NCBI RefSeq assembly: GCF_024749165.1
Contig: NZ_CP087190.1
Span: 5,615,501 to 5,679,500 of the forward strand
Direction: 5' to 3'
Source of the DNA: Pseudomonas sp. B21-023
GTDB lineage: Bacteria > Pseudomonadota > Gammaproteobacteria > Pseudomonadales > Pseudomonadaceae
DNA length: 64,000 nt
Shown here: positions 1 to 64,000 of the stretch, in pieces
Layout: every line of letters starts with the position of its first letter
Numbering within the stretch: position 1 is the first letter of the stretch
Notes under the pieces: model-generated
Told to the model about the DNA's origin: nothing
Seen by the model: the letters and a program-made list of their open reading frames with translations, nothing else
The model's database searches: none
Position numbers and translations under genes: made by a program

Positions 1-11
1 AAAAGTAGGCC

Positions 12-52
12 CCTCCTGTCAGAACTGCGCTTTTGCGCAATTCGACAGGAGT
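12..52. terminator. Long hairpin downstream of hslO
   Basis: CTCCTGTC (13-20) pairs with GACAGGAG (44-51); inner GAA/TTC and TGCGC/GCGCA pairs close on a TTTT loop, giving a nearly continuous stem. It lies just past the hslO stop. On the minus strand a T run comes only about eight bases after the stem, so termination of hslO is plausible but not certain. The gene to the left is outside the window. Confidence 0.45.
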
Positions 53-72
53 ATTTCCTGTAGTGAACCGTT

Positions 73-975
73 TCAGTGCTGAGTTTCTGATGGCGCCTCG
101 GTGCCACCGCCAGCAAACAATTGCGCAACATCGCTCGCGTCGAACACATAGCGCTCGTTGCAGAACTGGCAATCGATCTCGACCTGGCCGCCACATTCGG
201 CCACCAGCGCATTGGCATCCTGCTCGCCGAGGCTGACCAGGGCGTTGCCGGAGCGCTCGCGCGAGCAGCTGCAGCGGAAGCGTAGCGGCTGGATATCGAA
301 CAGGCGAACCGCGTCCTCGTGGTACAGGCGGTGCAGCACGGTTTCGTTGTCCAGACCGAGCAGTTCCTCATCCTTCACGGTGTTGGCCAAGGCCTTCACG
401 TGGGCCCAGCTTTCGTCGCGCTCCTCGCTGTCCTTGTGGATCTCGGCCGGCAGCTGCTGCACGAGCAGGCCTCGGACTCGAACACCATCGGCGGCCAGGG
501 AGATGCAGGTGTTCACCTGCTGCGACATGACGAAGTAGTTGGTGAAACACTCCGACAGGTCCTTGCCGTCCAGTTCGACGGTGCCCTGGTAGCGTTGGCC
601 GTTGACCGGAATGATGGTCAGCACCAGGTGGCCGCCTGGCATCAGGTCGGCGAGGCTCGCATCGTCCTTGATCTGCTCGGCTTCATAGCGGGCCAGGCCG
701 CGGATGTCGTGCTCGCTGGTGTATTCGATGGCCAGCAGCGGCACCGGGCCCTGGGACTGGGCCTGGAGGACCAGCAGGCCATCGAACTTCAAGGTGCCGA
801 CCAACAGCGCGGCGGCCGCCATCAGTTCGCCCAACAGGTGTTGTACCGGGCGCGGATAATCATGCTTGGCCAACACCTCGGCGTAGCTGCGTTCCAGCAC
901 GACCATCTCGCCGCGCACATCGCGGTCGTCGAACAGGAAGCGTTGGGTGAAATCGGTATCTGGCAAGTCGCTCAT
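73..975 (-). CDS. hslO: Hsp33 redox-activated chaperone
   Basis: Cytoplasmic holdase that binds unfolding proteins under oxidative stress. The 300-residue product has the full Hsp33 layout: an N-terminal chaperone domain and a C-terminal redox switch with CSC near residue 236 and CQFC near residue 268, the four zinc-binding cysteines whose oxidation activates the protein. Length is normal for the family (about 290-300). It is transcribed away from the PAP2 gene across a gap of about 108 bases. A hairpin follows the stop. Confidence 0.95.
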
Positions 976-1083
976 GGTTGTCTGGCTTTCTGAAAATGGT
1001 TACAAAATAATTACAGGAGACTGAAAGGTCTGTCGCAGAGCGCTCACAAGGCGCTCATTTCCTGCTGGATATCGAGGTATTTT

Positions 1084-1884
1084 ATGGACAATCGACCACT
1101 GTTCCAAGCAAGGTGGTCCTGGGGCCCTTTGGCAGCCTGCACCCTGCTGCCCATCGCACTACTGTGTTTCTGGTTGTGGCCCGTTGGCCAGATCCTTTGC
1201 CTGACATTCGACGAGTGGCTGTTCCACAGCCTGAATGCGCCGCTGACCGACAACACCACCTGGCGCTACATCTGGACCGTCGGCAGCCTGCGCCCGTTCG
1301 ACATCGTCGTCGGCCTGATCCTTCTGGCAGTGCTTATCCGTGGTGACTGGGTGTTCAAAGCAGCCCAGGTCCGCCAAGCCTTTTTCGGTTTTCTGATCAC
1401 GCTACTCCTCTTAGTGGTGATTCGCGCGCTGTTTTCCAAGTGGGTGGATGCAGCAGGGTGGCAACACAAGAGCCCGTCGATGATGTTCGACGATGTGGTG
1501 CACCTCAGTGACTACTACCCGAACCTGGAGGCGGCCTGGGAGCTCAAGGACCGCTCGAGCAAGAGTTTCCCCGGCGATCACGCCTCGGTGCTGCTGGTCT
1601 GGGCACTGTTCATGAGCCTGTTCAGTCGTCGCCCGTTGCAGTACCTGCTCGTGTGGGGGCTGGCCCTGCTGTTCATGCTGCCGCGCCTGGTGGCCGGCGC
1701 CCACTGGGGCCAGGATGACTACATCGGTGGCTTGCTGATGGCGGTGCTGGCATTGGGCTGGAGCTGCTACACGCCGCTGGCGGCCAAAGGCAGCGCAGCG
1801 TTGCTGCGCTGGACGACACCGCTGTTCGACCTGCTGGGCAGGTTGCCGTTGATTGGGCGGATGAGCGTGATTCGCGCCGCCTGA
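1084..1884 (+). CDS. PAP2-family membrane phosphatase
   Basis: Membrane protein of 266 residues with several hydrophobic segments (around 20-40, 72-88, 98-116, 170-182, 186-200, 215-230). SFPGDHAS at 161-168 matches the second PAP2 motif, with Asp-His in place of the usual Gly-His. Arg201, His207 and Asp211 in RLVAGAHWGQD match the third motif. Known family members remove phosphate from lipid phosphates such as undecaprenyl pyrophosphate, phosphatidylglycerol phosphate or lipid A. The substrate cannot be told from sequence. An SD-like GAGGT precedes the ATG. Confidence 0.8.
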   Translation: MDNRPLFQARWSWGPLAACTLLPIALLCFWLWPVGQILCLTFDEWLFHSLNAPLTDNTTWRYIWTVGSLRPFDIVVGLILLAVLIRGDWVFKAAQVRQAFFGFLITLLLLVVIRALFSKWVDAAGWQHKSPSMMFDDVVHLSDYYPNLEAAWELKDRSSKSFPGDHASVLLVWALFMSLFSRRPLQYLLVWGLALLFMLPRLVAGAHWGQDDYIGGLLMAVLALGWSCYTPLAAKGSAALLRWTTPLFDLLGRLPLIGRMSVIRAA

Positions 1885-1894
1885 TCGTTCACGG

Positions 1895-1911
1895 GGGCCG
1901 CTATGCGGCCC
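1895..1911. terminator. Convergent hairpin between PAP2 gene and hslR
   Basis: GGGCCGC (1895-1901) and GCGGCCC (1905-1911) form a 7-bp perfect stem with a TAT loop in the 30-base gap between two convergent stop codons. There is no clear U run. It probably serves both genes. Confidence 0.45.
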
Positions 1912-1914
1912 TCG

Positions 1915-2316
1915 TCACTCGAAACTGCCGTGCAGCTGGTGAATCTGCCGGCGCTGCTTCTTGGTCGGCCGCCCGTCGGTGGTCACGCCCATCGCCCCCG
2001 CCTTGCGCATTTCAGCGGCCTGCTCGCGGCGCTTCACACTCTCGGCGGTTTCCTCGTACAACGTCTGTGCTTCGGGCGCGCCACGGCGCACCACCGACAA
2101 CGCCCTGACCACCACGGTGCGCTCGTCGAAACCGGTGCGCAGCACGAACTCATCGCCCACCCGTGGCTCCTTGCCCGGCTTGCAGCGCTCGCCCCGGCAG
2201 TGCACCTTGCCACTTTCAATGGCCGCCTTGGCCAATGCGCGGGTCTTGTAGAAGCGCGCTGCCCACAGCCACTTGTCCAGGCGTACCTTGTCGTCGTCTT
2301 CAGGCTTTTGTGCCAT
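1915..2316 (-). CDS. hslR: Hsp15, S4-domain ribosome-associated heat-shock protein
   Basis: Small basic RNA-binding protein of the Hsp15 family, which binds stalled 50S subunits carrying nascent chains and recycles them. An S4 domain starts at VRLDKWLWAARFYKTR near residue 10, and the C-terminus is rich in Lys, Arg and Gln. I chose the ATG at 2316 (MAQKPEDDD, 133 residues, the E. coli length) because GAGGA lies just upstream. An in-frame ATG nine codons earlier has no better ribosome site. It is convergent with the PAP2 gene and divergent from rimB. Confidence 0.9.
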   Translation of the reverse strand: MAQKPEDDDKVRLDKWLWAARFYKTRALAKAAIESGKVHCRGERCKPGKEPRVGDEFVLRTGFDERTVVVRALSVVRRGAPEAQTLYEETAESVKRREQAAEMRKAGAMGVTTDGRPTKKQRRQIHQLHGSFE

Positions 2317-2425
2317 GGTTTTTCCTCGAATTCTGTCTTTCACGGAACTGTACTACCGTGACTGACAGATGCAAAAAGTCCGTGCCGTCATTACAGTTCA
2401 CCTCCTTATCCGCAGGGCACGCTTA

Positions 2426-2908
2426 GTGAAGACATTTGACCACCTGACTGTGATCGGCCTGCGCGAGTGGGTCGCCCTGCCCGGCCTCGGCGTCGCCGGC
2501 CTGCGCGCCAAGATCGACACCGGCGCCAGTACCTCCAGCCTGCACGCCACGGAGGTCGAGCCGTTCGAGCGCGATGGCCAGCAATGGGTACGCTTCACCG
2601 CCCACCTGGGCTCGGTGGTGCAACTGCGCCACCGGCGCTGCGAAGCGCCCATGGTCACCATGAAGACGATCAAGAGTTCCAACGGCCATGCCCAGACCCG
2701 CTACGTGATCCGCACGCCCCTGGCGCTCGGTGACCGAGTCTGGGAGGTCGAATTCACCCTGGCCTGCCGCAAGAGCATGCGCTATCGCCTGCTGCTTGGT
2801 TCGAAGGCGCTCATCCATGGCCAACTGGTGGTCAACCCCGGCCTCAAGTACGTTCAGGACAAACCGGCCTTCGCGGCCACCCTTTCCCCTGTCACAGGTG
2901 CTGCATGA
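2426..2908 (+). CDS. rimB: RimB-type retropepsin-like protease
   Basis: Member of the family long annotated as ATP-dependent zinc protease (PF05618) and, next to rimK in Pseudomonas, called RimB; it acts with RimK in remodelling ribosomal protein S6. The motif AKIDTGAST near residue 28 resembles the Asp-Thr-Gly catalytic signature of aspartic proteases. I chose the GTG at 2426 ([12 protein letters not shown], 160 residues, the usual length). An ATG at 2369 would add 19 residues with no ribosome site. The stop overlaps the rimK start by four bases (ATGA), so the two are coupled. Confidence 0.8.
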
Positions 2909-3810
2909 AGATCGCTGTGCTGTCGCGCAATCCGCGTCTGTATTCCACCCGCCGCCTGGTCGAGGCCGGTACCCAGCGGGGCCACGAAGTGGTGGTGATC
3001 GACACGCTTCGGGCCTACATGAACATTGCCAGCCACAAGCCGCAGATCCACTACCGCGGCAAACCCCTGGAAGGCTTCGACGCGGTCATTCCGCGCATCG
3101 GCGCATCGGTCACCTTCTATGGCTGCGCGGTGCTGCGCCAATTCGAGATGATGGGCGTCTACCCGCTCAACGAATCGGTGGCCATCGCCCGCTCGCGGGA
3201 CAAGCTGCGCTCGCTGCAATTGCTGTCGCGGCGCGGTATTGGCCTGCCGGTCACCGGCTTCGCCCACTCGCCGGACGACATCCCCGACCTGATCCAGATG
3301 GTCAACGGCGCGCCGCTGGTAATCAAAGTGCTCGAAGGCACACAGGGCATCGGCGTGGTGCTGTGCGAAACCACCAAGGCCGCCGAGTCGGTGATCGAGG
3401 CGTTCATGGGCCTGAAGCAGAACATCATGGTCCAGGAGTACATCAAGGAGGCCGGTGGCGCCGATATCCGCTGCTTCGTGGTCGGCGACAAGGTGATCGC
3501 CTCGATGAAGCGCCAGGCCAAGCCGGGCGAGTTCCGCTCCAACCTGCATCGCGGGGGCGTGGCCAGCCTGATCAAGATCACCCCTGAAGAACGCATGACC
3601 GCGATTCGCGCAGCCAAGGTGATGGGGCTGAGCGTGGCGGGTGTGGATATCCTGCGTTCGAATCATGGGCCGCTGGTGATGGAAGTGAACTCGTCGCCGG
3701 GCCTGGAGGGGATCGAGGTGACTACCGGCAAGGACGTGGCCGGGATGATCATCGAGCACCTGGAAAAGAACAGCGGGCCGAATCAGACGCGGACCAAGGG
3801 CAAGGGTTGA
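2905..3810 (+). CDS. rimK: RimK, S6 glutamate ligase
   Basis: ATP-grasp ligase that adds glutamate residues to the C-terminus of ribosomal protein S6, changing translation and the proteome. The 301-residue protein has the RimK pre-ATP-grasp domain ([20 protein letters not shown]) and the ATP-grasp core, with [13 protein letters not shown] near 136-148, [28 protein letters not shown] near 191-218, and the metal-binding end [14 protein letters not shown] near 260-273. It overlaps rimB by four bases. No rimA gene precedes the pair. Confidence 0.92.
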
Positions 3811-3814
3811 TATT

Positions 3815-3837
3815 CCGGGGCCGCTTTGCGGCCCCGG
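3815..3837. terminator. Convergent hairpin between rimK and envZ
   Basis: CCGGGGCCGC (3815-3824) and GCGGCCCCGG (3828-3837) form a perfect 10-bp stem with a TTT loop. It fills the 30-base gap between two convergent stops. There is no long U run on either side, but the stem is strong enough to act in both directions. Confidence 0.55.
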
Positions 3838-3840
3838 CAA

Positions 3841-5154
3841 TCACACGGCGTTACGCGGCAGCAACAACCCCAACGGTAACCGCACCCGCGCCTCGATCCC
3901 GCCACCGGAGCGGTTGCGCAACTCGACATTGCCGCCATGCTGCGCGGCGATACGCTTGACGATGGCCAGCCCCAGCCCGGTACCCTTGCCACCCCGCGCC
4001 CGGTCGCCACGGATGAACGGGTTGAAGATGGTCTCCAGCTCCGACTCGTCGATGCCCGTCCCCCGATCCAGCACGCTGAGCACCACATAAGGCGCGCTCT
4101 GGTCACCCGACACATAGGCCGCTACCTCGACCCCCTTGCCGGCGTGATGCAGGGCGTTGCCGATCAGGTTGCCCAGCATGCGCTTGAGCGAGACACGGCG
4201 CAGCGGGAACGGTGGAATCGGCTCCAGGCACAGGCGCACCTGCTCCTTGTGCTGGTTGTAGGGGGCCACCACCTCGTAGATCAGGTCGTTCAGGTCGACC
4301 TCCTCCACCGGTTCGTCGCGCCCGTCGCGAATGAAGGCCAGGAACTGGTCGAGGATCGCGTCCATGTCCTCGATATCGCGGACCATGTCCTCGCTGAGGT
4401 CGCTTTCGTTGCCCATCAGCGACAGCGACAGCCGCAGCCGGGTCAGCGGCGTGCGCAAGTCGTGGGAAACGCCCGCCAGCATCAGCTCGCGTTCGCGCCC
4501 AGCCTGCTCGACATCTTCGGCCATCTGGTTGAACGCCCGATACACTTCGGTCATTTCGCTGGGTGTATCACTGATCGGCAAGCGCACGCTGCGCCCCTGG
4601 CCCAGCTGGCGGGCGGCGAACACCAGGCGCTTGAGTGGCTGGTTGAGCTGGCGCACGAAGATCCAGGCCGAAGCCGTGGACAGCAAGCCGATGGCCAGGA
4701 ACCAGCCGAGCACGTTCCAGATCTTCTGCCCGCGCAGCGGATGCGGATACAGCGGCACCTTGAGCCAGCCCGGGCCCAGGCTCGGGGCGTTCACCCACAG
4801 CGCGGGCGGCGCATGGATACGCAACCGCACTTCGGTGTCCTCGCCCAGCTCGGCCTGCATCTGGCGCTGGTAGATCTCGCTGTAGGGCCAGTGCTGCTCG
4901 CCCTCCGGCACGCCGGCGCCGGTCACGCGGATCAGGCCGGCGGCCTCGGCAATCTGGTCGCGGTTCTCTTCATCCGCTGCCCAATAGGCACGCAGCGTCA
5001 GGGCCACGCCGTGGCTGTACTGGCGGTCGACCAGCACGTCCTCGTTCATCAGCAGGTACACGAGCGTCAGCGCCTTGGAGAACAGCACGACGATCAGCAC
5101 CAGCCAGAGGGTGCGGGCGAAGAAGCTTTGCGGGAACCAGAGAGGCGTTTTCAT
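3841..5154 (-). CDS. envZ: EnvZ-type sensor histidine kinase
   Basis: Inner-membrane sensor kinase partner of OmpR. It has 437 residues: an N-terminal membrane segment (about 11-33), a periplasmic part, a second segment (about 150-170), a HAMP linker, an H-box (AGVSHDLRTPLTRLR, phospho-acceptor His near 230), and an ATPase domain with GNLIGNALHHA (N box), DRGTGI (G1) and GGKGTGLGLAIVKRI (G2). It is transcribed after ompR. The 94-base gap between them contains a strong hairpin, so it may be expressed below ompR. Convergent with rimK. Confidence 0.92.
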   Translation of the reverse strand: MKTPLWFPQSFFARTLWLVLIVVLFSKALTLVYLLMNEDVLVDRQYSHGVALTLRAYWAADEENRDQIAEAAGLIRVTGAGVPEGEQHWPYSEIYQRQMQAELGEDTEVRLRIHAPPALWVNAPSLGPGWLKVPLYPHPLRGQKIWNVLGWFLAIGLLSTASAWIFVRQLNQPLKRLVFAARQLGQGRSVRLPISDTPSEMTEVYRAFNQMAEDVEQAGRERELMLAGVSHDLRTPLTRLRLSLSLMGNESDLSEDMVRDIEDMDAILDQFLAFIRDGRDEPVEEVDLNDLIYEVVAPYNQHKEQVRLCLEPIPPFPLRRVSLKRMLGNLIGNALHHAGKGVEVAAYVSGDQSAPYVVLSVLDRGTGIDESELETIFNPFIRGDRARGGKGTGLGLAIVKRIAAQHGGNVELRNRSGGGIEARVRLPLGLLLPRNAV

Positions 5155-5199
5155 CGATCAACTACTGTGCTGAAAAGGCCGGTCGCCGTAGACGAAAAC

Positions 5200-5223
5200 A
5201 GGGCGACCCGCATGGGTCGCCCT
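5200..5223 (-). terminator. Intercistronic hairpin between ompR and envZ
   Basis: AGGGCGACCC (5200-5209) and GGGTCGCCCT (5214-5223) form a perfect 10-bp stem with a 4-base loop. Read in the direction of ompR-envZ transcription it is followed by GTTTTC. It sits between two cotranscribed genes and may act as a partial terminator or an mRNA stability element. Confidence 0.6.
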
Positions 5224-5248
5224 GCTGCACCCTGACGAGCCGGCAGGC

Positions 5249-5989
5249 TCATTTGCCGGCGTTTCCGTCCGGCACGAAGACGTAGCCCACACCCCATACG
5301 GTCTGGATGTAACGCGGCTTGGAAGGATCGGGCTCGATCATCCGGCGCAGGCGCGAGATCTGCACGTCGATGGAACGCTCCAGGGCATCCCACTCACGGC
5401 CACGGGCCAGGTTCATCAGTTTGTCGCGGGTCAGCGGCTCGCGAGCATGCATCACCAGGGCCTTGAGCACGGCGAACTCGCCGGTGGTGAGCATGTGCGT
5501 TTCTTCACCGCGCTTGAGCTCGCGGGTGGCCAGCGACAACTCGTAGTCGCCGAAGGTGACAGTCTCTTCCTCACTGCCCGGCGCGCCTGGCACAGCCGGG
5601 GCCTGGCGGCGCAGTACGGCCTTGACCCGGGCCACCAGCTCATCAGGGTTGAACGGCTTGGCCAGGTAGTCGTCGGCACCAAGCTCCAGCCCCTTGATAC
5701 GGCTGAGCTCATCGCCCTTGGCGGTGAGCATGATGATCGGGATCTGGTTGTTCGAGGCGCGCAGGCGCTTGCAGGCGGACAGGCCGTCCTCGCCAGGCAG
5801 CATCAGGTCGAGCACCACCAGGTTGAACACTTCACGGGCCAGCAGGCGATCCATCTGTTCGACGTTGGGCACGGTGCGGACACGGAAGCCCTTGCTGGTG
5901 AAGAAGCGGTCCAGCAGGCTGCTCAGGCCCGGATCGTCGTCGACGATGAGAATCTTGTCGCCTTCTACGGCGTTTGCGGTGCTGGTCAT
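5249..5989 (-). CDS. ompR: OmpR response regulator
   Basis: DNA-binding response regulator of 246 residues. The receiver domain (residues 10-125) has the acidic DDD pocket (ILIVDDDPG), the phospho-acceptor Asp in LVVLDLMLPGEDG near 60, the conserved Thr in IIMLTAKGDE and Lys in DDYLAKPFNPDEL. The winged-helix OmpR/PhoB domain ends with RYIQTVWGVGYVFVPDG. The neighbour envZ fits the osmolarity and envelope two-component pair. It is divergent from tex. Confidence 0.94.
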   Translation of the reverse strand: MTSTANAVEGDKILIVDDDPGLSSLLDRFFTSKGFRVRTVPNVEQMDRLLAREVFNLVVLDLMLPGEDGLSACKRLRASNNQIPIIMLTAKGDELSRIKGLELGADDYLAKPFNPDELVARVKAVLRRQAPAVPGAPGSEEETVTFGDYELSLATRELKRGEETHMLTTGEFAVLKALVMHAREPLTRDKLMNLARGREWDALERSIDVQISRLRRMIEPDPSKPRYIQTVWGVGYVFVPDGNAGK

Positions 5990-6135
5990 GAATTACTCCT
6001 CTGATATCGCCGCGCATTATGGCGTAGCCATTGCCGCGCGTGCCGTGTGCATTGTTAGCAGATTTTTCCCGCCGCGCCACTGCCGCCCCATCGACGACTG
6101 GCGCCGCGCCATCACCGCAAGCCCGGCCCGATGGG

Positions 6136-6141
6136 TATAAT
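6136..6141 (+). promoter_or_regulatory. Candidate -10 element upstream of tex
   Basis: A perfect TATAAT preceded by GGG and followed by GCGCGG, about 78 bases before the tex start and in its direction. No good -35 hexamer is obvious at 17 bases, so the promoter call is tentative. Confidence 0.4.
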
Positions 6142-6218
6142 GCGCGGCTTTCACCCAGTGTCGCCGGGGCTGAACGCCCACCCGCGGCCTTGCATTCACT
6201 ATTTGTCAGGTGGTTTTC

Positions 6219-8543
6219 ATGGACAGCATCAACAGCCGTATCGCCGAGGAACTGGGCGTGCGCCCACAACAGGTCGAAGCGGCCGTGGGCCTGTTGGACG
6301 AAGGATCGACCGTGCCCTTCATCGCCCGTTACCGCAAGGAAGTGACCGGCAGCCTGGACGACACCCAATTGCGCCACCTGGAAGAGCGCCTGCGCTACCT
6401 GCGCGAGCTCGACGAGCGCCGCGCCAGCATCCTGGCCAGCATCGAGGAGCAGGGCAAGCTGACTCCGGAGCTGGCCCGCGAGATCAAGCTCGCCGACACC
6501 AAGACCCGCCTCGAAGACCTCTACCTGCCGTACAAGCAGAAGCGCCGCACCAAGGGCCAGATCGCCCTGGAGGCCGGCCTGGGCGAGCTGGCCGACGGGC
6601 TGTTCAACGACCCGCAACTGAACCCGGAAGCCGAAGCCGCGCGCTTCGTCGACGCGGACAAGGGCGTGGCTGACGCCAAGGCTGCCCTGGAAGGCGCCAA
6701 GTACATCCTCATGGAGCGCTTCGCCGAAGACGCCGGCCTGCTGGACAAGCTGCGCAACTTCCTCAAGCAGGAAGCGGTACTCACTGCCCGCGTAGTCGCC
6801 GGCAAGGAAGACGAAGGCGCCAAGTTCCGCGATTACTTCGCCCATGACGAACTGCTGCGCAGCGCGCCGTCGCACCGTGCCTTGGCGATCTTCCGCGGGC
6901 GCAACGAAGGCGTGCTGAGCGCCTCGCTGAAGGTCGGCGAAGAACTGCCGGGCACCCTGCACCCGTGCGAGGTGATGATCGGCAACCATGTCGGCATCGA
7001 AAACCGCAACCGCCCCGCCGACAAGTGGCTGGGCGAGGTGGTGCGCTGGACCTGGAAGGTCAAGCTCTACACCCACCTGGAAACCGACCTGTTCGGCGAG
7101 CTGCGCGACAACGCCGAAGGCGAGGCGATCAACGTCTTCGCCCACAACCTGCACGACCTGCTGCTGGCCGCCCCGGCCGGCCCGCGCGCCACCCTGGGCT
7201 TCGACCCGGGCCTGCGCACCGGCTGCAAGATTGCCGTGGTCGACGCCACCGGCAAGCTACTGGACTACACCACGGTCTACCCGCACGCGCCGAAGAATGA
7301 CTGGGACCGCACCATTTCCATCATGGCCGCACTGTGCGCCAAGCACTCGGTGGAGCTGATCGCCATCGGCAACGGCACTGCCAGCCGCGAGAGCGACAAG
7401 CTGGTGGCGGAGCTGGTGAAGAAGTACCCGGCCCTGAAGATCACCAAGATCATGGTTTCCGAGGCTGGCGCTTCGGTGTACTCGGCCTCTGAACTGGCCG
7501 CCCGCGAGTTCCCGGACCTGGACGTGTCGATCCGCGGCGCGGTGTCCATCGCCCGCCGTCTGCAGGACCCGCTGGCCGAACTGGTGAAGATCGACCCGAA
7601 ATCCATCGGTGTCGGCCAGTACCAGCACGACGTGTCGCAGGTGAAACTGGCCCGTGGCCTGGACGCCGTGGTCGAGGACTGCGTGAACGCCGTGGGCGTG
7701 GACGTCAACACCGCCTCGGTGGCGCTGCTGACGCGCATTTCCGGCCTCAATGCCACCCTGGCGCAGAACATCGTCGCCCACCGCGACGCCAACGGCCCGT
7801 TCGCCACCCGCGCCGCGCTGAAAAAGGTCAGCCGCCTGGGCGAGAAAACCTTCGAGCAGGCCGCCGGCTTCCTGCGCGTGATGAACGGCGACAACCCGCT
7901 GGACGCCTCGGCGGTACACCCGGAAGCCTACCCACTGGTGCAGCGCATCGCCGCCGACACCGACCGTGATATCCGCTCGCTGATCGGCGACAGCGGCTTC
8001 CTCAAGCGCCTGGACCCGAAGAAATTCACCGACGAGTCCTTCGGCCTGCCGACCGTCACCGATATCCTCCAGGAACTCGACAAGCCAGGTCGCGACCCGC
8101 GCCCGGAGTTCAAGACCGCCACCTTCCAGGACGGCGTCGAGGACCTCAAGGACCTGGAACCCGGCATGATCCTCGAAGGCGTGGTGACCAACGTCACCAA
8201 CTTCGGTGCTTTCGTCGATATCGGCGTGCACCAGGATGGCCTGGTACATATCTCGGCGCTGTCGGAGAAGTTCGTCAAGGACCCGCGTGAAGCGGTCAAG
8301 GCTGGCGACGTGGTCAAGGTCAAGGTCATGGAAGTGGACATCCCGCGCAAGCGCGTCGGCCTGTCCATGCGCATGAACGATACCCCGGGCGAGAAGGTCG
8401 AGGGCAACCGTGGCGGCAACCGCGGCAATGGCGGCAACCGTCAGCAGCAGGCGCCTCGCCAGCGCGAGACCGCCACCGCCGCGCCGGCCAACAACGCCAT
8501 GGCGGCGCTGTTTGCCAACGCCAAGCAACTGAAGAAGAAGTGA
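6219..8543 (+). CDS. tex: Tex, RNA-binding transcription accessory protein
   Basis: Cytoplasmic nucleic-acid-binding protein of 774 residues. It has a helical N-terminal Tex domain, a YqgF-like domain ([22 protein letters not shown] near 325), helix-hairpin-helix repeats ([21 protein letters not shown] near 490 and following), and an S1 domain near the C-terminus ([21 protein letters not shown]). A low-complexity Gly/Asn/Arg/Gln tail follows. Start at ATG 6219 (MDSINSR) with AGG eight bases upstream; an in-frame GTG at 6210 is less likely. Its stop overlaps the start of the thioesterase gene (TGATG). Confidence 0.95.
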
Positions 8544-8926
8544 TGGAAGTACCGAAGGAGTACGTCGAAAGCGCCTTCAGCCAGCTCCTCGGCTGCCGCC
8601 TGCAACGCCTGGAAACGGGTGTTGCAGAGGTGGCCCTGGCACTTGAGCCGCACCTGCGCAACCGTGGCCAGAAGCTGCACGGCGGGGCGATCTTCAGCCT
8701 GGTCGACATCGCCATGGGCCTGGCCTGCTCGGCCAGCCATGGCTTCGACCAGCAGAGCGTGACCATCGAATGCAAGATCAACTACATGCGCGCCGTCAGC
8801 GAGGGCGAGGTCGTGTGCACCGCCCGGGTGCTGCATGCGGGACGGCGCACCCTCGTGGTCGACGCCGACGTGCTCCAGGACGACAAGCTGGTGGCCAAGG
8901 CGCAGGGAACCTTCGCGGTTCTCTAG
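8543..8926 (+). CDS. PaaI-family hotdog thioesterase
   Basis: A hotdog-fold acyl-CoA thioesterase of 127 residues. The core GGAIFSLVDIAMGLACSAS, preceded by LRNRGQKLH, matches the PaaI/YdiI family active-site helix region (HGGxxxxLxDxAxG). The physiological substrate is not indicated. The start overlaps the tex stop, implying translation coupled to tex. GTG at 8540 is an alternative first codon. Confidence 0.8.
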   Translation: MEVPKEYVESAFSQLLGCRLQRLETGVAEVALALEPHLRNRGQKLHGGAIFSLVDIAMGLACSASHGFDQQSVTIECKINYMRAVSEGEVVCTARVLHAGRRTLVVDADVLQDDKLVAKAQGTFAVL

Positions 8927-9110
8927 CTGATGTAGCTAAATCTGCGGTATTTTCGAGCTACTCGGGGGCGCGAAGCGGCCCTGAAATCGACGCTAAGCCT
9001 AGCCGGAACCGCATAAACCAGGCGACAACGCCAGTTCCTTTCCCAACTACCCTTGTAGACCGTCATCTCTACCCCCATATTGGGGCGACTGACGCGTGAA
9101 GGAATCCATC

Positions 9111-10688
9111 TTGAGCGACCTCCTCAACCGCCGCCTGAGCCTGCTCGGCGACAATATCGACCTGCTCAAGCAGTGCCTGCACGGCATTGAGCGCGAATGC
9201 CTGCGCGTGACCAAAGAAGGTCGCCTGGCCCAGACCCCACACCCCGAAGCACTGGGTTCGGCGCTGACCAACGAGCAGATCACCACCGACTATTCCGAGT
9301 CGCTGCTGGAGTTCATCACCCCAGCCCTGGCGGACCCTGCCAAGGTGCTCGAAAGCCTCGAACAGACCCACCGCTTCGTCTACAGCAAACTGGGCGACGA
9401 ACTGCTGTGGAGCCCTTCGATGCCCTGCGCGTTGCCGGCCGAAGAAGACATCCCGATCGCCGAGTACGGCAGCTCGAACATCGGCAAGCTCAAGCACGTG
9501 TACCGCAAGGGCCTGGCCCTGCGTTACGGCCGCACCATGCAGTGCATCGCCGGCATCCATTACAACTTCTCGCTGCCCGAGGCGCTGTGGCCGCTGTTGC
9601 GCGATGCCGAAGGCGGCGAGCAGGACGACCGCGACTACCAGTCCTCGGCCTATATCGCGCTGATCCGCAACTTCCGCCGCTACAGCTGGCTGCTGATGTA
9701 CCTGTTCGGCGCCTCCCCGGCCCTGGACAAAGGCTTCCTGCGCGGCCGCCCGCACCAGCTCGAAGAACTCGACGCCGAAACACTGTACCTGCCCTACGCC
9801 ACCAGCCTGCGCATGAGCGACCTGGGCTACCAGAGCAACGCCCAGGCGGGCCTCACGCCCTGCTACAACAACCTGGCCAGCTACACCGATAGCCTGCGCA
9901 AGGCCGTCGGCACGCCCTACCCGCCCTATGTCGAGGTCGGCACGCACGTCGACGGCGAGTGGGTGCAGTTGAACACCAACATCCTGCAGATCGAGAACGA
10001 GTACTACTCGAACATCCGCCCCAAGCGCGTCACCTACACCGGCGAGCGGCCGATCCAGGCCCTGACCTCGCGCGGCGTGCAGTACGTGGAAGTGCGCTGC
10101 CTGGACATCAACCCGTTCCTGCCAGTGGGCATCGACCTGACCGAAGCCCGTTTCCTCGACGCCTTCCTGCTGTTCTGCGCGCTCGAAGAGAGCCCGCAAC
10201 TGGACAACGGCGAGTGCGGCCAGTGCACCGACAACTTCCTCACCGTGGTCAAGGAAGGTCGGCGCCCGGGCCTGGAGCTGCGTCGTGACGGCCAGCCGGT
10301 CGCGTTGAAGCAATGGGCAAGCGAACTGATCGAGCGGATCGGCCAGCTGGCCGGGCTGCTCGATCGTGCCCAGGGTGGCAATGACCACGCCAAGGCCCTG
10401 GAGGTACAGCAGGCCAAGGTCGAAGACCCCGAGCTGACGCCATCGGCCCAGGTGCTGGCGCGCATGACCGAACACGACGAAACTTTCGTCCAGTTCTCCC
10501 TGCGCCAAAGCCGCCTGCACGCCGAGAGCTTCCGCGAGCAGCCACTGAGCAGCGCGCAGCAACAGGCCTTCGAAACCCTGGCTCGCGAGTCGATCGCCAA
10601 GCAGTCCGAGCTGGAACAGGAAGAGGTCGGTGACTTCGACCTGTTCGTCGGTGCCTACCAGGCCAGCATCCTGGCAATCAGCAACTGA
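9111..10688 (+). CDS. gshA: Glutamate-cysteine ligase
   Basis: First enzyme of glutathione synthesis, joining glutamate and cysteine through the gamma-carboxyl with ATP. The 525-residue product resembles the proteobacterial type 1 ligase throughout, including [11 protein letters not shown] near 18-28, the Cys-rich [12 protein letters not shown] near 150, and [12 protein letters not shown] and [17 protein letters not shown]. The TTG at 9111 is preferred because AAGGA precedes it by seven bases; a GTG at 9096 overlaps that ribosome site. A TetR gene follows with a one-base TGATG overlap. Confidence 0.93.
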
Positions 10689-11314
10689 TGAACCGCACCG
10701 CCCCCCCGCGCAAGCCACGCGCCAGCAGCCAGGCCAGGATCGAAGCGATCCTCGCCGCGGCGCGCGAGCTGCTGGCAGGCCAAGGGGTGGCGGGGTTGTC
10801 GATCTACAGCGTGGCCGAACGGGCGCAGATCCCGCCATCGTCGGTGTATCACTTCTTTGCCAGCGTGCCGGCCTTGCTGGAGGCGCTGACCGCCGACGTG
10901 CATCGGGCTTTTCGCGAAGCCTTGAGCGCACCGATCGACAGCGCGGCGTTCAGCACCTGGCATGGCCTGTCGCGGCTGATCGAGCAGCGCATGCTCGACA
11001 TCTACAACGAGGACGCCGCGGCGCGGCAGCTGATCCTCGCCCAGCATGGTTTGAGCGAAGTGGTCCAGGCTGATCGCCAGCATGATCTGGAACTGGGCGA
11101 GTTGATGCACCAACTGTTCGACCGGCATTTTCAGTTGCCAGCGATGCCGAGGGATGTGCACGTGTTCGCCCTGGCGATGGAACTGAGCGACCGGGTGTAT
11201 GCCCGCTCGATGCAGCTGCATGAGGCGATCACGCCACGCATGGCGGAGGAAGGGATGCGCGTGTTCGAGGCGTATCTGGGGCTGTATCTGCCGCCTTATC
11301 TGGCCAAGCGCTGA
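10688..11314 (+). CDS. TetR/AcrR-family regulator
   Basis: 208 residues with an N-terminal TetR helix-turn-helix (IEAILAAARELLAGQGVAGLS then IYSVAERAQIPPSSVYHFFAS, residues about 17-60) and a variable C-terminal ligand domain. The start codon overlaps the gshA stop, so it is probably read on the same message. The ligand and targets are unknown. The context (gshA upstream, the ssu operon beyond a REP pair) does not settle its role. Confidence 0.8.
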   Translation: MNRTAPPRKPRASSQARIEAILAAARELLAGQGVAGLSIYSVAERAQIPPSSVYHFFASVPALLEALTADVHRAFREALSAPIDSAAFSTWHGLSRLIEQRMLDIYNEDAAARQLILAQHGLSEVVQADRQHDLELGELMHQLFDRHFQLPAMPRDVHVFALAMELSDRVYARSMQLHEAITPRMAEEGMRVFEAYLGLYLPPYLAKR

Positions 11315-11337
11315 CCCTGAGCCCTGCAAATATCCTG

Positions 11338-11418
11338 TAGGAGCGGCTTTAGCCGCAATGCAGCCAACGCGATGTCTGGCACCCGCTCCGCGGGTGATCG
11401 CGGCTAAAGCCGCTCCTA
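11338..11418. repeat. REP inverted pair, GTAGGAGCGGCTTTAGCCGC type
   Basis: GTAGGAGCGGCTTTAGCCGC on the left faces the inverted copy GCGGCTAAAGCCGCTCCTA on the right, separated by about 40 bases that hold an inner CCGCTCCGCGGG palindrome. It sits between the convergent TetR and ssuF genes. Confidence 0.8.
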
Positions 11419-11436
11419 AAGGTACCGTGCAAGACT

Positions 11437-11652
11437 TCAGAGCTTGGCGATGGACACCTCGGTCGATTTCACGAAGGCGATCACCTCGCTGCCCACCTGC
11501 AACTCGAGCTCCTTCACGGAACGGGTGGTAATAACCGAGGTAACGATGCCAGAGGCGGTCTGCACGTCGATTTCCGACAGTACCGGGCCTTCGAGGATTT
11601 CCTTCACGGTGCCTTTGAACTGGTTGCGAACGTTGATGGCTTTGATGGTCAT
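11437..11652 (-). CDS. ssuF: Molbindin-like TOBE protein SsuF
   Basis: Small protein of 71 residues with one TOBE/Mop domain (NQFKGTVKEILEGPVLSEID and VITTRSVKELELQVGSEVIAFVKSTEV), of the type that binds molybdate or similar oxyanions. It is the last gene of the ssu operon, 30 bases after ssuB. In P. putida this gene is named ssuF and is needed for growth on organosulfur compounds; its biochemical role is unclear. Confidence 0.85.
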   Translation of the reverse strand: MTIKAINVRNQFKGTVKEILEGPVLSEIDVQTASGIVTSVITTRSVKELELQVGSEVIAFVKSTEVSIAKL

Positions 11653-11682
11653 GGCGTCATTCCTTTTTGCGGTTTCGGGGAT

Positions 11683-12495
11683 TCAATGAGCCCAGCGCAA
11701 CTGCGTGGGCAACGGGGCGACAGGTTCCGGATCGGGCGGCGTGCCCGGGACGGAGAGAACACGGTTGAGCACTTCGCTTTCCAGCGCCGCCAAGCGGTGC
11801 GAACCCCGCACCCGGGGTCGCGGCAGGTCGATGACCAGGTCCAGGCCGACGGCGCCGTCTTCGATCAGGATCACCCGGTCGGCCACGGCGACGGCTTCGC
11901 TGACGTCGTGGGTGACCAGCAGCACGGTGAAACCGTGCTGGCGCCACAGGCGCTCGATCAGTTGCTGCATCTCGATACGGGTCAGGGCGTCCAGCGCGCC
12001 CAAGGGCTCATCCAGCAGCAGCAGACGCGGCTGATGAATGAGCGCCCGGGCCAGGGCCACCCGCTGTTTCTGGCCACCGGACAAGGCTGCCGGCCACTCA
12101 TTGGCGCGATCGACCAGGCCGACCGCCTCCAGGGCTTCCAGGGCGCGTGGCCGCCAGTTGCCGGACAACCCCAGGCCAACGTTGTCGATCACCTTCTTCC
12201 AGGGCAGCAGGCGCGCGTCCTGGAACATCAGCCGGGTATCCTCGCGGGCCTCGGCAAGCGCTGCGGCGCCCGCCAGCAATTGGCCGCCACTGGGCTGGTC
12301 GAGCCCGGCCAGCAGGCGCAACAAGGTGCTTTTACCGCAACCACTGCGACCAACGATGGCAACGAACTGGCCAGCCGGAATGTGCAGATCGATCCCGCGC
12401 AGCACTTCGCGCTGGCCGAACGTACGACGCAGGTCCCTGGCCGCCAGGGGGATGCCACGCAGCAGGCGTGGCGGTTGTGCCTTGAGTACCGTCAT
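11683..12495 (-). CDS. ssuB: Aliphatic sulfonate ABC transporter ATPase
   Basis: ATP-binding subunit (270 residues) of the alkanesulfonate importer. Walker [10 protein letters not shown] near 53, Q-loop [10 protein letters not shown], signature LSGGQKQR and Walker [13 protein letters not shown] are all present. The open frame runs far upstream, but the gene starts at the ATG at 12495 (MTVLKAQPP) with GGAGGG just before it, overlapping the ssuC stop as TGATG. Confidence 0.93.
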
Positions 12496-13292
12496 CACGC
12501 GCCCTCCTTCTTCGCCACCTGGTAGGCCGGGTGCCAACGCAGCCACACACGCTCCAGGCCGCGGGCGGCCAGGTCGGCGAGCTTGCCGAGCACCGCGTAC
12601 AGGACGATGGCCAGCACCACCACGTCGGTCTGCAGGAATTCGCGGGCGTTCATCGCCAGATAGCCGATACCGGCATTGGCCGAGATGGTCTCGGCGACGA
12701 TCAACGTCAGCCACATGAAACCCAGGGCGAAACGCACGCCGACCAGGATCGAAGGCAGCGCCCCCGGCAGGATCACCTGACGGAACAGCGCGAAGCCCGA
12801 CAGCCCGTAGCTGCGCGCCATCTCCACCAGCGCCGGATCGACATTGCGGATCCCGTGATAGGTGTTCAGGTAGATGGGGAACAGCGTCCCCAGGGCCACC
12901 AGGAAAATCTTTGCCGACTCGTCGATGCCGAACCACAGGATCACCAGCGGGATCAGCGCCAGGTGCGGCACGTTGCGGATCATCTGCACCGAACTGTCGA
13001 GCAGGCGCTCGCCCCAGTTCGACAGGCCGGTGATGAAGCCGAGCAACAGGCCTAGACTGCCGCCGATCACGAAGCCCAGGCCGGCACGCCAGCCGCTGAT
13101 GGCCAGGTGGGTCCAGATCTGGCCACTGCGCACCAGCTCGACGCCGGCGCTGACCACCGCGCTCGGCGCCGGCAGGATGCGGGTCGACAGCCAGCCTGCG
13201 CTGACCGCCAACTGCCATACCGCCAGCAGCAGGATCGGCAGGGCCCACGGCGCCAGGCGCTTGGACCAGGTGGTGGTGGATGCACGACTCAT
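12495..13292 (-). CDS. ssuC: Aliphatic sulfonate ABC transporter permease
   Basis: Inner-membrane permease of 265 residues with about six transmembrane segments. The conserved cytoplasmic loop [26 protein letters not shown] (near 150-175) contacts the ATPase. It belongs to the TauC/SsuC group of the binding-protein-dependent permeases. It starts 11 bases after ssuD and overlaps ssuB by one base. Confidence 0.93.
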
Positions 13293-13303
13293 GGCACCGG
13301 CCC

Positions 13304-14452
13304 TCAGCTCTGCGACACGGACTTGGGCAGGATGTCGTTGGCGACCATTTCACCGAACGGGCTTACGTAGCCACCGGTTTTCGGCTGCTCCGGGCGCTGC
13401 ACGTCCAGATGCGGGAACAGCAGCTCGGCGACGCGGTACGACTCTTCGAGGTGTGGATAGCCCGAGAAGATGAAGGTATCGATGCCAAGATCGGCGTATT
13501 CCTTGACCCGCGCCGCGACGGTCGGGCCATCGCCCACCAACGCGGTGCCGGCACCGCCACGCACCAGGCCGACACCGGCCCACAGGTTAGGGGCCACTTC
13601 GAGCTTGTCGCGCTTGCCACCGTGCAGGGCGGCCATGCGCTGCTGGCCGACCGAGTCGAAGCGCGCGAGCGACGCCTGGGCGCGGGCGATGGTGTCGTCG
13701 TCCAGGTGCGAGATCAGCCTGTCGGCGGCAGCCCAGGCCTCCTCGTTGGTTTCCCGTACAATCACGTGCAAGCGAATGCCGAAGCGCACCTCACGGCCCT
13801 GGGCGGCCGCTTTCTCACGTACCGCAGCAATCTTCTCGGCCACCGCGGCCGGCGGCTCGCCCCAGGTCAGGTACAGCTCGACCTGCTCGGCGGCCAAGTC
13901 CTGGGCAGCGTCAGACGAGCCACCGAAGTACAGCGGCGGGCGCGGCTGCTGGATCGGCGGGTAGAGCAGCTTGGCGCCTTTCACCTGGATATGCTTGCCG
14001 TCGTAGTCGACCGTTTCGCCTTCGAGCACCTTGCGCCAGATACGAGTGAATTCCACCGACGCCTCATAGCGTTCCTGGTGGTTCAGGTGCAGGCCATCAC
14101 CGGCCAGTTCGTCCGGATCGCCACCGGTCACCAGGTTGAACAATGCACGGCCGTTGGACAGACGATCCAGGGTGGCGGCCTGGCGTGCAGCCACGGTCGG
14201 CGAGATGATCCCTGGGCGCAGGGCCACCAGGAACTTCAGGCGCTCGGTCACCGGGATCAGCGACGCGGCCACCAGCCAGGAGTCCTCGCAGGAACGTCCG
14301 GTGGGGATCAGCACGCCGCCAAAACCCAGGCGGTCGGCGGCCTGGGCGATCTGGCTCAGGTAGCCGTGATCGACGGCGCGGGCGCCTTCGCTGGTGCCCA
14401 GGTACTTGCCGTCACCATGGGTAGGGAGGAACCAGAAAATGTTAAGGCTCAT
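13304..14452 (-). CDS. ssuD: FMNH2-dependent alkanesulfonate monooxygenase
   Basis: Splits alkanesulfonates into aldehyde and sulfite using reduced flavin from SsuE. The 382-residue length equals the family norm (E. coli 381). The bacterial-luciferase-like fold is evident from [19 protein letters not shown] at the start, [26 protein letters not shown] and [17 protein letters not shown] conserved Arg-rich loop lies in [21 protein letters not shown]. Between ssuA and ssuC. Confidence 0.95.
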
Positions 14453-14512
14453 TGGAGTTGTCTCCTCAAGGGTGGCTCATGCCGGGGCGACGCCCCGGCG
14501 CAGGCGAAACGT

Positions 14513-15478
14513 TCAAGGCGCACTGGCGACCTTGGCCGGGGGTGTCCAGATCACGTCCTTGATGCTCAAGGGTTTGGGAATCAGCTTCAGGGCCTGGAAG
14601 GTGTCGGCAATCTTCTGCTGTGCGGCGATCACTTCCGGGGTCAGCGGCGCGGCTCCATAGCCTTGGCGCTTGACCGAAGTCAGGGTGATGTCGGCTGGCA
14701 GGCCGAGCAGCGGCGCAACCTGGTCGGTGACCTGCTGCGGATTGGCCTGGGACCAATCGCCCACGGCGCGCACTTCTTCAACCAGGGTGTTGATCACCGC
14801 CGGGTGCTGGGTCGCATAGCTGCGGGTGGCGAGGTAGAACTGGTGATTGTCGACCAGATCCTTGCCGTCACGCAGGGTGCGTGCCTGCAGCTGTTGCTCG
14901 GCGGCGGCCTGGTACGGGTCCCAGATCACCCAGGCATCGACACTGCCGCGCTCGAAGGCGGCGCGGGCATCGGCAGGGGGCAGGTAGACAGGCTGGATAT
15001 CGGTGTACTGGAGACCGGCGTCTTCCAGGGCACGCACCAGCAGGTAATGCACGTTGGAACCCTTGTTGAGGGCGACTTTCCTGCCCTTGAGTTCCTTCAC
15101 CGACTGGATCGTCGAGCCCTTCGGCACCAGGATCGCCTCGCTGTGCGGGGCTGGCGGCTCATAGGCGACGTAGAGCAGATCGGCGCCCGCGGCCTGGGCA
15201 AACACCGGCGGCGTTTCGCCGGTCACGCCAAAGTCGATGGAGCCGACGTTGAGCCCTTCGAGCAGCTGTGGCCCTCCGGGGAACTCGGTCCATTGCACGT
15301 CGATGCCCTGTTCCTTCAGGCGCTTTTCCAGCGAGCCCTTGGCCTTGAGCAGCACCAGGGTGCCGTATTTCTGGTAACCGATACGCAGGCTCTCGGCCTG
15401 GGCTTGGCTGATGGCGCCGAAGGACGCAGCCGCCGCGAACAGGGCGACCAGACCACGACGCAAGAAGACTGTGCGCAT
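14513..15478 (-). CDS. ssuA: Aliphatic sulfonate-binding periplasmic protein
   Basis: Periplasmic receptor of 321 residues for alkanesulfonate uptake. A signal peptide ends near residue 28 (SQAQA, before ESLRIGYQKYG). The mature chain follows the NMT1/SsuA pattern with YQKYGTLVLLKAKGSLEKRL, TGETPPVFAQAAGADLLYVA and DAWVIWDPYQAAAEQQL. It is the second gene of the operon, 95 bases after ssuE. Confidence 0.93.
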   Translation of the reverse strand: MRTVFLRRGLVALFAAAASFGAISQAQAESLRIGYQKYGTLVLLKAKGSLEKRLKEQGIDVQWTEFPGGPQLLEGLNVGSIDFGVTGETPPVFAQAAGADLLYVAYEPPAPHSEAILVPKGSTIQSVKELKGRKVALNKGSNVHYLLVRALEDAGLQYTDIQPVYLPPADARAAFERGSVDAWVIWDPYQAAAEQQLQARTLRDGKDLVDNHQFYLATRSYATQHPAVINTLVEEVRAVGDWSQANPQQVTDQVAPLLGLPADITLTSVKRQGYGAAPLTPEVIAAQQKIADTFQALKLIPKPLSIKDVIWTPPAKVASAP

Positions 15479-15573
15479 GGCGCTCTCCTGTGCGAGTTGG
15501 GTTCGGGTAGCACCTGCTTGCCTCGTTGACGGGCGAGTAAGGTGGGGACAGCGATGGAGCGGTCAAGCCTGGT

Positions 15574-16167
15574 TCAGATACTCCAGCGGGCACTGATCAG
15601 GCGTTCGTTGAGCACGCCGGGGGCGACTGGTTGGGGCCGGCGCGCCATGGCGCTGTGGAATGTTTCCAGCGAATCCTGCAGGCGCTGCTCCAGGGCAGCG
15701 ACCAGCTGCGCGGGCCTGGCGCCCTCACCGTAGGCAATCTGGCTGTCGTCGGCGAAGATCCCTTGCAGGGTCTCCTGCGCCTTGAGGGCCGACAGCACGG
15801 GCTTGAGCGCGTAGTCCACGGCCAACATGTGGGCGATGCTGCCACCGGTTGCGATCGGCAACACTACCTTGTGTTCCAGGGCCCGCTCGGGCAGCAGGTC
15901 GAGCAAGGTCTTCAAGGCCCCGGCGAAGGACGCCTTGTACACCGGGGTGGCCACCACCAGGCCGTCGGCCTGGGCTACAAGTTCGTTGAAGTGGCGCACC
16001 TGCGGGCTGTCGAAACGGGCATGCAGCAGATCTTCGGCGGGAAACTCACGCACCTGGAAGGTCACCACTTCGACACCCCGCTCCTGCAGCCAGTCGCGCG
16101 AGCGTTCTAGCAGCACGCCGGAGCGTGAACGAAGACTGGGGCTACCACCGACAGAGACAACCAGCAT
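15574..16167 (-). CDS. ssuE: NADPH-dependent FMN reductase
   Basis: Supplies FMNH2 to SsuD. Flavodoxin-like protein of 197 residues: [20 protein letters not shown] at the N-terminus (phosphate-binding loop), [23 protein letters not shown] near 80-102 and [23 protein letters not shown] near 110-132. I chose ATG 16167 with GGAAG upstream; an upstream extension of 22 codons looks non-coding. First gene of the ssu operon, so the AT-rich stretch 16230-16320 should hold its promoter. Confidence 0.92.
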
Positions 16168-16249
16168 TGAAAGCGCTTCCTTCGATTCGATTGCAGGGCC
16201 GCGAGGGGTTGTCCCCGCTGGATGTAACGACATTAACAGCTCGTCACAT

Positions 16250-16262
16250 ATACCTATAAATC
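16250..16262. promoter_or_regulatory. AT-rich candidate sulfur-regulatory site before ssuE
   Basis: Contains ATACCTATA (16250-16258) and CCTATAAATC (16253-16262) in the AT-rich leader 83 bases before ssuE. The same decamer lies at 18689-18698 in front of the porin/tau region, and ATACCT(T/A)TA recurs at 18786 and 59129. A CysB-type site is one possible explanation. Confidence 0.3.
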
Positions 16263-16324
16263 ATATTTTTTCATTTGTTTATTCCATTTATGAATTTCGG
16301 ATTTGTTGTAGCCACGCAATAAAA

Positions 16325-16345
16325 AAGGGCCGTCGAAACGGCCCG
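16325..16345 (-). terminator. Terminator of lsfA
   Basis: On the minus strand, GGGCCGT-TTCG-ACGGCCC is followed directly by a run of six T. It lies about 40 bases past the lsfA stop and has the classic form of an intrinsic terminator. Confidence 0.85.
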
Positions 16346-16386
16346 AAGATCCCTGCTTGGCTAAGAGCAATGCAACGAGGAATGCT

Positions 16387-17025
16387 TCAGCGATTGGGTT
16401 GCGGGGTCAGCCGCAGATAGGGTTTCACCGCCCGATACCCTTTCGGGAAACGACGTTTGATTTCATCTTCGTCCTTGAGCGAAGGCACGATCACTACCTC
16501 ATCGCCGTCCTGCCAGTTGCCCGGCGTGGCGACCTTGTAGTTGTCGGTCAGCTGCAGCGAGTCGATCACCCGCAGGATCTCGTTGAAGTTGCGCCCGGTA
16601 CTGGCCGGATAGGTAATGGTCAGGCGCACCTTCTTGTTCGGGTCGATGACGAACAGCGAGCGCACGGTCAGGGTGTCGTTGGCGTTGGGGTGGATCAGGT
16701 CGTACAGGTCGGAAACCTTGCGGTCGGCATCGGCGATGATCGGGAAGTTGACCACGGTGTTCTGGGTCTCGTTGATGTCGTCGATCCACTTGTGGTGCGA
16801 GTCCACCGGGTCCACCGACAGGGCGATGGCCTTGACCCCGCGCTTGGCGAAATCATCCTTGAGCTTGGCGGTCAGGCCCAGTTCGGTGGTGCACACCGGG
16901 GTGAAGTCGGCCGGGTGGGAGAACAGCACGCCCCAGCTGTCGCCCAGCCATTCGTGGAAACGGATCTTGCCGGCGCTGGAATCCTGTTCGAAATCGGGGG
17001 CGATATCGCCAAGTTTGAGGCTCAT
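16387..17025 (-). CDS. lsfA: 1-Cys peroxiredoxin LsfA
   Basis: Peroxiredoxin of the Prdx6 group, 212 residues. The peroxidatic cysteine is Cys45 in HPADFTPVCTTELG; no conserved resolving cysteine is evident. It reduces peroxides in the cytoplasm. LsfA is a sulfate-starvation-induced protein in P. putida, which suits its place between ssu and the porin/tau genes. Monocistronic: it has its own terminator and an AT-rich upstream region (17070-17140). Confidence 0.93.
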   Translation of the reverse strand: MSLKLGDIAPDFEQDSSAGKIRFHEWLGDSWGVLFSHPADFTPVCTTELGLTAKLKDDFAKRGVKAIALSVDPVDSHHKWIDDINETQNTVVNFPIIADADRKVSDLYDLIHPNANDTLTVRSLFVIDPNKKVRLTITYPASTGRNFNEILRVIDSLQLTDNYKVATPGNWQDGDEVVIVPSLKDEDEIKRRFPKGYRAVKPYLRLTPQPNR

Positions 17026-17148
17026 GGAAGCGGCTCCTGTGCTGTGTCTGGCCTTGTGGGTTCAATGTGCCTGCTTCCGAATAAAAATAAAAAGAATAAA
17101 TATCGATTTATTTATAACCATATTGCATACGGAATCGCAGGCACAAAA

Positions 17149-17171
17149 AAGCCTCGCACTAGGCGAGGCTT
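17149..17171 (-). terminator. Terminator of the OprD-family porin gene
   Basis: GCCTCGC (17151-17157) pairs with GCGAGGC (17163-17169). Read on the minus strand, the stem is followed by TTTTTT. It lies about 20 bases past the porin stop at 17190. Confidence 0.85.
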
Positions 17172-17189
17172 TCTTTGTGCAGCTACGAC

Positions 17190-18518
17190 TTACATGAAGG
17201 CGTAAGTGTAGTTGACGATGAAGCGAGTCTGGTCCTGGTCGGCTGCGGAACCCGAACCGGTACCACGGTAGACACCCTGGCGCAGGCTGAAGCCCAGGCC
17301 CTTGAGGGTGCCTTCCTGCAGAACGTAGTCGACGCGAGCGTCACGTTCCCACTCGCTGAAGGTACCGTGGCCATTGGTGGCACGGCCATCTTCACCACGC
17401 AGGTAAGCAACCGATGCTTTCAGGCCCGGCACACCCAGACGAGCGAAGTCGTAGGAGTACTGACCGAAGGTGGTGTTTTCACCGGCCTTGGCGAACTGGT
17501 TGATCATGCTGTCGGTGAACAGATAGAAGCTCGCGCCGCCAGCACCTTCGTCGACCAGGCTGCCTTGGTTCAGCCAGACGAAACCACCGTCATCGCTGAC
17601 TTGCTGATGACCCAGCATCAGCGCATGGCCGCCAAGGGTATAAGTGAACATGGCCGACCAGGTCTTGTTGTCGACCTCGCCTGGGTTCTTGGCGTAACCG
17701 CCATTGTTCTTGAACTCGTAGCCCGCTTCACCGTTCTTGCCGTCATTGCTGCTCTTGAAGTAGCGCAGGTCGGTCTTGAACGACTGGTCATCAGCGATCT
17801 GGAACACGTGAGTCGCGCCCAGGAAGTGCTGCTTGTAGAAGTCTTCCAGGTTCGAGTAGTAGTACTGCAGGGTCAGGTCCTTGGTGACCTTCCAGTCAGC
17901 ACCGGCGTAGCGGAACTTGTTGCTTTCCTGGGTAGCGCCCTGCACCGACAGACCGGTACGGTTGCTCGACGCACGGCCCATCGCATGGGTCAATTGACCG
18001 GCGTTGATGGTCAGGTTGTCGATCTCTTTCGAAGAGATGGTGCCACCTTCAAAGGTTTGTGGCAGCAGACGACCATCGTTGGACACGAGGATTGGCAGGT
18101 TAGGTGCCAGTGCGCTACCGAAGTGCGCCTCGGTCTTGGAGAAACGAGCCTTTGCATTGGCGCCCAGACGTGCCCACTGCTTCTCGGCAGAGCCGTCGGA
18201 GTCACTAGGGAAGAAGCTGCTGCCGTTCTGGTGGTAGCCCTTGCCGCCATCCAGGTGAATACCCCACAGGGCTTGAGCGTCCACACCAAAGCCAACGGTG
18301 CCTTGGGTAAAGCCGGAGATGTAGTCAAGCTTGAAACCTTGACCGGACTCACGAACGTCAGGACGTGGCTTGCTACCAGGCGCTTCACGGTTGTCGTTGT
18401 TGAAGTACATGGTGCGCGAGCTCAGGGACAGCTTGCTGTCCTCGACGAAACCTGCAGCGCCTGCTTGTTGGGCGAGAACCCCCAGTGCCACGGCCAGAGC
18501 CAGGCTGGACTTGTACAT
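17190..18518 (-). CDS. OprD-family outer-membrane porin (OprE/OprQ-like)
   Basis: Substrate-specific porin of 442 residues with a signal peptide ending near residue 21 (QQAGA) and a beta-barrel ending in aromatic YTYAFM. OprD features include GFVEDSKLSLSSRTMYFNND, FKLDYISGFTQGTVGFGVDA and YAGADWKVTKDLTLQYYYSNLEDFY. The position next to tauABCD, divergently transcribed, suggests a route for organosulfur compounds across the outer membrane, but this is inference. The product resembles OprE/OprQ but I do not assign a symbol. Confidence 0.88.
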   Translation of the reverse strand: MYKSSLALAVALGVLAQQAGAAGFVEDSKLSLSSRTMYFNNDNREAPGSKPRPDVRESGQGFKLDYISGFTQGTVGFGVDAQALWGIHLDGGKGYHQNGSSFFPSDSDGSAEKQWARLGANAKARFSKTEAHFGSALAPNLPILVSNDGRLLPQTFEGGTISSKEIDNLTINAGQLTHAMGRASSNRTGLSVQGATQESNKFRYAGADWKVTKDLTLQYYYSNLEDFYKQHFLGATHVFQIADDQSFKTDLRYFKSSNDGKNGEAGYEFKNNGGYAKNPGEVDNKTWSAMFTYTLGGHALMLGHQQVSDDGGFVWLNQGSLVDEGAGGASFYLFTDSMINQFAKAGENTTFGQYSYDFARLGVPGLKASVAYLRGEDGRATNGHGTFSEWERDARVDYVLQEGTLKGLGFSLRQGVYRGTGSGSAADQDQTRFIVNYTYAFM

Positions 18519-19018
18519 GTTTTGCTCCTCTACGTTCTAATTTTTGTGCGTCTCAAGCGGCGGAGTCTGCTGCCCCACTCACCCGGATTGGCGATTTAGC
18601 ACCAAAGCGTGACCGCCTAGTCAATCACTAACGATCGATTCGCGACTTTGGTCTAACCCGCCGACCTGCGCTACAGGATAATGACAATCCTATAAATCCA
18701 AAATGACCGTTTTATGAATCTGTAAGATTTTTACGGAATAACATCGGAACCATTCCTACGAATCGTTGTATCGACGCCGTCAATCATACCTTTAGGTTAT
18801 GTGCAAACGTTTGCAAGGGTGGCGACCAACGGCCTCCCGTCGGAACCGATCAAGCGTAGCTAGCTTGGGGGATTCCGCTACTGGCACCGCCGCCCCACAC
18901 GGACGGAGGTCAGAGCGATTGGCTTTTAAGCTAATTCTAAAAAGTTATTTATTTCATGTTTCTTAGATCATCTAGTCTTCTCGCCATCTATCCCGAATGC
19001 CTGACGAGAGGTTCAACC
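18519..19018. promoter_or_regulatory. Divergent control region between porin gene and tauA
   Basis: A 500-base stretch without a gene. It carries two AT-rich motifs shared with other sulfur promoters (CCTATAAATC at 18689-18698 and ATACCTTTA at 18786-18794) and an AT-rich patch near 18930-18960 before tauA. No confident -10/-35 pair could be assigned. Confidence 0.4.
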
Positions 19019-19990
19019 ATGATCCCGCATGCTCCGCTGCGCCTGTTCGCCGCCCTGACCCTCGCCAGTGCCAGCTGGCTGGCCCAGGCCGCCGACCTGA
19101 CCGTCGCCTACCAGACCACCGTCGACCCGGCCAAGGTGGCCCAGGTCGATGGCACCTATGAAAAGGACAGCAAGGCCAGCATCGACTGGCGCAAGTTCGA
19201 CAACGGCGCCGATGTGATCACCGCCGTCGCCTCGGGCGACGTGCAGATCGGCTACCTCGGCTCCAGCCCGCTGGCCGCCGCCGCCACCCGCAAATTGCCT
19301 GTGGAAACCTTCCTGATCGCCACCCAGATCGGCGCCGGCGAGGCCCTGGTCGCCCGCGACAGCATCAAGACCCCGCAGGATCTGGTCGGCAAGAAAGTCG
19401 CCGTGCCGTTCGTTTCCACCGGCCACTACAGTCTGTTGGCCGCGCTGAAGAGCTGGAACATCGACCCGTCGAAAGTGCAGATCCTCAACCTCGCGCCACC
19501 GGCGATCATCGCCGCCTGGAAACGCGGCGACATCGACGCCACCTACGTCTGGGACCCGGCCCTGGGCGTGGCCAAGGAGAACGGCAAGGTGCTGATCACC
19601 TCCGGCGAGCTGGCCGAGAAAGGCGCGCCGACCTTCGATGCCTGGATCGTGCGCAAGGACTTCGCCGCCAAGCACCCGGAGATCGTCAAGTCGTTCGCCA
19701 AGGTCACCCTCGACGCCTATGCCGACTACCGCAAGGACCCGAAAGCCTGGCTGGCCGACAAGGACAACGTCGCCAAACTGGTCAAGTTGTCCGGTGCCAA
19801 GCCCGCCGATATTCCGGTACTGCTGCAGGGCAACGTCTACCCACTGGCCGCCGACCAGGCCAGCGCACTCGGCGCACCGACCACCCAGGCGCTGACTGAC
19901 ACCGCCACCTTCCTCAAGCAGCAGGGCAAGGTCGATGCCGTGCTGCCGGACTACGCGCCCTACGTCAGCGCTCAGTACCTGCCCAACTGA
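19019..19990 (+). CDS. tauA: Taurine-binding periplasmic protein
   Basis: Periplasmic receptor of 323 residues for taurine uptake. Signal peptide ends near ASWLAQA; the mature chain starts [18 protein letters not shown]. Typical NMT1/TauA blocks are [19 protein letters not shown] and [16 protein letters not shown]. Start ATG 19019 with GAGAGG upstream; an extension to 18956 is not supported by a signal-peptide pattern. First gene of tauABCD. Confidence 0.93.
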
Positions 19991-20003
19991 TCCGGAGCCC
20001 GTC

Positions 20004-20783
20004 ATGGCCTTGCTCGAGCTGGAGCGCATCAGCGCACAGTACCCCGGCGCCACCACCCCGGTGCTGGCCGACATCAACCTGAGCCTGGGCCCGCGCCAGC
20101 TGCTGGTGGCCCTCGGGCCTTCCGGCAGCGGCAAGACCTCGCTGCTCAATCTGATCGCCGGCTTCGTCGCTCCCAGCGGCGGGCGCATCACCCTCGATGG
20201 CGCACCGGTGCAAGGCCCGGGCGCCGAGCGCGGCGTGGTGTTCCAGGACGATGCGCTGCTACCCTGGCAGAACGTGCTCGGCAACGTCGCCTTCGGCCTG
20301 GAACTGGCTGGCGTGCCGCGTGCGCAGCGTGAAGCCAAGGCGCGAGAGATGCTCGCACTGGTCGACCTGGCCGGCTTCGGCGAGCGGCGTGTATGGCAAT
20401 TGTCCGGCGGGCAGAAACAACGTGTCGGCCTGGCCCGGGCGCTGGCCGCCGACCCACGGGTGCTGTTGATGGACGAACCGTTCGGCGCCCTCGATGCCTT
20501 TACCCGCGAACAGATGCAGGAGCTGCTGCTGCAGGTCTGGCAGCGCACCGCCAAGCCAGTGTTCCTGATCACCCACGACATTGAGGAAGCGGTGTTCCTC
20601 GCCACCGAGCTGGTGCTCCTTGCGCCCAATCCGGGGCGTGTGGTCGAACGCCTGCAACTGGACTTCGGCCAGCGCTACGCCGCTGGTGAGTCGGCCCGGG
20701 CGATCAAATCCGATCCACGCTTCATCGAAACCCGCGAGCACGTGCTGGCGCGGGTGTTCTCGCAACGTCAGGAGTCCGCATGA
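20004..20783 (+). CDS. tauB: Taurine ABC transporter ATPase
   Basis: ATP-binding subunit of 259 residues. Walker [10 protein letters not shown] near 38, Q-loop [13 protein letters not shown], signature LSGGQKQR and Walker [13 protein letters not shown]. Start ATG 20004 (MALLELERI) follows the tauA stop by 13 bases. The stop overlaps the tauC start by four bases. Confidence 0.93.
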
Positions 20784-21619
20784 GCAGCATCGAATTGCCG
20801 GCCGCCGCCAAGCAGCCCCCCCGGACGCCACCTGTCGTGAAAACCCGCAAGCCCTTGCCGACCCGCTGGATCAGCGCCCTCACCCTGGCCTCGCTGCTGT
20901 TGGTGTGGTGGCTGGTTACCACCGCCGGCTGGATCGAGCCGCTGTTCCTGCCCTCGCCCGCCGATATCCTGGCCAAGGGTTGGACGCTGCTCACCCAGGG
21001 CTACATGGACGCCAGCCTGTGGCAGCACCTGGGCGCGAGCCTGGGGCGCATCGGCCTGGCGCTGCTGGCCGCCACCCTGACCGCCATCCCGGTAGGCATC
21101 GCCATCGGCTACAACCGCGTGGCCCGCGGCATCCTTGATCCGCTGATCGAGTTCTACCGACCGATTCCGCCACTGGCCTACCTGCCGCTGATCGTCATCT
21201 GGTGCGGCATAGGCGAGCTGTCGAAAGTGCTTTTGATCTACCTGGCGATCTTCGCCCCGATTGCCATCGCTACCGCCACCGGCGTGCGCACCGTCGACCC
21301 CGCCAAGCTGCGCGCGGCGCAGTCGCTGGGCGCCAGCAAAATCCAGCTGATCCGCCATGTGATCCTGCCCAGTGCACTGCCCGACATCCTCACCGGCATC
21401 CGCATCGGCCTCGGCGTGGGCTGGTCGACGCTGGTGGCCGCCGAGCTGATCGCCGCCACCAGTGGCCTGGGCTTCATGGTGCAGTCGGCAGCGCAGTTCC
21501 TGGTCACCGATGTGGTGGTCCTGGGGATCCTGCTGATCGCCCTGATCGCCTTCGCCCTGGAGATGGGCCTGCGCGCCCTGCAGCGCAAGCTGGTGCCCTG
21601 GCACGGCCAGAGCCATTGA
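20780..21619 (+). CDS. tauC: Taurine ABC transporter permease
   Basis: Inner-membrane permease of 279 residues with about six transmembrane segments after a cytoplasmic N-terminus. The ATPase-coupling loop is [25 protein letters not shown] near 180-204. It overlaps tauB by four bases. Confidence 0.92.
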
Positions 21620-22501
<882 letters not shown>

Positions 22502-22530
22502 AAGATCCGGGGAGGCCGTTGGCATCCTTT

Positions 22531-22578
22531 CGCTGGCAAGCCAGCTCCCACAGGTTTTGCCACAACCCTGTGGGAGCG
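22531..22578. repeat. REP element, CGCTGGCAAGCCAGCTCCCACAGG type
   Basis: CGCTGGCAAGCCAGCTCCCA (22531-22550) is followed by a partial inverted copy CCCTGTGGGAGCG (22566-22578). It lies between the convergent tauD and BCCT genes. Confidence 0.7.
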
Positions 22579-22589
22579 TCCCCAGCGTT

Positions 22590-24593
22590 CTACCTGACCA
22601 GATGCAGGTACTGCATGTGCCGCTCGTACTGGTCGAGGATATCGTTGATGATCTGTTCCTTGCTGTAGCCCACCAGGTCGTAGTTCTGGCTGCCCTCGGA
22701 CAGATGCACCTCCGCACGGTAGTAGCGGCGGTTCTTCAAGTCCTGGGTCCCCAGCCCGCCCAAGGCGAACGATGGCGTGAAGTAGCCGCGCATCTGCACC
22801 TGGTAGATGAACGGCTGCTCCTCGCCATGGCCGATCTTCAGGCTGACGTTGTCATGGCTCGGGTCGTCCTGGGTGATCAACACCAGGCCCTTCTGCTCGA
22901 ACACCTCGCGCACCTCGGCGATGGCCGGGCGCACCACGTCGTCCATGAAGCGATACACCTCGTCCCGAGACGGGAAGTGCACCGCCTGGCTCAGGCGTTG
23001 GCGCCAGCCACCACGCCCGCGCCGGGATTGGGCGAACGGCGCCAGCGAATGCATCTGCGCGATCTGCCGCTGGCTTTCCAGATAGAAGGCCTTGTGCAGC
23101 CCCCACATCATGCACAGCAGGATCAGCGAGAACGGCAACGAGGTCAGCACCACCGCCGACTTCAGCGAGTCGATGCTGCCGGCGAACAGCAGACTGCTGG
23201 TAATCAGCGCAGTCATCGCGCCCCAGAAGATCCGCAGCCAGTTCGGACCGTCCTCGTCGGCGCCGCCGCCCTTGGCCGACAGCGTCGACAGCACCACGGT
23301 GCCGGAGTCGGCAGAAGTGACGAAGAACACGAAACTGATGAACACCGTCACGGCGATCACCGTCTTGCTCCACGGGTAGGTTTCCAGCAGCAGGTACAGG
23401 CTCATCGACGGGTTGTCGAGGGCTGACTGGCCGAGCGCGGTCATGCCGTGGTTGATCACCTGGTCCAGGGCGCTGTTGCCGAAGATCGACATCCACGCCA
23501 GGGTGAAGCCCAGGGGAATCAGCAGCACGCCGAAGACGAACTCGCGAATGGTCCGGCCCCGCGAGATACGGGCGATGAACAACCCCACGAACGGCGCCCA
23601 GGCAATCCACCAGGCCCAGTAGAATACCGTCCAGCCACCCAGCCAGTCGCGTTGTTCGCCGTAGGCGTACACGTCGAAGCTCTTGCGCGGCAGGGCGCCA
23701 AGGTAGTCACCGAGGTTCTGGATCAACGTATTGAACAGGTGCTGGGTGGGCCCGGCGAACAGCACGAACAGCAGCAGCGCGCAGGCCAGGAACAGGTTGA
23801 TGTCGCTCATCACCCGCACGCCCTTCTCTACCCCGGCGACCGCCACGGCCACGGCCGCGCCCATCATCAGGGTGATGAGGATCACCTGCACCCATTGGCT
23901 GTGGCTGATGCCGAACAGGTAGTCCAGGCCTGCGTTCAGGTGCAGTACGCCGAAGCCCATGTCGGCGCCCAGGCCGAATACCGTGGCGATGATGCCGAAG
24001 CCGTCCACCGCGTAGCCGATCGGCCCGTTGATGCGCTTGCCGATCAGCGGGTATAGCGCCGAGCGCAGGGCCAGTGGCAGGTTGTGACGGTAGGCGAAGT
24101 AGGCGAGCGCCATGCCGACGAAGGCGAACACACCCCAGCCGTGCAGGCCCCAGTGCAGGAACAGGATCTGCATCGCCTGGCGCCCGGCCTCGGCCGTGCC
24201 CGCCTCACCTTGTGGCGGCTGGAGCATGTGGGTCAGCGGTTCGGAGACGCAGAAGAAGAACAGCGTGATGCTGATGCCGGCGGCGAACAGCATGCCAGCC
24301 CAGGAGAGGTAGCTGAACTCGGGTTCGTCATGGTCGGCGCCGAGCTTGATCTTGCCGTAGCCCGACAATGCGGTGACCACCACGAAGACCAGGTACAGGG
24401 TCATGGCCAGCATGTAGTACCAACCGACCGTGTTGGCCGCCCAGTTCTGCGCCGCCAGCAACCACTCGCCGGCAGCCTGTGGCTGGGCGATGACGATCAG
24501 GCCGAAGATGAGGATGAAGCTTGCCGCGAAATAGAACACGGGGGGGTTCATGCGGATCTTGCCGTTGGCAAGGTCGGGGGTCGGTGCACTCAT
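22590..24593 (-). CDS. BCCT-family transporter, probably choline (BetT-like)
   Basis: Inner-membrane betaine/choline/carnitine transporter of 667 residues with about 12 transmembrane segments and a long cytoplasmic C-terminal domain (about 130 residues), the architecture of BetT. The family signature lies in WTVFYWAWWIAWAPFVGLF near 318-336, followed by IARISRGRTIREFV. The leader has two TTGAAC/GTTCAA palindromes that resemble BetI operators, which supports choline. Its place beside sulfur genes leaves other quaternary or sulfonium substrates open. Convergent with tauD. Confidence 0.85.
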   Translation of the reverse strand: MSAPTPDLANGKIRMNPPVFYFAASFILIFGLIVIAQPQAAGEWLLAAQNWAANTVGWYYMLAMTLYLVFVVVTALSGYGKIKLGADHDEPEFSYLSWAGMLFAAGISITLFFFCVSEPLTHMLQPPQGEAGTAEAGRQAMQILFLHWGLHGWGVFAFVGMALAYFAYRHNLPLALRSALYPLIGKRINGPIGYAVDGFGIIATVFGLGADMGFGVLHLNAGLDYLFGISHSQWVQVILITLMMGAAVAVAVAGVEKGVRVMSDINLFLACALLLFVLFAGPTQHLFNTLIQNLGDYLGALPRKSFDVYAYGEQRDWLGGWTVFYWAWWIAWAPFVGLFIARISRGRTIREFVFGVLLIPLGFTLAWMSIFGNSALDQVINHGMTALGQSALDNPSMSLYLLLETYPWSKTVIAVTVFISFVFFVTSADSGTVVLSTLSAKGGGADEDGPNWLRIFWGAMTALITSSLLFAGSIDSLKSAVVLTSLPFSLILLCMMWGLHKAFYLESQRQIAQMHSLAPFAQSRRGRGGWRQRLSQAVHFPSRDEVYRFMDDVVRPAIAEVREVFEQKGLVLITQDDPSHDNVSLKIGHGEEQPFIYQVQMRGYFTPSFALGGLGTQDLKNRRYYRAEVHLSEGSQNYDLVGYSKEQIINDILDQYERHMQYLHLVR

Positions 24594-24629
24594 TGAACGG
24601 GCACCTCGTCACGGGACGTGAGGTTCGGA

Positions 24630-24643
24630 TTGAACGGGTTCAG
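24630..24643. promoter_or_regulatory. Candidate BetI-like half palindrome
   Basis: TTGAAC-GG-GTTCAG, a near-perfect dyad 37 bases upstream of the BCCT start. It shares its arms with the 24692-24707 palindrome. Confidence 0.35.
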
Positions 24644-24691
24644 CAAAGGCGATTCCTCCTTTTGAACACCGGCAATGGACCAGCGTTTTCG

Positions 24692-24707
24692 TTGAACAAG
24701 CGTTCAA
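24692..24707. promoter_or_regulatory. Candidate BetI-like operator before the BCCT gene
   Basis: TTGAACAAGCGTTCAA is a perfect 6-4-6 palindrome 99 bases upstream of the BCCT start. From memory, BetI (TetR family, choline-responsive) sites in pseudomonads have TTGAAC/GTTCAA arms. Further TTGAAC half-sites occur at 24592 and near 24662. Confidence 0.45.
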
Positions 24708-24806
24708 GTTAAACATGGATCGGATTTCAATGCGACCCGATGCCGCTCCAGGGCGTGATCGAGGTGGAGGCGGGAAGTCCCGCCGCCACGCCTCATAAGC
24801 CTTGAG

Positions 24807-25745
<939 letters not shown>

Positions 25746-25991
25746 GGTGTTTCTCCTGCCAGGCGGCTTTCTCGATTTACATACGCTCCTACAAGGAGGT
25801 GCAAAACACGATACGTCAAATCTGCCTCTTGGAAAAAACAACGCTTTATTCCATCCTGAGCTAAGTCGGGTATAAGCCGTTGCAATTTGCAGCTTTGGAA
25901 TAACAACCTGATTTTTTATTATTTCCCGGCCTATGAAGCCCACCTCTATAGTCGCCACCTCACTACTTCCACAACAAGCGCGGGGCATGCC
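25746..25991. promoter_or_regulatory. Divergent control region of epsC and the cystine importer
   Basis: 246 bases without a gene. TTATTCC (25846-25852) and the inverted GGAATAA (25897-25903) bracket 44 bases. This could be a pair of half-sites for a regulator such as CysB, but no match to a defined consensus was made. Confidence 0.35.
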
Positions 25992-26798
25992 ATGACCAAA
26001 TTCGCCAAACCCCTTCTCAACGCCAGCCTGGCGCTCCTGCTCGGCGCTGGCCTGCTCGGCCAGGCCTTTGCCGGCGAACAGTTGAAGACCATCCAGGAAA
26101 AAGGCGTGATCAACGTCGGCCTGGAAGGCACCTACCCACCGTTCAGCTTCCAGGACGAAAACGGCAAGCTGACCGGCTTCGAGGTCGAGCTGTCCGAGTT
26201 GCTGGCCAAGGAGCTGGGGGTCAAGGCCAAGGTCCAGCCGACCAAGTGGGACGGCATCCTCGCCGCACTGGAATCCAAGCGCCTCGACGTGGTGATCAAC
26301 CAGGTGACCATCTCCGAGGAACGCAAGAAGAAGTACGATTTCTCCGAGCCCTACACCGTTTCCGGCATTCAGGCCCTGGTACTCAAGGGCAGCGACAACG
26401 AGAAAAACATCAAGACTGCCGCCGATCTCGGCGGCAAGAAGGTCGGTGTCGGCCTGGGCACCAACTATGAGCAATGGGTGAAACAGGATGTGCCGACAGC
26501 CGATGTGCGCACCTACGAAGATGACCCGACCAAGTTCGCCGACCTGCGCAACGGTCGTATCGACGCCATCCTGATCGATCGCCTGGCTGCACTCGAGTAC
26601 GTCCAGAAAACCGCCAAGGACAAGAAACCGACCGCACTCGCTGGCGAGAAATTCTCCAAGCTGGAATCGGGCGTGGCCTTGCGCAAAGGCGAACCTGAAC
26701 TGCTCGATGCGCTGAACAAGGCCATCGACAAGCTCAAGGCCGACGGCTCGCTGGCCAAGCTGTCCGAGAAATACTTCGGTGCCGATGTCACCAAATGA
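25992..26798 (+). CDS. Cystine ABC transporter binding protein (FliY/TcyA-like)
   Basis: Periplasmic receptor of 268 residues. The signal peptide ends at GQAFA near residue 23. The family-3 solute-binding motif GFEVELSELLAKELGVKAKV lies near 62-81; the preceding GTYPPFSFQDENGKLT is typical of cystine/polar amino acid binders (FliY, TcyA). I chose ATG 25992 (MTKFAKPLL); an upstream extension to 25887 is not signal-peptide-like. Four-base overlap with the permease gene. Confidence 0.88.
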   Translation: MTKFAKPLLNASLALLLGAGLLGQAFAGEQLKTIQEKGVINVGLEGTYPPFSFQDENGKLTGFEVELSELLAKELGVKAKVQPTKWDGILAALESKRLDVVINQVTISEERKKKYDFSEPYTVSGIQALVLKGSDNEKNIKTAADLGGKKVGVGLGTNYEQWVKQDVPTADVRTYEDDPTKFADLRNGRIDAILIDRLAALEYVQKTAKDKKPTALAGEKFSKLESGVALRKGEPELLDALNKAIDKLKADGSLAKLSEKYFGADVTK

Positions 26799-27463
26799 TC
26801 GCTGAAAGCCTGCAACTCGTTGTCGATTCCGCGCCCTTCCTGTTGAAGGGCGCGGGTTATACCGTGCTGCTCAGCGTCGGCGGCATGTTCTTTGGCCTGG
26901 TGCTGGGCTTCGCCCTGGCGCTGATGCGGCTGTCGAAGATCCTGCCGCTGGACTGGCTGGCGCGCATCTATGTGTCGTTCTTCCGCGGCACGCCGCTGCT
27001 GGTGCAGCTGTTCGTGATCTACTTCGGCCTGCCGCAGATCGGCATCGAGCTCGATCCGATCCCGGCCTCGCTGATCGGCCTGTCGCTGAACATGGCGGCG
27101 TATATCTGCGAGATCCTCCGTGCGGCAATCTCCTCGATCGACCGTGGCCAGTGGGAAGCAGCCGCCAGCATTGGCATGACCCGCACCCAGGCCATGCGCC
27201 GGGCGATCCTGCCGCAAGCCCTGCGCACTGCCCTGCCACCGCTGGGCAACAGCTTCATCTCGCTGGTCAAGGACACCGCCCTGGCGGCGACCATCCAGGT
27301 GCCCGAGCTGTTCCGCCAGGCGCAGCTGATCACCGCACGGACCTTCGAGGTCTTCACCATGTACCTGGCTGTCGCGGTGGTCTACTGGATCCTCTGCAGC
27401 ATCCTGGCGCACTTCCAGAACCGCATGGAAGCGCGGGTCAACCAGCACGACCAGGAGCACTGA
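26795..27463 (+). CDS. Cystine ABC transporter permease (TcyB/YecS-like)
   Basis: HisM-type amino acid permease of 222 residues with about five transmembrane segments. The coupling loop EAAASIGMTRTQAMRRAILPQALR lies near 122-145. It overlaps the binding-protein gene by four bases and ends one base before the ATPase gene. Confidence 0.88.
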   Translation: MIAESLQLVVDSAPFLLKGAGYTVLLSVGGMFFGLVLGFALALMRLSKILPLDWLARIYVSFFRGTPLLVQLFVIYFGLPQIGIELDPIPASLIGLSLNMAAYICEILRAAISSIDRGQWEAAASIGMTRTQAMRRAILPQALRTALPPLGNSFISLVKDTALAATIQVPELFRQAQLITARTFEVFTMYLAVAVVYWILCSILAHFQNRMEARVNQHDQEH

Positions 27464-27464
27464 G

Positions 27465-28226
27465 ATGATCGTAGTAGAAGGCCTGACCAAGCAGTTCAAG
27501 GGCCAGACCGTGCTCAACGGCATCGACCTGAGCGTGCAGCCCGGCGAAGTGGTGGCCATCATCGGTCCCAGCGGCTCGGGCAAGACCACCTTCCTGCGCT
27601 GCCTGAACCTGCTGGAAACCCCCGATGCCGGGCGCATCCAGATCGGCGATATCAGCATCGATGCCAACCGTCCGTTGGGTGGCCAGCAGAGTGCGATCCG
27701 CCGCCTGCGCCAACAGGCCGGTTTCGTGTTCCAGAACTTCAACCTGTTCCCTCACCGCACCGCCCTGGAAAACGTCATCGAAGGGCCGGTGATCGTCAAG
27801 AAGACGCCCCGCGACAAGGCCATCGAGCTGGCCAAGCGCCTTCTGGCCAAGGTCGGCCTGGCAGGCAAGGAAGACGCCTACCCCAGGCGCCTGTCCGGTG
27901 GCCAGCAGCAACGGGTGGCCATCGCCCGGGCCCTGGCCATGGAGCCGGAGGTGATCCTGTTCGACGAGCCCACTTCGGCGCTCGACCCCGAACTGGTTGG
28001 CGAAGTGCTGGAAACCATCCGCGGCCTGGCCGAGGAAAAGCGCACCATGATCATCGTCACCCACGAGATGAGCTTCGCCCGCGATGTCGCCAACCGGGTG
28101 ATCTTCTTCGACAAGGGCGTGATCGTCGAGCAGGGCGAGGCCAAGGCGCTGTTCGCCAACCCGAAGGAAGAGCGCACACGCCAGTTCCTGCGCAAGTTCC
28201 TCGGCACCGCCGCCGGCCAGGAATGA
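27465..28226 (+). CDS. Cystine ABC transporter ATPase (TcyC/YecC-like)
   Basis: ATP-binding subunit of 253 residues of the polar-amino-acid group. Walker [10 protein letters not shown] near 32-40, Q-loop VFQNFNLFPHRTALENV, signature LSGGQQQRVAIARAL and Walker B VILFDEPTSALDPEL. Third gene of the cystine operon. It converges on chaC with 16 bases between the stops. Confidence 0.9.
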   Translation: MIVVEGLTKQFKGQTVLNGIDLSVQPGEVVAIIGPSGSGKTTFLRCLNLLETPDAGRIQIGDISIDANRPLGGQQSAIRRLRQQAGFVFQNFNLFPHRTALENVIEGPVIVKKTPRDKAIELAKRLLAKVGLAGKEDAYPRRLSGGQQQRVAIARALAMEPEVILFDEPTSALDPELVGEVLETIRGLAEEKRTMIIVTHEMSFARDVANRVIFFDKGVIVEQGEAKALFANPKEERTRQFLRKFLGTAAGQE

Positions 28227-28242
28227 GCCCGATGCGCGGGGC

Positions 28243-28893
28243 TCACACCTCGCGCAGGTTGTGACAACGCCTGAAGCGCGCTTCCAGGTTGCGATCGGGC
28301 ATCTGGTGGCTGCGCAGGGCGTTGAGGGTCTGCTCCACGTAATCGCGCGTGGTGCCATAGCGCCCCTTGGCGCTGGCGAGGATCTGGCTGAGCAGGGTGT
28401 CCGGCAGGTTGCCCGCATAGCACGGCAGGTGCCGCTCCAGCACGAAGCCCAGCGCCTGCACCTTGCTGCCATCGTTCAGGCGGCAACTCAGCCAATGCGG
28501 ACGGTAGGCCGGGAACGGCATCTCACGTTGCCACAGTGCCATCAGCGAGTCATGGAGGTTGGTTTCGTCCAGACGGAAGGCAAAACCGCTGCAGGAGCCG
28601 CCACGGTCCAGGCCGAACACCAGGCCCGGGCACTCCGGAGTGCCACGGTGTTCGTGGGACCACAGGTAGAGGCCGCGGTGGTAACCATGCACCCGCGCCC
28701 GCTGGCGCTCGACCGAGTTGCATTCGGGGCGCCAGATCAGCGAACCGTAGGCAAAAAGCCAGACCGGGCCGCCTTCGTGCTGGGACATGGTTTCCTGCAT
28801 CGAACGCTGCAGTTGTTCACGGGTCAACTGCTGCCCGAAGTCGAGTGACGGCGGATAGGCTATTTGCCAGGATGAACTTTCAAGCGTCGACAT
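28243..28893 (-). CDS. chaC: ChaC-type gamma-glutamylcyclotransferase
   Basis: Cytoplasmic enzyme that cleaves glutathione to 5-oxoproline and Cys-Gly. The 216-residue protein has the substrate loop FAYGSLIW at 47-54 and a candidate catalytic Glu124 in ALWQREMPFPAY. The C-terminal NLEARFRRCHNLREV is family-typical. The older name cation transport regulator is misleading. Convergent with the cystine operon. Confidence 0.88.
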   Translation of the reverse strand: MSTLESSSWQIAYPPSLDFGQQLTREQLQRSMQETMSQHEGGPVWLFAYGSLIWRPECNSVERQRARVHGYHRGLYLWSHEHRGTPECPGLVFGLDRGGSCSGFAFRLDETNLHDSLMALWQREMPFPAYRPHWLSCRLNDGSKVQALGFVLERHLPCYAGNLPDTLLSQILASAKGRYGTTRDYVEQTLNALRSHQMPDRNLEARFRRCHNLREV

Positions 28894-28960
28894 GAGCTGC
28901 CGCCATTAATTCCTGAGAACTACCAAAGTGCAGGTATTGCCGTGCCTGTTCGGATGCTAT

Positions 28961-29024
28961 CGCGGGGCAAGCCCGCTTCCACAAAGGCCTACCAGGATCG
29001 CGTGGGAACGGGTTTGCCCGGCGA
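28961..29024. repeat. REP inverted pair, CGCGGGGCAAGCCCGCTTCC type
   Basis: CGCGGGGCAAGCCCGCTTCC on the left faces GTGGGAACGGGTTTGCCCGG on the right. It lies in the 336-base gap between chaC and the flavin reductase gene; the rest of that gap is AT-rich and holds the reductase terminator. Confidence 0.75.
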
Positions 29025-29197
29025 TTTACCTGGCACCTAACGTAAGGCAGAACGCACTTTGCACTCAACCCCGAAAACAGGATTTCATTAAAGCATCCGC
29101 TGAACGGAAACTAATAGTCCGAGTATAGCGAAACTTATTACCCGCACCGGTAACAATCTCCGCCATATAATCAACAGGAAAACACTTGGTTATTAAA

Positions 29198-29224
29198 CCC
29201 GACACGCCCTTGCAGCGTGCCGGG
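29198..29224 (-). terminator. Terminator of the ubiD-reductase unit
   Basis: On the minus strand, CCCGGCACGC and GCGTGTCGGG form a 10-bp stem (one G-U) with a 7-base loop, followed by TTTAAT. It starts five bases after the reductase stop. Confidence 0.7.
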
Positions 29225-29229
29225 TTACT

Positions 29230-30198
29230 TCACCCGCGTGGCGCGTAGGCGAACACGTCAGCCCGCATGCGGTGGGCATCCATGCCTGCCTCGACCAATG
29301 CATCGAGGGTGGCGTAGACCATGTTCGGCGAGCCACTGGCATAGACATGCACCTGGTTGAGGTCGCCAATGTCCTCGCATACCGCTTCGTGGAGCAGGCC
29401 ACACCGCCCTTCCCAACCGCACAGATCGCTGACCACCTTGTGCAGGAACAGGTTCGGCAGGCGCTCCCACTCGGCCCAGTGCTCGATCTGGTAGAAGTCT
29501 TCAGGCCGGCGCACACCCCAGTACAAGTGCACCGGGTGCTTGAAGCCCTGCGCCCGGCAGTGCTCGATCAGGCTGTGCATCTGCCCCATACCGGTACCGG
29601 CGGCGATCAGTACCAGCGGGCCGTCAGGCAACTCTGCCAGGTGCGCATCACCAAATGGCAGTTCGATGCGGGCCAGGCCATTGCGCTGCAACTGCTGGAT
29701 CAACTGCACGGCACTGCTTTCGCGGGCCAGCACATGTAGCTCCAGCTCACGCCCACCGTGGGGCGCCGAAGCGAGCGAAAAAGCTGCCTTGTCCATGCCC
29801 TCACGCTCGATCATCAGGTATTGCCCGGCGTGGTAGCGGGGCGGCTTGCCGGCCGGCGCGCGCAGGCGCACGCGCCAGACATCGCCACCGATCTCGACGC
29901 ACTCGCTCACGGTACAGGCCAGCTTGCGCAGCGGCAGCTCGCCCAGGGCCAGCACACCATCCCACAGCAACACACAGTCCTCCAGCGGCTCGGCGATGCA
30001 GGTGAACAGCTCACCGTGATCGCGCACTTGGCCTTCCTGGCGAACACTGCCTTCCACCAGCAGCGCGGCACACACATGGCAGTTGCCGTTGCGGCAGCTG
30101 TTCGGGCAGTCATAGCCCAGGCGCCGTGCCGCATCCAGAATCCTTTCACCCGGTTCGACCGCCAGTACCGCCCCGGAAGGCTGCAAGGTTACCTGCAT
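29230..30198 (-). CDS. 2Fe-2S/FAD reductase next to ubiD
   Basis: Two-module electron transfer protein of 322 residues. The N-terminal ferredoxin domain has C-x4-C-x2-C (YDCPNSCRNGNCHVCAA near 33-49) and a fourth Cys in LFTCIAEP. A ferredoxin-NADP reductase domain follows with RYHAGQYLMIER and FSLASAP for flavin, and LVLIAAGTGMGQMHSLI for NAD(P)H. Such proteins are often labelled CDP-6-deoxyglucoseen reductase by similarity only. The start overlaps the ubiD stop (TGATG). Like Fre beside ubiD in E. coli, it may reduce free flavin for prenyl-FMN formation. Confidence 0.82.
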   Translation of the reverse strand: MQVTLQPSGAVLAVEPGERILDAARRLGYDCPNSCRNGNCHVCAALLVEGSVRQEGQVRDHGELFTCIAEPLEDCVLLWDGVLALGELPLRKLACTVSECVEIGGDVWRVRLRAPAGKPPRYHAGQYLMIEREGMDKAAFSLASAPHGGRELELHVLARESSAVQLIQQLQRNGLARIELPFGDAHLAELPDGPLVLIAAGTGMGQMHSLIEHCRAQGFKHPVHLYWGVRRPEDFYQIEHWAEWERLPNLFLHKVVSDLCGWEGRCGLLHEAVCEDIGDLNQVHVYASGSPNMVYATLDALVEAGMDAHRMRADVFAYAPRG

Positions 30199-31664
30199 CA
30201 ATCTATTCCCAACTGGTCCCACAGCTCATCGATACGGCGGGTGACGGCCTCGTCCTTGACGATGACCCGGCCCCATTCGCGTGTAGTCTCGCCCGGCCAT
30301 TTGTGCGTGGCGTCCAGGCCCATCTTCGACCCCAGCCCCGATACCGGCGACGCGAAGTCGAGGTAGTCGATCGGGGTGTTGTCGATCATCACCGTATCAC
30401 GCTTGGGGTCCATGCGCGTGGTGATGGCCCAGATCACATCGTTCCAGTCGCGAGCGTTGATATCGTCGTCGGTGACGATAACGAACTTGGTGTACATGAA
30501 CTGTCGCAGGAACGACCACACACCCAGCATCACGCGCTTGGCATGGCCAGGGTACTGCTTCTTCATGGTCACCACCGCCATGCGGTACGAGCAGCCTTCC
30601 GGCGGCAGGTAGAAGTCGGTGATCTCGGGGAACTGCTTCTGCAGGATCGGCACGAACACTTCGTTCAGCGCCACGCCAAGGATCGCCGGCTCATCCGGCG
30701 GCCTGCCGGTGTAGGTGCTGTGGTAGATCGGCTTTTGCCGGTGGGTGATGCGCTCGACGGTGAACACCGGGAAGCTGTCCACCTCGTTGTAGTAGCCGGT
30801 ATGGTCGCCGTACGGGCCTTCCGGGGCCATCTCGCCGGGGTGGATCACGCCCTCGAGGATGATCTCGGCGGTGGCCGGTACCTGCAGGTCGTTACCACGG
30901 CACTTGACCAGTTCGGTGCGGTTGCCACGCAACAGGCCAGCGAAGGCGTACTCGGAAAGCGTGTCCGGGACCGGGGTCACGGCACCGAGGATGGTCGCCG
31001 GGTCCGCGCCCAACGCCACGGCTACCGGGAACGGCTGGCCAGGATGCTTCTCGCACCATTCGCGGTAGTCCAGCGCCCCGCCGCGGTGGCTCAGCCAGCG
31101 CATGATCACCTTGTTGCGGCCAATCACCTGCTGGCGATAGATACCCAGATTCTGGCGGTCCTTGTTCGGCCCGCGAGTCACGGTCAGGCCCCAGGTGATC
31201 AGTGGCGCAACATCGCCCGGCCAGCAGTGCTGGATCGGCAGCTGGCCGAGGTCGACATCATCGCCTTCGACCACGATTTCCTGGCACACCGCGTCCTTGA
31301 CCACCTTCGGCGCCATGGACACGACCTTCTTGAAGATCGGCAGCTTCGACCAGGCGTCCTTCAGGCCCTTCGGCGGCTCGGGCTCCTTGAGAAACGCCAG
31401 CAGCTTGCCGATCTCGCGCAGTTCTTCGGTCGACTCGGCGCCCATGCCCATGGCCACACGCTCGGGGGTCCCGAACAGGTTGCCCAGCACCGGCATGTCG
31501 AAGCCGGTGGGTTTTTCGAAGAGCAAGGCCGGACCCTTGGCGCGCAGCGTGCGGTCGCAGACTTCGGTCATTTCCAGAACTGGGGAGATGGGAACCTGGA
31601 TGCGCTTGAGTTCACCGCGCTGTTCCAGGCCACGAATGAAGTCGCGTAGATCGCGATACTGCAT
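30198..31664 (-). CDS. ubiD: UbiD, prenyl-FMN-dependent polyprenyl-hydroxybenzoate decarboxylase
   Basis: Ubiquinone synthesis: decarboxylates 3-polyprenyl-4-hydroxybenzoate. The 488-residue protein matches the family length (E. coli 497) and contains the prenyl-FMN and metal region ([12 protein letters not shown] near 57, [20 protein letters not shown] near 285-304, [20 protein letters not shown] near 396-415). ATG 31664 ([10 protein letters not shown]) is chosen with GAGG upstream; the longer frame to 31733 lacks homology. Coupled to the reductase gene downstream. Confidence 0.94.
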
Positions 31665-31742
31665 GCAAGGGCCTCGTGTTGGGCGTATCGGTCGGGGTGC
31701 AGAGTGTAGCGCCGTTGGCGGGGTAAAGGCCAAGAATGACTT

Positions 31743-31841
31743 GGGGCCGCTTCGCGCCCCATCGCCGGCAAGCCGGCTCCCACAAGGTCAGTGTGAGCCC
31801 TGTGGGGGCCGGCTTGCCGGCGATGGGCTGCGAAGCAGCCC
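31743..31841. repeat. REP inverted pair, GCCGGCAAGCCGGCTCCCACA type
   Basis: ATCGCCGGCAAGCCGGCTCC (31761-31780) faces an inverted copy ending CGGCTTGCCGGCGAT (near 31810-31824). Outer flanks GGGGCCGCTTCGCGCCCC and CTGCGAAGCAGCCCC extend the symmetry. Located between ubiD and rho. Confidence 0.85.
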
Positions 31842-31864
31842 CAATCAGTTCCAGACTGAAACGC

Positions 31865-33124
31865 TTACTTGCGCTTCATCGACAGGAAGAACTCATCGTT
31901 GGTCTTGGTCTGCTTGAGCTTGTCGACCAGGAACTCGATGGCGGCGATCTCGTCCATCGGGTGCAGCAGCTTGCGCAGGATCCACATGCGCTGCAGTTCG
32001 TCGTCGGCGGTCAGCAGCTCTTCGCGACGGGTACCGGACTTGTTGATGTTGATGGCCGGGAACACACGCTTCTCGGCGATGCGGCGGTCCAGGGGCAGCT
32101 CCATGTTGCCGGTACCCTTGAACTCTTCGTAGATCACTTCGTCCATCTTCGAGCCGGTTTCGACCAGCGCGGTGGCGATGATGGTCAGCGAACCGCCTTC
32201 CTCGATGTTACGGGCGGCACCGAAGAAGCGCTTCGGCTTTTCCAGGGCGTGGGCGTCGACACCACCGGTCAGCACCTTGCCGGAGCTCGGGATCACGGTG
32301 TTGTAGGCACGTGCCAGACGGGTGATGGAGTCGAGCAGGATGACCACGTCTTTCTTGTGCTCGACCAGGCGCTTGGCCTTCTCGATGACCATCTCGGCAA
32401 CCTGCACGTGGCGGGTCGGCGGCTCGTCAAAGGTCGAAGCGACCACTTCGCCGCGCACGGTGCGCTGCATCTCGGTCACTTCTTCCGGGCGCTCGTCGAT
32501 CAGCAGGACGATCAGGTGGCACTCGGGGTTGTTACGGGTAATGTTGGCTGCGATGTTCTGCAGCATGATGGTCTTACCGGCTTTCGGCGGTGCGACGATC
32601 AGGCCACGCTGGCCTTTGCCGATCGGGGCGCACAGGTCGATGACGCGACCGGTGAGGTCTTCGGTGGAGCCGTTACCGGCTTCCATCTTCAGGCGCTTGT
32701 TGGGGAACAGCGGCGTCAGGTTTTCGAACAGGATCTTGTTCTTCGCGTTTTCCGGACGGTCGAAGTTGATGGTATCGACCTTCAACAGCGCGAAGTAACG
32801 CTCGCCTTCCTTCGGTGGGCGGATCTTGCCGACGATGGTGTCGCCGGTGCGCAAGTTGAAGCGACGGATCTGGCTGGGCGAAACGTAGATGTCATCAGGG
32901 CCGGCCAGGTAAGAGGCATCCGCCGAACGCAGGAAACCGAAACCATCCTGGAGAATCTCCAGCACGCCGTCACCCGAGATCTCTTCGCCGCTTTTCGCAT
33001 GCTTCTTCAGCAGGGCGAAAATCACGTCCTGTTTGCGCGAACGGGCCATGTTTTCGATGCCCATCTGTTCGGCCATTTCCAAAAGATCGGTAATCGGCTT
33101 TTGCTTGAGTTCTGTCAGGTTCAT
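31865..33124 (-). CDS. rho: Transcription termination factor Rho
   Basis: Hexameric RNA helicase that ends transcription. The 419-residue protein has the N-terminal Rho domain and cold-shock RNA-binding fold ([22 protein letters not shown] near 60-81), Walker A ([10 protein letters not shown] near 176-185), Walker B ([17 protein letters not shown]) and the Q/R loops ([15 protein letters not shown] region, [13 protein letters not shown]). Preceded by a leader of about 280 bases with a terminator-like hairpin. Confidence 0.97.
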
Positions 33125-33403
33125 AAGGGGAGTGACGTAATCATGTAAGGAAGGGAAAAATTAAGCAGTTGGCTTAATGAGGCCGCGCCGCTAGATGGCG
33201 ACAGGATCGCGTACTGATTCGAATTAGGGATGCTTCGGCGACGGCGTGCAGAGGGCACTGGAGAAGCAGTGCGAGGCCGAATGTAACACTTGCTTTTTTC
33301 GACGTCTAGTGGTTTTGGCCAGTGTTTTACGGGGCTATCCGACTGGATGGTCGCAAGGCCGGGGCTCGCCAGCCCCCAGGGAAACCAACTACAACAGATA
33401 AAG
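33125..33403 (-). promoter_or_regulatory. rho leader and promoter region
   Basis: About 280 bases without a gene between the trxA terminator and the rho start. TTACATT near 33278-33284 (minus strand) is a possible -10 element. The 3' part contains the ATTAAGC hairpin described separately. E. coli rho is autoregulated through a long leader, so the arrangement is reasonable here. Confidence 0.4.
33156..33178 (-). terminator. Terminator-like hairpin in the rho leader
   Basis: Minus strand ATTAAGC-CAACT-GCTTAAT followed by TTTT and CCC, about 32 bases upstream of the rho start codon. It is a 7-bp perfect stem with a U run inside an untranslated leader, and a candidate attenuator. Confidence 0.5.
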
Positions 33404-33407
33404 AAAA

Positions 33408-33428
33408 GCCCCGCATTTGCGGGGCTTC
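33408..33428 (-). terminator. Terminator of trxA
   Basis: Minus strand AAGCCCCGC-AAAT-GCGGGGCTT with T-rich sequence after it (TTCTTTATC). It begins six bases past the trxA stop. Confidence 0.85.
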
Positions 33429-33434
33429 ATCAAA

Positions 33435-33764
33435 TCACAGGCTGGCGTCGAGGAACGCTTTGAGCTGCGACTTGGACAACGCGCCGACCTTGGTGGCCTC
33501 GACGTTGCCGTTCTTGAACAGCATAAGCGTCGGGATACCACGCACGCCATGCTTGGCCGGAGTTTCCTGGTTTTCGTCGATGTTCAGCTTGGCGATGGTC
33601 ACCTTGCCTTGATATTCCGAAGCGATGTCGTCCAGTACCGGCGCGATCATCTTGCATGGGCCGCACCATTCAGCCCAGTAGTCGACCAGCACCGCGCCTT
33701 CAGCCTTGAGTACGTCGGCTTCGAAGCTGGCGTCGGTGACATGTTTGATAAGATCGCTGCTCAT
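33435..33764 (-). CDS. trxA: Thioredoxin 1
   Basis: General cytoplasmic disulfide reductase of 109 residues. Active site WAEWCGPCK with Cys34 and Cys37; cis-Pro78 in GVRGIPTL. Its own terminator separates it from rho, which follows on the same strand, as in many proteobacteria. Confidence 0.96.
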
Positions 33765-34008
33765 GGATATCTCCAGGTCGTAAGCACAAAAAAACGTTGC
33801 CCATCATAGCCGCACCCAGGCGCGACAGGAAGCCACAGACGATTGAGTGTAACTATAGTTGTGCAAGACGCCACGAATCGAAACTGTCATATCACGGTCA
33901 TAACATTGCTATGACATTGCCATGCATCAAGCCTTGCCGTGCCGCTCGTTGGCGTAGGACCACGATCGTGGCACGATTGCCGGGTTAACGACCGAGAACC
34001 TCCAGACC
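33765..34008. promoter_or_regulatory. Divergent promoter region of trxA and ppx
   Basis: 244 bases without a gene between two divergent starts. AACTATAGTT (33851-33860) is a small palindrome in its middle. No confident promoter hexamers were assigned. Confidence 0.3.
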
Positions 34009-35511
34009 ATGCCGCATACCACCGCGAAGAACCTGTCTCTGATCGCCGCCATCGACCTGGGCTCCAACAGCTTCCACATGGTCGTGGCCAAGGCCCATCA
34101 CACGGAAATCCGCATCCTCGAAAGGCTTGGAGAAAAGGTTCAGCTCGCCGCCGGCATCGACGATGAGCGCAGGCTCAGCGAAGAAGCCATGCAACGCGGC
34201 CTGGAATGCCTCAAGCGCTTCGCCCAACTGATCAACGGCATGCCGCAGGGCGCGGTGCGCATCGTCGGCACCAACGCCTTGCGCGAAGCACGCAACCGCA
34301 ACGAATTCATCCTGCGCGCCGAGGCCATCCTCGGCCACCCGGTCGAGGTGATTTCCGGCCGTGAAGAGGCGCGCCTGATCTACCTGGGCGTGTCCCACAC
34401 CTTGGCCGACACGCCGGGCAAGCGCCTGGTCGCCGACATCGGCGGCGGCAGCACCGAGTTCATTATCGGCCAGCGCTTCGAGCCGCTGCTGCGCGAAAGC
34501 CTGCAGATGGGCTGCGTCAGCTTCACCCAGCGTTATTTCCGCGACGGCAAGATCACCCCGGCGCGCTACGCCCAGGCCTACACCGCCGCGCGCCTGGAGC
34601 TGATGAGCATCGAGAACGCCCTGCACCGCCTGACCTGGGACGAGGCGATCGGCTCATCCGGGACCATCCGTGCCATCGGCGCCGCCATCAAGTCCGGCGG
34701 CCTGGGCAATGGCGAGGTCAACGCCGAGGGCCTGGCCTGGGTCAAGCGCAAGCTGTTCAAGCTGGGCGAGACCGACAAGATCGACTTCGAAGGGGTCAAG
34801 CCCGATCGCCGCACCATCTTCCCGGCGGGGCTGGCCATCCTCGAGGCGATCTTCGACGCGCTGGAGCTGCAGCGCATGGAGCACTGCGACGGTGCCCTGC
34901 GTGAGGGCGTGCTGTTCGACCTGCTGGGCCGCCACCACCACGAGGACGTGCGCGAGCGCACCCTGAACTCGCTGATGGAGCGCTACCACGTCGATCAAGG
35001 CCAGGCCGCCCGCGTGGAGCGCAAGGCGCTGCACGCCTTCGACCAAGTGGCCAAGGCATGGGACCTAGAAGAGGGCAACTGGCGCGATCTTCTGGGTTGG
35101 GCGGCGAAAGTGCATGAAGTGGGCTTGGATATCGCCCATTATCACTACCACAAGCACGGAGCCTACCTGATCGAGCACTCCGACCTGTCCGGCTTCTCCC
35201 GCGAAGACCAGCAGATGATGGCACTGCTGGTGCGCGGCCATCGCCGTAACATTCCCAAGGACAAGTTCGCCGAGTTCGGCGACGAAGGCATCAAGCTGAT
35301 CCGCCTGTGCGTACTGCTGCGCTTCGCCATCCTCTTCCACCACATCCGCGGCACCCAGCAGATGCCGAAAGTGGTGCTGCACGCCGGCGACAACAGCCTG
35401 GAAGTGGTTTTCCCTGGCAACTGGCTGGAACAGAACCAGCTGACCCAGGCCGACTTCGCCAACGAGGCGGAGTGGCTGGCCCGGGTCGGCTTCGTCCTCA
35501 GCGTACGTTGA
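34009..35511 (+). CDS. ppx: Exopolyphosphatase
   Basis: Releases phosphate from polyphosphate ends. The 500-residue protein belongs to the Ppx/GppA family: [16 protein letters not shown] near 14-29, [12 protein letters not shown], and [12 protein letters not shown] near 144-155 form the sugar-kinase-like core; an HD-like domain lies in the C-terminal half ([23 protein letters not shown]). Its 3' end overlaps the convergent ppk by 14 bases. Confidence 0.95.
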
Positions 35512-37744
35512 GCACCGGGTTGCTCAGGCGCTCCAGCAGGGTCGCCTGGGCACTGCGCGGGTTCTGGTTGCCGGTCGGGGTGCTGCGCACGTAGCGCCCG
35601 TCCGGCTGCAAGGTCCAGGCCTGGGTGTTGTCGGTCAGGTAGCCTTCCAGTTCCTTCTTGACCCTTAGCAACAGCTTCTTGCCTTCCACCGGGAAGCAGG
35701 TCTCGACGCGCTTGTCGAGGTTGCGCTCCATCCAGTCGGCACTGGACAGGTAGATCTGCTCCTCGCCGCCATTGAGGAAATAGAACACCCGGGTGTGCTC
35801 GAGGAAGCGGCCGATGATCGAGCGCACATGGATGTTGTGCGAAACGCCCGGGATGCCCGGACGCAGGCAGCACATGCCGCGCACCACCAGGTCGATGCGC
35901 ACGCCCGACTGGCTGGCCTTGTACAGCGCCTTGATGATCTTGGCGTCAGTCAGCGAATTGAACTTGGCGATGATGTGTGCCGGCTTGCCCTCCAGGGCGA
36001 ACTGGGTCTCCCGGGCGATCATGTCGAGCATGCCCTTCTTCAGGGTGAAGGGCGCGTGTAGCAGCTTCTTCATGCGCAGGGTCTTGCCCATGCCGATCAA
36101 CTGACTGAACAGTTTGCCGACGTCTTCGGTGAGGGCGTCGTCGGAGGTCAGCAGGCTGTAGTCGGTGTACAGGCGGGCGTTGCCGGCGTGGTAGTTGCCG
36201 GTGCCCAGGTGCGCGTAACGCACGATCTCGCCCTGCTCGCGGCGCAGGATCAGCATCATCTTGGCGTGGGTCTTGAAACCGACCACCCCATAGATCACCA
36301 CCGCACCGGCGGCCTGCAGGCGGCTGGCCATCTGCAGGTTGGACTCTTCGTCGAAGCGGGCGCGCAATTCGATCACCGCAGTGACCTCCTTGCCGTTACG
36401 CGCCGCGTCCACCAGGGCGTCGACGATCTCCGAGTTGGCGCCCGAGCGATAGAGCGTCTGGCGCACGGCAAGCACGTGCGGGTCCTTGGCGGCCTGGCGC
36501 AGCAGGTCGATCACCGGGGTGAACGACTCGAACGGGTGCATCAGCAACACGTCCTGCTTGCCGATCACACTGAAGATGTTGTCGGCATTGACGAGCAGCT
36601 TGGGGATCGCCGGGGTGAACGGCGTGTACTGCAGCTCCGGGTGGCTGTCGAGCCCGGTGATGCTGAACAGGCGGGTCAGGTTGACCGGGCCGTTGACCTG
36701 GTACAGCTCGCTCTCGCTCAGGCTGAACTGCTTGAGCAGGTAGTCGGAGAGGTGTTTCGGGCAGGTGTCGGCCACCTCGAGGCGCACCGCATCGCCGTAG
36801 CGGCGCGAGAACAGCTCGCCGCGCAGGGCCCGGGCCAGGTCGTCGACTTCTTCGGAGTCCAGCGCCAGGTCGGCGTTACGGGTCAGGCGGAACTGGTAGC
36901 AACCCTTGACCTTCATGCCCTGGAACAGGTCATCGGCATGGGCATGGATCATCGACGACAGGAACACATAGTTGTCGCCAGGCCCACCCACGTCTTCCGG
37001 CACGCGGATTACCCGCGGCAGCAGGCGCGGTGCCGGAATGATCGCCAGGCCCGAATCGCGGCCGAAGGCGTCGACACCCTCGAGCTCGACGATGAAGTTC
37101 AGGCTCTTGTTCACCAGCAGCGGGAACGGGTGGGTCGGGTCGAGGCCGATCGGGGTGATGATCGGCGCGATCTCGTCGCGGAAGAAGCGCCGTACCCAGG
37201 TCTTGAGCTTGGGCGTCCAGTAACGGCGGCGGATAAAGCGAATGGCGTGTTTTTCCAGCTCCGGCAGCAGCACGTCGTTGAGGATCGCGTACTGGCGATC
37301 CACTTCGAGATGCACCAGCTCGCTGATGCGCGCCAGCGCCTGGTGCGGCTGCAGCCCGTCGGCGCCGGCCTGTTCGCGGGCGAAGTTGATCTGCTTCTTC
37401 AGGCCGGCCACGCGGATTTCGAAGAACTCGTCCAGGTTGCTGGAGAAGATCAACAGGAACTTCAGGCGCTCGAGCAGCGGGTACGACTCGTCCAGCGCCT
37501 GCTCCAGCACGCGGATATTGAACTGCAGCTGCGAAAGCTCGCGATGAATGTACAGGCTGCTGTCGTCCAGGCTCGGCACGGCGATCGCCGGAGCCGGCGC
37601 AGGCGCAGGCGCTGGAGCAGGGGCGGCTTCAGCGACAGGTTCCGGCTGCGCTACCGCCGGCAGGTCGGGCGGCGTCTGCACCATCTCTTCGGGCACGGCC
37701 TGGGCATCCTTGATCGCGACAGGGTTGAGCACTTCGTTATTCAT
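35498..37744 (-). CDS. ppk: Polyphosphate kinase 1
   Basis: Membrane-associated kinase that makes polyphosphate from ATP. The 748-residue protein includes [20 protein letters not shown] (start of the core), the active-site histidine region [11 protein letters not shown] and [16 protein letters not shown] near the C-terminal domain. Longer than E. coli Ppk (688) because of an N-terminal tail of about 60 residues with a pure Ala-Pro run ([13 protein letters not shown] near 42-54). Faces ppx tail to tail. Confidence 0.95.
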
Positions 37745-37763
37745 CTGACGTTCCTGGAGAGCG

Positions 37764-38900
<1,137 letters not shown>

Positions 38901-38982
38901 TCACGTCGAGACACATTTGGACACTTTCCCGATCGCGCCCGAAGGGGTAGGCTGCGCGTTCATTTCGCCAGCACGCCAGAAA

Positions 38983-39627
38983 ATGCTTCAACAATTCCTG
39001 AACGATTTCGGCTATTTTGCCCTTTTTCTCGGCACGTTCTTCGAGGGCGAGACGATCCTCGTGCTCGCCGGGTTTCTTGCGTTCCGCGAATACATGGATA
39101 TCAAGCTGGTAGTCCTGGTAGCCTTTTGTGGCAGCTACGCCGGTGACCAACTGTGGTACTTCATGGGCCGCCGCCATGGACGCAAGATCCTCGCCCGCAA
39201 GCCTCGCTGGCAGGCCATGGGCGACCGCGCGCTGGAGCATATCCGCCGCCATCCGGACATCTGGGTGCTGAGCTTCCGCTTCGTCTACGGCCTGCGCACG
39301 GTCATGCCGGTGGCCATCGGCCTGTCCGGCTACCCGCCACGCCGCTACCTGCTGCTCAATGGCATCGGCGCCGCAGTCTGGGCCCTGGCTCTGGGCCTGG
39401 CTGCCTACCACTTCGGCGCCATCCTCGAAGGCATGCTGGGCAGCATCAAGAAATACGAGCTATGGGTGCTCGGCGGCCTGCTGGTGCTGGGCCTCGCGCT
39501 CTGGCTGCGTCGGCGCTTTCGCAATAGCCGCGCCGAGCGTCGCGCGGCGGCAGAGGGCCAGGCCGCCGAGGCTGAGCAAGCTGTAGCCGAGCAGCAGCAG
39601 CCAGAACAACGGCGTGACCAGCACTAA
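38983..39627 (+). CDS. DedA-family membrane protein
   Basis: Inner-membrane protein of 214 residues of the DedA/SNARE-associated group (undecaprenyl phosphate and phospholipid flippases). Diagnostic pieces are FFEGETILVLAGFLAFREYMD near 20-40, GDQLWYFMGRRHGRKIL near 58-74 and SFRFVYGLRTVMPVAIGLSGYPPRRYLLLN near 98-127. Four to five transmembrane segments, then a charged Ala/Glu/Gln tail. I chose ATG 38983 (MLQQFLNDFG). The last 168 bases overlap the convergent desaturase gene. Confidence 0.85.
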   Translation: MLQQFLNDFGYFALFLGTFFEGETILVLAGFLAFREYMDIKLVVLVAFCGSYAGDQLWYFMGRRHGRKILARKPRWQAMGDRALEHIRRHPDIWVLSFRFVYGLRTVMPVAIGLSGYPPRRYLLLNGIGAAVWALALGLAAYHFGAILEGMLGSIKKYELWVLGGLLVLGLALWLRRRFRNSRAERRAAAEGQAAEAEQAVAEQQQPEQRRDQH

Positions 39628-40755
39628 GCCAAGCGCGCCGGCCAGATACAGCGCGGGCGCATTCGACAGCAGGCGCGCCAGTTCCAGGCGCCCTGCCCAG
39701 GCCCGGTCTTCCAGCGCCACGCCCAGCACGAACAGCCCGAACGCCATCACCATCCAGCCCAATGCCAGGGCCGCGGGCGTCACCTGCTCCGCCACCTCCA
39801 TCAGATAACTGCCCAACGCGACGTAGACCGCGAACTGCGCCGTGACGTACAGCTGCTGCGCAGCGCCCAGCGGGATCGCGAACTTGCGAAACGCGGCGAG
39901 GTCCTGCTTGGCCTGTGGATAAGCGGCGGCCACGTCCGCCGGCCGCCAGCCGGTGGGCATGAACCAGATGCGCAGCTTGTCCCACCAACGGACCGTTCGC
40001 CGGGCGTCGTCCCACAGCTGGGCATAGAACTGCACGTTGGCCCACAGCGGGTTCCAGCTCGCCAAAGGCGTGGTCACGCCAAAGATCACCGGCTCGCGCT
40101 CGTCCTCTTCCTGGAAGGTGCCGAACAGCCGGTCCCAGATTATGAACACGCCGCCGTAGTTGCGATCCAAGTACAGAGGATTCTGCGCATGGTGGACGCG
40201 ATGGTTGGACGGCGTGATGAAAATCCACTCGAGCCAGCCCAGCTTGGGCACATGGCGGGTGTGCACCCAGAACTGGTACAGCAGGTTCAGCGATGCCACG
40301 GTGATGAACACCAGGGGCGGCACGCCCAGCAGCGCCAGCGGCAGGTAGAAGATCCAGGAAAACAAGAACCCGCTACTGGTCTGGCGCAAGGCGGTGGTGA
40401 GGTTGTACTCCTCGCTCTGGTGATGCACCGAGTGCGCTGCCCACAGGATGTTGCGCTCGTGGCCCAGGCGGTGCAGCCAGTAGTAACAGAGGTCGTAAAG
40501 TACGAAGGCGACCACCCACACCCACCAGGCATCCGCCGGCAGCCGCAACCAGGCCAGGTGCTCCCATGCCACGGCATAGGTGACCAGCCCCACCCCTTTG
40601 GTCAGCAGCCCGGTGCTGGTGGACAGCGCACCGGTGCTCAGGCTGTTGATCGAGTCGGCAAGCTGGTAGTTGCGACGCCCGCGCACGCGGTCGGCGATCA
40701 GCTCCACCGCGATCAGCACGAAGAAGAACGGCACGGCCAGCAGAATCAGGTCCAT
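39460..40755 (-). CDS. Sterol desaturase/fatty acid hydroxylase family protein
   Basis: Integral membrane di-iron oxygenase of 431 residues. Histidine clusters HRLGHE, HSVHHQ and HRVHHA near 100-210 form the metal site. The layout (TM segments, histidine boxes, then a C-terminal membrane domain) resembles alkylglycerol monooxygenase-like members. The substrate is unknown. Start ATG 40755 with GGAGG upstream. Its 3' end runs 168 bases into the DedA gene on the other strand. Confidence 0.85.
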   Translation of the reverse strand: MDLILLAVPFFFVLIAVELIADRVRGRRNYQLADSINSLSTGALSTSTGLLTKGVGLVTYAVAWEHLAWLRLPADAWWVWVVAFVLYDLCYYWLHRLGHERNILWAAHSVHHQSEEYNLTTALRQTSSGFLFSWIFYLPLALLGVPPLVFITVASLNLLYQFWVHTRHVPKLGWLEWIFITPSNHRVHHAQNPLYLDRNYGGVFIIWDRLFGTFQEEDEREPVIFGVTTPLASWNPLWANVQFYAQLWDDARRTVRWWDKLRIWFMPTGWRPADVAAAYPQAKQDLAAFRKFAIPLGAAQQLYVTAQFAVYVALGSYLMEVAEQVTPAALALGWMVMAFGLFVLGVALEDRAWAGRLELARLLSNAPALYLAGALGLVLVTPLFWLLLLGYSLLSLGGLALCRRATLGAAIAKAPTQPEREAQHQQAAEHP

Positions 40756-40868
40756 GAACGGCCACCTCCAAGGTTGTTCACGAAGATTAGGCCCGGCGAA
40801 GGGCAAATCCCATGGCTACATCTGCCAAACTAGAGGACATTTAGCGCCTCGACACTGGAGTATTGAGC

Positions 40869-41537
40869 ATGACAAAAAAAGTTGCGGTGATTCTGTCCGG
40901 TTGCGGCGTGTACGACGGCGCCGAAATCCATGAGAGCGTGATCACCCTGCTGCGCCTGGACCAGCGCGGCGCCCAGGTGCAGTGCTTCGCGCCGAACATC
41001 GCGCAGATGCATGTGATCGACCACCTGACCGGGGAAGAGATGCCGGAATCGCGCAATGTGCTGGTGGAGTCGGCGCGCATTGCCCGTGGTGAGGTGAAGG
41101 ACATTCGCGAAGCCAAGGTCGAGGACTTCGACGCCCTGATCGTGCCGGGAGGCTTCGGCGCGGCGAAGAATCTGTCGAACTTTGCCATCGAAGGCGCCAA
41201 CTGCACCGTGCAACCGGACGTGCTGGCACTGGCCGAGGCGTTTGCCGACGCCTGCAAGCCGGTCGGGCTGATCTGCATCTCGCCGGCCTTGGCGGCGAAG
41301 ATCTATGGGCCGGGCGTGGTCTGCACCATCGGCACTGACGCCGGCACCAGCGCGGCGGTGGTGAAGATGGGGGGCACCCATGAAGAATGCGATGTGCATG
41401 ACATTGTCGAAGACACCCAGCGCAAGCTGGTGACTACCCCGGCGTACATGCTGGCCAAGTCGATCAGCGAGGCGGCGGGTGGCATCTACAAGCTGGTGGA
41501 CCGGGTGCTGGAGCTGACCCACGAGGGTGACAAGTAA
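40869..41537 (+). CDS. elbB: ElbB-type glyoxalase, DJ-1/PfpI family
   Basis: 222 residues of the class I glutamine-amidotransferase-like family. The N-terminus is KKVAVILSGCGVYDGAEIHE; DALIVPGGFGAAKNLSNFA lies near 94-112, and GLICISPALAA near 136-146 carries the nucleophile-position Cys. Known as isoprenoid biosynthesis glyoxalase ElbB; E. coli ElbB has glyoxalase III activity. ATG 40869 is chosen over TTG 40863 because GGAG lies eight bases upstream. Confidence 0.9.
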   Translation: MTKKVAVILSGCGVYDGAEIHESVITLLRLDQRGAQVQCFAPNIAQMHVIDHLTGEEMPESRNVLVESARIARGEVKDIREAKVEDFDALIVPGGFGAAKNLSNFAIEGANCTVQPDVLALAEAFADACKPVGLICISPALAAKIYGPGVVCTIGTDAGTSAAVVKMGGTHEECDVHDIVEDTQRKLVTTPAYMLAKSISEAAGGIYKLVDRVLELTHEGDK

Positions 41538-41563
41538 GGCCTCGAAGGCCTGCTACGCAGGCC

Positions 41564-41589
41564 ATCGCCGGCAAGCCGGCTCCCACAGG
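41564..41589. repeat. Single REP element, GCCGGCAAGCCGGCTCCCACA type
   Basis: ATCGCCGGCAAGCCGGCTCC and CACAGG in the gap between convergent elbB and the YaiI-family gene. Confidence 0.75.
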
Positions 41590-41626
41590 ATCACCTACAG
41601 ATGCGGGAACCGGCAGCCCCACGTAC

Positions 41627-42079
41627 TTAACGCTTGGAAAGCCGTCCCAGAATCCGGTCAAGGGCATTGGCGAACGCTTGCTTCTCGCGCTCGCCATACG
41701 GCGCCTGCCCGCCGCCCACTTGCCCCTGCTCGCGCAGTTCGGTGAACAGGTTGCGCACCGCCAGGCGCTCACCCATGTTGCGCTCGTCGAACTCGCGGCC
41801 ACGCGGGTCCAGCGCGGCCACGCCTTTCTTGATCAAGCGGTCGGCCAGTGGCACGTCGCTGCAGATCACCAGCTCGCCGGGCTCGGCATTGTCCACCAAG
41901 TAGTCGTCGGCCGCGTCCATGCCGCTGGGCACCACGATAAGCCGCACGCAGGCGAAAGCCGGCTTGATCTGCGGCTGGCCGGCCACCATCACCACCTCCA
42001 GCTTGCGCTTGAGGGCGAACTTGACGATCAGGTCCTTGGCCGCCTTGGGGCAGGCGTCGGCATCGATCCATACACGCAT
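41627..42079 (-). CDS. UPF0178/YaiI-family protein
   Basis: Cytoplasmic protein of 150 residues of the DUF188 family, which has a PIN-like nuclease fold but no established role. MRVWIDADACPKAAKDLIVKF (starting Asp6, Asp8) and VICSDVPLADRLIKKG carry the conserved acidic residues. RBS-like AGGAT before the ATG. Confidence 0.88.
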   Translation of the reverse strand: MRVWIDADACPKAAKDLIVKFALKRKLEVVMVAGQPQIKPAFACVRLIVVPSGMDAADDYLVDNAEPGELVICSDVPLADRLIKKGVAALDPRGREFDERNMGERLAVRNLFTELREQGQVGGGQAPYGEREKQAFANALDRILGRLSKR

Positions 42080-42110
42080 GGGATTAATCCTGTACTCCGG
42101 GCAGTGACGT

Positions 42111-42137
42111 CGTGGGAGCGGGCTTGCCCCGCGATAG
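42111..42137. repeat. Single REP element, CGCGGGGCAAGCCCGCTCCCAC type (inverted)
   Basis: CGTGGGAGCGGGCTTGCCCC then GCGATAG, read on the plus strand, in the 137-base gap between the YaiI and iron-permease genes. Confidence 0.75.
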
Positions 42138-42216
42138 CGCCTGAACAGACGGACATTATGCCAGCCCCAGCCTCATCGCGGGGCGGCGGCGCACCACCCC
42201 TTCCCCCTGCACGGAC

Positions 42217-44127
42217 TCAGCTGGCCGCCGCCCGGCGCTTCTCGGCCAAGCGGCTGCGTCCATAGAGGAACACGATAGCCAGCAACGCCACCGCCTGCGC
42301 ACTCAGCGAGTAGAGATCGGCGTGGATCCCCAGCCAGTCGAACTCGAAGAACGCCACCGGCCGCGTACCCAGCACGCCGGCCTCCTGCAGCGCCTTGACG
42401 CCGTGCCCGGCGAACACCACCGACAGCGCACAGAGCAAAGCCGCGTTGATGCTGAAGAACAGCGACAGCGGCAGCTTGGCCGAGCCGCGCAGAATCACCC
42501 AGGCCAGGCCCACCAGCAGCACCAGCGCCGTGGCACCGCCTGCCAGAACCGCCTGGTGGCCAGCCGGGCCGGCCTGCAGCCAAAGGGTCTCGTAGAACAG
42601 GATCACCTCGAACAGCTCGCGGTACACCGAGAAGAACGCCAGCACGGCAAAGCCGAAGCGCCCGCCGCCACTGACCAGGCTGCTCTTGATGTAGTCCTGC
42701 CAGGCGGCCGCGTGGCGGCGGTCGTGCATCCACACGCCTAGCCACAGCACCATCACCGCGGCGAACAACGCCGTGCAACCTTCGAGCAGTTCACGCTGCG
42801 CGCCACCGACATCGATCACATAGGCCGCCAGGGCCCAGGTGGCGAAACCGGCGACCAGCGCCAAGGCCCAGCCGACGTTGACGCTGCGCACCGCCGACTG
42901 CTGGCCGGTGTTGCGCAGGAAGGCGAGGATCGCCGCCAGCACCAGGATCGCCTCCAGGCCCTCGCGCAGCAGGATCAACAGGCCAGAGATGTAGCTCAAC
43001 GACCAGCTCAGGCCATCGCTGCCCAGCAGCTTCGAGGCCTGTTCGAGCTTGACCTTGGCTTCGGCCAGGCGCTGGTCGGCCTGGGCCACCGGCAGGCCGT
43101 CCTGCAGCGACTGACGGTAGGCCATCAGCGACTTTTCGGTGTCCTTGCGGGCCTGGGTGTCGATGTTGTCGAGCGAGCTTTCCACCAGCTCGAAGCCTTC
43201 CAGATAGGCCGCCACCGACAAATCATAAGCTTGATCGTGGTCGCCGGCGCGGTAGGCCGCCAGGCTCTTGTCCAGGGTGCTGGAGGTGTACTCGAGCAGT
43301 TGCGCCGGGCCACGCTTGACCTGCGGCGGTTGCGCCCGCTGGGCGCGGAACGCGGCCACGGCGTTTGCGCCTTCACTGGCGGCAACTTCGGCCGGGGTCT
43401 GCCGGGCCAGATCGGCGAGGTTCCAGGTCTTGTCGCTCTTGGCCGCCTGCGGATCGGCGGTGAAGCTGGCGATATAGGCCGCCACGTCCCAGCGCTGGCG
43501 CTCGTCGAGCTGGTCGGCGAACGAGGGCATCTCGGTGCCCTCGATGCCCAGCCCGAGGGTGTTGTACAGGTCGAACAGGCTGAGCTGGTCGAGGCGCGCG
43601 GCATCGCGCAGGTTGGCCGGCGCAGGCTCCAGGCCGACGCCGGCCGGGCCATCGCCCAGGCCGGTATCACCGTGGCAGATCGAGCAATTCTGGGCATACA
43701 GAGATGCGCCGCGGGCCGGGTCCGGGGTGATCACCGGTGCCTGGCTGACCTCGTAGGCCACGGCCAGGCGTGCACCCAGCTGGCGGGCCTGGCGAGCAAC
43801 ACCGGCGCCATCCTGTCGCTGGTCGATGGCCTGGCGCAGGCTCTGGACACCCTGCTCCAGGGCGCCGCGTTCGGCATGCTCGGGCAGCCCCTTGACCAGC
43901 TCGGCCAGCACGCCGCTGAACTCCTGTTGCTCGCGGTATTCCCCGTCGTCCACCACCTTGCCGTCGCGCACGGTTGGCGGGTAGTCGGCACCGATGTAGT
44001 CCAGCAGATGCAACGCCTTGGTCGCCTCGGCCGGTGCTTCGGCCAGCGTCGGGGTGCTGCACAGCGCCAGTACCGGGCCAAGCAACAGGGCAGGCAGCCA
44101 GGCAAGCAGACGGGAACGGGAAATCAT
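42217..44127 (-). CDS. Cytochrome c-FTR1 iron permease fusion
   Basis: 636 residues. The N-terminal signal segment (LAWLPALLLGPVLALC) leads into a periplasmic helical part, a cytochrome c domain with CSICH near 148-152 and likely axial Met in GTEMPSF, another helical segment, and a C-terminal FTR1 domain with seven or so TM segments. The iron-binding motif REGLE lies near residue 398 and a second R-E-L-F-E pair near 505. FTR1 permeases import ferric iron after oxidation; the haem may take the electrons. The ATG at 44160 is an alternative start. Confidence 0.85.
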   Translation of the reverse strand: MISRSRLLAWLPALLLGPVLALCSTPTLAEAPAEATKALHLLDYIGADYPPTVRDGKVVDDGEYREQQEFSGVLAELVKGLPEHAERGALEQGVQSLRQAIDQRQDGAGVARQARQLGARLAVAYEVSQAPVITPDPARGASLYAQNCSICHGDTGLGDGPAGVGLEPAPANLRDAARLDQLSLFDLYNTLGLGIEGTEMPSFADQLDERQRWDVAAYIASFTADPQAAKSDKTWNLADLARQTPAEVAASEGANAVAAFRAQRAQPPQVKRGPAQLLEYTSSTLDKSLAAYRAGDHDQAYDLSVAAYLEGFELVESSLDNIDTQARKDTEKSLMAYRQSLQDGLPVAQADQRLAEAKVKLEQASKLLGSDGLSWSLSYISGLLILLREGLEAILVLAAILAFLRNTGQQSAVRSVNVGWALALVAGFATWALAAYVIDVGGAQRELLEGCTALFAAVMVLWLGVWMHDRRHAAAWQDYIKSSLVSGGGRFGFAVLAFFSVYRELFEVILFYETLWLQAGPAGHQAVLAGGATALVLLVGLAWVILRGSAKLPLSLFFSINAALLCALSVVFAGHGVKALQEAGVLGTRPVAFFEFDWLGIHADLYSLSAQAVALLAIVFLYGRSRLAEKRRAAAS

Positions 44128-44321
44128 GGCCAATCTCGACGGAAATACGAAAGAGAACATTGTTCACTTCCACTCCCCCCCCGCTCAAGGCTCAACCGCA
44201 TATTTCATGAAAAATCTTGCGACAAATTGACCGGTCGACAGCCTGGCAAGCGGTTTTCCGACTGATGGCACGCCTGCAGAAAATGCGAAGCAATTCGCCA
44301 TCACGTAGCTACTACTTTGGG

Positions 44322-44327
44322 TATAAT
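44322..44327 (+). promoter_or_regulatory. Candidate -10 element before the lipoprotein operon
   Basis: TATAAT preceded by TTTGGG and followed by CCCGCG, 123 bases before the first operon gene. Sequence around it closely resembles the -10 region of tex. The -35 is not clear. Confidence 0.4.
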
Positions 44328-44450
44328 CCCGCGCCGCCGTAATAGCCATTAGCAATCAAGGCGCCTCCATCGAGAGGTTCTGGCGATAAAACAGAGGGAT
44401 CTGCCGCCCCCGCCCACGCGGCCAACCGTTTCAGGGAAAGAAGAAGTCCG

Positions 44451-45842
44451 ATGGTATCCCGCGCCCTCACCCTGGCGACCCTGGTCGCCGCCGTGCAGCT
44501 CACCGGCTGCTCGGTGTTCCGCAGCTACGACAGCGAACTGCAGGAGACCAACAAGCAGTTGGCCGCCGGCAATGTCGACGCCGCCCTCGCCCTGCTGGAA
44601 AGCAACAACAAGGGCGACAAGAAAGACCTGCTCTACTACTTCGAGAAAGGCGAGCTGCTGCGCTCCAAGGGCGACCTCAAGGGCAGCCAGGACGCCTGGC
44701 GCGCCGCCGACAGCGTGGTGTTCCAGTGGGAGGAGTCGGTCAAGTTCGACACCGACAAGTACCTGAGCCAGTTCGGCAGCTACCTGGTCAACGACAAGGT
44801 CCGCCGCTACGAAGGCTACGACTACGAAAAAGTCATGCTGACCACGCAGATGGCCCTGAACCTGCTGGCGCAGAACGATTTCGACGGCGCCCGCACCGAG
44901 ATCAAGAAGACCCACGAGCGCGAAGCGATCATCGCCGAGCTGCGCGACAAGGAATACCTCAAGCGCGAGGAAGAGGCAGAGAAGGAAGGCATCAAGACCG
45001 AATACAAGGACCTGCAGGGTTACCCGGTCGCCAGCCTCGACGCCCCTGAGGTGGTCGGCCTGAAGAACAGCTACCAGAGCGCCTTCAGCCATTACCTCTC
45101 CGGCTTTGTCTACGAGGCTCTCGGCGAGAAAGGCCTGGCCGCGCCGGGCTACCGCAAGGCCGCCGAGCTGCGCCCGAACACAGCGCTGCTGGACCAGGCA
45201 TTGCTGGCGCTGGACAAGAGCAGCGCCAAAGCCGGTGAAAGCGACGTGCTGATCGTGGTGCAGACCGGCCTGGCCCCGGCCCGCGATTCGATCCGTATCC
45301 CGCTGCCACTGCCGATCCAGGACAACCTGGTGATCACCCCGCTGTCGTTCCCGATCATCAAGGAAGACACCTCCACCGCGCACCTGAGCGAGATCCAGCT
45401 CAACGACAAGGCCCTGGCCCTGACCGCGCTCAACAGCACCACCGCCATGTCGCGCCGCGCCCTGCGCGACGACATGCCGGGCATCATCCTGCGCACCAGC
45501 GTGCGCGCCATCAGCCGTGGCGTGGCACAGAAGAACCTGAACCAGTCCAACCCGATGGCCGGGCTGGTGGTGGGAATCGCCTCCACCGTGCTGGAGGGTG
45601 CCGATACCCGCACCTGGCGCACCCTGCCCGACGAAACCCAGGTGGCCCGTGTACGCCTCAAACAGGGCGAACACCACCTGAGCCTGCCGTCGAGCCTCGG
45701 CGGCACCCAAGTCACGGTGAAAGTCGATCGCCCCTACCAGGTGGTCAGCCTGCGCGTGGTCGGCAACCGCGTGTTCGCTGGCGGCCCGTCCGTCGAAGTC
45801 GCCCCGCAGGCCGCAGCCACCGCTGTCGCCAGCCTCAAGTAA
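44451..45842 (+). CDS. COG3014-type outer-membrane lipoprotein
   Basis: 463 residues. The signal peptide ends in a lipobox (AVQLTGC, Cys19 or so). A TPR-like stretch follows (LAAGNVDAALALLES, YYFEKGELLRSKGDLKGSQDAWRAAD, ALNLLAQNDFDGARTEIKK), then a beta-rich C-terminal part. The family is known only as conserved proteins found beside ycfL and lpoB homologues. First gene of a four-gene operon with short gaps (14, 21 and 3 bases). I do not assign a function. Confidence 0.75.
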   Translation: MVSRALTLATLVAAVQLTGCSVFRSYDSELQETNKQLAAGNVDAALALLESNNKGDKKDLLYYFEKGELLRSKGDLKGSQDAWRAADSVVFQWEESVKFDTDKYLSQFGSYLVNDKVRRYEGYDYEKVMLTTQMALNLLAQNDFDGARTEIKKTHEREAIIAELRDKEYLKREEEAEKEGIKTEYKDLQGYPVASLDAPEVVGLKNSYQSAFSHYLSGFVYEALGEKGLAAPGYRKAAELRPNTALLDQALLALDKSSAKAGESDVLIVVQTGLAPARDSIRIPLPLPIQDNLVITPLSFPIIKEDTSTAHLSEIQLNDKALALTALNSTTAMSRRALRDDMPGIILRTSVRAISRGVAQKNLNQSNPMAGLVVGIASTVLEGADTRTWRTLPDETQVARVRLKQGEHHLSLPSSLGGTQVTVKVDRPYQVVSLRVVGNRVFAGGPSVEVAPQAAATAVASLK

Positions 45843-45856
45843 CCCAAGGATCGAAC

Positions 45857-46225
45857 ATGCGCAAAACATGCCTCGCCCTGGCCGCCGTCGCCCTCCTGGC
45901 CGGCTGCGCCACTCCACCCCCTGCCCCCGGCAGCGCCGCCAGCAAGGTGGTGACCATGGGCCAGCTGGATGACATCGAGATCGGCCAGATGCGCGTCGCC
46001 CGCGAAAACGGCTACCTCACCGTCAACGTGGCTTTGACCAACAGCAGCCGCAGCAACCAGACCCTGTTCTACCGCTTCGCCTGGCTAGGCAGCGATGGTT
46101 TCCCGGTGGCCGATGAAGAGAGCTGGAAAGCCCTGCCGCTGTACGGCAAGCAGGCCAAGTTCCTGCCCGCCATCGCACCGACCCCCGCAGCCCGCGACTT
46201 CCGCCTCGAAGTCCACACCCGGTAA
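45857..46225 (+). CDS. YcfL-like lipoprotein (DUF1425)
   Basis: 122 residues with lipobox LLAGC (Cys18) followed by Ala/Pro-rich linker. The conserved NVALTNSSRSNQTLFYRFAWLGSDGF near 53-78 matches YcfL. In E. coli ycfL sits directly before lpoB, as here. Function unknown. Confidence 0.8.
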   Translation: MRKTCLALAAVALLAGCATPPPAPGSAASKVVTMGQLDDIEIGQMRVARENGYLTVNVALTNSSRSNQTLFYRFAWLGSDGFPVADEESWKALPLYGKQAKFLPAIAPTPAARDFRLEVHTR

Positions 46226-46246
46226 CCCCTTTCAGGAGCACATTCG

Positions 46247-46834
46247 ATGTTTGCACGCCTTTCCCTCGCCGCCCTCGCCATTGCCCTGGTCAGCGGCTGC
46301 AGCACCCCTTCGCCGGTTCTCGGCGGCAAGAACATCAGCTACGGCGACAGCAAGGCTGTCGAGCTGGTCACCAACGAGTTCGGCTCCACCGACCTGCAGA
46401 TGATCGCCGAGAGCATGACCCGCTCGCTGGCCCAGTCCGGCGTGCTGCACGGCCGCCCGGTGGTGCAGGTGTACGACGTCAAGAACAAGACCAGCGAGTA
46501 CATCGATACCCGCGAGATCACCACCTCGATCAAGACCCAGCTGATGAAGTCCGGCGCCGCCCGCTTCGCCAGCGACAACACCGACATGCAGAGCCAGGTC
46601 GACCAGCTCAAGCTGCAGAACCAGAGCGGCCTGTACAAGAAGAAGACCGTGGCCAAGACCGGCAACATGATCGCCGCCAAGTACCGCCTGGAAGGCTCCA
46701 TCAGCTCGATCGTCAAGCGCAGCAGCGACTACAAGGACGTGTTCTACAAGTTCAGCCTGCAGCTGATCGACGTGGAAAGCGGCCTGGCCGAGTGGATGGA
46801 CGAAAAAGAAATCCGCAAGACCACGGAGCGCTGA
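46247..46834 (+). CDS. lpoB: LpoB-like penicillin-binding protein activator
   Basis: 195-residue outer-membrane lipoprotein; lipobox LVSGC (Cys18). The core has GSTDLQMIAESMTRSLAQSG and GRPVVQVYDVKNKTSEYIDT, and YRLEGSISSIVKRSSDYKDVFYKFSLQLID, the LpoB fold. In E. coli LpoB stimulates the peptidoglycan synthase PBP1b. P. aeruginosa uses the unrelated LpoP for this, so its role here must be tested. Between the YcfL-like gene and the next periplasmic protein gene. Confidence 0.75.
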   Translation: MFARLSLAALAIALVSGCSTPSPVLGGKNISYGDSKAVELVTNEFGSTDLQMIAESMTRSLAQSGVLHGRPVVQVYDVKNKTSEYIDTREITTSIKTQLMKSGAARFASDNTDMQSQVDQLKLQNQSGLYKKKTVAKTGNMIAAKYRLEGSISSIVKRSSDYKDVFYKFSLQLIDVESGLAEWMDEKEIRKTTER

Positions 46835-46837
46835 TCG

Positions 46838-47581
46838 ATGCGTGCATGGATGGCAATCATTGGCCTGGCCTGCGCCTTCGGCGCGCAGGCGGCCCCCAAG
46901 GTGGCGGTGACCGACCTGGCCTACCAGGCGCAGGTGGAGGAATACATCCACACCATCAACGCCCAGAGCAGCGGCCAGGCTGGCATGTACCACGCCAGCG
47001 GCCAGTCGAGCTACAGCGAGTACGAGAGCCTCAACAGCTACATCGAGCAGACCGAACTGCGCAAGTTCGGTGGCGACATCAAGGGTGAGATCCTCAAGAC
47101 CGGCATGTTCCAACTGGTCCAGGGCCGCCCCTACACCGCCGACTCGAAGGAAGACGTGTACGACGTGATCCGCCGCATCAAGAACGGTGCGTTCAAGGGC
47201 GCCGACTACGTGCTGTTCGGCACCCTGTCGGACATCGACTTCCAGCAGGACATCAACTCGCTGGATCACACCGACAGCTACTCGGCGGTATTGGGCCTGA
47301 CCGTGGTCGCCGACTTCAGCCTGATCAACACCCGCACCTACGAGATCACCTCGGCGTTCACCGCCATGGGTGAGGGGCAGGACACCAAGCTGGTGAAAAG
47401 CCAGGACCGCCGCGTGACGCTGAACCGTCCGCGGGTGGTGCGGGATGTGTCGAAGGCGCTGGGCGAGGATGTTGCGCAGCAGCTGGCCGAACAGTTGGGC
47501 GGCTCGGTGCCCGGGCAGGCGAAACAGCCGCGTGGGCGGGACAACCTGCCGCCGGATGAGCCGGCGCGGGTGTTGAACTAA
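46838..47581 (+). CDS. Periplasmic CsgG/LpoB-like protein of unknown function
   Basis: 247 residues with an N-terminal signal peptide (MRAWMAIIGLACAFGAQA); Cys12 is not in a good lipobox context. The mature part (KVAVTDLAYQAQVEEYIHT; GEILKTGMFQLVQGRP; GADYVLFGTLSDIDFQQDINS) shares the alpha-beta layout of LpoB/CsgG domains. Last gene of the operon, three bases after lpoB. The Pro/Arg tail (KQPRGRDNLPPDEPARVLN) is low complexity. Annotated homologues are hypothetical. Confidence 0.7.
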   Translation: MRAWMAIIGLACAFGAQAAPKVAVTDLAYQAQVEEYIHTINAQSSGQAGMYHASGQSSYSEYESLNSYIEQTELRKFGGDIKGEILKTGMFQLVQGRPYTADSKEDVYDVIRRIKNGAFKGADYVLFGTLSDIDFQQDINSLDHTDSYSAVLGLTVVADFSLINTRTYEITSAFTAMGEGQDTKLVKSQDRRVTLNRPRVVRDVSKALGEDVAQQLAEQLGGSVPGQAKQPRGRDNLPPDEPARVLN

Positions 47582-47650
47582 GCCTCCTGAGCCAAACGCA
47601 ATCCCTGTACTGCAGAGCTGCCCCAAGATCTCTGTACCAAATCAGAATTG

Positions 47651-47752
47651 CCGGGGCCGCTATGCGGCCCTTTCGCCGCGCTTCGTCGCCACGACAAGCC
47701 GGCTCCCACAGGGATCGGAGCAGCTTTTGTGGGAGCCGGCTTGCCGGCGATG
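47651..47752. repeat. Left inverted arm of the RAYT unit (terminator hairpin plus REP pair)
   Basis: From GGGCCGC-TAT-GCGGCCC-TTT (47654-47673) through CACGACAAGCCGGCTCCCAC to GTGGGAGCCGGCTTGCCGGC. The whole is a close reverse complement of 48331-48432. The outer hairpin with TTT also fits a terminator for the lipoprotein operon. Confidence 0.85.
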
Positions 47753-47785
47753 AGGCCAGCACAGGCAACCATGACAGCTACCCAT

Positions 47786-48241
47786 TCAAAGCCAGATGGC
47801 ATCCCAATGCGGATAATCGCCGATCCTCTCAACCAAGCCTGCCCGTTTGGGATTCATGACAATGTAGCGCGCAACAGCGCGCACATCTTCCTCACGCCGT
47901 AATGCCCGATCATGAAAGCCTTGCTGCCACAGGCGACCGGTGCGCCTCTGATATCCATTGATCATCCGCGTACTGCGCGACTTGACCCTGCGCATCAGCG
48001 TTTTCAGATCCACGTCCCCAAGCTCCACAAGCCAGTGAAAATGATCTGGCATCACAACCCAGGCCAGCGAACGGGCGATGCCTTCTTGCTCCACAGTGCG
48101 CAACTGCGCAATCAGCAACCGAGCCGATCGCAGATCGACCAGATACGGCACGCGGTTCAAGGTCTTGCTGGTGAGCAGGTAAAGCCTGCCTGGTTCGGAG
48201 AACCTGCCACGCCTGAGTTGATCGGAATGAGGACTATCCAT
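47786..48241 (-). CDS. REP-associated tyrosine transposase (RAYT)
   Basis: 151 residues of the Y1/TnpA-REP family of HUH single-strand nucleases. The metal-binding HUH pair is in VVMPDHFHWLVELG (His66/His68), and the candidate catalytic Tyr is in RAVARYIVMNPKRAGLVERIGDYPHWDAIW. N-terminal RRGRFSEPGRLYLLTSKTL is typical. It is flanked on both sides by REP-containing inverted arms. RAYTs are domesticated enzymes that cut and move REP sequences; this copy appears intact. Confidence 0.9.
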   Translation of the reverse strand: MDSPHSDQLRRGRFSEPGRLYLLTSKTLNRVPYLVDLRSARLLIAQLRTVEQEGIARSLAWVVMPDHFHWLVELGDVDLKTLMRRVKSRSTRMINGYQRRTGRLWQQGFHDRALRREEDVRAVARYIVMNPKRAGLVERIGDYPHWDAIWL

Positions 48242-48330
48242 ATGCCTGCTCCTGTTGATGACAGGTCAGGCTAGTTCCCTCAGCGGGCGAGGCGTAAATG
48301 GAGTGACACGTGATGTTTCTGTGTTGCCTC

Positions 48331-48432
48331 CATCGCCGGCAAGCCGGCTCCCACAGGGATCTGTGCAGCCTTTGTGGGAGCCGGCTTGTCGTGGCGGCGA
48401 ACCGCGACGAAAGGGCCGCACAGCGGCCCCAG
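48331..48432. repeat. Right inverted arm of the RAYT unit (REP pair plus terminator hairpin)
   Basis: CATCGCCGGCAAGCCGGCTC through GTGGGAGCCGGCTTGTCGTG to GGGCCGC-ACA-GCGGCCC (48413-48429). Nearly the reverse complement of the left arm over about 100 bases. Read on the minus strand the outer hairpin ends in TTT and would terminate the efflux operon. Confidence 0.85.
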
Positions 48433-48437
48433 GGATT

Positions 48438-49856
48438 TCAGGGCCTGGCGCTATTCTTCCAGCCGCCGCCCAAGGCCAGGAACACGCCAATCTGCCCCAT
48501 TGTCACCTGGCTGTTGGCCGCCGCCAGCTGCGCCCGTACATCGGTGTAGGTCCGCGTCGCCTGCAGGTCGGCCAGGAACGACTCACGTCCTACCTGATAG
48601 CGCAGATGGGTCTGGTCCGCCGACTCCTTGGCGGAGCGCTCCGCCTCGGCCAACGCATCACGCCGGTCGAGCAATGCGCTGTATTGCGCCAGGCGGGTCT
48701 GGGTTTCGCGAATGGCATTCAGCACCACCCCATCGAAATGCGCCAGCGCCGCCTGGGTCGAGGCCTCGGCCATGCGGATGCGCGCGCGGGTGCCGTTGGT
48801 GGGGATGGTCCAACTGACCTGCGGGCCGAAGCCCCAGCGGTTGGTGGCCGGCTCACCGAGGTTGTCGAGGATGCCGATGGTGCCCACCTGGGCGCCGATG
48901 CTGATATCCGGGTACAGCGCGCCGGTGGCCACACCGATGGTGGCGGTGGCTGCCGCCAGCTGGCGTTCGGCCTGGCGCACATCCGGGCGGCGCTTGAGCA
49001 GAGCCGCACCATCGCCGACCGGAACCAGTTGCGACAGCTGTGGCAGCTCGGCGCAATCGGCGGTGCCGGCAGGCAATTGTTCGACAGGCTTGGCCAGCAA
49101 CGCGGCGAGGGTGTAGAGGCCAGCCTCACGCTCGGCCTTGAAGCGCGGCAGCTCGGCGCGCAGCGACTTGAACTGGGTCTGCGAACGGGTGACCTGGCTC
49201 TCGTCGCCACGCCCGGCATCGCGCAGGCGCTGGGTCAGCTGCACGCCCTGCTGCTGCAGGTCCAGCGACTCGCGGGCGATGTGGTATTCCTCGTTGGCCG
49301 AGCACACCTGGGCATAGGCCTTGACCACATCGGCCACCAAGGTGATGCGCGCGGTGTCGGCAGCGGCCTGCACGGCATCGGCATTGGCCTTGGCGGTCTC
49401 GGTGCCGCGTTTGAAAGTCCCCCACAGGTCGAACTGGTAGCTGGCGCTGATGATCGCCTCGCCGATGTTGGCCACCGGCACTTTCTCCGGCAGCAGGAAC
49501 GCTTCGCCGGACTCCTGCAGGCGCTGGGCACCCAGCTTGACGCCACCATTGAAGCCACCCTGCGATTCGGCCACCTCCACCTGGGCGCGGGCCTTGGCGA
49601 TGTTGGCGGCAGCCACGCGCAGCTCGGTGTTGGCACCGAGCGCCTCGCGCACCAGCTGGTTGAGCCGTTGATCCTGATACAGCTGCCACCAGTCCTCGGG
49701 CACTGGCGCCGAGACCACGCTGTCGGCGTCCTGGCGCAGCGGGCCGTTGAGGTCGCCGCGCTGCACGGCGGCCTCCTTGGGCAGCTGGTAGTCCGGGCCG
49801 ACCATCATGCAGGCGCCGAGGGACAGGCACAGCCCCGCCAGGATCAATTGTTTCAT
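48438..49856 (-). CDS. OprM/NodT-type outer-membrane efflux lipoprotein
   Basis: TolC-like channel of 472 residues. Lipobox LSLGAC (Cys16) followed by MMVGPDYQLP typical of NodT/OprM lipoproteins. Two long coiled-coil repeats of the family are visible (NQLVREALGANTELRVAAAN; AQTRLAQYSALLDRRDALAEA region). Last gene of the efflux operon; its start overlaps the HlyD gene by four bases. Confidence 0.9.
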   Translation of the reverse strand: MKQLILAGLCLSLGACMMVGPDYQLPKEAAVQRGDLNGPLRQDADSVVSAPVPEDWWQLYQDQRLNQLVREALGANTELRVAAANIAKARAQVEVAESQGGFNGGVKLGAQRLQESGEAFLLPEKVPVANIGEAIISASYQFDLWGTFKRGTETAKANADAVQAAADTARITLVADVVKAYAQVCSANEEYHIARESLDLQQQGVQLTQRLRDAGRGDESQVTRSQTQFKSLRAELPRFKAEREAGLYTLAALLAKPVEQLPAGTADCAELPQLSQLVPVGDGAALLKRRPDVRQAERQLAAATATIGVATGALYPDISIGAQVGTIGILDNLGEPATNRWGFGPQVSWTIPTNGTRARIRMAEASTQAALAHFDGVVLNAIRETQTRLAQYSALLDRRDALAEAERSAKESADQTHLRYQVGRESFLADLQATRTYTDVRAQLAAANSQVTMGQIGVFLALGGGWKNSARP

Positions 49857-50728
49857 GGGCGTTGGTCCTCGATGATCGACACCGTGGCGGTACGCCCAGC
49901 GATCATGCGAAAGTCCGCCGGCACTTCATCGAAGGTGATGCGTACCGGGATCCGCTGGGCCAGGCGCACCCAACTGAACGCCGGGTTGACGTTGGGCAGC
50001 AGGTTGGCGCCGCTGCTGCGGTCGCGGTCCTCGATACCGGCGGAGAGGCTCTGCACCCGGCCGCGCAGGCGGGTGGGGTCGCCCATCACACGGATATCCA
50101 CGGCGTCGCCGATATGGATCCCGCCCAGCTTGGTTTCCTCGAAGTAGCCATCGACGTGGTACGAGGCACTGTCGACCACCGACAACACCGGGCGCCCGGC
50201 GCTGACGAACTCGTGGGCGCGCGGGGCGCGGTCGTTGAGGTAGCCGTCCACCGGGCTACGCACCACCGAGCGATCGAGATTGAGCTGGGCCACATCCACC
50301 TGCACCTGGGCCTCACTCACCGCCGAGCGGGCGCGGGCCTCGCGGGACTGGCTCTCTTCAAGCTGCTCGGCCGCCACCAGGTTGCCCAGCTTGCGGTTGC
50401 GCTGGGCCTCGCGGGAGGCCTGGGCCAGGGTTTCCTGGCGCTCGGCCAGGGTTGCCTTGGCCTGGCGCAGGGCCAGGGTGAAACGGTCCTGGTCGATGGT
50501 GAACAGCACGTCACCGCGCTTGATGGTCTGGTTGTCGCGCACCTCGACCTGCTGGATCAGCCCGGAAACATCCGGGGCGATCTGGATCACGTCAGCGCGG
50601 ATATGACCGTCGCGGGTCCAGGGGGCGAACATGTAGTACACCACCATCTGCCACACGAGCACGGCGGCGAAGGTCACTACCAGCAAGGTCAGGACCACGC
50701 GGCCCAGGGTCAGCAAAGGTTTTTTCAT
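49853..50728 (-). CDS. HlyD-family periplasmic adaptor (AaeA-like)
   Basis: 291 residues with one N-terminal membrane anchor (VVLTLLVVTFAAVLVWQMVVY), lipoyl halves around PDVSGLIQQVEVRDNQTIKRGDVLF and VRSPVDGYLNDRAPRAHEFV, and a beta-barrel part. Pairs with the FUSC pump and OprM channel. ATG 50728 (MKKPLLTLGR) overlaps the DUF1656 stop as ATGA. Confidence 0.9.
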   Translation of the reverse strand: MKKPLLTLGRVVLTLLVVTFAAVLVWQMVVYYMFAPWTRDGHIRADVIQIAPDVSGLIQQVEVRDNQTIKRGDVLFTIDQDRFTLALRQAKATLAERQETLAQASREAQRNRKLGNLVAAEQLEESQSREARARSAVSEAQVQVDVAQLNLDRSVVRSPVDGYLNDRAPRAHEFVSAGRPVLSVVDSASYHVDGYFEETKLGGIHIGDAVDIRVMGDPTRLRGRVQSLSAGIEDRDRSSGANLLPNVNPAFSWVRLAQRIPVRITFDEVPADFRMIAGRTATVSIIEDQRP

Positions 50729-50937
50729 GGCAGCATCAGGCTTCGGCAAAAGTGGTCCACCGCGCCAAGCAGCACGGCATACAGGGCAACGTTGAACAGC
50801 GCCCGGTGCCAGACCAGGCGGTAGAAATGCAGGCGCACCAGCACCGCGTGCACCCCCAGGTACAACAGGTAGGTGCCAAACATCATCACCAGCAGCGTGG
50901 GCAGGAACACCCCGCTGATATCCAGTTCACCGATCAC
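50725..50937 (-). CDS. DUF1656 small membrane protein (AaeX-like)
   Basis: 70 residues, two transmembrane segments (FLPTLLVMMFGTYLLYLGV and FNVALYAVLLGAVDHF). DUF1656 genes sit between FUSC and HlyD partners in aromatic-acid efflux operons; the protein has no proven activity. Overlaps both neighbours by four bases. Confidence 0.88.
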   Translation of the reverse strand: MIGELDISGVFLPTLLVMMFGTYLLYLGVHAVLVRLHFYRLVWHRALFNVALYAVLLGAVDHFCRSLMLP

Positions 50938-53021
50938 AGGGGTGCTCCGTCGAGGCCCGGGGGCAGTTGCGTTTGTTCGGCGGGCTCGAGCATCACCTCG
51001 ACACCTGGCAGCAGCGCCAGGCGCAAACCGGCCAGGGCGTGCAGCAGGTGGGTGCGGGCATCGCCCCGCTCGTAAAGCTCATCGAGGTTCAGCGCCTGGC
51101 GCGCGCGCTCCATGTTGCGCAGCAGTGCCGCCGGGGCATGCAGGCGCTCGCCGGCGCGCAGGCAGGCGGCGTAGTGCGCGCCGACTTCCTCGATCACCGT
51201 CTGCAGGCGCTCGCGAGCCTGGGCGCCGGCGCGGGGCATGTAGGCCAGCAGGTCGAGCAGGTTCAGGCCCACGCGCAGGTCGCGCAGGGCCACGCCGCTG
51301 TCCTGGCCGGTCTGCGACAGGCGTGGCAGGTGCTGCATCAGGCGGTCGAGCATCTGCACCCCGACCTGGCGGTGCTCGGCCAGGGTGGCCGGCGCGGTCA
51401 TCTCGACGATGTCGCGCCAGGCGAAGCGGGTCATGCGCTTGGCCGCCAGCTCCACGCCGAACGGGCGTACCACCAGGGTCCAGATAAAAGCGAACAGCAG
51501 CCCCACGGGGCCGGCCAGGTTGGAATTGAGGAATGTGAAGAAGTCGGCGTCGTAGGCGCCCTGGATGCTGATGAAGGTCGAGGTGTTGACGATGGTCAGC
51601 AAGGTGCCAAGGTAGAAACGCGGCTGCACGGTCAGGGTGCCGACGCAGATGAACGGCACGGCGAAGGCCAGCACCAGCATGGCGAAGTCGTGCAGGTTGG
51701 GCAGCACCAGGAACAGATACAGGCTAGAGAAGATCACCGACATCAGGGTCCAGAAGAAGAACCGGTAGATCTGCGGCGCCGGGTCGTCCATGGCGGCGAA
51801 GAAACTGCACGACACGGCGGCGAGGATCACCGCGCTGGCGCCGTCGTTCCAGCCCAGGCCGATCCACAGGCCGCAGGCGACGACGATCGCGGTGACCGTG
51901 GAAAACACCGAGTAGAGCATCAGGCCGCGGTCGAAGAACGGTGTCAGCCGGCCCAGGCGCCAGTGACGGTAGACCGCGCGCCAGGGCGTGGCATCGTCCT
52001 TGCGCAGGGCGTGCTGCAGGCTGCAGCAGTCCTGCCAGAGGTCGGCCCATTCGGTCAGGCGATAGAGGGCGTTGGACAGCAGCAGCTCAGAGCGCTGGTC
52101 GAGGGCGGCGGCGCCCGGCTGCAGGCGGTCGATCTGCTCGTGCAGGGCGGTCCAGCGTGCCACCGAGGCGCTGTCGGCGGTGCCTTCGAGCCATTCACGG
52201 GCGCTGCCCAGCACCGGTTGTAGCAGCGCGAACTGCGCCGGGGCGCGACCTTCAAGGGCGATCAGGGCATCGTCGAGCGCGTCGATCACCGGCAGCAGAT
52301 GGATCATCCGCCCGCGCAATTCGCGGGCGTTCTTCAAGGTATGCGGGCCGGCGCCTTCATGGCCGAGCTGGCCGATCATCAGCTCCAGCGAGTTGAAGGT
52401 GGCGACCATCGCGCCACGCATGCCGCCGACCTTGTCGGCGCCGGCTTCGCGGGCCAGGTAGGTGTCGCAGTAGCGGATCGCCTCGCCGAACCAGCTGCCG
52501 GTGGCGCCGACCACCACGGGCGCCAGCCGGCGCGGCCAGAACACCGCGCCAACCACCGCCGCACAGACGATCCCCAGGCAGATTTCCTGGGCCCGGGACG
52601 AGGCCACGTCGAACACTGCCAGCGGGTTGTCGACCACCGCCAGGGCGATCATCGGCAGGGTGTAGCCGGCCAGCATCAGCACGTAGTTGTTGGCCGTGCG
52701 CAAGTTCAGCGAGAGGAACAGCAACGTGCCGGTCCACAGGGCGATGGCGATGCTCAGCAGCAGCGGGGATTGCACCAGCGGCGGCACCAGCAGGATTGCC
52801 CCACCTGCGCCCAGCAGGGTGCCCAGGGCGCGATACAGCGCCTTGGAGGTGGTCGGGCCGAGGAATGGGCTGGAGACGATATAGACCGTGGCCATGGCCC
52901 AGTACGGGCGTGGCAGCTGCATCAGCAGGGCGATATACAGGGCAATCATCGATGCGGCGAAGGTGCGCACGCCGTAGAACCAGTCGCGGGCCGGCGGGAC
53001 CGAGCTGAAGAAACCATTCAT
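50934..53021 (-). CDS. FUSC-family inner-membrane transporter (AaeB-like)
   Basis: 695 residues. An N-terminal FUSC block of about six transmembrane segments (WFYGVRTFAASMIALYIALL, YWAMATVYIVSSPFLGPTTS), a soluble central region and a second membrane block (LMLYSVFSTVTAIVVACGLWIGLGWNDGASAVILAA). AaeB exports hydroxylated aromatic acids in E. coli; here the substrate is unknown. It overlaps the marR stop and the DUF1656 start by four bases each. Confidence 0.9.
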   Translation of the reverse strand: MNGFFSSVPPARDWFYGVRTFAASMIALYIALLMQLPRPYWAMATVYIVSSPFLGPTTSKALYRALGTLLGAGGAILLVPPLVQSPLLLSIAIALWTGTLLFLSLNLRTANNYVLMLAGYTLPMIALAVVDNPLAVFDVASSRAQEICLGIVCAAVVGAVFWPRRLAPVVVGATGSWFGEAIRYCDTYLAREAGADKVGGMRGAMVATFNSLELMIGQLGHEGAGPHTLKNARELRGRMIHLLPVIDALDDALIALEGRAPAQFALLQPVLGSAREWLEGTADSASVARWTALHEQIDRLQPGAAALDQRSELLLSNALYRLTEWADLWQDCCSLQHALRKDDATPWRAVYRHWRLGRLTPFFDRGLMLYSVFSTVTAIVVACGLWIGLGWNDGASAVILAAVSCSFFAAMDDPAPQIYRFFFWTLMSVIFSSLYLFLVLPNLHDFAMLVLAFAVPFICVGTLTVQPRFYLGTLLTIVNTSTFISIQGAYDADFFTFLNSNLAGPVGLLFAFIWTLVVRPFGVELAAKRMTRFAWRDIVEMTAPATLAEHRQVGVQMLDRLMQHLPRLSQTGQDSGVALRDLRVGLNLLDLLAYMPRAGAQARERLQTVIEEVGAHYAACLRAGERLHAPAALLRNMERARQALNLDELYERGDARTHLLHALAGLRLALLPGVEVMLEPAEQTQLPPGLDGAPL

Positions 53022-53455
53022 GGCTGCAGGCCTGCCTGTTCGAAGGCATGGATGACCCGCAAGGTGGCCTCCAGGTCGGCCTGGTCGATGCCTCCAAGCA
53101 CCTCACGACGCAGGCGTACCAGCTCGCCTTCGATGGACTCGGCCAGGGCGCGGCCCTCGACGGTCAGGCTCAGCGCCTTGGCACGACGGTCCAGAGGGTC
53201 CTCGCTGCGGCATACCAGGCCAGCCTTGCACAGTTGGTCGAGCAGGCGCACCAGCGACGGGCTTTCCAACCCGGCCGCCTGGGCCACCGCCACCTGATGC
53301 ACGCCATCGCCCAGGCGCACGATCATCAGCAAGGGGACGGCGCAGGCTTCGGAAATGCCATAGCCGGTCAGGGCGCCCTGACACAGGCGGCGCCAGTGGC
53401 GGGCAGCCACAACCATGCCGCTGCTGATCTTCAGGTGCAGTGCGTCGAGGGACAT
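53018..53455 (-). CDS. MarR-family regulator of the efflux operon
   Basis: 145 residues with a winged-helix MarR core (VHQVAVAQAAGLESPSLVRLLDQLCKAGLVCRSEDPLDRRAKALSLT). First gene of the five-gene operon, so it likely represses its own message. I chose ATG 53455 (MSLDALHLK) because the palindrome at 53475-53490 and a TATATT at 53492-53497 place the promoter over the alternative ATG at 53476. Neither start has a good ribosome site. The ligand is probably an aromatic acid (inference). Confidence 0.82.
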   Translation of the reverse strand: MSLDALHLKISSGMVVAARHWRRLCQGALTGYGISEACAVPLLMIVRLGDGVHQVAVAQAAGLESPSLVRLLDQLCKAGLVCRSEDPLDRRAKALSLTVEGRALAESIEGELVRLRREVLGGIDQADLEATLRVIHAFEQAGLQP

Positions 53456-53474
53456 GTGAGAACCGAGGATATTC

Positions 53475-53490
53475 ATAGTTTGCTAACTAT
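53475..53490. promoter_or_regulatory. Candidate MarR operator
   Basis: ATAGTT-TGCT-AACTAT is a perfect 6-4-6 palindrome directly in front of marR and next to a TATATT -10 element, the usual place of a MarR autoregulatory site. Confidence 0.55.
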
Positions 53491-53582
53491 CAATATACGC
53501 CCTGCCCTCCCCCTGTCGTCAACCGCAGGTGACGGAGGGAAAAGATGAAAGGTTGTTCATGATCCCTGCAGGCACGCTGCGC

Positions 53583-54395
53583 TCAAGGCTGGATCTGGTC
53601 TTCCAGCTTCATGGTCAGCGCCAGCGTGCTGCCCAGCTGGATCGCCTGGTCGCGCCAGCCGAGGTAGCGCGCCGCGTCGCGGCTGCTGAAATGCACCGCC
53701 AGCTCCTCGGCGGCCTGCATCACCCCGGTCGCCGCCGCCAGTTCCAGCCAGTACAGGCCGGCCTTGGTGTCAGCCTCCACATACACGCCATGCAGCAAGC
53801 GGTAGCCCACCTCGAAGCGGCAGCGCTTCTCGCCACGCTCGGCGCCGCGCAGGAACCATTGGTAGGCCTCGAGCGGATCGACCTGCCACACCTGGTCGCC
53901 CTCGCACACCTCCTCCTCGTACAGATCGCCCAGCGCCGCGGCGGCATGCACCATGCCCCGCTCGAAAGCATGGCCGTAGTATTCGGCCGCATTGACGTAG
54001 GAAACATCGACGCCCTTGCCGAAGTACTGCTGCTGCCCAAGGTTGAACCAGGCCGCAGCATTGCCCTGCAACGCCGCCATGCGCAACAGGTGCCCCGCCA
54101 GCACCGTGTCGCCGCGCCAGTATTTGCCATTGAGCCAGATCCAGCCCAGGTCATTGAGCGCCGCGACATTGCCCAGCAGGGCCTGGCGGCAGAGGTCGTG
54201 ATAGACCGCCTGCAGGTCGACTGCCTCGTCCAGGCGGTCGATCAGGCCAAAGCGCTCGCCGCTCAGGGCCTGCTGGGCGGGCATGCCCACCCCGGCGAAC
54301 AGCCGGTGGCGCTGCCCGGGGCGGGCCGGCGCCGGAACGATCCGCTCGGGTAGAAGCCGGGCAAGCAGCGAATGGATATTGCTGGCGGCAGACAT
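53583..54395 (-). CDS. Sel1-repeat (TPR-like) protein
   Basis: 270 residues with several Sel1-like repeats (ALNDLGWIWLNGKYWRGDTVLAGHLLRMAALQ; AAWFNLGQQQYFGKGVDVSYVNAAEYYGHAFERG; CRFEVGYRLLHGVYVEADTKAGLYWLELAA). Such repeats mediate protein contacts. No signal peptide is seen. Start ATG 54395 (MSAASNIHSL) with GAGG just upstream; earlier in-frame Met codons are less likely. No functional neighbour is evident. Confidence 0.75.
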   Translation of the reverse strand: MSAASNIHSLLARLLPERIVPAPARPGQRHRLFAGVGMPAQQALSGERFGLIDRLDEAVDLQAVYHDLCRQALLGNVAALNDLGWIWLNGKYWRGDTVLAGHLLRMAALQGNAAAWFNLGQQQYFGKGVDVSYVNAAEYYGHAFERGMVHAAAALGDLYEEEVCEGDQVWQVDPLEAYQWFLRGAERGEKRCRFEVGYRLLHGVYVEADTKAGLYWLELAAATGVMQAAEELAVHFSSRDAARYLGWRDQAIQLGSTLALTMKLEDQIQP

Positions 54396-54601
54396 GTTCA
54401 TCCTCATTGAACGACCCACAGCTCCAACCTCCACTGTGGTGAGGCGTGATTCTGCGCGATGCCACGACAAAACCTGTCGCGAACGAATTGATCCCAGGCA
54501 ACCAATTGCATCTTCCTTGATCTGAGCAGGCTGTGGCCAATTGCCATGCCCTGCCCGTGCCGCCATCCTATGCCGGCAAGCCTAGACAAGGACGTTTCCT
54601 T

Positions 54602-55159
54602 TTGCCGTTCGCCACCACCCGCGCCACCCTCAGCCGCCAATGGGCATTGCTGCGCCAGCTACCCAGCCGCTCTCCCGGGATCACCAGTGCCGAACTGGTG
54701 TGGCGCCTGCGTGACGTGGGCTTCAATGTCAGCAAGCGCACGGTCGAGCGCGACCTCAACGAGCTGTCGCTGATCTTTCCGCTGGAGCGCAATGACAAGA
54801 GCATCCCGTTCGGCTGGCACTGGTCAGCCAACGCCGGCGGCGAGTTGCGTGGGAACTTCGACCTGCAGGGGTATTTGCGCGGCGATACGTTGCAGCCTGG
54901 CCAAGGGGAAGGCATCGAACTGCAGGCGTGGATCAGCGACTTGCTCGCTCGCCGTCTGCGCGAGACGCCGCTGACCGCGGACATGCAGTTGACCGCGCTG
55001 GATCAGGGGCACCGATTACGGGCAACCGTGGCGGATGGCTGGCCCTTGCGCTGGTGGTTGCTGAGCCAGGGGGATGGGCTGGTGGTGGAAGCGCCGCAGG
55101 CATTGCGCGAGGAGATTGCGCGGACATTGGCCAGCGCAGCGGCTAAGTATCGGGACTAG
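54602..55159 (+). CDS. Small HTH-WCX regulator, WYL domain apparently absent
   Basis: 185 residues. An N-terminal winged helix (SAELVWRLRDVGFNVSKRTVERDLNELS near 28-55) is joined by KSIPFGWHWSANAG to a C-terminal part resembling the WCX domain of WYL regulators (LQLTALDQGHRLRATVADGWPLRWWLLSQGDGLVVEAPQALREEI). The WYL core between them is not visible. I chose TTG 54602 with AAGGA nine bases upstream; a GTG at 54533 is an alternative start. The product may be a natural short form or a deletion derivative. Confidence 0.65.
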   Translation: MPFATTRATLSRQWALLRQLPSRSPGITSAELVWRLRDVGFNVSKRTVERDLNELSLIFPLERNDKSIPFGWHWSANAGGELRGNFDLQGYLRGDTLQPGQGEGIELQAWISDLLARRLRETPLTADMQLTALDQGHRLRATVADGWPLRWWLLSQGDGLVVEAPQALREEIARTLASAAAKYRD

Positions 55160-55185
55160 ACCCCGATTTCGCCGCTGGCTGATCT

Positions 55186-55278
55186 GGCCTCTCGCCGGCA
55201 AGCCGGCTCCCCACACCGACCGTGCGGCCCTCAAGTCTTGCGCCATACCTGTGGGAGCCGGCTTGCCGGCGAGAGGCC
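55186..55278. repeat. REP inverted pair, GCCGGCAAGCCGGCTCC type
   Basis: GGCCTCTCGCCGGCAAGCCG (55186 on) faces CGGCTTGCCGGCGAGAGGCC, two almost perfect arms about 45 bases apart. Between the HTH-WCX gene and the convergent ABC permease. Confidence 0.85.
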
Positions 55279-55293
55279 GGTACAGGCAACACA

Positions 55294-56157
55294 CTAGCGC
55301 TGCATCCCCCAGCGCCGAACGGTCAGCCGTTCGAGGGTGTTGAATACCAGACCCTCCACCAACAGGCCGATCAGGATCACCACCGCCAGCCCGGCGAACA
55401 CCTTGTCGGTGTACAACTCGTTGCGGTTCTGGAAGATGTACCAGCCAAGCCCGCCTTTGCCACTGCTGGCGCCAAACACAAGTTCGGCGGCGATCAGCGT
55501 GCGCCAGGCGAAGGCCCAGCCAATCTTCAGCCCCGACAGGATCGACGGCAGCGCCGCTGGCACCAGAATGTGCACCACCAGACGCAGGCCGCGCAGCCCG
55601 TAGTTGCGCCCGGCCATGCGCAGGGTCTCGGACACACCGAGAAAGCCTGCGTAGGTGTTCAGCGCCAGCGCCCATAGCACCGAGTGCACCAGCACGAAGA
55701 TCAGGCTGTTGTCGCCCAGGCCGAACCAGAGCAAGGCCAGCGGCAGCAGGGCTATGGCCGGCAGCGGGTTGAACATCGAGGTCAGCGTGCCCAGCAGGTC
55801 GCGCCCCAGCTGCGTCGAGACGGCCAGACTGGTCAGGCCGAATGCCAGGACGATGCCCAGCACATAGCCCTTGAGCAGCACCACCAGCGAAACGCCGACC
55901 TTGGCTGGCAGCTCGCCGCTGAGCAGCCCGTCCCACAATGCGCTGGAGGTCTGCAGGAAGCCCGGCAGCAGCAGGTCGTTGCCGGTGTAGCGAGCCACCG
56001 CCTCCCAGGCCGCCGCGAGCAGTATCAGGATCACAGCCTTGCGCAGCCAACCCTGTTGCCACAACCGTTGCACCAGCGGCAGCGCGCGTTCCAGCGGCAC
56101 TCCGGGCAGGGGTTGCAACAGCACTTCGTATTCCTGGCGTACAGGTGTCGTGGTCAT
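55294..56157 (-). CDS. NitT/TauT-type ABC transporter permease
   Basis: 287 residues with six or so transmembrane segments and the coupling loop MAGRNYGLRGLRLVVHILVPAALPSI near 184-209. Belongs to the sulfonate/nitrate/taurine group. Last gene of the second tau-like operon, 14 bases after the ATPase gene. Substrate unknown. Confidence 0.88.
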   Translation of the reverse strand: MTTTPVRQEYEVLLQPLPGVPLERALPLVQRLWQQGWLRKAVILILLAAAWEAVARYTGNDLLLPGFLQTSSALWDGLLSGELPAKVGVSLVVLLKGYVLGIVLAFGLTSLAVSTQLGRDLLGTLTSMFNPLPAIALLPLALLWFGLGDNSLIFVLVHSVLWALALNTYAGFLGVSETLRMAGRNYGLRGLRLVVHILVPAALPSILSGLKIGWAFAWRTLIAAELVFGASSGKGGLGWYIFQNRNELYTDKVFAGLAVVILIGLLVEGLVFNTLERLTVRRWGMQR

Positions 56158-56171
56158 GTAATGGCTCCTGT

Positions 56172-57035
56172 TCAGTAGGCAATACGGATATCGTTGAAAC
56201 CCAGATCACCCGCGTTTTGCGGGGCGTCGGCCTCGTCGAACAGCAACCGGTGGATGCGTCGGGCACTGGCCTGGAAGTCGCTGGCGCCGAGGCTGCCGAG
56301 GTCGTACTGATGGCTGTGCACCTCGGCCCGCACGCGCCCGGGATGCGGCGACAACAGCAGGATGCGGTTGCCCACCACCAGCGCCTCTTCGATGGAATGG
56401 GTGACGAACAACAGGGTGAAACGCACCTCTTCCCACAGCAGCAGCAGTTCCTCCTGCATCTTGCGCCGGGTGAGCGCATCGAGCGCGGCGAACGGCTCGT
56501 CCATCAGCAGGATCTTCGGTTGCGTGGCCAGTGCCCGGGCGATGGCCACGCGGGCTTTCATGCCGCCGGACAAGGTATGGGGGTATGCGTCGGCGAAGGC
56601 GGCCAGGCCGACCTTCTCCAGGTAATGCAGCGCCCGCTCTTCGGCCTCGGCGCGCTTGAGCTGGCCGGACACCAGCAACGGGAACATCACGTTCTGCTTC
56701 ACCGTTTTCCAGGGCGGCAGCTGGTCGAATTCCTGGAACACCACGATGCGGTCGGGCCCAGGGCTGCGTACCGGCTGGCCCTGCAGCAGGATCCGCCCTT
56801 CCCGGGGTTCGATGAAGCCAGCCACGGCCTTGAGCAAGGTGGACTTGCCGCAGCCGGACGGGCCGAGCAGGACGAAACGGTCGGCGCGGTCGACTTCGAA
56901 GCTGACTTGATGGGTGGCCCGCACCACGCGTTGGGCAGTGCGGTATTCGAGGCTCAGGTTGTCCACCGCCAGCAGCGGTGGCGTGGCGACACGGCTCAGG
57001 GTGCTGGCCGCGTGGCCTGGCAATGGGGCGGTCAT
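56172..57035 (-). CDS. NitT/TauT-type ABC transporter ATPase
   Basis: 287 residues: Walker A GPSGCGKST near 57, Q-loop VFQEFDQLPPWKTV, signature LSGGMKARVAIARALA, Walker B ILLMDEPFAALD. The signature reads LSGGM rather than LSGGQ. Six bases after the binding-protein gene. Partner of the adjacent permease. Confidence 0.9.
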   Translation of the reverse strand: MTAPLPGHAASTLSRVATPPLLAVDNLSLEYRTAQRVVRATHQVSFEVDRADRFVLLGPSGCGKSTLLKAVAGFIEPREGRILLQGQPVRSPGPDRIVVFQEFDQLPPWKTVKQNVMFPLLVSGQLKRAEAEERALHYLEKVGLAAFADAYPHTLSGGMKARVAIARALATQPKILLMDEPFAALDALTRRKMQEELLLLWEEVRFTLLFVTHSIEEALVVGNRILLLSPHPGRVRAEVHSHQYDLGSLGASDFQASARRIHRLLFDEADAPQNAGDLGFNDIRIAY

Positions 57036-57041
57036 TGGCGG

Positions 57042-58061
57042 TCAGCTCCCTTGCAGCGGGCGTTCATCCTGGAAGAAATAGTCCTTCCACGATTCGGGTT
57101 TGTGCTTGATCGCGCCGACCCGGTAGAGGAACTCGGCCAGCTTGTAGGTGTTCTTCGGAGTGACGGTGAATTCGTACTGCGGATTGTCGATCAGCTTGAT
57201 CAGCGCCTCGCGGTCGATCTTGGCCTTGGTCACGCGGATGTAGGTATCGGCCGCGGCGGCCTTGTCTTTCTGGGCGAAGTCGGCGGCTTCGGCAAGGGCA
57301 TCAACGAAGGCCTTGTAGGTCTTGGGATTGTCCTTGCGGAATTTCTCGGTGGCGAACAGCAGGGTCGGTGAGTTGGGCCCGAGCAGGTCGTAGCTGTTGA
57401 GCACCACGTGCACGTTCTTGTTGGCCAGTACCTGGTCCTGGAACGGCGGGTTGGAGAAGTGCCCGTTAAGCTCGGTGCCGCCGGCCAGCAAGGCCGCAGT
57501 GGCGTCCGGGTGCGGCACGGCCAGGGTGTACTTGTCCAGGCGGTTGTATTCCTTGTCGCCCCACTGCCGTGCGGCGGCATACTGCAGGAAGCGCGACTGC
57601 ACCGAAACCCCCACCGCTGGGACGGCGATACGATCTTTCTCGGAAATATCGGCGATGGTCTTCACATTGGGATTGCTGCTGACCAGGTAGTAGGGGAAGT
57701 TGCCCAGTGAGGCAACGGCCTTGACGTTCTGGCGGCCCTTGGTGCGATCCCACACGGTGAGCAGCGGCCCGACGCCGGCGCCGGCAATGTCCACCGAGCC
57801 GGACAGCAACGCGTCGTTGATCGCCGCGCCACCGGAGAGCTGGGCCCAGTCGACCTTGATGTCGAGACCCTGCTCCTTGCCGTGCTTCTCGATCAGTTGC
57901 TGGTCACGGACCACGTTGAGCAGCAGGTAGACGATGCCGAACTGCTCGGCGATGCGGATCTGCCCTTCGGCGTGAGCCACGGTGGGCGCCGCCAGACTGC
58001 CTAGACCCAAGCTGGCGCCCAGGCCGATACTTGCCGCCAGGCGGCTGATGGATTTGCGCAT
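57042..58061 (-). CDS. NitT/TauT-type periplasmic binding protein
   Basis: 339 residues with a signal peptide ending at TVAHA near residue 31. The NMT1-like chain contains QFGIVYLLLNVVRDQQLIEK and GSVDIAGAGVGPLLTVWDRTKG near 87-108, and PAVGVSVQSRFLQYAAARQWG. The substrate is not predictable; the neighbouring dioxygenase suggests an organosulfur or other aminoalkyl-type acid. 18 bases after the dioxygenase gene. Confidence 0.88.
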   Translation of the reverse strand: MRKSISRLAASIGLGASLGLGSLAAPTVAHAEGQIRIAEQFGIVYLLLNVVRDQQLIEKHGKEQGLDIKVDWAQLSGGAAINDALLSGSVDIAGAGVGPLLTVWDRTKGRQNVKAVASLGNFPYYLVSSNPNVKTIADISEKDRIAVPAVGVSVQSRFLQYAAARQWGDKEYNRLDKYTLAVPHPDATAALLAGGTELNGHFSNPPFQDQVLANKNVHVVLNSYDLLGPNSPTLLFATEKFRKDNPKTYKAFVDALAEAADFAQKDKAAAADTYIRVTKAKIDREALIKLIDNPQYEFTVTPKNTYKLAEFLYRVGAIKHKPESWKDYFFQDERPLQGS

Positions 58062-58079
58062 GGTGTATTTCCTCAGTCG

Positions 58080-58979
58080 TCAGAACGGGGCATCGCCCTG
58101 GATGGTGGTGCGGTACAGCTTGCGGCGCCGGTGCGCGGGGCAACCGGTGGCCAGGTGGATCAGCGAGCGGTTGTCCCAGAACACCAGGTCGTGGGGCTGC
58201 CATTGATGGCGGTAGATGTTCTGCTCCAGCACGCTCAGGGCGTACAGCTGTTGCAGCACGTCGCGGCTTTCGTCATCCGGCAGGCCGACGATACGGGTGG
58301 TGAAGCCTTCGCTGACGAACAGCGCCTTGCGGCCGTTCTCCGGATGAGTACGCACCACCGGGTGGATGACCTCCTGGACCTGGGCCAGTTGCTCGGCGGT
58401 CAGCGTCGGGCGCCAGTTGCCTTCGAACTTGGTCTCGGCGTAGCGGGCGGTATAGGAATGGGCGGCACTGCGGCCCTCGACGACCCGGCGCAGGGCGTCG
58501 GGCACCGCGTCCCAGGCCTTGTGCATGTCGGCGAACAAGGTGTCGCCGCCCTCGCTGGGCAGCTCCTGGGCGTGCAGCATCGAGCCCAGGCTCGGCAGTT
58601 CCTTGTACGACAGGTCCGAGTGCCAGAACTTGCCGGCGTCGCCCAGTCCGACGTTGCGGCCGTTCTCGACGATGTTGGACACGATCAGGATCTCGGGATG
58701 GCCGGTGAGCAGGAACTGCTTGAGCACATGGATCTGCAGTTCGCCGAACCGGCGGCTGAAGGCGATCTGTTGTTCAGGGGTGATGCGCTGGTCGCGAAAC
58801 ACCAGGACATGGTGGTCCAGGTGGGCGCGGTGAATGCGGATGAAATCCTCGGCATTGACCGGACGGCTCAGGTCGAGGCCGATGATCTCGGCGCCAACGG
58901 CGCCGGGGAACGAGCGGATGTCGAAGGTTTGCGGTTGGGCGCTGTCGATGGTCGACAAGGCGTTCGAGGCGGCTGGCAT
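58080..58979 (-). CDS. TauD/TfdA-family 2-oxoglutarate dioxygenase
   Basis: 299 residues. Iron ligands in KFWHSDLSY (His118/Asp120 or so) and the distal His in WDNRSLIHLATG; Arg in RRKLYRTTIQGDAPF binds 2-oxoglutarate. Only moderately similar to TauD in the same window (21668-22501), so a distinct substrate is likely. First gene of the second tau-like operon. An AT-rich leader lies upstream at 59101-59155. Confidence 0.88.
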   Translation of the reverse strand: MPAASNALSTIDSAQPQTFDIRSFPGAVGAEIIGLDLSRPVNAEDFIRIHRAHLDHHVLVFRDQRITPEQQIAFSRRFGELQIHVLKQFLLTGHPEILIVSNIVENGRNVGLGDAGKFWHSDLSYKELPSLGSMLHAQELPSEGGDTLFADMHKAWDAVPDALRRVVEGRSAAHSYTARYAETKFEGNWRPTLTAEQLAQVQEVIHPVVRTHPENGRKALFVSEGFTTRIVGLPDDESRDVLQQLYALSVLEQNIYRHQWQPHDLVFWDNRSLIHLATGCPAHRRRKLYRTTIQGDAPF

Positions 58980-59128
58980 TGTTCACTCCCACGCAGTGCG
59001 CGACTCCAGGGCGCGCAACGATCGGAAACGCACGGGGATTGCCCGTGTGGGTTCGAGTCGTGCGGCGCGCCGATTGGTCAGCGGGTACGCAGTGGGGTGA
59101 CTATAAAGTCATAATAACCGTAATTTAA

Positions 59129-59137
59129 ATACCTTTA
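59129..59137. promoter_or_regulatory. ATACCTTTA motif before the second tau-like operon
   Basis: ATACCTTTA in an AT-rich block 150 bases upstream of the dioxygenase start. The same motif class occurs before ssuE (16250) and between the porin and tauA (18786). Confidence 0.3.
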
Positions 59138-59190
59138 TTGCATATACATATGAATATGCTAAGCCCTGCTCCAGCCTACAAAGCGAGGGC

Positions 59191-59280
59191 GTGGGAGCGG
59201 GCTCGCCCCGCGATGACGTCGGCAGCAACAACCTCGCTGCCTGGGCGAACGCCATCGCGGGGCAAGCCCGCTCCCACAGG
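59191..59280. repeat. REP inverted pair, CGGGGCAAGCCCGCTCCCAC type
   Basis: GTGGGAGCGGGCTCGCCCCG on the left faces CGGGGCAAGCCCGCTCCCAC on the right, about 45 bases apart. It lies in the 321-base gap between lapC and the dioxygenase gene; the rest of the gap is the AT-rich promoter region. Confidence 0.85.
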
Positions 59281-59300
59281 ATTTCCGCCCCATCGAGCGA

Positions 59301-60677
59301 TCAACGCTCGCGCAAGGCTTCGGAGCGCGCCTTGATGATCGGCTTGAGCAGGTAGCTCATGATGGTCTTCTTGCCGGTCATGATATCCACCGTGGCCACC
59401 ATCCCCGGGATGATCAGCAGCGGCTTATCTTCCGTGCCCAGGTGACTCTTCTCGGTACGCAACTTGATCAGGTAATAGGTGGTCTTCTTGTCTTCGTCGG
59501 TGATGGTGTCGGCACCGATCTGCTCGAGCTTGGCCTTCATCCCGCCATAGATGGTGTAGTCATAGGCGGTGAACTTGACCGTGGCTTCCTGGCCCGGGTG
59601 CAGGAAGGCGATGTCCTTGGGCAGGATCTTCGCCTCGACCACCAGGGTGTCGTCCAACGGCACGATCTCGATGATGTCGCTGCCCGGCTGGATCACGCCG
59701 CCGATGGTGTTGACCAGCAGCTGCTTGACGATACCGCGCACCGGCGAGATGACCATGGTGCGGTGCACGCGGTCGTCCAGCGCCTTGCTGGTGGCAGTGG
59801 CCTTGTTCAGCTCGGTACGGGCCTCGTTGAGCTGGGTCAGTGCCTCGCTGCGGAACTTGCCGCGGGTCTCCTCGATCTTGCTCTCGACCTCCTTGATCGC
59901 CGCCTCGGCCCGCGGGATGGCCAGGGTGGTGGAGTCCATCTGGCCCCGGTTCTCGACCTCGGCGCGGCGCAGGCGCAGTACCTCGACCTGGGAAATAGCA
60001 CCCTGAGCCACCAGTGGCTCGGACATCGAGATTTCCTGGCGCAACAGCTGCAGGCTGTTGGCGTACTGGGCGCGCTTGGAATTGAACTCGCGCAGCTCCT
60101 GCTGCTTCTGCACCAACTGCTGCTGCAGGCCGCCGATCTCGTCCTGCAACTGCTGGCGACGGCTCTGGTACAGCGATTGCTCGTTGGCGGCCTGGCTCGG
60201 CGCGGCCTTGCGCAGCTCTTCGTCGATCTGCAGCGGCTTGTCCTCGACCTCGGCCGTGAGGCGCTGCACGCGCAAGGCCATGGCCAGACGCGAAGCCTCG
60301 GTCTCGTCGACATTGGAGGCGAAGCGGGTCTCGTCCAGACGCAGCAGCGGCTGGCCGACTTCGACGATCTCCCCCTCCTTGGCGAAGATCTCGGCAACGA
60401 TGCCACCTTCGAGGTTCTGGATCTTCTGCACCTTGGACGACGGGATGGCCTTGCCCTCCCCGCGCGTCACCTCGTCGATGGGCGCGACGCTGGCCCAGAC
60501 GATGAGAAACAGGAAGAACGCGATCACCCCCCAGATGGTCAGGCGCACCACTCGCGGCGCGTCCTCGATCAGCGCCTTGTTGACCTCGGGCAGCGGCTGC
60601 CCGGCCAGCGACTCGGAGCCCTTGAAGTAGCGGCGCAGGCTGTCCTTGAAACGCCCCATATCCAGCTTATGCAACAC
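59301..60677 (-). CDS. lapC: LapC, membrane-fusion protein of the adhesin secretion system
   Basis: HlyD/PrtE-type adaptor of 458 residues. One membrane segment (LTIWGVIAFFLFLIVWASVAP near 47-67), then a lipoyl half (KIQNLEGGIVAEIFAKEGEIVEVGQPLLRLDE), long coiled coil (about 120-280) and the second half near VISPVRGIVKQLLVNTIGGVI. It joins LapB to LapE to export the giant adhesin LapA. The GTG at 60677 has AAGGGG seven bases upstream and overlaps lapB by 11 bases; ATG 60659 is an alternative. Confidence 0.9.
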   Translation of the reverse strand: MLHKLDMGRFKDSLRRYFKGSESLAGQPLPEVNKALIEDAPRVVRLTIWGVIAFFLFLIVWASVAPIDEVTRGEGKAIPSSKVQKIQNLEGGIVAEIFAKEGEIVEVGQPLLRLDETRFASNVDETEASRLAMALRVQRLTAEVEDKPLQIDEELRKAAPSQAANEQSLYQSRRQQLQDEIGGLQQQLVQKQQELREFNSKRAQYANSLQLLRQEISMSEPLVAQGAISQVEVLRLRRAEVENRGQMDSTTLAIPRAEAAIKEVESKIEETRGKFRSEALTQLNEARTELNKATATSKALDDRVHRTMVISPVRGIVKQLLVNTIGGVIQPGSDIIEIVPLDDTLVVEAKILPKDIAFLHPGQEATVKFTAYDYTIYGGMKAKLEQIGADTITDEDKKTTYYLIKLRTEKSHLGTEDKPLLIIPGMVATVDIMTGKKTIMSYLLKPIIKARSEALRER

Positions 60678-62823
60678 TGATCTGCCCCTTCTTCAGCGCA
60701 TCCATGACGGCGGCTTTCGGGCCATCCGCGACGATCTGTCCACGATCGATGACGATCAACCGGTCCACCAGCGACAGCAGCGACGCCCGGTGGGTGACCA
60801 GCAGCACAGTCTTGTTCTCGATGACCGCGGCCAGGCGCTGTTTGAGGCGCTCCTCACCGGTGTTGTCCATGGCGCTGGTGGGTTCGTCGAGCAGCAGGAT
60901 CTGCGGATTGAGCAGCAGTGCCCGCCCCAGGGCGACGTTCTGCCGCTGGCCACCGGAGAGGTTCTGCCCGCGCTCGCCGACCTGCAACTCGTAGCCGTCG
61001 GGGTGCAGGCGGGCGAATTCGTGCACGCCGGCCAACTCAGCGGCCTGCAAAATCAACTCGTCCTCGATGTAGCGGGCGCCACTGACCAGGTTGTCGCGCA
61101 GGGTGCCGGCCAACAGCTGGATATCCTGGGGCACATAGCCGATGTTGTGGCGCAGTTCGCTGACGTCGATCTGGCGGATGTCCACGCCATCGACCAACAG
61201 CGAGCCGTTGTCCGGCTCGTACAGGCCGACGATCAGCTTGGCCAGCGAGCTCTTGCCCGAGCCGCTGCGGCCGATGATGCCGACCTTCTCGCCTGGGCGG
61301 ATGTTCAGGTTGATGCCCTTGAGCGCCTGGTTCTGCTGGTTCGGGTAGGTGAACTCGACGCCGCGGAACTCGATGGCGCCCTGCAGGACCTGGCGGCTCA
61401 GCGGACGCTCTTCGAAGTTGCGCTCCTGGGGCAGTTCCATCATCTGGTCGGTGGCGACCATGGTCACCTTCGCTTGCTGGTAGCGGGCCAGCAGGCCGTT
61501 CAGCGAGCCCAGCGGGCCAAGGGCGCGACCGCTGAGCATGTAGCAGGCCACCAGGCCGCCCATGCTGAGGTTGCCGTCGATGATCAGGTACACGCCCACG
61601 CAGATCATCGCCACGCCGGCCAACTGCTGGATCAGCAGGGTGATGTTCATGGCCAGGCCCGACAGCACCTTGACCCGCAGTTCCAGGCGGCTGAGGGTGC
61701 CGAGGGTCTGCTCCCACATGTACTGGCGCTCGCTCTCGGCGTTGTTGACCTTGATCCCGTCCAAGCCGGCCAGGGTCTCGATCAGGCTCGACTGGCGCTC
61801 GGAGGCCAGGGCCATGGTGCGTTCCATGGTCGCCATCAGCGGCTTCTGCAACGCGTAGCCGATACCCAGGGCCAAGGGGAAGGCAAGGACCGGGATCCAC
61901 ACCAGGTGCCCGCCGATGATGGCGATGACCATCAGGATCAGCAGGGTGAACGGCAGGTCGATCAGGCTGGTCAGCGTCAGCGAGGCGAGGAAGTCGCGCA
62001 GGCCCTGGAACTCATGGATGTTCTGGGCGAAGCTGCCGACCCGCGCCGGGCGGTACTTCATGGCCATGCCGACGATGCGCTCGAACAGCGTCGCCGAGAT
62101 GATCAGGTCGGTCTTCTTGCCGGCCAGGTCCAGACAGAGACTGCGCAGCCCCTTCAGAATCAGGTCGAAGACATAGGCCCCGGCGATACCTACCGCCAGC
62201 ACCCATAGCGTCGAGGTGGCCTGGTTGGGCACGACGCGGTCGTACACGTTCATCACGAACAGCGGCGCGGCCAGGGCGATCAGGTTGATCACCAGGCTGG
62301 CGGCGATGGCATCGATGTACAGCCATTTGCTGCGCAGCAGCGTGTCGCGGAACCAGGAGCGCGCGCGTGGGATCAGGTTGCCGTGGTTGACGTCGAACTT
62401 GTGCTGGGGCTGGGCGAAGAACACCTTGCCGCTGTAGTCGCCCTGCAACGCCTCACGGGTGACATGCACTTCGCCGCCGTCGCTCTCGCTGAGCAGCAGC
62501 CGCGCGGTGTCCTCGTTTTCCCAACCCAGCAGCACCGCGCAGCGGCCTTCCTTGAGCAGCAGCATCGCCGGCATGGCGATGCTGGGTATCTGCTCCAGCT
62601 TGCGCTGCAACAGGCGCCCCTGCAGCCCGGCCCGGGCGGCCGCACGCGGCAGCAGCCCGGCGGTCAGGCGTTGCGAGGGCAAGGGCAGCCCGGTGGTCAG
62701 CATGGCCCGGCTGGCGGGCTTCTGATGCAGGACACACAGGGTCAGCAGACTGTCCAGCAGCGGGTCGTCATGCTGACTGCGTGGATCGTGGCTGAGTTGG
62801 ACTCGACTGACTTCGGATTCCAC
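60667..62823 (-). CDS. lapB: LapB, type I secretion ABC transporter
   Basis: 718 residues: an N-terminal C39-like domain (about 15-135, no convincing catalytic Cys-His pair, as in secretion ATPases that only bind substrate), a six-segment membrane domain, and an ATPase domain with GRSGSGKSS, the signature LSGGQRQNVALGRAL and ILLLDEPTSAMD. Exports LapA, the adhesin for irreversible attachment in Pseudomonas. 44 bases after lapE. Confidence 0.9.
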   Translation of the reverse strand: MESEVSRVQLSHDPRSQHDDPLLDSLLTLCVLHQKPASRAMLTTGLPLPSQRLTAGLLPRAAARAGLQGRLLQRKLEQIPSIAMPAMLLLKEGRCAVLLGWENEDTARLLLSESDGGEVHVTREALQGDYSGKVFFAQPQHKFDVNHGNLIPRARSWFRDTLLRSKWLYIDAIAASLVINLIALAAPLFVMNVYDRVVPNQATSTLWVLAVGIAGAYVFDLILKGLRSLCLDLAGKKTDLIISATLFERIVGMAMKYRPARVGSFAQNIHEFQGLRDFLASLTLTSLIDLPFTLLILMVIAIIGGHLVWIPVLAFPLALGIGYALQKPLMATMERTMALASERQSSLIETLAGLDGIKVNNAESERQYMWEQTLGTLSRLELRVKVLSGLAMNITLLIQQLAGVAMICVGVYLIIDGNLSMGGLVACYMLSGRALGPLGSLNGLLARYQQAKVTMVATDQMMELPQERNFEERPLSRQVLQGAIEFRGVEFTYPNQQNQALKGINLNIRPGEKVGIIGRSGSGKSSLAKLIVGLYEPDNGSLLVDGVDIRQIDVSELRHNIGYVPQDIQLLAGTLRDNLVSGARYIEDELILQAAELAGVHEFARLHPDGYELQVGERGQNLSGGQRQNVALGRALLLNPQILLLDEPTSAMDNTGEERLKQRLAAVIENKTVLLVTHRASLLSLVDRLIVIDRGQIVADGPKAAVMDALKKGQISVA

Positions 62824-62867
62824 GCGGCGCTCTCTTCATCCTTGCGGGGGTGGGTTCAAGGCGCCTT

Positions 62868-64000
62868 TCAGTTCATGCCTGGCAGGTTCACCTTGGGTTT
62901 CAGGTCGTTCTGCACAACGGTGGCCATCGGGGCTACGACACCCTGGCTCTTGAGCAGCTGGCCAATGGTCGCCTTGATTCGGTACTGAGTAAACATTTGT
63001 ATGTTCTTCACCTCTACCAGACGACGCTGGGCGGTGAAGGTTTCATTCTCGCTGTCGAGCAAGTCGAGCAGGGTTCGCTCGCCCAGGCCGAACTGCTGTT
63101 GGTAGGCGCTGCGCACCCGGTTGCTGTGATCGACGTACTGCTGTGCGATCGGCACCTGGGCGTTGGCGTTTTCCAGAGCATTCCATGCCAAGCCTAACTC
63201 CTCATTGAGCTGGCGCAAGGCGTTGTTGCGAATGTCCAGGGCCTGGTTGGCCAGATACGACTTCGATTCCAGGTCCGCCTTGTTGCTGCCGCCGGCGTAC
63301 AGGTTGAAGTTCATGCGCAGCATGGCCTGCCACTCGTTGTTGTGGCCCACCGCGCCGTCGAGGTTGTTGTCGGCCGTTCGTCCGAGTTCGGCATCGAAAC
63401 GCGGATAGAAAGTAGACTTTGCCGCTTCGTATTGCTTCTCGGCAGCCGCGATGTCCGACTCGGCCGAACGCAGGATCGGGCTCTCTTCGACCAGTTGGTG
63501 ACGCGCCTCTTCGAGGGTGGCCGGCAGCAGGTCGACAAATGGCGCGGGCGTGCTTAACTCGTCGGGCATTTGCCCGACGACGCTCAGGTAGTTGGTGTTG
63601 GCATCGGCCAGGTTGGTCTGCTCGGTGATCAGGTTGTTGCGGGCCTGGGCCTGGCGCGCTTCAGCCTGGTCGAGGTCGGCCATGCGGCCTACGCCACGGC
63701 TGGTGCGCAACTTGATCTGGTCGAGGATGCGCTCATGGTTGCGCAGGTTTTCTTCGGCCAGGCGCACCATCTCACGGCGCGACAGGACGTCCAGGTAGAC
63801 CTGGGCGACGGTCAGCGCGGTACGCTCGGAGGTGCCCAGCAATGAATAGGCGCGAGCGTTGACGGTGGCTTGTTGACGCCCGACCTCGCTGGAGGTGGCA
63901 AAACCGTCAAAGACCATCTGCCGCAGGCGGATCGCCGATTCGCCACGGTTGAGCGTCTCCCAGCGGTTGCGGGTGCTTGGGCTGTCGGTGCCCTCGCGGC
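62868..64000 (-). CDS. lapE: LapE, TolC-family outer-membrane channel (5' end outside window)
   Basis: The 3' 377 codons or so of an open frame running past the right edge without a stop. Typical TolC repeats: AQVYLDVLSRREMVRLAEENL near the start, GRMADLDQAEARQAQARNNL, and the C-terminal NSLAWNAL-type half (LNEELGLAWNALENANAQV). Fits LapE, which opens the outer membrane for LapA. First known gene of lapEBC. Confidence 0.85.
   Translation of the reverse strand, partial: REGTDSPSTRNRWETLNRGESAIRLRQMVFDGFATSSEVGRQQATVNARAYSLLGTSERTALTVAQVYLDVLSRREMVRLAEENLRNHERILDQIKLRTSRGVGRMADLDQAEARQAQARNNLITEQTNLADANTNYLSVVGQMPDELSTPAPFVDLLPATLEEARHQLVEESPILRSAESDIAAAEKQYEAAKSTFYPRFDAELGRTADNNLDGAVGHNNEWQAMLRMNFNLYAGGSNKADLESKSYLANQALDIRNNALRQLNEELGLAWNALENANAQVPIAQQYVDHSNRVRSAYQQQFGLGERTLLDLLDSENETFTAQRRLVEVKNIQMFTQYRIKATIGQLLKSQGVVAPMATVVQNDLKPKVNLPGMN

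Follow-up and report, generated by a model that had tools for sequence, protein, structure and literature searches.

Mirrored arms around a Pseudomonas RAYT gene as probable copies of a dispersed REPIN-hairpin composite at a chromosomal REPtron

Does a transposase gene enclosed by two long, mirrored arms mark a mobile element? The question is raised by positions 47651-48432 of the window, by which we mean the whole 64,000-nucleotide stretch of Pseudomonas sp. B21-023 DNA analysed here. A sequence-only reading had seen in these positions one self-contained 782-bp unit. We consider it very probable that the locus is instead a chromosomal REPtron, that is, a domesticated Y1 HUH RAYT, vertically inherited and flanked by REPINs that the RAYT most likely maintains. 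We favor this reading because the locus and the positions of its REPINs are conserved, the active site is intact, the gene bears the signs of purifying selection, and orthologs of the RAYT and REPINs of this class tend to occur together.

The gene between the arms (47786-48241, minus strand) is an intact open reading frame of 151 amino acids, as the sequence-only reading had it, and belongs to the RAYT (TnpA-REP) family. The protein matches Pfam Y1_Tnp (PF01797; E 1.3e-8), and its sole match in a phmmer search of the PDB was the E. coli TnpA-REP structure 4er8 (E 1.5e-10). Residues H67 and H69 align with the HUH motif of 4er8 and Y126 with its tyrosine position, which we take to be the catalytic residue of that protein; the Y1 domain, the HUH motif and the one catalytic tyrosine that mark a RAYT are all present. 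Values of dN/dS against seven orthologs run from 0.02 to 0.14, and from these sequence comparisons we judge that purifying selection is acting on the gene across relatives. A dicodon gene model trained on this same genome misses the gene, reflecting either atypical codon usage or a gene too short for the model.

A genome search found two RAYT-family genes in all. The second (G000:C1:2650794-2651246, locus L032) belongs to the same protein family and is 59% identical to the window RAYT, but the REPs near it are of another class (GGATGAATCCGCTCCTACA type) and it lacks mirrored arms of the window type. RAYTs are known as single-copy, vertically inherited genes (PMC8049555), and the window RAYT fits this description: the genome search, synteny, graded identity and dN/dS point to one copy per REP class, vertical inheritance and purifying selection. 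It is also flanked, as RAYTs are, by REP pairs in inverted arrangement, and REPs of their class are plentiful in the genome.

The mirror itself is real and far beyond chance. The arms were recognized from their alignment and from the dispersed family to which they belong. In a global alignment, the left arm (47651-47752, plus) and the reverse complement of the right arm (48331-48432, minus) share 89 identities, with 11 mismatches and 4 single-base gaps. Expressed as 89 in 100 aligned columns with 4 one-base gaps, this bears out the earlier claim of close reverse complements over about 100 bases, and base by base the 89% identity compares with a floor of about 75% set in advance. Toward the inside the mirror persists in weaker form, up to about 118 aligned columns. 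A repeat search returned the inverted blocks 47646-47710/48373-48437 and 47728-47764/48319-48355, each at 89%. Compared with shuffled sequence, the arms fold with z scores of -4.9 and -5.7, and the REPIN hairpins alone with -5.7 and -6.5.

From the outside in, each arm consists of a hairpin (GGGGCCGC-N3-GCGGCCC, then TTTCG), the consensus element CGCCGCGGTTCGTCGCCACGA, which breaks up the palindrome of the outer REP, the REPIN, and an intact inner REP that terminates in GCCGGCGAT. The left outer hairpin (GGGGCCGC-TAT-GCGGCCC, then TTTCG; 47653-47670) was assigned from sequence, fold and the genome-wide pattern, and its mirror copy on the right (48413-48430) from sequence, fold and position statistics. 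REPINs, as defined by Bertels and Rainey (PMC3116915), lie at 47692-47746 and 48337-48391, confirming the REP pairs claimed earlier. Repeat search and folding show the left REPIN, on the plus strand, to hold two GTGGGAGCCGGC-type REPs with a stem of 16 to 18 bp and a 17-nt loop; repeat search, fold and loop scores place the right REPIN with its loop in the same orientation, also plus. The inner REPs read GTGG-GA-GCCGGC-TT-GCCGGC-GAT, and the repeats have the 5′ GTRG and short palindrome of the GT[A/G]G class of REPs, the palindrome being interrupted in the outer ones.

Much of the mirror arises because a REPIN is itself palindromic. The 17-nt loops, however, lie in direct orientation, within a 55-nt direct repeat at 91% identity, and score +11 as direct against -5 as inverted copies. 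The mirror is therefore broken at the centers of the arms, which hold direct-oriented cores between inverted flanks. The outer hairpin and inner REP pair proposed for each arm are thus upheld as a composite, but not as a continuous mirror image.

Copies of this composite are dispersed through the genome. When the left arm was searched against it, with 40 of 334 candidates scored, there were at least 74 matches at E ≤ 0.001. Among the 40 scored, at least 18 places besides the two arms carry the composite from hairpin through REPIN, and 4 of these dispersed composites outscore the right arm as a match to the left, with 1 more tying it. Since the genome has just two RAYTs and the second lies elsewhere, these copies are without a RAYT. 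The exact outer-hairpin pattern occurs 32 times, against 0 for a reversed control. A census over 1.2 Mb of sampled stretches of the genome gave 72 REPINs with 45 hairpin-bearing sides, and 9 of the REPINs, the two arms included, carry the degenerate outer REP together with the hairpin.

The two halves of each arm seem to have different histories. Compared with a consensus of 34 sequences, the outer half of each arm has 3 deviations, none of them shared, and each has copies elsewhere in the genome that are as close as the opposite arm or closer. To judge from these comparisons, the outer halves look like independent draws from a common repeat pool. The REPINs differ in this respect: the likeness between the loop of one arm and that of the other exceeds what is seen in 99.5% of loop pairs, and the two REPIN cores therefore probably share a local origin.

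Why should two such composites face outward at one place? The genes on either side converge on the RAYT locus. To the left is an uncharacterized plus-strand gene without a Pfam match (46838-47581), downstream of lpoB (46247-46834; LpoB Pfam match), and to the right a minus-strand gene for an outer membrane efflux protein, OEP (48438-49856; Pfam OEP, E 4e-40). The left outer hairpin lies 71 nt past the stop at 47581, and the right one adjoins the stop of the OEP gene at 48438. Placed against genes predicted with an iterated dicodon model, whose positions are approximate, 35 of 40 hairpin sides in the sampled genome face a gene 3′ end, mostly 30 to 58 nt from the REPIN core. With the same predictions, gaps between convergent genes hold 40 of the 67 intergenic REPINs, compared with 104 of 493 intergenic gaps overall; REPs are known to be common between convergent genes (PMC1525189). 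Given that the neighbors converge and that hairpins face 3′ ends, the genome-wide rule predicts two composites with their hairpins outward.

These positions bear on the earlier proposal that the outer hairpins terminate transcription of the flanking operons. A strong stem rich in G+C near gene 3′ ends fits, and a terminator role is plausible on the strength of position; on the other hand, the stem is followed by TTT only, and a terminator scan made no call. An Rfam search of the RAYT region gave nothing above chance.

Relatives, sampled as one genome per species, place the RAYT in a wider frame. Orthologs adjoin the same OEP gene in several of them, and synteny together with graded identity suggests that the RAYT has been inherited vertically at one locus. 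In most orthologs an inner upstream REP lies at about -98 to -127 from the RAYT and the first downstream REP at +27 to +71. REPINs are kept at similar distances where the outer hairpins are altered or missing. In the sister species (L063) each side bears a hairpin; the interrupted outer REP, present in both window arms (47675-47693 and 48390-48408), is found in neither of its arms. In L064 there is no hairpin upstream of the RAYT, and the loop of its downstream REPIN (about 3497-3553), compared by eye, fits the window loops (47692-47746) as reverse complement only, as though an in-place inversion of the REPIN core separated the two species. The RAYT, always beside the OEP gene, is codirectional with it in L063-L066 and faces it in L067, L068 and L072-L075, and this difference between clades implies one or more rearrangements of the locus.

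Two further observations concern the neighbors. In some relatives a match to the Rfam C4 antisense RNA (RF01695; L145 3258-3345, L146 3154-3241, and L149 1198-1283 on the minus strand) lies downstream of the OEP gene and precedes a small ORF. In L055 (G011:C4, about 1359802-1361204), a homolog of the 46838-47581 gene is followed by three tandem partial copies of its C-terminal half.

REPIN abundance also bears on the role of the RAYT. A strict REPIN pattern has 76 forward matches in the window genome and 71, 33 and 24 in G025, G007 and G009, whose RAYTs are 88, 71 and 68% identical to that of the window, but 0 to 2 in the close relatives G024, G003, G065 and G045, which are without a RAYT at the locus. 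Cognate REPINs thus appear to be abundant in most relatives bearing an ortholog and nearly absent from close relatives that lack it. Counting against the REPtron reading, as do the likeness of the two REPIN loops and the rearrangement of the locus, G057 has a 78% identical RAYT and almost no matches; the REPs of G057 are of the AGCTCCCACA type, which so strict a pattern misses, and this probably explains the shortfall. Some genomes without an ortholog of the window RAYT have 7 to 20 matches, apparently to other REP classes.

How would such a REPtron work? By analogy with E. coli TnpA-REP, the RAYT would nick single-stranded REP DNA beside the GTGG tetranucleotide, and nicking would duplicate or move REPINs in trans; the RAYT most likely maintains the REPIN class that flanks it. 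The RAYT gene itself would stay put, without movement as a unit. Each REPIN is joined to the 3′-end hairpin of one convergent neighbor, a composite common in the genome, and the two composites, facing each other, resemble terminal inverted repeats. One can imagine a further consequence, to which we give a small chance of being correct: that the mirrored composites place the RAYT segment under its own repeats, which would shield it from read-through out of both convergent operons or permit rare inversion between the arms, with turnover of REPINs and hairpins tuning RAYT expression.

Arms 89% identical in inverted orientation around an intact transposase are what one would expect of a mobile 782-bp transposon, moving as one unit with the long arms as terminal inverted repeats (TIRs). 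We nevertheless regard this as extremely unlikely. The unit occurs once in the genome, the other RAYT being just 59% identical and set among a different class of REPs; arm copies without a RAYT gene are numerous and lie at many unrelated places; and orthologs stay at the locus, whereas the outer hairpins in relatives are changed or missing. These observations led us to reject the self-contained unit proposed by the sequence-only reading, which had itself named gene-free arms at unrelated positions in most relatives as telling against a unit; our gene-free arms, seen within the same genome, come near to that. With the REPIN cores direct rather than inverted and no deviations shared by the outer halves, the arms are not matched transposon ends, and we know of no use of long TIRs by Y1 elements of the IS200/IS605 type. 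A TIR transposon should be found at different sites and leave empty ones, but the closest orthologs have the OEP gene as their neighbor as well. The comparison with relatives suggested earlier, made through both neighbors in 115 genomes, yielded no clean empty counterpart of the window site, because the lpoB-operon gene and the OEP gene are not adjacent in relatives without the RAYT; in this sense no empty site can be defined.

Could gene conversion or recombination between the two arms have preserved their likeness and left the RAYT segment able to invert? The unusual likeness of the REPIN loops, the degenerate outer REP present in both window arms and neither L063 arm, and the varying orientation of the RAYT relative to the OEP gene between clades would all fit. 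A test for shared deviations, which conversion between arms should leave, found none in the outer halves; 3 private deviations in each are what independent copies of a common repeat would show. The cores, moreover, are direct, unlike their flanks, and clades with opposite RAYT orientation differ in their neighbors too, so that a simple flip between arms would not suffice. We consider this explanation very unlikely. There is a slim chance that the repeats serve the two operons alone, as terminators and stabilizers of mRNA 3′ ends, with the RAYT a bystander. The hairpin sides do face gene 3′ ends, but REPINs lie at similar distances around the RAYT in relatives with different outer hairpins or neighbors, and among close relatives REPIN abundance tracks the RAYT ortholog.

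The locus closely resembles the REPtrons of E. coli, P. fluorescens and P. putida in having a Y1 HUH protein that keeps the HUH motif and the tyrosine, a conserved locus, and flanking inverted REP pairs of a genome-abundant class. Nothing essential differs; the window REPINs are additionally joined to an outer G+C hairpin. The long mirrored arms had been thought the unusual part, but Di Nocera et al. 2013 (PMC3733652) already describe long inverted repeats around the RAYTs ppf 607 of P. putida and pfs 4255 of P. fluorescens. In their account, the repeats come from degenerate GTAG-1 units that lie next to stem-loops unrelated to them, and those genomes hold hundreds of such structures. Likened to the window arms by this description rather than by sequence, they too join degenerate GTAG-type REPs to unrelated stem-loops in mirror image on the two sides of a RAYT, and hundreds more occur elsewhere in the genome.

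Long mirrored arms are thus known in kind, and the window locus is best read as an ordinary Pseudomonas REPtron of long inheritance. A transposase between long mirrored arms need not mean transposon ends; here, a composite repeat that recurs across the genome supplies both arms, one copy facing the other between convergent genes. The locus can be used to trace the joining and the replacement of REPINs and 3′-end hairpins beside a conserved RAYT.
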